Positions 1 through 27,813 of a stretch of 27,813 bases of DNA are shown piece after piece. The position numbers were made by a program, and so were the translations under genes. Source of the DNA: a virus; the IMG/VR virus record IMGVR_UViG_3300035199_000357, positions 1 through 27,813 of that record. One strand, 5' to 3'. Each line of letters opens with the position of its first letter. Position 1 is the first letter of the stretch. Under the pieces are notes generated by a model. That model searched no databases and was not told where the DNA came from. It saw nothing but the letters and a program-made list of their open reading frames with translations.

Positions 1-512
1 CCGCTGACGATCGCGACCAACTCGTCATCGGCATCGAACACCCCGCCGCCAGACACCCCCTGCTCGGAAATTGGCGTCGATTTTAAGAGACTCACCCCGC
101 CGATCTGATTTCGCCAACGCGACGATTGCGACTGGCCCCGGTATCGTTTCAGTGGCCCGCCGTGTGCAAACCCGAACGACTCGATCCGCTCGCCAGGCTC
201 AGGCAGGTCCGCCGCCAGTGTCGCCGGCTCGGTGTCGATAGACTCGGCCAGTACCAGGCCCACCGTATGATCCCCGTTCTTGATCCGGCGAACCACGCGG
301 GCCACACCGACACGCTGACCCGATCGCGTCACGACGACTGTCTTCTGTGACGGGTTACAATGGTTAGCTGTGAGCACCAACGTTGGCGAAACGCAAACGC
401 CAGAACAGAAGCCGCCAGGCATTTCCACGCGAACCAGACTGTCAGCTCCGGCGGCAAATAACGCCACCGACATTGACGCCCAGCAGATCAGGATGGCGGT
501 CAGTCGTCTCAT
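1..512 (-). CDS. Secreted trypsin-like serine protease, C-terminus cut by window edge
   Basis: An open frame runs from an ATG at 512 to the window edge with no stop, giving 170 residues. The first 23 residues look like a signal peptide (MRRLTAIL, then a hydrophobic stretch ending AAGA). The chymotrypsin-fold triad is visible: His51 in LTANHC, a likely Asp81 in DHTVGLVL, and Ser154 in GVSGGGVFD. The oxyanion glycines are in place, so an active secreted or periplasmic endopeptidase is likely. The start overlaps the lipase stop by 4 bp (ATGA), so the two are probably co-translated. The family is clear from the motifs; substrate and role are unknown. Lysis, wall degradation, or host-surface modification are all possible. 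Only the end of the protease domain, and any later domain, is missing. Confidence 0.85.
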   Translation of the reverse strand, partial: MRRLTAILICWASMSVALFAAGADSLVRVEMPGGFCSGVCVSPTLVLTANHCNPSQKTVVVTRSGQRVGVARVVRRIKNGDHTVGLVLAESIDTEPATLAADLPEPGERIESFGFAHGGPLKRYRGQSQSSRWRNQIGGVSLLKSTPISEQGVSGGGVFDADDELVAIVS

Positions 513-1273
513 GCTCGCCTCGCGTAGCCTGACATTGAGTGATCAGAAACGCCACGGAACACGGCCCTGATAATTCCGCGGATGCGTCCGGTTGTGCGGT
601 CCCAGCAGATCGCCCGGCGTGACGGATTGACTACCCGTTGACCATCGCAGCCCAGGTAGATCAGTGTGCCACAGTGCCTGTAGGGTGTCGGCGGCCACGG
701 CCAGCAGGCCAGGCGGGGGATCCGTGTGACGACATCAGAGCAGGCCACGTGGCGAGCGTGCTGGAATGAGCAGGCGTCGACAGCGGCGGCGAATTTCGCG
801 TCGCCGACGCGTGGTGAACCAAACGTGACCAGGCGATCGACGGTCAGGCCGGCGTGGCACCAGTCCAGTGCGGCGATTGTGGATGCTGCACCACCGAGGC
901 TGTGGCCACAGAAAATAACAGGCTTGCCGGCGGTCAGAAGTGCCGCGCGAATTCGTCCCCAGATTTGCAACAGGTAGGCTAGAAATCCGGCATGCACGCG
1001 GCCGACGGTGTGCTTGACCAGATGGCCGCGTATGTCGGATCTGACATCAGCCAAATCGTCCGTGCCGGTAAACGCGACGACACACCGCTCCGCACGCTCG
1101 ATCAGGATGGCCCGTGCATTCGACGTTCGGTAAATACGCATCTGCGAGCCATATCGGGCTTCGATGCGTTCGCGGGGCGCATAGGACAGCAGGGCCAGCT
1201 CGGCAAGGTCGTGATCCGTCACGGCATGCGTCTCAGGAGAATGTGGGCCGCCGGTGCCATCCGTGGCAGGCAT
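509..1273 (-). CDS. Class 3 lipase (alpha/beta hydrolase)
   Basis: A 254-residue protein with the Lipase_3 pattern: an oxyanion strand AFTGTDD near residue 67, the nucleophile elbow GHSLGG with Ser125, the family motif TFGSPRVGD near 150, Asp180 in CSDVVTRIP and His200 in YRHCG. All three catalytic residues are present in the expected order, so it should hydrolyse ester bonds in acylglycerols or phospholipids. No signal peptide is evident. The start is uncertain: the ATG at 1273 lacks a good ribosome site, and a GTG at 1222 is an alternative. It is translationally coupled to the secreted protease that follows. A role in lysis of the outer membrane or in changing host lipids is inference. Such lipases are unusual among phage genes. 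Confidence 0.85.
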   Translation of the reverse strand: MPATDGTGGPHSPETHAVTDHDLAELALLSYAPRERIEARYGSQMRIYRTSNARAILIERAERCVVAFTGTDDLADVRSDIRGHLVKHTVGRVHAGFLAYLLQIWGRIRAALLTAGKPVIFCGHSLGGAASTIAALDWCHAGLTVDRLVTFGSPRVGDAKFAAAVDACSFQHARHVACSDVVTRIPRLACWPWPPTPYRHCGTLIYLGCDGQRVVNPSRRAICWDRTTGRIRGIIRAVFRGVSDHSMSGYARRA

Positions 1274-1330
1274 CGTGCCGCCGGCGACTGGGGTGATGAC
1301 TCTTCCAGTCTACCCGACGTGCCAGAATCG

Positions 1331-1555
1331 TCAATGTGCGTTGCCTGGTGGCGGAATCCGGTCGTCGACGAATGCCCGCATCTGCTCGACTGTATGACGG
1401 CTGCATCCGACCGCCATCAGCATGCCGCCGTGGCTCGATATGGCCTGGCCATCATGATCGAGGTACAAGTTCCGCAGGTCGTCGGCCAGATCCTCGACCA
1501 CTTTCCGGTCGGCGTACAAAAACCTGATCAGCTTGCTGGGCGGCTGTTGGCACAT
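1331..1555 (-). CDS. Hypothetical 74-residue protein
   Basis: No family is recognised. The ATG at 1555 was chosen because GGAG lies about 8 nt upstream, which is better than the GTG at 1564. The predicted protein is mixed alpha with charged helices (DRKVVEDLADDLRNLY) and a proline-rich end (RIPPPGNAH). It overlaps the zinc-ribbon gene by 28 bp and is followed by 57 bp before the lipase. Conserved operon position and a proper ribosome site support it being real. Confidence 0.55.
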   Translation of the reverse strand: MCQQPPSKLIRFLYADRKVVEDLADDLRNLYLDHDGQAISSHGGMLMAVGCSRHTVEQMRAFVDDRIPPPGNAH

Positions 1556-1761
1556 ACTCGGCACTCCGTCGCGAAATGATTAGTCCGGGTCGCGTGGCTG
1601 CCACATTTTGCACACCGCTTGCCTGGTGCTGGCGATGTTGTTTCTGTGTCGACGCCGGCACATCCCAGGCATTGCCGGTGCCGTTTCCGTCGCCGTACGA
1701 TCGGCTGAAACTGTGACCCGCCGCAGACGCGGCATCTTGGGTCAGTTCCAGCGGCTGGCAT
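1528..1761 (-). CDS. Small double zinc-ribbon protein
   Basis: A 77-residue protein with four CxxC pairs: Cys10/13 with Cys31/34, and Cys50/53 with Cys67/70. This spacing suggests two treble-clef or ribbon zinc sites joined by an Arg/Lys-rich segment (VRRRKRHRQ) that could bind nucleic acid. The start at 1761 is the first ATG before the first cysteine pair and overlaps the upstream gene by 20 bp. The exact function is unknown; small zinc-ribbon proteins in phages are often transcription or nuclease accessories. Confidence 0.6.
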   Translation of the reverse strand: MPAAGTDPRCRVCGGSQFQPIVRRRKRHRQCLGCAGVDTETTSPAPGKRCAKCGSHATRTNHFATECRVCANSRPAS

Positions 1762-2110
1762 AATCAAACGCCGTGCACTCATAGCCGATCGCCCGCAGCA
1801 CCGGCGCATCGACAGCCAAGATCTCGCCTCGCCAGCGGGCCACCTCGGCGTCAATCAGTGGTGCCACGGCGGCGGCTAGTAGTGGTTCAGACCCGCCGGC
1901 AAACTCACAATCATGAACGGCGGTCATCGCTGATATTGCAGCCCTGCGGCGAAGCACATCGACGACAACATCCAGCACAGCAGGTGCCGGCGGTGATGGC
2001 CGGCCGTCTGGTAGCCGGTTGGCGTTGAGACTGGCGACCGCTTTTGCCATCTGGTGCCGCATCGCGATCAGGTCAGCTTCCGGTAGGCTTGGCGTTACTT
2101 TGACTTTCAT
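1742..2110 (-). CDS. Hypothetical 122-residue protein
   Basis: Not recognised. It has an alanine-rich helical body without a signal peptide or membrane segment, and a basic N-terminus (MKVKV). AGAGGG stands upstream of the ATG at 2110. It follows a 50-bp gap after the small membrane protein gene and overlaps the zinc-ribbon gene. It is probably a soluble helical early protein. Confidence 0.55.
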   Translation of the reverse strand: MKVKVTPSLPEADLIAMRHQMAKAVASLNANRLPDGRPSPPAPAVLDVVVDVLRRRAAISAMTAVHDCEFAGGSEPLLAAAVAPLIDAEVARWRGEILAVDAPVLRAIGYECTAFDYASRWN

Positions 2111-2160
2111 GTCGTGGCCCTCTGGCTTAATCGTCGCAGGTCTGATCTGAATTGTGCAGG

Positions 2161-2301
2161 TCAGTTTTTCAGTCCCCAGAATTCAAGCACGTCTCGCGCC
2201 CAGCCGACCATGACTGGCACCGACACAAAAATACACACGGCGATCCAGAACACCGAACCCACGATCAGAAACGCGGCACTGGGTCTATATTTTTCCGTCA
2301 T
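2161..2301 (-). CDS. Small membrane protein, 46 residues
   Basis: A short gene starting at ATG 2301 inside the last 17 bp of the upstream gene. It encodes a basic N-terminus (MTEKYRPS), a long hydrophobic segment (AFLIVGSVFWIAVCIFVSVP) and a short amphipathic tail (WARDVLEFWGLKN). One transmembrane helix is expected. Role unknown. Small phage membrane proteins can be holins, pinholins or superinfection factors, but nothing here selects between these. Confidence 0.6.
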   Translation of the reverse strand: MTEKYRPSAAFLIVGSVFWIAVCIFVSVPVMVGWARDVLEFWGLKN

Positions 2302-2557
2302 CAGTTTTGGCCTCCATCTCACGTCTGCGGATTGCGATCAGCTTTTCGATTGTGACCACCAACGCACCGGACAGGGAACCGCCGCAGGCGTCGATCAGCT
2401 TGTCATCGATTTGTGCGGCGGACGTTGGCAGCCCGTGGTTTGAGCGGAGCGTGGCCCAATATATCCGGTCATAGGCGGCAGGAATCAACTGCGGACTGAT
2501 TTTCAGCCAGTCGCCAGGGTTCAGTTTTTCCAGTGCTTCATCTAGGTGATCAGACAT
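2285..2557 (-). CDS. Hypothetical 90-residue helical protein
   Basis: The start at 2557 (MSDHLDEALEKL) follows the shared GGAGACCGAAACCG leader, which is also the coding end of the gene before it. The longer frame upstream lacks such a site. The protein is soluble, with a GDWLKI motif and a charged C-terminal helix (IAIRRREMEAKTDDGKI). No family is recognised. It is the last member of a run of four small genes with repeated junctions. Confidence 0.6.
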   Translation of the reverse strand: MSDHLDEALEKLNPGDWLKISPQLIPAAYDRIYWATLRSNHGLPTSAAQIDDKLIDACGGSLSGALVVTIEKLIAIRRREMEAKTDDGKI

Positions 2558-2774
2558 CGGTTTCGGTCTCCAGGAATGAGTGAATCGCGGACATCGCATC
2601 GCGGGTTGATTCTCCCGGCTCCCACCCGTGTCGGTGGCCGCAATCGTAGGCTCGTTGCAGTAGTGCAATTGCGGCGGTGCGGAATTCTCGCAGGCGGGTG
2701 AGTTCTTCGGCTTGCTTCTCGGTATACGCCAGTTTTTGCAGTGCTATCTCTGTCTCACGGTCCTTTGACGCCAT
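2550..2774 (-). CDS. Small coiled-coil cassette protein (74 residues)
   Basis: It starts at ATG 2774 behind the leader GGAGACCGATACCG and ends in LETETDV, whose codons serve as the next gene's leader. A central helix, EELTRLREFRTAA, is a diverged copy of the ELTRLRKIEAA motif in the two upstream genes. A CxHxH-like stretch (YDCGHRHGWEPG) is present. Function unknown; probably a paralogue formed by cassette duplication. Confidence 0.6.
   Translation of the reverse strand: MASKDRETEIALQKLAYTEKQAEELTRLREFRTAAIALLQRAYDCGHRHGWEPGESTRDAMSAIHSFLETETDV
2555..2572 (-). repeat. Cassette junction repeat, copy 3
   Basis: Minus-strand GGAGACCGAAACCGATG: it encodes the ETETD tail of one gene and supplies the ribosome site and ATG of the next. 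It differs by one base from the two other copies at 2772 and 3118. Confidence 0.7.
2671..2705 (-). repeat. Coiled-coil repeat, copy 4 (diverged)
   Basis: A diverged copy of a ~34-bp direct repeat encoding ELTRLR plus a short helix. The strongly matching core is GAACTCACCCGCCTGCGA. Confidence 0.5.
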
Positions 2775-3120
2775 CGGTATCGGTCTCCAGTGCTTGGTTC
2801 AGGTCGTTGATGTCTGGGATTCGTTTCTCGGAGTACATATACTCACGCACCGCCGCTTCGATTTTTCGTAGGCGGGTGAGTTCGGACAGATACTCAGACC
2901 GAATGCCCATGGCTAGCTCGATGCAACCTCCGCATTGCAGCAGGCCAGGCACCTGTACAGGTCGATCCCGTGCCGCCTCTTCGATTTTTCGTAGGCGGTC
3001 CAGTTCGGCGGCTGCGTCTGCCATCAGATCCTCAGTCGCTTGCACGTCGATGCCATCGTCGAGGTAGATTGGCACCTTCTCGATTACACCCTGCCGCAGT
3101 CGCGCGGGTAGATCAGTCAT
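2755..3120 (-). CDS. Coiled-coil cassette protein with two internal repeats (121 residues)
   Basis: It begins at ATG 3120 inside the junction repeat. It contains two copies of the heptad-like motif, AAELDRLRKIEEAA and SELTRLRKIEAAV, separated by about 45 residues that include CGGC. It ends with ETDTDGVKGP, overlapping the next start. The internal duplication suggests it arose by fusion of two cassette genes. Function unknown; dimerisation through the repeated helices is plausible. Confidence 0.65.
   Translation of the reverse strand: MTDLPARLRQGVIEKVPIYLDDGIDVQATEDLMADAAAELDRLRKIEEAARDRPVQVPGLLQCGGCIELAMGIRSEYLSELTRLRKIEAAVREYMYSEKRIPDINDLNQALETDTDGVKGP
2772..2789 (-). repeat. Cassette junction repeat, copy 2
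   Basis: Minus-strand GGAGACCGATACCGATG, identical to the copy at 3118. It codes for ETDTD in the upstream gene and acts as leader and start of the downstream gene. Confidence 0.75.
2849..2883 (-). repeat. Coiled-coil repeat, copy 2
   Basis: A near-identical copy of the sequence at 3208-3241; the plus-strand core is GCTTCGATTTTTCGTAGGCG. It encodes ELTRLRKIEAAV. Confidence 0.75.
2972..3006 (-). repeat. Coiled-coil repeat, copy 3
   Basis: The plus-strand core TTCGATTTTTCGTAGGCG is retained, while the flanks differ (ELDRLRKIEEAA). It lies in the same gene as copy 2. Confidence 0.7.
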
Positions 3121-3310
3121 CGGTATCGGTCTCCACAGCGGCTTTCAGCGTTCGCAGGCGAATATTAAACTCGAACAAACCGCCGTTGAAATTGCTCAGT
3201 GCCTGTGCCGCCGCTTCGATTTTTCGTAGGCGGGTGAGTTCGCCCACTGTCAGAGTCTGCGCGTCCCGCAGTTGTGCCCTAGCCGTCCAAATTGCGTCTC
3301 TGTCATCCAT
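3113..3310 (-). CDS. Small coiled-coil cassette protein (65 residues)
   Basis: The ATG at 3310 is preceded by GGGAG at about 10 nt, better placed than for the ATG at 3319. The protein carries VGELTRLRKIEAAAQAL and ends VETDTDD; the ETDTD codons form the next gene's leader. It overlaps neither RusA coding frame nor its stop (5-bp gap region). It is the first of the paralogous small genes. Function unknown. Confidence 0.6.
   Translation of the reverse strand: MDDRDAIWTARAQLRDAQTLTVGELTRLRKIEAAAQALSNFNGGLFEFNIRLRTLKAAVETDTDD
3118..3135 (-). repeat. Cassette junction repeat, copy 1
   Basis: Minus-strand GGAGACCGATACCGATG at the junction of the 65-residue and 121-residue genes. It is both coding (ETDTD) and an initiation leader. 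Confidence 0.75.
3208..3241 (-). repeat. Coiled-coil repeat, copy 1
   Basis: A ~34-bp direct repeat, one of four in 2671-3241, encoding ELTRLRKIEAAA. Conservation at the DNA level suggests recent duplication or gene conversion. Confidence 0.75.
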
Positions 3311-3677
3311 CTGTATCATGCTCCCATATCTGAATTTCTAGTCGGCCAGGTTTTTCAACGGCGCAGCGATGGATCGACAAATGATCGATCTGTGAGTCGT
3401 CCTCGAAGATCAATTTTGTCGACTGGATGGCATCGATGGACGCCTTGGCAAGATTATCAATATCGCGTTTGCGGCGGTCGGGTGGATAGGCGTGAATCGT
3501 CATCGATAGGCGTCCGGTGAGTGGCTCGCGTTTGTATCGCGTTCCGATCTGTTGCCACAGTTCCACCGCGACCAACTCGCGATAGGCCCGACCATCAGCT
3601 GACAGCAGCACGCGGCCACCGACGCATCTCCAGATGCGGTTGACGCTTGGCGGCCATGGTTGGATGAGGCTAATCAA
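3303..3677 (-). CDS. rusA: RusA-family Holliday junction resolvase
   Basis: About 124 residues, the usual RusA size. It opens with LIQPWPPSVNRIWR, the typical RusA N-terminus, and has the catalytic segment RRKRDIDNLAKASIDAI with Asp72 and Asp74, and a third acidic site FEDD near 92-94. It should cut four-way junctions made by recombination or replication before packaging. A TTG at 3677 is the likely start: it overlaps the upstream stop as TTGA and has a G-rich ribosome site. GTG 3689 or ATG 3722 are alternatives. It follows two small genes in the same operon. Confidence 0.85.
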   Translation of the reverse strand: MISLIQPWPPSVNRIWRCVGGRVLLSADGRAYRELVAVELWQQIGTRYKREPLTGRLSMTIHAYPPDRRKRDIDNLAKASIDAIQSTKLIFEDDSQIDHLSIHRCAVEKPGRLEIQIWEHDTDG

Positions 3678-3766
3678 ATCGGCCCCCACATCGACCAGGC
3701 CCAAACGGACATGACAGTCCATGCGCCGGCGAGAAACCATAGCGTGTTTTTTGTTGATCGGTTCAT
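3674..3766 (-). CDS. Membrane micro-protein, 30 residues
   Basis: It starts as ATGA over the CAP gene stop and ends as TTGA over the probable RusA start. The sequence is a basic N-terminus (MNRSTKN) followed by a Trp-rich hydrophobic helix (TLWFLAGAWTVMSVWAWSMW). A single transmembrane segment is expected. The perfect coupling at both ends supports translation. Function unknown. Confidence 0.55.
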   Translation of the reverse strand: MNRSTKNTLWFLAGAWTVMSVWAWSMWGPI

Positions 3767-4110
3767 GTGATCTCCGCGACCCAGAATGTGCCGCCCTGGT
3801 GCGTCCAGTATCCGAAGCCAACACGACTTCCACTGAGCAAAATGTCCCGATGCTGTGCCGACCACATCCAGTCGCGAACACACGCCGCCGCGGACGTTGG
3901 CCCGCAGTGAATGCACTCCCGCCAGATGTACGGACGCTGCCACGGCGAATGCCTGTAGCCTGTGCGTGACATCTCGACGGCCCAGCGTTGTGCTGCCAGG
4001 CTCATCGACAGATCGAGCACCAGCGGTTGCAGGCCGTAGCGTTGGCGTGCCGCATTTGTGGCCGCGTGCATCGACCGGATGACACGGTGTGATGTAAGCC
4101 AGTGCGGCAT
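3763..4110 (-). CDS. CAP/SCP-domain protein
   Basis: 115 residues with the order of motifs seen in CAP-superfamily (SCP/PR-1-like) domains: NAARQRYGLQPL, then AAQRWAVEMS with His54 (GYRH), Glu65 (WREC), and WMWSAQHRDILL near 81-92, ending VGFGYW...FWVAEIT. The conserved His/Glu surface residues are present. No signal peptide is visible, which is unusual because bacterial CAP proteins are mostly exported. The start overlaps the preceding small gene (TAATG). The function of phage CAP domains is not known to me. Confidence 0.75.
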   Translation of the reverse strand: MPHWLTSHRVIRSMHAATNAARQRYGLQPLVLDLSMSLAAQRWAVEMSRTGYRHSPWQRPYIWRECIHCGPTSAAACVRDWMWSAQHRDILLSGSRVGFGYWTHQGGTFWVAEIT

Positions 4111-4199
4111 TAGAACAGTTCCCCCTGGCCATCCAGCGGCGTCGTGGGTGTGTCATTCGGTGCTGCGTATTTCCGCTGGTTCATGATCCTGATTGTCAT
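4110..4199 (-). CDS. Possible 29-residue protein ending QGELF
   Basis: A short frame from ATG 4199 (or ATG 4184, 24 residues) ends in TAATG, coupling it to the CAP gene. The C-terminus is LDGQGELF. Q-x-x-L-F matches the spacing of bacterial beta-clamp binding peptides (QLxLF), but this is a short motif that can occur by chance. GGAG lies just before the first ATG. It is the first gene after the terminator at 4267-4307. Confidence 0.4.
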   Translation of the reverse strand: MTIRIMNQRKYAAPNDTPTTPLDGQGELF

Positions 4200-4266
4200 C
4201 TCCAGAAAACCCGGTGACCGCCGCGGCACGGTCGGCCACCAGGGCGGCGCGATCTGCGCCTGGTTG

Positions 4267-4307
4267 AAAAAACCGCCGGCTGAGAACGGAGCGGAACCGG
4301 CCGGCGG
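4267..4307 (-). terminator. Rho-independent terminator
   Basis: On the minus strand CCGCCGGC and GCCGGCGG form an 8-bp GC stem around a 19-nt loop, followed directly by six T. It sits 16 bp after the stop of the coiled-coil gene at 4323 and should end or reduce transcription of the replication operon. No obvious sigma70 promoter is seen between it and the next gene, so the left genes may rely on read-through. Confidence 0.8.
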
Positions 4308-4322
4308 CTGACAGTTTCCCAG

Positions 4323-4595
4323 CTACACCGCCGGGGCATCTGCCGAGTCTTGCCAGGCCGACGATTCGCTGATGGCCTGGGCTGTTTGTTGTTTCCTCAG
4401 CTTGTCGCGGTCGCGGTTGCATTCGTCGCGGCTGTTCTGGAGCGAAAGCACATACTCGCGGATCGCTAGCTGCATGACAGACAGGTTTTCAAGCCTCTTT
4501 TCCAGGAACTTAACCGTCTCAATAATGGTTTCGAGTCGAGACTCAAGGCTGGTTTCCGGCTTGTCGGGTCGATGGTCTGTGGGCGTGGCTGTCAT
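4323..4595 (-). CDS. Coiled-coil protein, 90 residues
   Basis: A soluble protein with heptad-like helices over about residues 16-72 (ESRLETIIETVKFLEKRLEN, then LQNSRDECNRDRDKLRKQQ). No family is recognised. The start overlaps the upstream stop as ATGA and has GAGGACACG before it. It is the last gene before the terminator. Confidence 0.65.
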   Translation of the reverse strand: MTATPTDHRPDKPETSLESRLETIIETVKFLEKRLENLSVMQLAIREYVLSLQNSRDECNRDRDKLRKQQTAQAISESSAWQDSADAPAV

Positions 4596-5185
4596 CGTGT
4601 CCTCACTGGTCGTGGTTGTTTGTGTAGGCCGTTACTAAAACAGCCCCCTGGCCACACTGGCCTGGTGCAAGAATCGAGAGCAACTCCCGACTGGTCAACA
4701 ACACTGCCCTCTGGCATGTCGCACAGCTTGAACACCCGGAATTGATTCTCGTCTGGTGTGCGATTCCGCATCTGGCGGCCAGGCAATTGCCCCGCGTTTC
4801 GCTGAATGTGTTGGGCCACGTACGCTCTGAACTTTTCGAGGCAAATCAACGACCATCGGGCCACCCACAGGCCGTCCTCTGGCGGTGCCGCAAATCCATA
4901 GAACAGGAAATCTCCCCACCCGTCTTGTATTTTCACAAACTCCGAGTAGTCGCACTGGTCGCGAATCGTAAATTCTTCGCCGTATTTCTTCAGGTATTTG
5001 TGATCACGCACCCTGCATGACACACGCACGAGACGGCCGCCCACTGTCGCCATCATGTCTGTATTTCGCTGCATGTCTTCCTCTGGTGGGGCTTCGTAAA
5101 CATCGCCAAGGTAAGGCCAGAGACAAAGCTTGATATCCGGGTTGTATTGGTCGGACCACTTCCTCCCGTCTTCATACTGACTCAT
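4592..5185 (-). CDS. Conserved-looking hypothetical phage protein, 197 residues
   Basis: The ATG at 5185 (MSQYEDGRKW) follows GGATGGGG and overlaps the methyltransferase stop by 14 bp. Central motifs are KYGEEFTIRDQ, then VKIQDGWGDFLFYGFA and WSLICLEKFRAYV. Lone phage proteins with an EFTIR...GWGDWFFYGxA pattern and a late acidic-aromatic helix seem familiar to me, and a nuclease-like fold is possible, but I cannot name a family. It is coupled to the coiled-coil gene downstream. Confidence 0.55.
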   Translation of the reverse strand: MSQYEDGRKWSDQYNPDIKLCLWPYLGDVYEAPPEEDMQRNTDMMATVGGRLVRVSCRVRDHKYLKKYGEEFTIRDQCDYSEFVKIQDGWGDFLFYGFAAPPEDGLWVARWSLICLEKFRAYVAQHIQRNAGQLPGRQMRNRTPDENQFRVFKLCDMPEGSVVDQSGVALDSCTRPVWPGGCFSNGLHKQPRPVRTR

Positions 5186-6629
5186 GGCCCCATCCTGTGA
5201 ACCCCTCAATCTCGCGACGATTGAAAACGTCAAGACGGCGGCCTGGCGTCACGCGCCTGATCAGGTCGTAAAACTCCTCCGGTTTTTCCGAATGACCACC
5301 GCGTGGTGCAGAAAAGCAACAGTTGAACGCCTTCGTGTCCGCAAACTCCGGTTTCCCTAGCCTGGCATAAATACAGAATTCGCAGTTGTATTGAGGCAGG
5401 CCAAACGGCTGAAATCCGCCGGGCTTGTGCCAGACCATCGTTAGGACATAGCGAAATCCCCACGCTGCGACGGTCGAAATTGCGGCTGGTAGGAATTTCT
5501 GAGTCGTCCACATGAACAGATGGCAGTCGGCCGCGGCGACATCCTGCACAACAGAGAATTCCTCGATGGCTTCGAGCGACATCACCGGGTAATCCATGCC
5601 GACTTGGTTTGGTGCCACGTCGCGGTCAATCTTTTCCATCGGCCACGGGGGGTCGACCACGATCACATCATACCGGCTGTCGTCGATCGGCTCCTCGTCT
5701 CGCGACATGGCGACCTCTTCCAGGCCGGCACGTTTCTCCTGCACCTTAGAGAACACCCACGCATCACCACCGCGATTAGCGTCCAGCCAGAGCAGCCAGT
5801 CTTTTTGCAGGTCGGCGTGGTCGATTAGATCCGCGTGAACTTTCTCGACCAATCGCAGAATCTGGTTGACCTGCTGGTGCCTCAGTTTGCCGGAAAATAT
5901 CGCGGCGGCCGTTTCAGCCTCTTGAAACAGATCAATCAGCGGACTGGCCTTGACTGACTGCCAACCGTCAACCGCCTGCTGAACAGCCTTTATGACATTC
6001 ACCAGGCTCAGCTTCTTATCGAGCATGTACTGCACAGCGGGCAGCCACGCACCATCCGGCAAAGAATGTATGGCCGCCAGGTGTCGCGACCGGCCCAGCA
6101 GTGACTCCGGTGAGATGTCTGCCGATTCGGATAAAGGTGCACCACGTGGTGCACCTTTACTGGTGATCTGGCGAAACACGGTGGCGGCTTGTCTATAGGA
6201 CGAGACGTGCTGGCGCTGCTTGCCGATCTGTCTAGCATATGCGGAGAGCCCGCCAGCCTCGCCGCGGCCGCCCTTTGACAGCGGCACCTGTTGCAGTGCG
6301 TGAATGCCGATCTCTAGACCGTCCATTTCACCTTGATTGTTTGCCGTTGCGAGTTCCATGTGCGCCGCAGCATCGTCCAGCTCCCTGACCCAGCACCAGA
6401 TATCAGCCAACCCTGCCTTGATGGCCGCCGCTTTCCGGTGATGTCCTGACGTTATTTGAAACCTACCATCCAGCGGCCTCACGCTTATGGCGTGCTCCCT
6501 TGGATATTCGACGTCCAGTGAAGCGGCGATCGCGTCAATGACGTCCTGTCGCCTCACTAGCCGCGGGTTGTCTGGATGATCGTCAATCAGGTCGATCCTG
6601 ATCAGCGTCAATTCTGCATCCTGTGTCAT
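5172..6629 (-). CDS. ParB-like domain fused to MT-A70-type adenine methyltransferase
   Basis: 485 residues in three parts. Residues about 9-100 are a ParB/sulfiredoxin-type domain (IDDHPDNPR, then ITSGHHRKAAAIKAG). Residues 129-147 resemble the ParB helix-turn-helix (SAYARQIGKQRQHVSSYRQ). Residues about 318-480 are an MT-A70 methyltransferase with DPPW at 326-329, which would place a methyl group on adenine N6 using S-adenosylmethionine. The gene follows HNH by 3 bp. Modification of phage DNA against host restriction is the most likely role. A 28-bp palindrome lies inside, just after the HTH codons. Confidence 0.85.
   Translation of the reverse strand: MTQDAELTLIRIDLIDDHPDNPRLVRRQDVIDAIAASLDVEYPREHAISVRPLDGRFQITSGHHRKAAAIKAGLADIWCWVRELDDAAAHMELATANNQGEMDGLEIGIHALQQVPLSKGGRGEAGGLSAYARQIGKQRQHVSSYRQAATVFRQITSKGAPRGAPLSESADISPESLLGRSRHLAAIHSLPDGAWLPAVQYMLDKKLSLVNVIKAVQQAVDGWQSVKASPLIDLFQEAETAAAIFSGKLRHQQVNQILRLVEKVHADLIDHADLQKDWLLWLDANRGGDAWVFSKVQEKRAGLEEVAMSRDEEPIDDSRYDVIVVDPPWPMEKIDRDVAPNQVGMDYPVMSLEAIEEFSVVQDVAAADCHLFMWTTQKFLPAAISTVAAWGFRYVLTMVWHKPGGFQPFGLPQYNCEFCIYARLGKPEFADTKAFNCCFSAPRGGHSEKPEEFYDLIRRVTPGRRLDVFNRREIEGFTGWGHESV
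6132..6159. repeat. 28-bp perfect palindrome centred on CACGTG
   Basis: Each 14-bp arm reads TAAAGGTGCACCAC and its exact complement follows without a spacer. GGTGCACC, itself a palindrome, appears twice around ACGT. The site codes for KGAPRGAPL in the ParB-methyltransferase. The CACGTG centre is also the centre of bacterial parS sites. Confidence 0.9.
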
Positions 6630-6632
6630 TCC

Positions 6633-6935
6633 CTAGCCTCTCTCCATTTGTTCCCAATATGTCCACCAGTGGCACTCCATATCCCGTGGATCGTTCCACC
6701 AGTCCCCGATTGCATCAACGTGCCGGCCACGATGGCAAGCCCTGCACAATGCCGCCAGATCCCCCTCGCATTCAGTTCCCACCGTCTCGTAGTGCAGGTG
6801 ATGCAACTCAAGGCCCGCTGCCGCGCCGCAGTCTTCACACGCACCAGCGGCGCGGCCTTTGACCGCCTGGCGTATCGCTGCCGGGATCGGTCGAGATCCT
6901 GGCTGTGGTCGGTCGATACACTGCCGGTCCGTCAT
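6633..6935 (-). CDS. HNH endonuclease
   Basis: 100 residues from ATG 6935, which overlaps the upstream stop as ATGA. Two zinc-binding pairs, CEDC at 33-36 and CRAC at 64-67, frame the metal-binding core LELHHLHY (His45, His46) and a final His in CHRGRH. This is the HNH fold of small phage nucleases. It is located among replication genes rather than next to terminase, so a role in replication, recombination, or as a free-standing homing nuclease is possible. Confidence 0.85.
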   Translation of the reverse strand: MTDRQCIDRPQPGSRPIPAAIRQAVKGRAAGACEDCGAAAGLELHHLHYETVGTECEGDLAALCRACHRGRHVDAIGDWWNDPRDMECHWWTYWEQMERG

Positions 6936-7369
6936 CCGTTCCACTCCAGCTCCCCGGCTAGTTTCACCGCTTCGACGTCCGCCGGCCCAGCCGCCTGACG
7001 CTCGGCCAGTTTCTCCGCCCGGATCGCGCGGTAGTCGATCGGGTCGCGGCTGTGTGTCCGGCTGCCCTCGATCCGCAACTGGCCCGGTGTCGCCTCAGCT
7101 TGTGCGTCCTGTTGAATTCGCACACACAGTGACCGCAGCTTGCCCACGCTCGGGAATGGATCGTCGGCCAGGCAAAACCGATCGACTGCCGCTGACATAA
7201 TCTCAGCCGAATAGCAGCCGAGGTACTGAAACCACACTTCAAGATCCGTCTCTGTGAACGCCCTGCACCGTGTGGCCGATGCCAGCCGGGCCATGATTCC
7301 TGCGAACATTGGCGGTCCAATTTTTGGCGGCCTCGAGTGTTGCGTCTGTGCCTGCTGCTGGTTTTCCAT
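6932..7369 (-). CDS. Putative helicase loader-like replication protein
   Basis: 145 residues. After a Gln-rich N-terminus, FAGIMARLASATRCRAFTET and the segment WFQYLGCYSAEIMSAAVDRF...DDPFPSVGKLRSLC follow the pattern of small helical phage proteins related to the G39P-type helicase loader. It lies directly downstream of the initiator gene, as expected for a loader. ATG 7369 has GAGGG about 6 nt upstream but makes a 131-bp overlap with the initiator gene; ATG 7309 would reduce it. Function is inferred from pattern and position. Confidence 0.6.
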   Translation of the reverse strand: MENQQQAQTQHSRPPKIGPPMFAGIMARLASATRCRAFTETDLEVWFQYLGCYSAEIMSAAVDRFCLADDPFPSVGKLRSLCVRIQQDAQAEATPGQLRIEGSRTHSRDPIDYRAIRAEKLAERQAAGPADVEAVKLAGELEWNG

Positions 7370-8084
7370 TTCTACCCTCGTCTTTCCATTCTGATCGGTC
7401 GTCTTCCCATCGGTGATTGTTGAACCATGTCGCCGGGTGTGGGATGAACTTCTTGTCTGATCCTGAAACTGCGGCGGCGTACTCCGTCACAGCCGCCAGC
7501 AGTTCCGAATAGCCAATGTGTTTCAGTGCCTTTTCGATCGCCTTGTGAGCCACGCGTTTGCCGACATGTCGCGGGTAAGCTTGGTAAACGGCCTCGATGT
7601 CAGCGGCTGTTGATGCTGGCTTGATGCCAGTCTGATGCTGTTTTGATGCTGGTTTGATGCTCTTTCCTCTTCTATCCTCTCCTCTCCTCTTCTCTGGTTG
7701 CGCTTCTTGCGCAACATTTGTTGCGCTCGGAGCGTCACATTGTGACCGTGCCTTTTTCATCCTCTGGGCCGCTTGAGCCCTTGTTTTTGCTGGTTTTCCG
7801 TTGTGCCGGTTGTAATTCGTTAGCGTCAAATCGCCATCAACACCCGTCAGCCAGCCAACATCAATCATCGCATCAGCAGCACCATTGACCTGCATCAATC
7901 GGTCGAGCCATTTTCGTGTAACGCTGAGAGCGCAACCGGTTGATGTTTGTTGGTCCGCCCATATCCAGAGCCTCAGGCAGGCACCGACGACTGCGTTCTG
8001 GTCGACGCCCAGGATGTCGGCCATGTGGACGATTTCGGGTTTATCCGGTGTCGCGTGTTCAATTTTCAGCCAGTCGCCGGCCAT
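7239..8084 (-). CDS. Phage replication initiator protein (O-like)
   Basis: 281 residues. The N-terminal part (DWLKIEHATPDKPEIVHMAD, then LRLWIWADQQT and VTRKWLDRLM) looks like the winged-helix domain of phage replication proteins. The C-terminal part (YQAYPRHVGKRVAHKAIEKA...FIPHPATWFNNHRWEDD) is the domain common at the end of phage replication initiators and helicase recruiters. The hydrophilic linker, about residues 130-160, is encoded by the iterons and the polypurine tract. This arrangement, an initiator containing its own origin, is like lambda O. Helicase loader and HNH genes follow. Confidence 0.8.
   Translation of the reverse strand: MAGDWLKIEHATPDKPEIVHMADILGVDQNAVVGACLRLWIWADQQTSTGCALSVTRKWLDRLMQVNGAADAMIDVGWLTGVDGDLTLTNYNRHNGKPAKTRAQAAQRMKKARSQCDAPSATNVAQEAQPEKRRGEDRRGKSIKPASKQHQTGIKPASTAADIEAVYQAYPRHVGKRVAHKAIEKALKHIGYSELLAAVTEYAAAVSGSDKKFIPHPATWFNNHRWEDDRSEWKDEGRNGKPAAGTDATLEAAKNWTANVRRNHGPAGIGHTVQGVHRDGS
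7610..7664. repeat. Five tandem 11-bp iterons
   Basis: GATGC recurs at 7612, 7623, 7634, 7645 and 7656, exactly every 11 bp. The units read close to TTGATGCTGGT. Since 11 is not a multiple of 3, the protein does not repeat in step, so the conservation is at DNA level. It is a good candidate for initiator-binding iterons of the phage origin. Confidence 0.8.
7660..7726. other. Origin-like flank: polypyrimidine tract and inverted repeat
   Basis: Directly after the iterons, 35 of the 36 plus-strand bases at 7660-7695 are pyrimidines (a single A at 7674). Then GTTGCGC (7697-7703) and GCGCAAC (7709-7715) form a 7-bp inverted repeat with a 5-base loop, and a third GTTGCGC lies at 7720-7726. Such strand-asymmetric tracts and inverted repeats next to iterons are typical of lambdoid origins. 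Confidence 0.6.
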
Positions 8085-8086
8085 CT

Positions 8087-8311
8087 CTAATCGTCCCCAA
8101 ATGTCAGTTTCAGCAGCTCAGTAACCTTCCGGGTCCGTTTCTTGCCGTCGTCATGGATGATCGAATAGCACATCCAGCCCTGGTGCTTGAACGCTGTCAA
8201 TTCGTGTGTGCGGTGTTTCGTTGAACGTCCGATTCCGCGGTGACTGTAGACGCGGCCACTTCGTGCCATCGAGTATTTCGAAGCGGTGGGAATTTGTGTC
8301 AGTTCGGCCAT
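8087..8311 (-). CDS. NUMOD4-like DNA-binding protein (74 residues)
   Basis: It starts at ATG 8311, coupled to the upstream stop as TAATG. The sequence YSMARSGRVYSH..., then HQGWMCYSIIHDDGKKRTRKVTELLKLTFG, follows the pattern of NUMOD4-type modules (YxVSxxGRVxS...GYxxVxLxxDGKxxxxxVHRLV) found next to HNH homing nucleases. No HNH motif follows, so it is either a stand-alone binding module or the remnant of a homing endonuclease. Confidence 0.55.
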   Translation of the reverse strand: MAELTQIPTASKYSMARSGRVYSHRGIGRSTKHRTHELTAFKHQGWMCYSIIHDDGKKRTRKVTELLKLTFGDD

Positions 8312-8814
8312 TAATGCCACCCGTCGTCGGCGATGGATTCCATGTGATCGTCAAGCCAGTGATTCTTGGCTTCGATCCATTCGAGCGAGTCGACCGACAG
8401 GCCCAGCGTGTCCTCGTATCGGACCCGTGCAGCCTCAAATTGCAGCACCAGTCCACCGGGCTGGCCATGCTCGCAGATCGACCAGGCCCGACGCCAGGAC
8501 GACTCTGCAACGCCGAATGTCTGGACGCTCGCTACGATCGCGTGATGCAGTTCCCATTGTCGGACGTGTTCGCCGGCCAGGTCGATGGCGTCGACCTCTG
8601 CCGCCGTCAACGCACCGGCTGACCACAGCTTGAACACACGCTCCCGCAGCCAGCCGAATTCGACGACGGCATCCGATGTCATAACCTCAGCATCCGCCTG
8701 AGCGGTCATTGCAGCATCGCGTGCGGCCTGGACGCGGCGATACCATCCGAGCGGCGATTGGGCCTGTGCTGGTGACGTGCAGGTGATGAGCAGTGCTGCT
8801 GTGATTAATCTCAT
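8311..8814 (-). CDS. Secreted helical protein, 167 residues
   Basis: ATG 8814 has GAGG about 9 nt upstream and opens with a signal peptide (MRLITAALLITCTSPAQAQ, cleavage likely after AQA). The mature part is mostly helical, rich in Trp and charged residues (FGWLRERVFKLWSAG, SSWRRAWSICEHGQPGG). No family is recognised. It lies between the SSB-like gene and a NUMOD4-like gene, an unexpected place for an exported protein. An effect on the host envelope or on competing phages is speculative. Confidence 0.65.
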   Translation of the reverse strand: MRLITAALLITCTSPAQAQSPLGWYRRVQAARDAAMTAQADAEVMTSDAVVEFGWLRERVFKLWSAGALTAAEVDAIDLAGEHVRQWELHHAIVASVQTFGVAESSWRRAWSICEHGQPGGLVLQFEAARVRYEDTLGLSVDSLEWIEAKNHWLDDHMESIADDGWH

Positions 8815-8828
8815 GGGTTCAATCCTCG

Positions 8829-8876
8829 AAAAGGCCGGCGGCCGGGCGGGCTGGCTGGGACCACGCACCGGCCGCC
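8829..8876 (-). terminator. GC-rich hairpin, possible weak terminator
   Basis: Minus-strand GGCGGCCGG and CCGGCCGCC form a 9-bp stem with a 22-nt loop. GGCC and then TTTT follow. The T run is short and displaced, so partial termination or an mRNA end is more likely than full stop. It lies in the 75-bp gap after the SSB-like gene. Confidence 0.4.
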
Positions 8877-8889
8877 AGCGGCGACAATT

Positions 8890-9429
8890 TCAGAATGGGA
8901 TCTCATCGCCCGGCGTTTCCACCGGCGCGACGGGCACCGGCTGTTCGTCGTCAGGCGGTGCCGGCTTGCGGCTGGTGCGCTTCTTGGCCGGCCGTGTGTC
9001 GGCCTTTTCAGCTTTCAGCAGATCAGCGAACGCGGCATTTAACGCCTGGGCCTTGACGGGCCGCGGCTTGGCGGTTGGCAGCGGCAGATCCCACCGGGTC
9101 GTCAGGCGGTCGTTGTAACTGTCGTCCGTCGCCTCGACAGTGATCACCACTCCATCCATATCGCCCGCCAGGGTCTGAAACTGGCTGCCTTCCCAGCCGG
9201 CACCTCGAAGCTTTCGCAGCGTGTAGCCGCGGGTCTTGTCGGTGTGCGACATCAGCCAGATTTTTTGACTGTACGGCGACGGGTCCACCGGCAGCTCTCC
9301 GCCATCGGTGACCGCGGCCAGCGGCAGGATATAGACCAGAATGGCGTCATGCCCGTTATTGGTTTCGACCAGCTCGATCTGCGTGACTTTCGCCCGGTAC
9401 GTGCCGGCAGTCCAGAATCGCTCGCTCAT
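8890..9429 (-). CDS. SSB-like single-stranded DNA-binding protein (DUF669-type)
   Basis: 179 residues. The N-terminal two-thirds look like an OB-fold (TAGTYRAKVTQIEL...NGHDAILVYILPL, then DGVVITVEA). It continues into a Lys/Pro-rich disordered linker and ends in PGDEIPF, the acidic hydrophobic tip by which SSB proteins recruit partners. The start overlaps the Sak4-like gene stop as ATGA. Pairing of a RecA-like annealing or recombinase gene with such an SSB is common in phages. It probably coats single-stranded DNA during recombination and replication. Confidence 0.75.
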   Translation of the reverse strand: MSERFWTAGTYRAKVTQIELVETNNGHDAILVYILPLAAVTDGGELPVDPSPYSQKIWLMSHTDKTRGYTLRKLRGAGWEGSQFQTLAGDMDGVVITVEATDDSYNDRLTTRWDLPLPTAKPRPVKAQALNAAFADLLKAEKADTRPAKKRTSRKPAPPDDEQPVPVAPVETPGDEIPF

Positions 9430-10247
9430 TTCGCACCGCCTTTCATCGCGTCGACGAAGTTACCCCAGGCTTCCGGGCCGCTGTCGCCCATTGGTATTTC
9501 ATCGGCCAGGCCGTGCCTGTTTTTTGCGTCGTAGGCGGCGTTGCGTACCGTGTACAACATTCGTTCCGTGCCACCCTTGCCCTTGCCCTTGGCGGCGTCG
9601 TCGCGGGCTCCCACGACCTCGGTGTAGAAGTTGCCAAACATGACCACGTCGGCGAAGCGGGCCGTCAGTGCCCACGTCTTACGGTGCAGGTCAGGCGTGT
9701 ATCGGTCGTAATCGGAACCCTCGGGATTCTGGAATGTCCTGATCGCCGAATGGCATAGCAGTAGGACCGACATCCGACGCTCCGTCCGCAATTGGTCGAG
9801 TGCCCGGAGCAGGTCGCGCCAATAGGTCAGGCTGACTTCGTAGCCCTGGGCGAACGATAGGAAGCCGGCCTTGCCCCAATCGCCGCCGAACTCGACGCGA
9901 CAGACGTGCTCGTGGCACAGCCGCTCCACACCGTTGAGCGTGTCGACAACCAGCGTTTTGAACTTGTGCTTACCCGTGATCAGCTCGCCGATGCATTCCA
10001 GCACATCCGGCCACGTTTCCCACTCTGGAAAATACGGCGTTTCGTCCACCTGGCCGGCGTCAATGAGTGTCTGCAGGCCAGTCTCGCCGGTAGACAGGCC
10101 AAACACCGCACCAGGTGCCGACGCTCCCAGGCTCGATTTGCCAATCCCCTCGACTCCGTGTAGGACCACGATGTTCGGGCGGTTGCCGCCGGTCGTTGCC
10201 ACTTTCGATAGGAATTTACTCGGTGCCGCTTTCGTCGCTGTCGCCAT
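9426..10247 (-). CDS. Sak4-like RecA-fold recombination ATPase
   Basis: 273 residues from ATG 10247, chosen because GGGAG is 9 nt upstream; ATG 10256 directly abuts the ribosome site. Walker A is GVEGIGKSS (31-39) and the Walker B-like strand is FKTLVVDTLN (Asp102). The motifs SVLLLCHSAIRTF and ADVVMFGNF fit the phage AAA_24/Sak4 group, which acts in single-strand annealing and strand exchange. The SSB-like partner is coupled downstream. It shares an upstream leader with two other early genes. Confidence 0.8.
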   Translation of the reverse strand: MATATKAAPSKFLSKVATTGGNRPNIVVLHGVEGIGKSSLGASAPGAVFGLSTGETGLQTLIDAGQVDETPYFPEWETWPDVLECIGELITGKHKFKTLVVDTLNGVERLCHEHVCRVEFGGDWGKAGFLSFAQGYEVSLTYWRDLLRALDQLRTERRMSVLLLCHSAIRTFQNPEGSDYDRYTPDLHRKTWALTARFADVVMFGNFYTEVVGARDDAAKGKGKGGTERMLYTVRNAAYDAKNRHGLADEIPMGDSGPEAWGNFVDAMKGGAK

Positions 10248-10554
10248 TGTCATCATCTCCCATTTCTGAAAACTCCGCCAGTACGTCAGCCACGCCGGCC
10301 GACGGTTTTTTCCGCTGTGGACACGGTCGCCGCGTCCACCTGCAAATCAGCTCACCATTTCTGTGATGTGTGATTCGTTCCGCATCACAGCATCCGTGCG
10401 AACATTCGCCGTGATCTATGACGTGGTCGCGTTCACGGCGGGCCGATTCAGCAAGCCGCATCATCTCAACATTGCCGAGTATGTGGCCCTGGCAGGTGAA
10501 ATCCTGCACACCGTGCTTGACCAGGTATTCCGCTGTTCGGGGTTCACGCGGCAT
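10216..10554 (-). CDS. Hypothetical 112-residue protein with Cys/His cluster
   Basis: It starts at ATG 10554, 11 bp inside csrA, and ends 32 bp inside the Sak4-like gene. The segment DHGECSHGCCDAERITHH could bind zinc, followed by ELICRWTRRPCPQRKK. The last part is very acidic (MGDDDNGDSDESGTE). No family recognised. Its close coupling to csrA suggests co-regulation. Confidence 0.6.
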   Translation of the reverse strand: MPREPRTAEYLVKHGVQDFTCQGHILGNVEMMRLAESARRERDHVIDHGECSHGCCDAERITHHRNGELICRWTRRPCPQRKKPSAGVADVLAEFSEMGDDDNGDSDESGTE

Positions 10555-10708
10555 CGCGTTTGCCCTCGAGTTCTGTGCGGATGATCTTGATCTCTTTCGG
10601 TGCGTCGATTCCGAGTTTGCACCGGCCAGGCCGGCAGCCCACGATCGTGATCACCACATCTTTTCCGATTCGTATCGACTGATCTTTTTCGCGTCCGAGT
10701 ACTAGCAT
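10544..10708 (-). CDS. csrA: CsrA translational regulator (phage-encoded)
   Basis: 54 residues: MLVLGREKDQSIRIGKDV, then a strand pair with CRPGRCKLGIDAPKEIKIIR and a short tail ELEGKRDAA. The match to CsrA is clear: MLxLxRxxxxSIxIG at the start, GIxAPKEIxIxR in the core, including the RNA-binding arginine of the final strand. CsrA dimers bind GGA in hairpin loops near ribosome sites and usually block translation. It is slightly shorter than E. coli CsrA (61). GGGAG precedes the ATG. It is in the early operon after a membrane peptide, so it may control phage or host messages. Confidence 0.9.
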   Translation of the reverse strand: MLVLGREKDQSIRIGKDVVITIVGCRPGRCKLGIDAPKEIKIIRTELEGKRDAA

Positions 10709-10723
10709 TTGTCATCTCCCTTT

Positions 10724-10804
10724 TCAGTCATCGTCCAACAGTAGACACGCCGCGATCAAACTGCCAATGGCGACCGCCGCGACGTGGGCCAACGTCCAGG
10801 TCAT
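10724..10804 (-). CDS. Membrane micro-protein, 26 residues
   Basis: Its ATG overlaps the HTH gene stop as ATGA, and it ends 15 bp before csrA. The sequence is MTWTLAHVAAVAIGSLIAAC followed by LLLDDD: one hydrophobic helix with an acidic tail, so a single-pass membrane peptide. Translational coupling and the empty remaining gap support it. Function unknown. Confidence 0.5.
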   Translation of the reverse strand: MTWTLAHVAAVAIGSLIAACLLLDDD

Positions 10805-11019
10805 TCTGTGGTCCTGTTGTCATCAAGAAAAGCTTCGAGGTCAGCCATGCGATACCGCACCGCACGTCCTAATCGAACGAACGGCAGACGTACACGATTA
10901 TCCCTCGCCGGGCGTCTCCACGTCCTCAGCGTCTGCGGCGTCACCGACAGGAACTCGGCCGCTTCGACTGTGGTCAACAATGGCTGTGTCTGTCGCTTGG
11001 TGTTGATCGGTGTTGACAT
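10801..11019 (-). CDS. Excisionase-like helix-turn-helix protein (HTH_17/MerR-type)
   Basis: 72 residues from ATG 11019 with GGAG 8 nt upstream. It has the HTH_17 pattern LLTTVEAAEFLSVTPQTLRTW, then RVRLPFVRLGRAVRYRMADL and EAFLDD. The family includes phage excisionases and small DNA-binding regulators. The gene is directly behind a predicted promoter and heads the csrA-Sak4 operon, so it may regulate early transcription. No integrase is in the window, so the excisionase role cannot be judged. Confidence 0.8.
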   Translation of the reverse strand: MSTPINTKRQTQPLLTTVEAAEFLSVTPQTLRTWRRPARDNRVRLPFVRLGRAVRYRMADLEAFLDDNRTTE

Positions 11020-11038
11020 GATATATCTCCAGCGGCGA

Positions 11039-11067
11039 ACGATATAGAATGGCCTCGAACGTGTCAA
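11039..11067 (-). promoter_or_regulatory. Predicted sigma70-type promoter for the HTH-csrA operon
   Basis: Minus strand TTGACA (11067-11062), 17-bp spacer, TATCGT (11044-11039); an overlapping TATATC gives a 15-bp spacer. It lies in the 64-bp gap between the RHH gene and the HTH gene. The -35 context TTGACACGTTCGAG resembles that of the 12224-12251 promoter. Confidence 0.6.
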
Positions 11068-11083
11068 GCGATGTTTGCGAGAA

Positions 11084-11278
11084 TTACCCGCGGGCACATT
11101 CGGCCCGCAATATCTCCACGATTACATCCGACCGGCTGACGTCACGCCGTAACGCCTCGAGCGCGACCCAGGCGAACAGTGACCCCGGCAGCCTGATCGC
11201 GGTTTGTATCGTCGGCTCGTTGTATTTCGGTTTCGGGCCTGCACCGTCACGCCGGCCGCCGTGTTTGGCTTCAGTCAT
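11084..11278 (-). CDS. Ribbon-helix-helix-like small DNA-binding protein
   Basis: 64 residues. It opens with GGRRDGAGPKPKYNEP, a basic Gly-rich arm, followed by TIQTAIRLPGSLFAWVALEA and RDVSRSDVIVEILR, a strand-helix-helix pattern like Arc/MetJ-type regulators. It is coupled to the gene upstream by a 4-bp overlap. It is probably an early transcription regulator, perhaps of the promoter just downstream. Confidence 0.65.
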   Translation of the reverse strand: MTEAKHGGRRDGAGPKPKYNEPTIQTAIRLPGSLFAWVALEALRRDVSRSDVIVEILRAECARG

Positions 11279-11562
11279 CCTGTCACCCCGTTCCGATGTT
11301 GATACGCGGTGACAATGTCGGCATCGATCGGCAGGGCCAGCCGGCTCTCCGGCACGTCACCCACTGCCACGCGGCGGATGTGCCGGTCCTCGTTCTTATG
11401 CCACTGCTCAAAATCGATGGCGTTGTCCTGGCCGCAGACCACAAACGTCTCAACCCCTGCTAGTCGGCTGTCGATCGGCGTCCAGCCCCAGCCACCGGGC
11501 CCGATGTTGAGGATGTGCTGGCCGGCAATGTCTGTGAACGCGTAGAGTGTTTCGCTTGCCAT
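11275..11562 (-). CDS. Hypothetical 95-residue protein
   Basis: Soluble, no recognised family, with motifs ILNIGPGGWGWTPI and VVCGQDNAIDFEQWH. ATG 11562 is preceded by the shared leader GGGAGATGATGAC, which here sits in a small hairpin (11568-11582). It overlaps the RHH gene by 4 bp. Confidence 0.6.
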   Translation of the reverse strand: MASETLYAFTDIAGQHILNIGPGGWGWTPIDSRLAGVETFVVCGQDNAIDFEQWHKNEDRHIRRVAVGDVPESRLALPIDADIVTAYQHRNGVTG

Positions 11563-11564
11563 GT

Positions 11565-11582
11565 GTCATCATCTCCCATGAT
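11565..11582 (-). promoter_or_regulatory. Ribosome-site hairpin with GGA loop, candidate CsrA site
   Basis: In the RNA, AUCAU-GGGAG-AUGAU gives a 5-bp stem with the Shine-Dalgarno GGGAG as loop, 5 nt before the ATG at 11562. A GGA in a hairpin loop at a ribosome site is the CsrA binding pattern, and csrA is about 850 bp downstream in the same region. The stem is short and AT-rich. Confidence 0.45.
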
Positions 11583-11591
11583 CGTTGGTTT

Positions 11592-11849
11592 TCAGTTTCC
11601 GATTGCTGCGGCGTGGTGCTGTTCGATTGCATCTTCCCGTGTCGCTTCCAGCGGTCCCGTCCATTCCAGCCAGTCGCCAATCGCACAACAGCTCACACCG
11701 TGCCAACCTGCAATCCAGCCAGTCTCGCCGCCGGGAAGTCGCACGTTAAACGCTGTCAGTGGGTTGTCATTAGGCGTGCCGTCTTCAACCTGATCCCGGC
11801 TGATAATTGTGATCTCTTCAATATTGATGCTGCTGTGATCGATTGCCAT
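11592..11849 (-). CDS. Hypothetical 85-residue protein
   Basis: ATG 11849 was chosen since the leader GGGAGATGATGAC places GGGAG about 9 nt upstream. It is acidic at the start (IDHSSINIEEITIISRDQVED), then GWIAGWHGVSCCAIGDWLEW. No family recognised. Confidence 0.6.
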   Translation of the reverse strand: MAIDHSSINIEEITIISRDQVEDGTPNDNPLTAFNVRLPGGETGWIAGWHGVSCCAIGDWLEWTGPLEATREDAIEQHHAAAIGN

Positions 11850-11900
11850 CGTCATCATCTCCCATCATCGCGGCGGTTGCCGCTGGTTGTCAGTTGGTTG

Positions 11901-12170
11901 TCAGTCGATTTGTGACCAGTGTGCGACCAGCGGGCCAACGGGATGTTCGTCTCCGAAATCGTTGTGGTCCAGGTCTACGCCGAGCTGGTAGCACACTTCA
12001 TCGACAGCATCGTCCAGAGATGCCGACCCGTCGACACTGACGCTGCCCGACTCGGCGACCTCATTCTCGCCGTCACGGATGTGGCATGCTTGGTATGCCC
12101 AGCCGATGTTCTGCGGGTCTTGCTCATCCCAGTAAACCGTGATCTCTGTTAATTCCGTTTTCGTCGCCAT
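11901..12170 (-). CDS. Hypothetical acidic 89-residue protein, first early gene
   Basis: ATG 12170 follows GAAAGGCG and is the first good start behind the promoter at 12224-12251. Very acidic, with a repeated Ser/Asp stretch (SGSVSVDGSASLDDAVDEVC). An N-terminal strand ITVYWDEQ is seen. No family recognised. As the first early gene it could be an anti-host factor, but only position supports that. Confidence 0.55.
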   Translation of the reverse strand: MATKTELTEITVYWDEQDPQNIGWAYQACHIRDGENEVAESGSVSVDGSASLDDAVDEVCYQLGVDLDHNDFGDEHPVGPLVAHWSQID

Positions 12171-12223
12171 CGTTTCGCCTTTCAGTTGTGTTTGTGTTGT
12201 TTCCGTGTTCCTCATATCGACCA

Positions 12224-12251
12224 ATTCTACACCCTATCTTGATCGTGTCAA
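12224..12251 (-). promoter_or_regulatory. Strong sigma70-type early promoter
   Basis: Minus strand TTGACA (12251-12246), 16-bp spacer, TAGAAT (12229-12224): the -35 box is perfect and the -10 box matches 5 of 6. It is in the 127-bp gap between the end of the late block and the first early gene, pointing into the early genes. Transcription should start near 12217. Confidence 0.75.
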
Positions 12252-12297
12252 CCGTATTCAAGTGAGAAATAGAAAATTCCAGAAAGACGCCAGGAAA

Positions 12298-12792
12298 TCA
12301 GTCCGGTACCGATCGGCGTGCCCGCCTGATCGCGAGTCTGATGATGGCTGTGGCAGCGGGCCGCAGAAACGGCAGGCCACGCCGCGACGACTCGGCCGCC
12401 AGCCAGGCTAGGATTGTGTCTGTGTGTCGCTCACACCAATCAATCCCGTTGCGGTCCATCTTGCGGGCGTGTGCGTTGCACCGGCAATTGGCAGTCGGTC
12501 GAATTCCGACACGTCGCAACAATCGCTTCAATTCTGTGCCTGGGCCGCCTGCTGTGGCTTTGTCTGATGGTTTCCTCACGACACGGATCGAGCCCCGTAC
12601 AGGCCGTGTCAGGGGTTGAAGCACCTGGCCGGTGAAACAGTCCTGGCCAGCCATCGTACACGCTTCCCAGGCTTGCCAGTATTTGCCGCCCGCCTGGCAC
12701 AGCTTGACCTGTGTCTTGTCTTTTTCGCAGCCGTGACGCTGGCACCGTATTCTACCAATCTCTGGTATTTCACATTCGCAGCCGTCGGGCAT
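12298..12792 (-). CDS. Cys-containing protein ending the late block (164 residues)
   Basis: ATG 12792 lies 2 bp after the upstream stop. The N-terminal half has a Cys/His-rich start (GCECEIPEIGRIRCQRHGC). The C-terminal half (GTELKRLLRRVGIRPTANCR, then MDRNGIDWCERHTDTILAWL and RRGLPFLRPAATAIIRLAIR) resembles a conserved domain I recall from planctomycete and related phage proteins, function unknown. It may be a tail accessory or chaperone for the cysteine-rich protein encoded just before it. Confidence 0.6.
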   Translation of the reverse strand: MPDGCECEIPEIGRIRCQRHGCEKDKTQVKLCQAGGKYWQAWEACTMAGQDCFTGQVLQPLTRPVRGSIRVVRKPSDKATAGGPGTELKRLLRRVGIRPTANCRCNAHARKMDRNGIDWCERHTDTILAWLAAESSRRGLPFLRPAATAIIRLAIRRARRSVPD

Positions 12793-12794
12793 TG

Positions 12795-14189
12795 TCACGC
12801 CTCGGTGATTGTGATCACAACATCCGAACAGGTATTGCTGTCGCATGAACAGCAGACGTTGGTGAATTCCGGGATTTCAAACGTCAGCGAAAACGGATCG
12901 CAACTGCACGCCGTCGGCCAGAGCGTGCCGAGTGTTGACCCGGCTAACGCATCACAACAGGCATTGTCCCATGAGAACGACAGGAACGCGTTGAAGCACA
13001 CCTCTCCGCCAGAATCGCAGGTCGTGTCGCAATCCAGCTCGGCACTCCAGCCGCCCAGGGCACATGCTTCGCAGTCGTCCGGGTGCGTCGTTTCAGGATC
13101 ACAGAAATCGGCATTCGCCACCGTCTCGAACAGCACACACAGTGCCGCACCGCTTCCCGCGGTCATCGTGCCCGTGGCGTTGAGCTCTGCACAATCGTTG
13201 CTGCTGATCGTGATCGTAAACTCTGGGTTTGAGCAGTGGATATCCGCCATCACATGGCAACATTCTGGGCACTCGGTCGGCGGATCAACGCCCTCACAGC
13301 TCTCACCACATTGACGCGTGCCGATGTGTAGCTCCACCGTGTCGGACACGTCATCGTCGAGCGTGATACTAACGCCAATATCTGGGCACGAAATCCCCTG
13401 ATCTGGCACCGTGTAGCCCGACAGTGAAACAGCTAGTTCGCAGTCATCCGTCAGCGTGAGTGTGACCGTCTCGGTGATGTCGCCACACGTCAGATCCACC
13501 GGCCCCCAGCCGTTGATGTCTGGGTTGTACGCGACCTCTTTACAGTCGCGGCATTCTTGACACGGTATCGCCGCGGTGTGATCGAAGCGGGTCAGGCAGA
13601 CGCACAGAGAACACGCGAGACACGAACATAAATCCGAGCACGGCGAACAGTCTGGCCAGGCTGGAGTGACATATCGGGCCGCGTCGGTTTCTAGTTTGGC
13701 GACAGTGCATGTGCCGGCACCCGTCACGCCGGAGATATCAATGTTGAGCCACTCCCCTCCGAGACAGCAGCAACTCGGGCCGTCATCATCTGCTGGGTCG
13801 TGTGGCGGCTCAGACATCTTGTCGCCGCCGCTGTAGCTGCTGGCCGGTGTGCAGGCCAGGCCCAGAGCGGTCGATGTTAGGCACAAACTGCAATCGTCAT
13901 CGGCGTCTTTCAGTACCTCGAATTTCACATCGATGGACATCGACCCGCATACGATCGTGCCGCTGTAGTACGGGTCGCCATCGCCACAGGTCAGCGGCAG
14001 ACGTGTCTCGACTTTCTGACAATCGCACTCGTCGCAGCCGCCGGTCTCCGGTGTTGTCACGGTCCAGGTTGTACACAGCCACGCGGGCAGGCAATGGCAA
14101 CAGCCCTCGGTTCCCTCGCCGCAGTCTGGCACCAGCCGGTGACATCCCCGGCATCCGCGGGCAGCTTCGTTGAGGTTTCCGCACGGCAT
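12795..14189 (-). CDS. Very cysteine-rich probable tail-tip or fibre protein
   Basis: 464 residues with 55 cysteines by my count (about 12%), many in pairs or CxC and CxxC clusters (DCSPCSDLCSCLACSLCVC). Between clusters are Thr/Val-rich beta strands (ITETVTLTLTDD, DTVELHIGTR, EFTITISSND), with several repeated Cys-strand-Cys units. No signal peptide. It is coupled by TAATG to the Ig-domain protein gene and follows the tape measure region, so it is probably a virion tail component. The cysteines may bind zinc or form disulfides after lysis. No known family recognised. Confidence 0.65.
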   Translation of the reverse strand: MPCGNLNEAARGCRGCHRLVPDCGEGTEGCCHCLPAWLCTTWTVTTPETGGCDECDCQKVETRLPLTCGDGDPYYSGTIVCGSMSIDVKFEVLKDADDDCSLCLTSTALGLACTPASSYSGGDKMSEPPHDPADDDGPSCCCLGGEWLNIDISGVTGAGTCTVAKLETDAARYVTPAWPDCSPCSDLCSCLACSLCVCLTRFDHTAAIPCQECRDCKEVAYNPDINGWGPVDLTCGDITETVTLTLTDDCELAVSLSGYTVPDQGISCPDIGVSITLDDDVSDTVELHIGTRQCGESCEGVDPPTECPECCHVMADIHCSNPEFTITISSNDCAELNATGTMTAGSGAALCVLFETVANADFCDPETTHPDDCEACALGGWSAELDCDTTCDSGGEVCFNAFLSFSWDNACCDALAGSTLGTLWPTACSCDPFSLTFEIPEFTNVCCSCDSNTCSDVVITITEA

Positions 14190-14929
14190 TATGAGCAGGT
14201 TTCATTGATGGGACACAGCCAGGTGATGACCCAGGCGCACCCGGCAGACACGCCTTTTTGCGTCTGCGTGATCACCGCGGAGCCGGCGTCGAGCGTTGAG
14301 TCGCCGGTGGTCATCAGGTCAATATCGGTCGTTGCGAGTTCCTCGACGAATTCGATCGTGATCGGTGTGCCCGGTAAAGCCCCACCGCCACACACCACGT
14401 TTTTTGTGCCGACGATTCCCAGGCCTTCCAGTGCCGCCTGCACTTCCGCGGCCGACGCGTCGAAGTCGATGGCGGCGGTTGTCTCGGATGTGTCGCCGAT
14501 CGTGACTGTGATCGTGAATGTGCCTGACGTCGGTGTGCCGCCTGTGATGTCCAGCGTTTGGATTTCGTTTTGTGTCTGGCCGGCGTCGGCTTTCATATAA
14601 TGTGCGTGGCCACTCCGTCCTATCAAATTCAGCGATGTTGCCTGCTCAAAAAAGCAGGTTGGGTCGGTCAATTCGACTGTCGGCGTGTCGTTGACGTCAG
14701 TTTCTCCGGGGACTTTGCCGCACCGGCACGGCCGATATATCACAGTCCCGGTTGCCGTCCGGGCGGCACAATCCGCGGCGGTGATCTCGAAAATGACAAA
14801 CCCGCACTGGCCCTGGTGGCCTTGCCACCTCGCCCGTTGGGTGTCTGGATTCTGGAGCCTGGTGGCCTCGGCACGGAATAGTTCCCGTACCTGCCGCAGG
14901 GCTTGCTCGCCGAGAACGTAACCGGCCAC
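14189..14929 (-). CDS. Tail protein with Ig-like beta domain
   Basis: 246 residues from a GTG start at 14929, with GGAG 9 nt upstream. Residues about 1-25 are helical and 42-95 contain Cys pairs (CRCG). Residues about 122-222 form a beta domain of the type GTFTITVTIGDTSETTAAI, then DASAAEVQAALEGLG and PITIEFVEELA, which I associate with repeated surface domains in planctomycetes and their phages. It probably displays on the tail and helps attach to the host. Confidence 0.65.
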   Translation of the reverse strand: MAGYVLGEQALRQVRELFRAEATRLQNPDTQRARWQGHQGQCGFVIFEITAADCAARTATGTVIYRPCRCGKVPGETDVNDTPTVELTDPTCFFEQATSLNLIGRSGHAHYMKADAGQTQNEIQTLDITGGTPTSGTFTITVTIGDTSETTAAIDFDASAAEVQAALEGLGIVGTKNVVCGGGALPGTPITIEFVEELATTDIDLMTTGDSTLDAGSAVITQTQKGVSAGCAWVITWLCPINETCS

Positions 14930-14932
14930 GGA

Positions 14933-15304
14933 TTAGGTCTCCGTAACGGTAACCAGGACATCACACGCGGCCGTGTTGGATTTCATTCTGAGCGTGATGC
15001 CAGGGTCAATCTCGAACTGGCTGGCGATCGACGACGGCCGCAGCCGGCCCGCGACCACCATCGCTCCGCTGTCCGTCGGCCCCCATTCACAGTAGTTCGT
15101 GTCGTCCAGATTTTGCATCACGCACACCCTCGGCGCGGACACATCGCCGAGAGTAATTACCTCCTCCGATGTGCCCACGTTGACGACTGACGAAAACATT
15201 CGCGCCGTCGTCTGGTCGATCTGGATCGATCCTGGGTTTGACGTATATTTGAGTGGCCCGTTGTCTAACGTGAACTTCGCAAGTGCCGTGATTTCATTGG
15301 CCAT
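14933..15304 (-). CDS. Small probable tail protein (123 residues)
   Basis: Predicted all-beta protein (NEITALAKFTLDN, PGSIQIDQTT, ITLRMKSNTAACDVLVTVTE). No family recognised. It is in the tail operon between the 311-residue protein and the Ig-domain protein, 4 bp from the former. No clear ribosome site; translation coupling is likely. Confidence 0.6.
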   Translation of the reverse strand: MANEITALAKFTLDNGPLKYTSNPGSIQIDQTTARMFSSVVNVGTSEEVITLGDVSAPRVCVMQNLDDTNYCEWGPTDSGAMVVAGRLRPSSIASQFEIDPGITLRMKSNTAACDVLVTVTET

Positions 15305-15308
15305 GTTT

Positions 15309-16244
15309 TCAGAATCCTAGCAAGGCTTTGAGTGAGTTGAAGTTGGCCTCGGGATACACACCGAATTCGAGAAACACCGCGGTTTCATATGTCGGATCTT
15401 CCAGGGCACTGCCGGCCCCATCCAACAGAACCGGTGCCGACAATTGGCTGCCGTCGGCGTTTTCGATGTTGGTTCGTTCAGGCACTCGTAGTGTCCCTGT
15501 GTCCTCGCGGAATCCCTGGTCCACGATCTGGGCAACGTGGTCTGTTGTCGCAACGGAAAAACCGACGGCCACTTCCCTGTACTCGGTCCAATTCCGCTCT
15601 TTCCAGTCACTGATACTGATCGACATGACTTTGAGGCGTCGGGCACCGATCAGCACATTGTCAATGACCACCGGGTTGGCATTAATCGCGTTGATGTATT
15701 CCATCAACTCGCCAGGAACATTCGACAAATTCTTAATCACCGTCACGCCGAATCGGCAATCGTCGACCATCCACGGCGGGTCGAACGGATCGCCCGCGGA
15801 GTTGACCACGGCCGCGTCCAGTGTGGCTGGTGCCGGGTCGGGCCGGTCTGGTGGATCTGGAATCTCAGTCAGTGCACGGGTCCAGTAGGCCCGCGGACAT
15901 GGCCGCTGGTAGGTCTCAGTATTCCACCGAATCACCGTGTCATCATCAGTTGGATCGAATTCCGGTGCCGATCCCTCGCGGCCTTTTGATCGATAGACGC
16001 ATGTGGTCAGCCAGACGTATGGGCTATGAGACTCTGACCGTGGCGACACGCTGACGCAGCGTGCCCGGTGATCGGCCGGGAATGGCTCGCCGATTTTCGG
16101 GATGCCGATGTACGATTCGATGTGGCCGGCGTGGTCGGCCTTATCATTCGTCTCGGCCCGAAACACACGCGTGTATGATCGCTGGTCTTCGGTCCAGTCG
16201 CCGTCTCGGCCTTGCCACAATTCATGTACAGCGGTGACGGTCAT
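15309..16244 (-). CDS. Putative tail-tip protein (311 residues)
   Basis: The gene overlaps the tape measure stop as ATGA, the position where distal tail or baseplate-hub proteins lie in siphophages. Residues mention beta-rich segments (TYTRVFRAET-like N-terminus, VGFSVATTDHVAQIV) and a Pro/Asp-rich middle (EIPDPPDRPDPAPATLD). I do not recognise the family, so the tail role rests on gene order. Confidence 0.6.
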   Translation of the reverse strand: MTVTAVHELWQGRDGDWTEDQRSYTRVFRAETNDKADHAGHIESYIGIPKIGEPFPADHRARCVSVSPRSESHSPYVWLTTCVYRSKGREGSAPEFDPTDDDTVIRWNTETYQRPCPRAYWTRALTEIPDPPDRPDPAPATLDAAVVNSAGDPFDPPWMVDDCRFGVTVIKNLSNVPGELMEYINAINANPVVIDNVLIGARRLKVMSISISDWKERNWTEYREVAVGFSVATTDHVAQIVDQGFREDTGTLRVPERTNIENADGSQLSAPVLLDGAGSALEDPTYETAVFLEFGVYPEANFNSLKALLGF

Positions 16245-17419
16245 GCGATGCCCAACGCCGGCACCACTGTTGCCGAGCCCTCTCGAGTCTGGTCCGCGAT
16301 CTGTCGCAGCAATGCGTTCGCCTCGCGACCATTTGCCACCACGGCATCGAGCTTCTGGTTCTGCTTGTTGCCGGTGGCGTTCATTATTGCCGAATACGCC
16401 TGCTGTGTTCCGCGGCCGAGTGCTGCTGCGAATTTCTTTCCGGTTGACGTCTCGCCGGCATCTGGGCCGGCTCCACCGGCCGCATCGCCCGCGGCCTTGT
16501 CACCTTTTTCGAGACTCCCCAACATTGACTCTAGCGGCGAGTCGATCGACTTCAACGGAAACAGGATCCACCAGTTGCTCACTACGCTGAGTAGCCTTGC
16601 AAATTGCTTCAGTATTTTCAGTTGATTCGCAATGACGCCTGTGAAACCACGTGCCGCCAGTGTCAGCTTTTGGAATCCCCTGGTTCCCCGCTCCAGGCCA
16701 CTGACCAGCGTCGATATAAACGGTGTGATCACTGTAATCAGGGCTGTGCCAATGGATTCTTTGAAGTCACTCCACACGCCGGCGAGACGCTCCAGTGGGT
16801 CGAAGGCATCTCGGGCCGCGCCGCCGCTTCTGGCCTGGAGTGCATCCATGATCACATTTTGTGCCCCAAGTAAATCACCCTGTGTCTGTAACTGTTTGAT
16901 CCGGTTCATCTCTTGTTCACTGAGTACGATTCCGATCGTCGCAAGTCTCGAAGCCTTGTGCAGCGGATCATCCATCGCCTTGCCGATCGCCTCGATCGAA
17001 GTCTGTAGGTCTTTTTCAAATACCGTTGAAACATCCATTGCAGACTCAACGACCTTCTTGAACAGGTCGCCGCGAATGTTCTTGAACTGAGCCAGAACAC
17101 CCATCGCACTGATCGTCGCTTCATCGCCAAAGTTGGTGACTTTTTGCAATTCTGAGGCGTAGCCAAACAATTGCTTCGCCGTAAACCCAGCCGCGCCGCC
17201 TGTGGCCTTGATTACCGACGCTAGCTTCTTTTCTGCCTGGGCCTGTACCCTTGCCAGTTGGATCACCTCACGCACACCAGCCGCACCGATCCGCGCAGTG
17301 GCGATCGCGGCGAGGCCGGTGGCCAATCGCTTAACCATTGACTGGCTGCGTTTCATCGACTTGTCAAACCGCTTCGTGTTCGCCGACAGGTTGACGACTA
17401 ATTTGTTCATCACGCTCAT
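16241..17419 (-). CDS. Tail length tape measure protein
   Basis: 392 residues from ATG 17419 (ATG 17410 possible); the long frame upstream overlaps the chaperone and was not used. The N-terminus is a basic amphipathic helix (NTKRFDKSMKRSQSMVKRL) and the body is Ala/Gln/Lys-rich helix (LARVQAQAEKKLASVIKATG), with the hydrophobic segment GTALITVITPFISTLVSG. It is placed right after the tail chaperones as usual. At about 0.15 nm per residue the tail would be only about 60 nm, short for a siphovirus. Confidence 0.8.
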   Translation of the reverse strand: MSVMNKLVVNLSANTKRFDKSMKRSQSMVKRLATGLAAIATARIGAAGVREVIQLARVQAQAEKKLASVIKATGGAAGFTAKQLFGYASELQKVTNFGDEATISAMGVLAQFKNIRGDLFKKVVESAMDVSTVFEKDLQTSIEAIGKAMDDPLHKASRLATIGIVLSEQEMNRIKQLQTQGDLLGAQNVIMDALQARSGGAARDAFDPLERLAGVWSDFKESIGTALITVITPFISTLVSGLERGTRGFQKLTLAARGFTGVIANQLKILKQFARLLSVVSNWWILFPLKSIDSPLESMLGSLEKGDKAAGDAAGGAGPDAGETSTGKKFAAALGRGTQQAYSAIMNATGNKQNQKLDAVVANGREANALLRQIADQTREGSATVVPALGIA

Positions 17420-17699
17420 GGTTGGCCACCGCTCCAAACTGAGCCCGAAACAAATCAGACATTTGATCCGGGTCGACTTCTTGTATTCCGTCGTCGCCTG
17501 GTAGGAACCAGTGCGGCTCCGCTGATGTGCCCCAGGCCCGACACAATGCCGTAAAGCCCAGGGCCAACACGTCGCAAACTCTGTTGATTCCGGTGCCCTC
17601 GACGACATCTAACGCGGCGAATTCGTCGAGCTGCTCCGGCGACATCTCGTCTAAAAACTGCCGCCAGTCTGTGCGACCACATGCAAGCGACAGACGCAT
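17364..17699 (-). CDS. Second tail assembly chaperone, gpT-like part of frameshift product
   Basis: 111 residues if read from ATG 17699. It is in the -1 frame relative to the chaperone gene upstream, and the frame stays open back to the slippery site at 17729. MRLSLACGRTDWRQFLDEMS and EQLDEFAALD fit the GpT-like pattern of small tail assembly proteins. It is probably made mainly as a C-terminal extension of the first chaperone (about 240 residues total), as in lambda G-T. Overlaps the tape measure start by 56 bp. Confidence 0.75.
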   Translation of the reverse strand: MRLSLACGRTDWRQFLDEMSPEQLDEFAALDVVEGTGINRVCDVLALGFTALCRAWGTSAEPHWFLPGDDGIQEVDPDQMSDLFRAQFGAVANHERDEQISRQPVGEHEAV

Positions 17700-17701
17700 C
17701 G

Positions 17702-18085
17702 CTAGCCGCTGGGTGTGGTCTCTTCTGAGTTTCCCGCCAGTTCCTCAATGTCGTTCTCTGTGACGCCCGTGATGGTCAACGCCGCGTTGACGATCCGTTC
17801 GACTACTGCCGCGTCCTGCTGGCGGATTGCCTCGAGGTCGTCGTTTGTGAACAGCGGTTGACCGTTGTCATCGCGGACACACCGGACAACCAGACGCTCC
17901 CGAATTTCATTCTGGCGGGCCTTGTCTGGCTTGCCGTTCGACTTCTGGAATTCTTTTTCCCAGGCTGTCCGCTCGCCGGCAGTCCAACCGTAAACCCAGC
18001 AGGCGTGGCCATTGCCAAACTCTGGCAGTGGTACGCGTTCCCGCCGGCGTGGAATCGGCTTCAGAAATGTGTCGCGGTCGATCAT
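17702..18085 (-). CDS. Tail assembly chaperone, gpG-like
   Basis: 127 residues from ATG 18085 with AGGA upstream. Between tail tube and tape measure genes. Sequence: basic N-terminus, then WTAGERTAWEKEFQ, RLVVRCVRDDNGQPLFT and an acidic end (TENDIEELAGNSEETT), like other short tail chaperones. The slippery heptamer GGGAAAC lies 9 codons before the stop. It should bind the tape measure protein during tail assembly. Confidence 0.75.
   Translation of the reverse strand: MIDRDTFLKPIPRRRERVPLPEFGNGHACWVYGWTAGERTAWEKEFQKSNGKPDKARQNEIRERLVVRCVRDDNGQPLFTNDDLEAIRQQDAAVVERIVNAALTITGVTENDIEELAGNSEETTPSG
17729..17735 (-). promoter_or_regulatory. Slippery heptamer for -1 ribosomal frameshift
   Basis: Minus strand G GGA AAC, in the X XXY YYZ frame of the gpG-like gene (codons GCG GGA AAC). 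Slippage by one base enters the frame that reads without stop into ATG 17699 and the gpT-like gene. Lambda uses GGGAAAG at the same place. Confidence 0.8.
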
Positions 18086-18098
18086 GTTGTGTTTCCTA

Positions 18099-18521
18099 TC
18101 AGCTTGCTGCGAATGTGATATTGCCGCTGATCTGGCCCGACAATGACGCTTTGAGGCCGTCTTCTATGACAACGGAAGAATCGAGCGACAGGCCGGCGGT
18201 GCCAAAACTAATGCCGCCCTGGCTGTTCGGGTAGTCAATCACCACGGCCGGATCGGACGCGGTCTCCAGTGCGGCGGCCGCGGTCAGGCTGGCGAAAAAT
18301 GCGGTCTGTGTGGCATGTTCCGACGGGTCGAAAAACACCTCAGCCGACCATGTGCCCGGCTCATAGAATCCCGTTCTCTGGTATTGCTTGCCGTCGGTTG
18401 TCGTGTCGAGACTTGTGGCATCGTAGGTCTGAATCTCGAGTCCAGAAAAGTCGACGCTGATAAGTTGCGTCACGTTGCCGCCGACGCTCAGGGTTGCGCC
18501 TTTGCATGCAATCTTGGTCAT
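18099..18521 (-). CDS. Major tail tube protein
   Basis: 140 residues, beta-rich (ISVDFSGLEIQTYDATSLDT, then YEPGTWSAEVFFDPS and SGQISGNITF). The pattern of a short N-terminal strand, a loop with TYDATSLDTTTDGK and a WSAEVFFDP strand pair is typical of siphovirus tube proteins. AGGTGACCAC precedes the ATG. It is located between the tail terminator and chaperones. Confidence 0.8.
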   Translation of the reverse strand: MTKIACKGATLSVGGNVTQLISVDFSGLEIQTYDATSLDTTTDGKQYQRTGFYEPGTWSAEVFFDPSEHATQTAFFASLTAAAALETASDPAVVIDYPNSQGGISFGTAGLSLDSSVVIEDGLKASLSGQISGNITFAAS

Positions 18522-18529
18522 GTGGTCAC

Positions 18530-18931
18530 CTATGCTGGGTTGTAGAGGATTTGCAGGTCGAGAGTGCTTGCGTGTTTGCCGATGTCGCTGCCGTCAACCG
18601 GCGGTTCGAATTGGTCACTGACGCTTTCGAGAATGACCGCGGAAATGGTTTCGTCTCCGGCCGCACCACTGTAGTCTTCGATAAACAATCGCACCGCATC
18701 GGCCACGGCCACGGATGACACGCCGCGTTGTGCTCGGCAGATGATCGAGAAGTCAATTCCTCGCAGGTTGCCGGTGTTGTCCGATGTCATGAACTCATCG
18801 GAGCCGTGTTGCAGGATCACGATATACGGCAGCCCGCAGCCCTCGGGTGCTTTGTCCAGGTAGATGCGGGTCGATACCAGATCGGTGATAGACGACTGAG
18901 CGTTCAGTAATGTGATGAGTGAGGCTCTCAT
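18530..18931 (-). CDS. Tail terminator / completion protein (DUF3168-like)
   Basis: 133 residues. It starts with a helix (MRASLITLLNAQSSITDLV), then TRIYLDKAPEGCGLPYIVIL, and continues with alternating beta strands and a helix VAVADAVRLFIEDY, as in small tail terminator proteins. ATGA overlap with the gp10-like gene. It should cap the tail tube and join it to the head. Confidence 0.75.
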   Translation of the reverse strand: MRASLITLLNAQSSITDLVSTRIYLDKAPEGCGLPYIVILQHGSDEFMTSDNTGNLRGIDFSIICRAQRGVSSVAVADAVRLFIEDYSGAAGDETISAVILESVSDQFEPPVDGSDIGKHASTLDLQILYNPA

Positions 18932-19422
18932 TTCTTGCGGGCCTCGCGTTCGATGCCCTCGCGCAGTTTTGTTTTCATCACACCGAAAGCGATGTCCTCG
19001 GAATTTTCCCAGCCACGCATGATTGCGCCGTGTGATTGCATCCGCGGGAACCGTCCAGTCGATCCGCCTGACTTGCGGAATCGCTCTTGAAATGATGACG
19101 ACAGAAACAGGATCGAGTGCGGTGCGTACAACTTTTTCTTTCCGACGCCAGCACCGACAAGCACCTCGAGGCGGCCGGTTCGCTTGCCTTTTTTCGTATA
19201 TCTGTGGCCGATGGTTTTCTTGACCCAGGCGGTGTTCTTGGCGTTGTTTGTTTTGATCTCTTTTTTCATGGCCTTTGTGACAACACGCAACGCCGCCAAC
19301 ATGGCCTGTCTGATCAGTTTGTTTTGAACTGAGTAGCCCAGCCGGCTCAGTTGCCGATCAAGTGCCTTGTCGCCCGTCAGGGTCGACGAAAAACCTATCT
19401 GTGTTGCGTGGAATTTCGCCAC
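18928..19422 (-). CDS. HK97 gp10-like tail/head-tail connection protein
   Basis: 164 residues from a GTG start that overlaps the upstream TAG (TAGTG). The protein is strongly basic with the HK97-gp10 helix pattern (LIRQAMLAALRVVTKAMKKE), then APHSILFLSSSFQERFRKSG. Place and family are consistent with a neck or tail protein. Confidence 0.75.
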   Translation of the reverse strand: MAKFHATQIGFSSTLTGDKALDRQLSRLGYSVQNKLIRQAMLAALRVVTKAMKKEIKTNNAKNTAWVKKTIGHRYTKKGKRTGRLEVLVGAGVGKKKLYAPHSILFLSSSFQERFRKSGGSTGRFPRMQSHGAIMRGWENSEDIAFGVMKTKLREGIEREARKK

Positions 19423-19772
19423 TACATCACCGCTCGCTTCGTCTGAATTTCCATCACGGCACCGGCGTTGTCGACATCGATCAAGCTAACAATGTTGTGC
19501 TCGGTGCCATCTGTTTCAACCAGGCGGTCAGCCGGTGTGGCTGTGGCGAGTGTTGAAAAATAACGCGATGTCCAAACGTGTGTGACATCAGCCTCGAGTC
19601 GATCGACTTTCCAGAATTCACGACCGCCACGGCTGACGCATCCGACCCAGGTAGAACAGACCTCTTCCCAGTTGTCGGCGTCGGTGTTGTCGATCTGTCC
19701 GTGGGCATCCTGTGTGGCTGTGGATTTCAGCCGGCGAATCGACACGCGGTTTTTGTAGCGGCCTGAGTTCAT
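19422..19772 (-). CDS. Head-tail joining protein (SPP1 gp16-like)
   Basis: 116 residues: MNSGRYKNRVSIRR, TATQDAHGQIDNTD, EEVCSTWVGCVSRGGREFW, VTHVWTSRYFSTL and VSLIDVDNAGAVMEIQTKR. This strand order is that of the Phage_H_T_join family. ATGA overlap with the gp6-like connector gene. Confidence 0.8.
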   Translation of the reverse strand: MNSGRYKNRVSIRRLKSTATQDAHGQIDNTDADNWEEVCSTWVGCVSRGGREFWKVDRLEADVTHVWTSRYFSTLATATPADRLVETDGTEHNIVSLIDVDNAGAVMEIQTKRAVM

Positions 19773-20365
19773 GCGACGGGTGATCTCCAGCGGAGTTGAT
19801 CAACGAGCCCCCAGTAAGCTTGGACAACGTGCAACGTCTGGCCGAACACCACAGATTCGCGATGCTCATACCAGTGTGATACGAGAATCTTGATGGCGTG
19901 TGTGGCTGCCGTCGGCACGGTCGAAAAGCCTGCGACGAATGTGACCAGCACCGCGGCGGGCCGCTGTGATCGTGTCGTGGGCCAGGTGCTGTTCAGCGTC
20001 AACTTGACCCGGCCTGGGCTGGTCGATGTGTCGACGCTGTAGTTGCTTGAGGCTAGCGTCTGGCTGTCATCGTCGCCGTCGTAATAGGTCACGGACGTGA
20101 CGCTAGTCACCGGCGGCCTGTCGAGTGTGATCACCTCGTTTCCTGTCGGGAATGTGTCAAGCCTCAGTTGCCAGGTCTGGGCCATGATTGAGATATCGGC
20201 ATCATGCTCAAGCTGTGCCGTGGCCGCAGCGGTCAGGCTGTCGATGTACCCATCGTCGTCGATATTGCTGGCGTCGACTCGCAGGTGGTGCTTGATCTCT
20301 GAACGCAACACCGGGTCGGCTGTCGGGTCGACGCTACGAGTTAGGCTTGCGTGTTGGCTTAGCAC
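19769..20365 (-). CDS. Head-tail connector (gp6-like / phiE125 gp8 family)
   Basis: 198 residues. Helical N-terminus (VLRSEIKHHLRVDASNIDDD then IDSLTAAATAQLEHDADI), MAQTWQLRLDTFP, beta segment ITLDRPPVTSVTSVTYYDGD and C-terminal helix THAIKILVSHWYEHRESVV. This is the pattern of DNA-packaging adaptor proteins that sit on the portal. It overlaps the small gene upstream by 32 bp. Confidence 0.8.
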   Translation of the reverse strand: MLSQHASLTRSVDPTADPVLRSEIKHHLRVDASNIDDDGYIDSLTAAATAQLEHDADISIMAQTWQLRLDTFPTGNEVITLDRPPVTSVTSVTYYDGDDDSQTLASSNYSVDTSTSPGRVKLTLNSTWPTTRSQRPAAVLVTFVAGFSTVPTAATHAIKILVSHWYEHRESVVFGQTLHVVQAYWGLVDQLRWRSPVA

Positions 20366-20534
20366 TGGCGGCCTTTTTCTTGGCTGGTTTCTTGGCTGGT
20401 TTCGTGCCGGTGATCTCGATGGCTCCGCCGGCGGCTATGTACCGTTTGGCGTCGTCGTCATCGACGTCATACTGCTGGCCGGAATTCAAGGCAAAATTGA
20501 TGCCGGCGTATGTCGTGAGCATTTGGATTCGCAT
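20334..20534 (-). CDS. Small protein with basic tail downstream of capsid
   Basis: 66 residues from ATG 20534 with GAGGGGAAG upstream. It starts MRIQMLTTYAGINFALNSGQ, then YDVDDDDAKRYIAAGGAIEI, a pattern common in short phage proteins encoded between capsid and connector genes, and ends in a Lys/Pro/Ala-rich tail (KPAKKPAKKKAASAKP) that may bind DNA. Its exact role is unknown. Confidence 0.7.
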   Translation of the reverse strand: MRIQMLTTYAGINFALNSGQQYDVDDDDAKRYIAAGGAIEITGTKPAKKPAKKKAASAKPTRKPNS

Positions 20535-20556
20535 CGTCTTCCCCTCTCAGACCCGC

Positions 20557-20593
20557 GGCCGCCCGGCGGCATGGGACTAACCACCGGGCGGCC
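20557..20593 (-). terminator. Strong hairpin after the capsid gene, no T tract
   Basis: GGCCGCCCGG and CCGGGCGGCC form a 10-bp stem with a 17-nt loop just after the major capsid stop. Without a T run it is more likely to stabilise the capsid mRNA 3' end or lower transcription into the next gene than to terminate fully. Confidence 0.4.
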
Positions 20594-20610
20594 ACTAGCG
20601 GCGAAACGGA

Positions 20611-21957
20611 TCAGGCTTGAATCAGATGCTGGATCGGATTCGTGCCGGCGTCGAGAAGCTTGGAGTCGAACCGGAGCAGGGCGACGAACGCAGACTGATG
20701 GTAGTCCGCATAACGTTCCCGCATGTTGACCAAGATGATGTCACGGACTTCGCGAATCAGAAACTTCGAGAAGTCGCCATAGATGACGGTCTTGTTGCCG
20801 GTGGCGAGTTCGGCCATGTCGTTATTCGTCACGACTTCCTGACCGGCCAATCGATCCGGTGCGCCGTCCTGCAACGATGGCTGCCACAGGTACTGACCGT
20901 CGGAGTCTTTCAGCTTCTTCACGGCCAACAATGTGGAGTCGTGCATCATCCACTTGCCGTTGCGTCTGTAGCTCCGGTCGACGGCGCTTTGGAGTGACAA
21001 TAATTCGTCCATTGTGACGGCCGCGACGGCCGCCGCTGTTACCGCGAGCGTGGAACCTGTCACCACACCTTGCGGCTGGGACGAACCAGTCCCAGTGGTG
21101 ATGGCCGTTGCCTGGCCACGGGCGAGACGCGTGCCGAGAATTTCGCCGAGAATCTGCGGCAGATTCAGGGCCGAGTCCTGCATCAGTTCGATTGAGACTC
21201 TCACAATCTTCGATGTGAATTTGTAGGCCCCCACGCTGGTGGTGGCGAACGCCACATCTTGTTCCGTATCTACCGTGTTCTCAGCGAGCAAAACGCCGGA
21301 ATTCGTGGTGTCGTTGTCGGATGGAAAATCCATCGTATTGCCTGATTCTGTGCGGATGATCCGCGACAATTCACGCACACCACCGAACGCCAACAACGCC
21401 TGTTCCAGCTCGGGAACAAAGCCAGTCGGCACCAACGCTCCACCGGCTCCGGTCGACCCGGTGCCCTGTGCGGCTTCGATGTCTTTCCATTTTGGAGCGC
21501 GTGCGTTCAGCTTGACGCTGAAGTCTTTCGACCGCAGATCGGCGTGCGTTTGGAACGCGGCAGTGCGGTGTTCGTCGGTGATGTCGAGGCCATTGCACTG
21601 CAACATCCAGCCCTGCAACGCCAGTGCCTGTGCTTCCTGTGGCCCCAGCTTCTGACGTGTACCATCCGGCGTTTTGATTCCGCCCGCGGCGGTGATGCGG
21701 TCGGCGTAGGTCGTCAGGTTTTGCGAGAGTGCTTTTTCCGCGGCGTCCTGCTGGGCGATCATATCGGCCCGGCGATCAGCGGCCGCCTGTAGCTCGGTGA
21801 TCTTCTCCGAGAGCTTCTCTTGGTCGGCGTGCATCGCCGCGAACTGGGCTTCTTGATCCGTCGTCAGCCCGTCGGCTTCGTGCTCTTCGAGGAAGTCGCG
21901 AGAATTCTTGACCAGTGTTTGTCGGTCGTCGATCAGCTTTTGAATAATGTCAGACAT
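20611..21957 (-). CDS. Major capsid protein, HK97 fold
   Basis: 448 residues from ATG 21957 with AGGA about 8 nt upstream. The first ~95 residues are coiled coil (ADQEKLSEKITELQAAADRR), a delta-domain scaffold removed by the protease. The rest has HK97 features: FVPELEQALLAFGGVRELSR, NTMDFPSDNDTT, FKFTSKI-like strand (AYKFTSKIVRVSIELMQDS) and YGDFSKFLIREVRDIILVNM near the C-terminus. It builds the icosahedral shell. The reading frame is open up to 22104, but that part has no ribosome site. Confidence 0.9.
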   Translation of the reverse strand: MSDIIQKLIDDRQTLVKNSRDFLEEHEADGLTTDQEAQFAAMHADQEKLSEKITELQAAADRRADMIAQQDAAEKALSQNLTTYADRITAAGGIKTPDGTRQKLGPQEAQALALQGWMLQCNGLDITDEHRTAAFQTHADLRSKDFSVKLNARAPKWKDIEAAQGTGSTGAGGALVPTGFVPELEQALLAFGGVRELSRIIRTESGNTMDFPSDNDTTNSGVLLAENTVDTEQDVAFATTSVGAYKFTSKIVRVSIELMQDSALNLPQILGEILGTRLARGQATAITTGTGSSQPQGVVTGSTLAVTAAAVAAVTMDELLSLQSAVDRSYRRNGKWMMHDSTLLAVKKLKDSDGQYLWQPSLQDGAPDRLAGQEVVTNNDMAELATGNKTVIYGDFSKFLIREVRDIILVNMRERYADYHQSAFVALLRFDSKLLDAGTNPIQHLIQA

Positions 21958-22132
21958 TTGTCGGTCCTGTTTCAATGCCAACAGGAACGACGAAAGCGGC
22001 GAACCTCGCTGGCAGTCATGGTTAAAATGACTACTGGCAAAACTCGCCGCTTCTGCGGTTTGCTGCCGTCTCGCCGTTTGTCGTCTGGCTTCTGCCTCGG
22101 ACAATCGCGGACGTCTTCAGTTGTGGCGTCAG

Positions 22133-22160
22133 TTTATGGCAGCGATCCAAGGTCTGTCAA
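22133..22160 (-). promoter_or_regulatory. Internal promoter for the major capsid gene
   Basis: Minus strand TTGACA (22160-22155), 16-bp spacer, CATAAA (22138-22133). It sits at the end of the protease gene, before the only large gap (176 bp) of the head genes. It would give the capsid mRNA a leader of about 170 nt, in which an AGTCAT/ATGACT hairpin is seen near 22018. Confidence 0.5.
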
Positions 22161-22817
22161 TTGCAGCCTGGCGTGAGCCAGTCGCAGACGCCGCTGTGCG
22201 TGGTCTCTGGCGGCACGCTTGGCGGACGCGGTAAGAATGTCGGCCAGTTGCTCAGAACCCCACCTGGCGGCAATTTTAACCCGCTTGTCGGCCTTGATGA
22301 CTTTGTTCGACAACACCTCATCGGCCAGGCCCGCGGCTGTCGCTTCCTCGGCAGAAAACCACGTCTCTTCGGACATCCAGCCATTGATAGTCGCCACTGG
22401 CTGGCCGGATCGTGCAGCGTAGATATCGGCCAGGTTGCCGCGGATTCTGTCCAGCAGGTTGGCCATCTGGTTTGTTTCATCAGCGGCCTGTCGCAAGAGC
22501 TCCGCCGGACCAAATGCTGCGGCAGATGGTCCCATCGGATCGTGCACCATCAGGCTGGCATTTTCGGCCATCACGATTCTGTCACCGGCCATTGCGATAA
22601 TGCTGGCAATCGACGCCGCGATGCCGTCAACGTAGATTGTGACGTTGCCCGGTGCCTGTGCGAGCTGGTTGTATATCGCCAGGCCATCGAACACCGACCC
22701 GCCGCCGCTGTTGATTCGGATATCGATGTCCGATTCCGCGGCCCGGATTTCGCGGACGATTTCCTGTGCCTGTTCTGGCTCAGCTCCGATGGCATCATAT
22801 AAAAGAATCTCGGTCAT
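22134..22817 (-). CDS. ClpP-like prohead maturation protease
   Basis: 227 residues from ATG 22817, which overlaps the portal stop as ATGA; the longer frame upstream is not needed. ClpP signatures: INSGGGSVFDGLAIYNQL (oxyanion loop), DGIAASIASIIAMAGD with catalytic Ser69, and SLMVHDP with His92. It cuts the capsid delta domain during head maturation. Located between portal and capsid, the normal place. The tail (ASAKRAARDHAQRRLRLAHA) is basic. Confidence 0.9.
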   Translation of the reverse strand: MTEILLYDAIGAEPEQAQEIVREIRAAESDIDIRINSGGGSVFDGLAIYNQLAQAPGNVTIYVDGIAASIASIIAMAGDRIVMAENASLMVHDPMGPSAAAFGPAELLRQAADETNQMANLLDRIRGNLADIYAARSGQPVATINGWMSEETWFSAEEATAAGLADEVLSNKVIKADKRVKIAARWGSEQLADILTASAKRAARDHAQRRLRLAHARLQLTDLGSLP

Positions 22818-24430
22818 TTGGACAGCTCCAGAATTGAGGCGGTGAGTGAATCGGCACGGGCAGGCCAGCGGCTGACCAGTTCGGCCACGTTGCCGGCGAG
22901 CGTTTCGGCTGTTGATGCTCCAGCCACGTCGAGTAACTGGCGTTGTGATTCGGCGGCGTGACGGTGCAGGGCCGGCACCGCTGCCGATGGATACCAGGGC
23001 GATGCCTGGGCGGCCCATGTCTCGTAGTGGTCATCGACGGCTTGCAAGAAATTGCCACCGGCGGCGGCCAGTTTATTGATGCGGCCCGCTTCAATCGTCA
23101 AGCTGCGATCCACGTTGTGCCAGACCATCTGCTCGAACCCAGCGATAGACGGTGTGGCCACGGCTGCCGGTGCGGTTGTGTCCTGGTCCGGGTTGTCTTC
23201 CTTGGCGATGTCGTCAGTGCCGACTGGCATCCAGTTTGCCGGGCTGTAATAAATGTCGCCAATCTCGCCGATTGTTGGCATGTTTTCGCGTTGCCGAATC
23301 TCGTTCGTGCTGAGCCAGCCGGCCTCCTTACCGAGCTTGTATCCCTGAAGACGCGTGCTGTGATCCACCTGCAAAAGTGCCATCCGGTTAAACTCGACAA
23401 AATACCTGTCGTCGATCTTGTCGGCGTCGCTCAGTAGCTTGTCGCCACACTCACCTTCCCATTCCACCAGCCAGGTGTCGAGGCATTCGTTGAGGTAGCT
23501 TTGGTTTTCCTGTTCGAGGCTGCTGTGAGACGTGCGGCTGTCGTCGCCTAGTTTGTGTGGCGGGCATCCGGTGATATTCGCGACCGTGCCGCGGATTTCG
23601 TAGTTGCGAGTCTGTAAGAATTGTGCGGCTTCTGGTGGGACCGTCAGTTGTTGAAATTTCGCACCGTCCTGCAGCAGCATCACTTTGTGGGCATTGGTCA
23701 GCCCCTCGTTCATTTTGCCCCAAGAGCGTTTCACGTTTTCGATCGCCTCTGGTCCGAAATGGCCTGGGATCATTAGCACGCCGCCGGCGTTCGCACCCTG
23801 GCCGAAGAATCGTGCCCCGAAACGCTGGGCCGCCATGCCGACGCCCAGAGCCTCACCCAACATATCGATGATGGAATGCCCCATCACGCCGTCAGGCGAC
23901 AGCCCGCGGATGTGCAACATATCACGCGACGGGATGCCGACGATTGACCCGTCAGCGGTGTTCACCGAATAGGTCACGGAGTCCGGCAGAATTCTGGCCG
24001 TCACGCTGTGCGGGTGGATGATCAGCAGCGACGTCGGCTGCTTGTTTTGATCGCGTTGAATCGTCGCGAAACCGTTGCCAAATAGCAGGGCGTGATACGT
24101 CAGCGTCCGCTTGAATTGTGCCGACTTGATCGGCGGTGATGCCTTGCGGCGGAGCAGCGGCCAGGCGGGGTTTTTGGTGGCCTGTTCTTTCCCGTTGTCG
24201 GGCATGCGTCGGTAAACATTGAGCGGCAGTTTTGCCACGTCACCGGAGATGAGGCTGATGGCTCGCCATAATGGCGGGTAGCCCATCGCGGTTCTGTCGT
24301 TGACGTTGACGCCGCTGTCCGTCGGGCCCCCGGAGTGCATTAGCATTTCCCAGGCTCGCGGATCGGTCAGCGGCACCGATGGATTCTCGAAACTGGCGGT
24401 GATTTTGTTTCCGTACTGGTCGAGGATCAT
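22814..24430 (-). CDS. Portal protein, HK97 family
   Basis: 538 residues. Typical HK97-type portal motifs: YPPLWRAISLISGDVAKLPL, LFGNGFATIQRD, LHIRGLSPDGVMGHSIIDML, and the stem region IRGTVANITGCPPHKLGD then NQSYLNECLDTWLVEWE. The C-terminal ~115 residues are an extra helical extension (GFEQMVWHNVDRSLTIEAGR onward). ATGA overlap with the large terminase gene. It forms the twelve-subunit entry channel. Confidence 0.9.
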   Translation of the reverse strand: MILDQYGNKITASFENPSVPLTDPRAWEMLMHSGGPTDSGVNVNDRTAMGYPPLWRAISLISGDVAKLPLNVYRRMPDNGKEQATKNPAWPLLRRKASPPIKSAQFKRTLTYHALLFGNGFATIQRDQNKQPTSLLIIHPHSVTARILPDSVTYSVNTADGSIVGIPSRDMLHIRGLSPDGVMGHSIIDMLGEALGVGMAAQRFGARFFGQGANAGGVLMIPGHFGPEAIENVKRSWGKMNEGLTNAHKVMLLQDGAKFQQLTVPPEAAQFLQTRNYEIRGTVANITGCPPHKLGDDSRTSHSSLEQENQSYLNECLDTWLVEWEGECGDKLLSDADKIDDRYFVEFNRMALLQVDHSTRLQGYKLGKEAGWLSTNEIRQRENMPTIGEIGDIYYSPANWMPVGTDDIAKEDNPDQDTTAPAAVATPSIAGFEQMVWHNVDRSLTIEAGRINKLAAAGGNFLQAVDDHYETWAAQASPWYPSAAVPALHRHAAESQRQLLDVAGASTAETLAGNVAELVSRWPARADSLTASILELSK

Positions 24431-26013
24431 AACGCTAGAACCACCTCTCCGGTGTCGTATGCTGTGCCGGCCTGTGTCGCGTCCTGGCTGCTGATTCCCA
24501 GAGCCATGATCGCCGCAACGATGCCGTCGATTTTGTCTTGAGATTTGCCTTTGTCGGGCCGCACGTTGTCGTTGACGTCGGACTTCACCACGACATTGCT
24601 GGCCATCCAGCGGAGCACCGGGTCGCCGTCGTGTTGTAGTTGGCCGGTGGTGATCAGTTCCGCGAATCGCTTTGTCGGCAGCGAGTAGTTCCAGATCGTC
24701 TGTTTGAACGATTCAAAGTTGATGTCTTGGTGCCCGTCGTCGTGGACGTGTTGGACAAGAAAATGAGCTGACCCATAGGGATCATATGCCACGCTTTGCA
24801 CGTCGTAATCGCGGAACAGTTCAACCATCTCGGCGGCAATCTGTGTGTAGTCAACAACGCCGGAATGTGGCCCGTCGGTCTGTGTCATGTGGCCCTGTTC
24901 GGCCCAGTTCAAAACCTGCCGGCGGTCCTGTTCAGATCGGCGGTCGATGCTGTTTTTTGGGATCCAGAAATGCGGTTGCAGCCAGAACCGGCCGCGTTCG
25001 ATTTCGAACAGCAACACCAGTGCCGTCACGTCACGAGTTGAGGCGATGTCCAGGCCGGCCCAACATCGGCAGCCGGCCAGGTCTGGCACGGTTTCCGCTT
25101 TGCATTTGTCCCAGGCGTGCATGGGCATCCAACGCACGGCCTGTTCAGTCCACTGGTTGAGGTGTAGATTTCTGAATGTGTTCTCGAACGCCGGCGAGTC
25201 CTGTGCCCGCTGGCACTGGTCGCGGAGATACTCAACCGATACTGCGTGACCGATCGACGGATTGGCGGCTTTCCAGACGGCCTCATCGGTCCAGTCAGCC
25301 TCACGATCAGCGGAGAAAACGACCGGATAAAATGACGGGTCATCGAGATCACCGGCCAACACAGCCTCGGCCCGCTGGTGCAGCTCCCAGCAGATCGATG
25401 ACCGATCGTGGCCGGCGGTTGTGATCGCGATCGTGAGCGGTTGCGTCCTGGCCCCTGTGCCGGTTTGCAACACGTCCCACAGATCGCGGGATGTCTGCGT
25501 GTGCAGCTCATCAAAAATGATGCCTGACGGATTCGCACCGTGTGCGGATTCTGGGTCTGACGGGATCGCCCGATAGTACGAGTCCGATTCCGGGTGCATG
25601 ATTCTATTCCGGCTGTCGCGAACTTTGACACGGCTGGCGATGTCTGGATCTTTGCGGGCCATCGACGCGGCCATCTGGTAAACCACCGCGGCCTGATCGC
25701 GTGTGTGTGCGGCCGAATAGATTTCGCCGCCCTGTTCGCCATCGGTCAGAAGTAACATCAACGCCAGGCCGGCAGCAAATGCACTCTTGCCGTTTTTGCG
25801 TGGAACTTCGATATACGCGATCCGGTATTTGCGTGTCCCGTCGGCTCTCTTCCAGCCGAACAGGTCGCGAACAATCTGTGATTGCCAGGGCAGTAGCTCA
25901 AACGGTTTGCCGGCGAGTGGGCCTTTGGTGTGCCTCATAAACAGCGGGAAGAATTCCGCGGCGCGATCTGCGGCGGCTTCGTCGAAATGGAATTGCGGTT
26001 TTCTTTTACGCAA
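24427..26013 (-). CDS. terL: Terminase large subunit
   Basis: 528 residues. ATPase: Walker A VPRKNGKS at 70-77 and Walker B IIFDEL at 165-170. Nuclease: AGLDIAST with Asp322, and DKIDGIVAAIMAL near the end with the final acidic residue. The N-terminus RHTKGPLAGKPFELLPWQSQ is that of HK97/phiC31-like terminases. No ATG is usable, so TTG 26013 (AAGG 9 nt upstream) is taken as start, overlapping the small subunit by 8 bp. It drives DNA packaging and cuts the concatemer. Confidence 0.92.
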   Translation of the reverse strand: MRKRKPQFHFDEAAADRAAEFFPLFMRHTKGPLAGKPFELLPWQSQIVRDLFGWKRADGTRKYRIAYIEVPRKNGKSAFAAGLALMLLLTDGEQGGEIYSAAHTRDQAAVVYQMAASMARKDPDIASRVKVRDSRNRIMHPESDSYYRAIPSDPESAHGANPSGIIFDELHTQTSRDLWDVLQTGTGARTQPLTIAITTAGHDRSSICWELHQRAEAVLAGDLDDPSFYPVVFSADREADWTDEAVWKAANPSIGHAVSVEYLRDQCQRAQDSPAFENTFRNLHLNQWTEQAVRWMPMHAWDKCKAETVPDLAGCRCWAGLDIASTRDVTALVLLFEIERGRFWLQPHFWIPKNSIDRRSEQDRRQVLNWAEQGHMTQTDGPHSGVVDYTQIAAEMVELFRDYDVQSVAYDPYGSAHFLVQHVHDDGHQDINFESFKQTIWNYSLPTKRFAELITTGQLQHDGDPVLRWMASNVVVKSDVNDNVRPDKGKSQDKIDGIVAAIMALGISSQDATQAGTAYDTGEVVLAL

Positions 26014-26488
26014 AGTATGCGGCCTTTTTGTCGACCGACTTCAACGCGCCTGGGCTGACCTGAATGCTAGCCCGTGCGGATGGCGTCAGTCCAAACTCGC
26101 CTTCGAGGCGTGACAGTGTGTCCGACAATTTGTTGTAAATGGAAACCTGCGGCCATTGTTGCAGGCACTTGAAGTTGCCTTGATCGTCTTTCAGTTGATA
26201 CGTCTCGCCGTGGTCGTTGATGAACTCGGCACACCGTCGCCACCGGCTCCAGGTCTGGCAGTATCGAATCAACGCGTTGCGGTCGACTTGCGTTAGAACG
26301 CCCATCTCGGCGAGTTGTGGTATCAGTTGTCGCCATGCCGCCTTGGCGCATTTGTCGATGAATGTTGGGCAGATCGGCCGGCCTGGCGGCGGCTTCGGTT
26401 CCTGCTTTCGCTTCTTGGCCGCCGGGCTGCCGTGCAATTTCAGCACCGCCGTTGGCTTGTGTTTTCGTCCTGATCCGCGGCCACCCAT
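26006..26488 (-). CDS. terS: Terminase small subunit, P27 family
   Basis: 160 residues from ATG 26488, with GAGAGGG upstream; it is 2 bp after the methyltransferase stop. It begins GGRGSGRKHKPTAVLKLHGS, the classic P27-family start, then PICPTFIDKCAKAAWRQLIP and LTQVDRNALIRYCQTWSRWR, and ends with PSARASIQVSPGALKSVDKK. It recognises phage DNA and feeds the large subunit. Confidence 0.9.
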   Translation of the reverse strand: MGGRGSGRKHKPTAVLKLHGSPAAKKRKQEPKPPPGRPICPTFIDKCAKAAWRQLIPQLAEMGVLTQVDRNALIRYCQTWSRWRRCAEFINDHGETYQLKDDQGNFKCLQQWPQVSIYNKLSDTLSRLEGEFGLTPSARASIQVSPGALKSVDKKAAYFA

Positions 26489-26490
26489 TG

Positions 26491-27702
26491 TCAGGCCCTC
26501 TCTGCTGTGTTGCCGGTGAGCGATTCCCAACGCTTCACGATCACATCGCAATACTGCGGACTGATCTCCAAGCCGTAACATTTGCGGTTGAGTTGTTCAG
26601 ATGCGATCACAGCAGTTCCTGAACCCAGGAATGGATCATAAATCAATTCCCGACGTGGCGTGCTGTTGCTGATCGCCTTTGATACCAGCTCGACTGGTTT
26701 ACTCGTCGGGTGATCGACAGACTTATCTCCGCGGTCAAACTCCCAGACCGTGTCCTGGGAGCGATCCTCAACTGCGTGATGTGACGCCCCCGGCTTCCAT
26801 CCGTAGAACACCATCTCATGTCGGAAATGATAATCGCTTCGGCCAAACACGAACGCATGCTTCACCCAAACAATCATCTGACGGAGAATGCCAGCATCCA
26901 AGAGCCACGATGCAAATCCGACGCCTGCTGGCCCTGGTGGCCCTGCCACGTACCAGCAGGCCCCATCTTTCGTCATGTCGACCGCGTGTGATAATGACGG
27001 GACAACGACGGATAAAAACTGTTCAGAGTCATCGTTGTGAACCACTCCGCCGGATCGGTGAGTCTTTCGCCGGGGATCTTTGGTCCCGCCAACGTGGTTC
27101 ACACCATAAGGCGGATCTGTGAACAGCATGCTCGCCGTCTCTCCACCCATCAACCGCCCCACGTCATCCGTGTTCGTTGAGTCCCCGCACAACACGCGAT
27201 GATCTCCAAGCACCCACAGGTCACCCGGCTGTGTGATCGGATCGACTGGCGGGTCCGGTACCTGATCCTCGATGATATCCGGTGTGGTTGAAACCCCGGC
27301 ATCCTCGGCAATCCCATCGACCACGCTTTGCAGGTCGTCGGAATTGATCGTCATGTGAGAAATCAGATCGCTGAGCTTTTCGGCGTCGGCCGTTGCCATC
27401 GCCGCCAGCGGATCGAGTGTGGCCAATAGCTTGTCCGCCTCGTCTTCGCTGACGTCGAGCACCAGCACCGGCACCAGTTCGTCGCCCGCGGTTTCCTGCC
27501 GCAGGTGTCCGTCGATCAATTGTAGTTTGCCGTCGTCGATCTCTCTGGCAATCATCGCGTCGGCGAATCCGATCTCATCGAGTGCGGCCGCCATCGCCCG
27601 CTGTTGTGCTGGTGGATGTTGCCGCCAGTTTTTCGGATTGGGAACCAGCGAGCTGGCAGGCACTCGTCGCAATTCTTTGATGCGGTCTTTGATGGCGGTC
27701 AT
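26491..27702 (-). CDS. ParB-like domain fused to DNA N4/N6 methyltransferase
   Basis: 403 residues. Residues about 14-100 form a ParB-like domain (VPASSLVPNPKNWRQHP, QLIDGHLRQE). From ~165 a beta-type DNA methyltransferase follows with LFTDPPYGVNHVGGTKDP (DPPY at 196-199), VFYGWKPG, HPTSKPVELVSKAI, and the S-adenosylmethionine loop DPFLGSGT at 356-363. It should methylate adenine N6 or cytosine N4. It heads the terminase operon, so marking phage DNA before packaging is a plausible role. Confidence 0.9.
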   Translation of the reverse strand: MTAIKDRIKELRRVPASSLVPNPKNWRQHPPAQQRAMAAALDEIGFADAMIAREIDDGKLQLIDGHLRQETAGDELVPVLVLDVSEDEADKLLATLDPLAAMATADAEKLSDLISHMTINSDDLQSVVDGIAEDAGVSTTPDIIEDQVPDPPVDPITQPGDLWVLGDHRVLCGDSTNTDDVGRLMGGETASMLFTDPPYGVNHVGGTKDPRRKTHRSGGVVHNDDSEQFLSVVVPSLSHAVDMTKDGACWYVAGPPGPAGVGFASWLLDAGILRQMIVWVKHAFVFGRSDYHFRHEMVFYGWKPGASHHAVEDRSQDTVWEFDRGDKSVDHPTSKPVELVSKAISNSTPRRELIYDPFLGSGTAVIASEQLNRKCYGLEISPQYCDVIVKRWESLTGNTAERA

Positions 27703-27812
27703 GATCGGGCCGCCCCGTCATGACTTCGGGTCGCCCTGTGATGGCCAGGGGTCGCCCTGTGATAACCGGTCATGACTAGGGGTCGCCCCGGTTGGTTTTT
27801 GGCGATATAAAG
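27699..27812 (-). CDS. Possible C-terminal end of an upstream gene
   Basis: One frame is open from the window edge to a TGA that overlaps the methyltransferase ATG as ATGA, the usual junction in this phage. It would encode YHRATPG HHRATRS-type 7-residue repeats. A second frame (stop at 27718) is also open. Too little sequence is visible to decide, and the repeats may instead be DNA sites. Confidence 0.25.
   Translation of the reverse strand, partial: LYIAKNQPGRPLVMTGYHRATPGHHRATRSHDGAARS
27707..27791. repeat. Four copies of GGG(T/C)CGCCC, phased upstream of methyltransferase-terminase genes
   Basis: Copies start at 27707, 27728, 27749 and 27780, so spacings are 21, 21 and 31 bp. The middle two share GGGTCGCCCTGTGAT. 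The palindrome GTCATGAC occurs at 27717 and 27769. The spacing is near whole helical turns, as in operator or packaging-site arrays. The array may continue beyond the window. Confidence 0.7.
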
Positions 27813-27813
27813 C

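Follow-up and report, generated by a model that had tools for sequence, protein, structure and literature searches.

Replication origins that lie inside the gene of their own initiator are a known kind, with examples in lambda and SPP1. The lambda origin is located in the O gene, and one strand of its opening region consists almost entirely of purines (PMC7466680, PMC5043065); oriL of SPP1 lies within gene 38, where direct repeats and an unwinding region are found in the gene of the origin-binding protein (PMC6316719). Iteron plasmids (P1, F, RK2, pSC101) place helically phased initiator-binding repeats beside an opening region (PMC5043065). The candidate origin described here resides in a 27,813-base virus record, analyzed over its whole length (the window), which carries terminase, portal, protease, head and tail genes on the minus strand. 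It resembles lambda-type origins, including those of Stx phages, in which the repeats bound by the initiator lie midway along its gene, ahead of the purine-biased opening region (PMC7466680, PMC5043065); in the window, the candidate lies between the two domains of the initiator, and a strand-asymmetric, low-stability region adjoins its repeated words, or boxes. In contrast to lambda, the repeat words are different, the boxes are much shorter, occur in both orientations and follow an 11-12 bp grid, and a GAGAA purine tract abuts the last box in the window's family. No lambda O-like family is present among the PHROG matches of the initiator, as judged from those matches. With SPP1 oriL, the locus shares repeats and a presumed opening region inside the gene of the origin-binding protein, but G39P is the known loader of SPP1 whereas the downstream gene in the window is a candidate only. 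Helically phased repeats adjoin the presumed opening region as in iteron plasmids, although in the window the putative origin is the coding sequence of the initiator itself.

The initiator gene (7239..8084, minus strand) encodes a protein of 281 amino acids that matches the replication initiation families phrog_2509 across residues 1-163 (E 2.4e-51) and phrog_9474 across residues 3-259 (E 3.5e-43). Neither the protein nor its N-terminal domain matched any family in Pfam or NCBIfam, and sequence comparison gave no convincing relative of solved structure. The N-terminal domain (residues 1-111; 7752..8084, minus strand) was modeled by AlphaFold2 with a mean pLDDT of 86.9 as a winged-helix-like fold and is presumed to bind DNA. 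Foldseek matched it to phage replisome-organiser and DUF1376-type domains, and a fold search of the PDB yielded weak matches only, to MarR/CRP winged helices (best E 0.057). Initiators of the replisome-organiser/DUF1376 type are thus similar in the fold of this domain, and some of their linkers contain the same purine tract or GCATC arrays, but their boxes are different and the window's N-terminal domain has no Pfam match to DUF1376 (PF07120), nor did that of any of the 63 members tested. Linker codons 117-159 are without predicted secondary structure (pLDDT about 44-55). The C-terminal domain (residues 160-259; 7308..7607, minus strand) is helical in a model of middling to low confidence, matches phrog_270, phrog_9474 and phrog_9327, and is presumed to recruit the helicase machinery. 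A gene of 145 amino acids that overlaps the 3' end of the initiator gene (6932..7369, minus strand) has homologues directly after the initiator in L002, L106, L035 and L010, making its product a possible replication partner and perhaps a helicase loader. A G39P-like identity was not established for it, as Inhibitor_G39P was matched in a single relative only (E 0.3) and a PDB search gave no match to it.

Read along the gene strand, the linker contains GTGACGC, GCGCAAC, GTTGCGC and GCGCAAC, then a 36-base purine tract interrupted by one T, and then five GCATC units, all within codons 113-158 and inside the part predicted to be disordered. The tract-proximal box, GCGCAAC (7697..7703, minus strand), adjoins a C and the purine tract, as it does in relatives. 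Measured from this box, a GTTGCGC in the opposite orientation (7709..7715, minus strand) lies at 14 bp, a GCGCAAC in the same orientation (7720..7726, minus strand) at 23 bp, and the variant GTGACGC, a box in direct orientation, opposite to the proximal one (7732..7738, minus strand), at 37 bp. The purine tract (7660..7695, minus strand), presumed to be the region of strand opening or loading, is kept in relatives. The GCATC units (7612..7660, minus strand) recur every 11 bp, and the tract together with the first repeats forms a local minimum of duplex stability (7630..7700) within the lowest 0.8% of the window's 50-bp segments. On the plus strand these features had been reported in a first-pass annotation made from the sequence without database searches, and they were recovered exactly: five GATGC starting at 7612, 7623, 7634, 7645 and 7656, a 36-base polypyrimidine tract with one A, and GTTGCGC at 7697-7703 and 7720-7726 with the inverse GCGCAAC at 7709-7715, all in linker codons of the replication protein. 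Its statement that the 11-bp period is out of phase with codons also holds, since the GATGC copies fall in codon phases 1, 0, 2, 1 and 0, covering all three frames.

Relatives were found by protein searches and come from viral contigs, from Planctomyces, Akkermansia and Verrucomicrobiales assemblies, from a Pusillimonas plasmid, and from phages of Escherichia, Salmonella, Klebsiella, Pseudomonas and Xanthomonas. In nearly all of them, short boxes occur in several copies, and a purine tract of the AGAGAAGAGAAG type comes immediately after them. The 21-base tract pattern alone identified at least 120 viral loci, and the N-terminal domain is encoded by 112 of the 120 listed. To control for bias, 80 loci were picked by protein alone from at least 549 relatives; the GAGAAG tract motif was present in 76 of these, and 67 contained a purine run of at least 12, compared to 3.5% of control windows. 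By these sequence comparisons, the box-tract layout inside the initiator gene appears to be common to hundreds of phages. In one relative (L013:5001-5480), the reading frame stops before the boxes and tract, both of which are still kept in the DNA, owing either to an assembly error or to a frameshift. A motif of C-runs, CCCCC-n-CCCCC, often with GGGGG after it, stands no more than about 45 bases past the 3' end of the tract in 13 of 99 related loci (L014, L025, L061 and L145 are examples); it is present in 0.45% of control windows. The same CCAGAGAAGAGAAG tract was also observed behind other initiator N-terminal domains and other upstream repeats (L129, L142, L116), which suggests that the tract may be a module independent of the DNA-binding domain.

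In order to separate constraint on the DNA from constraint on the protein, synonymous recoding was conducted with the protein fixed and codons redrawn at the phage's own usage in 20,000 trials. The longest purine run with one exception reached 35 (mean 14.7), so that the observed 36 is beyond the reach of recoding, and all five GCATC units were retained in 2 of the 20,000 trials. Arginine codons within the tracts of relatives are AGA in 95-100% of cases, compared to 10-11% elsewhere in the same genes, and in 70 of 85 elements copies of the same box word fall in two or more codon frames. Codon bias, the use of more than one frame and the recoding trials together indicate that selection at the boxes and tract is acting on the DNA rather than the protein, as far as this can be read from sequence. 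Across the whole window, no 5-mer reached more than three copies at any period from 6 to 30 other than 11, and in 200 Markov resamples of the window the number of period-11 copies never exceeded three. GCATC itself is not enriched in the window (95 copies observed, 107 expected); a genome-wide motif is therefore ruled out and the array is a local feature.

The first-pass annotation had taken the five GATGC copies for the iterons of the origin. Among the phages compared, the array follows the tract in this phage only; it is missing from that position in about 100 relatives and is absent from L182, a relative with the same boxes as the window, and this absence, which the annotation had itself named as grounds for refutation, rules it out as a conserved iteron. 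The linker comparison that the annotation had proposed thus gave a divided answer, with GTTGCGC-type boxes and the polypyrimidine tract conserved and the GATGC array not; the conserved initiator sites would be the boxes, which it had listed as no more than an inverted repeat plus one further copy. The array may have arisen by slippage, may be a second iteron set that came with recombination of the initiator, or may supply additional repeats to the region that would open; the last is the probable one, at low confidence. Period-11 GCATC arrays were also found in the linkers of other phage initiators (L152, L174 and L170). In L170, a DUF1376-like N-terminal domain and such an array are joined to a C-terminal domain that matches phrog_270 and phrog_9474, the window's own families, as would be expected if the array alone were a second iteron set acquired by recombination with an initiator of another family. 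This explanation is a minority possibility that we consider unlikely, as L170 is the one such case seen and the arrays of L152 and L174 go with other C-termini. A profile comparison of the window's N-terminal domain with that of L174 was not significant.

Box usage was measured in 101 nonredundant elements by counting the 5-mer adjoining the tract in the 89 bases upstream. Each phage's own 5-mer had a mean of 2.40 upstream copies, compared to 0.28 for the 5-mers of other phages and 0.17 in shuffled sequence, showing that box words (GTTAC, CGGAC, GTGAC, GCAAC, TCTAC and GCGAC among them) vary between phages and agree within each phage. Copies in the same orientation lie mostly at 11-12 and 23 bp and those in the opposite orientation mostly at 14, 25-26, 36-37 and 48-49 bp, a grid onto which all three distances in the window fall. 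Three residues of the N-terminal domain (109, 105 and 51) are the top columns tied to box identity, among domain pairs that are 30-45% identical; codons 105-109 (A105 to M109 in the window) lie at 7758..7772 on the minus strand. GTTAC boxes occur with T, G or S at 105 and V or Q at 109, CGGAC boxes with D or E at 105 and K109, GTGAC boxes mostly with A or S at 105 and Q or K at 109, GCAAC boxes with a small residue at 105 and M109, and TCTAC boxes with K105 and Q109. The closest relative, L002, whose N-terminal domain is 69% identical, has GTAAC boxes and T/V at 105/109, as read from its sequence, compared to GCAAC boxes and A/M in the window. The GTGACGC word of the window's variant box is also present in L069, a relative with M109.

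Two of these pairings, GCAAC with M109 and TCTAC with K105 and Q109, were predicted in writing before loci were retrieved by box DNA alone. Among retrieved loci with the N-terminal domain, all six with GCAAC had M109, with A or S at 105, four of the six being near-identical to each other, and all 15 with TCTAC had K105 and Q109, one of which (L046) was already in the earlier set. On a tree built without the helix carrying 105 and 109, residue 109 also changed on the branches of 16 of 22 box changes, where 3.4 were expected; control columns coincided with a mean of 21% of box changes, and 2 of 83 control columns about equaled or exceeded 105 and 109 by enrichment. A stricter pair test on well-supported branches gave no opposed pair in the main contrasts, with too few pairs for significance. 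As residues 105 and 109 track the box words and both predictions held, it is very probable that the initiator recognizes the boxes that its own gene contains.

Taken together, conservation, frame independence, codon bias and protein-DNA covariation support the reading of the linker element as the replication origin of the phage, lying within the codons of the initiator's disordered linker, and we regard this as highly likely. The proposal of a DNA-selected origin within the initiator gene is thus supported, without the role given to GATGC as iterons. The weak duplex at 7630-7700, an AT peak after the tract in relatives and the lambda precedent also count in favor. Against it count the GCATC array that occupies the place of this AT peak in the window; the tract of L002 (L002:4300-4450), whose gene strand is rich in pyrimidines, opposite in this to every other tract observed; the weak PDB fold match; the small number of pairs in the stricter branch test; and the cumulative GC-skew, suggested earlier as a check, which has its minimum near 18 kb and no turn at 7.6 kb. 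By analogy with lambda and SPP1, we infer a sequence of box binding, strand opening and helicase loading. Copies of the initiator would bind the GCGCAAC/GTTGCGC boxes through the N-terminal domain, with residues 105 and 109 near the bases and bound boxes about one helical turn apart. The complex would then open the DNA at the strand-asymmetric tract and in the weak duplex that follows it, and a helicase would be brought in by the C-terminal domain, perhaps aided by the protein encoded in the overlapping gene downstream.

As any self-recognition by the N-terminal domain would give the same covariation, the boxes could also be an operator from which the protein represses or tunes transcription within its own gene, the origin being elsewhere. 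We judge this improbable, as it leaves the conserved purine tract abutting the boxes and the AT peak beyond unexplained, and the protein matches replication-initiation families. Selection at the level of mRNA, with protein-bound hairpins of box pairs mediating translational autoregulation, has in its favor that inverted boxes could pair as RNA, but direct copies covary like inverted ones, boxes are spaced at about one DNA turn, the N-terminal domain is winged-helix-like, and an Rfam search gave no match, leaving it with very little probability. That tract and repeats are a by-product of a charged, low-complexity linker peptide is similarly far-fetched for the boxes and tract, given the codon bias, multiple frames and recoding results, even though the tract codes for E, K and R residues and slippage easily yields repeat arrays in disordered linkers; for the GCATC array alone it is possible.

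Beyond the linker origin of this phage, we lean toward a widespread, undescribed class of phage origins in initiator linkers, extending from Proteobacteria to Verrucomicrobia and Planctomycetes phages and prophages, in which a DNA-binding domain and its matching boxes are combined with a common GAGAA tract and a two-residue code makes origin and specificity readable from sequence. The literature searched, mostly without subscription papers, held no description of the box-tract module, its spread or the residue-box code, and searches for the purine tract or for YdaU with an origin likewise returned nothing describing the module; an earlier description is possible. If such a class is real, origins could be pinpointed at base resolution, and initiator specificity deduced from two residues, across a large set of temperate phages and prophages, among them the Rac-type elements found in 775 of 5426 complete E. 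coli genomes. The purine-rich linker, which might otherwise be taken for charged filler, would gain a function, and protein-origin co-evolution and the compatibility of prophages sharing a cell would become directly testable in laboratory E. coli. An active origin, oriJ, has been reported in the Rac prophage (PMC3945230). In Rac, ydaU of E. coli K-12 (b1359; L146) encodes a DUF1376 N-terminal domain and has repeated TGTTCAA-like words in its linker, and oriJ may lie there. Finally, elsewhere in the window, two genes (5172-6629 and 26491-27702, both minus strand) each combine a ParB-like N-terminal segment with a DNA methyltransferase segment.
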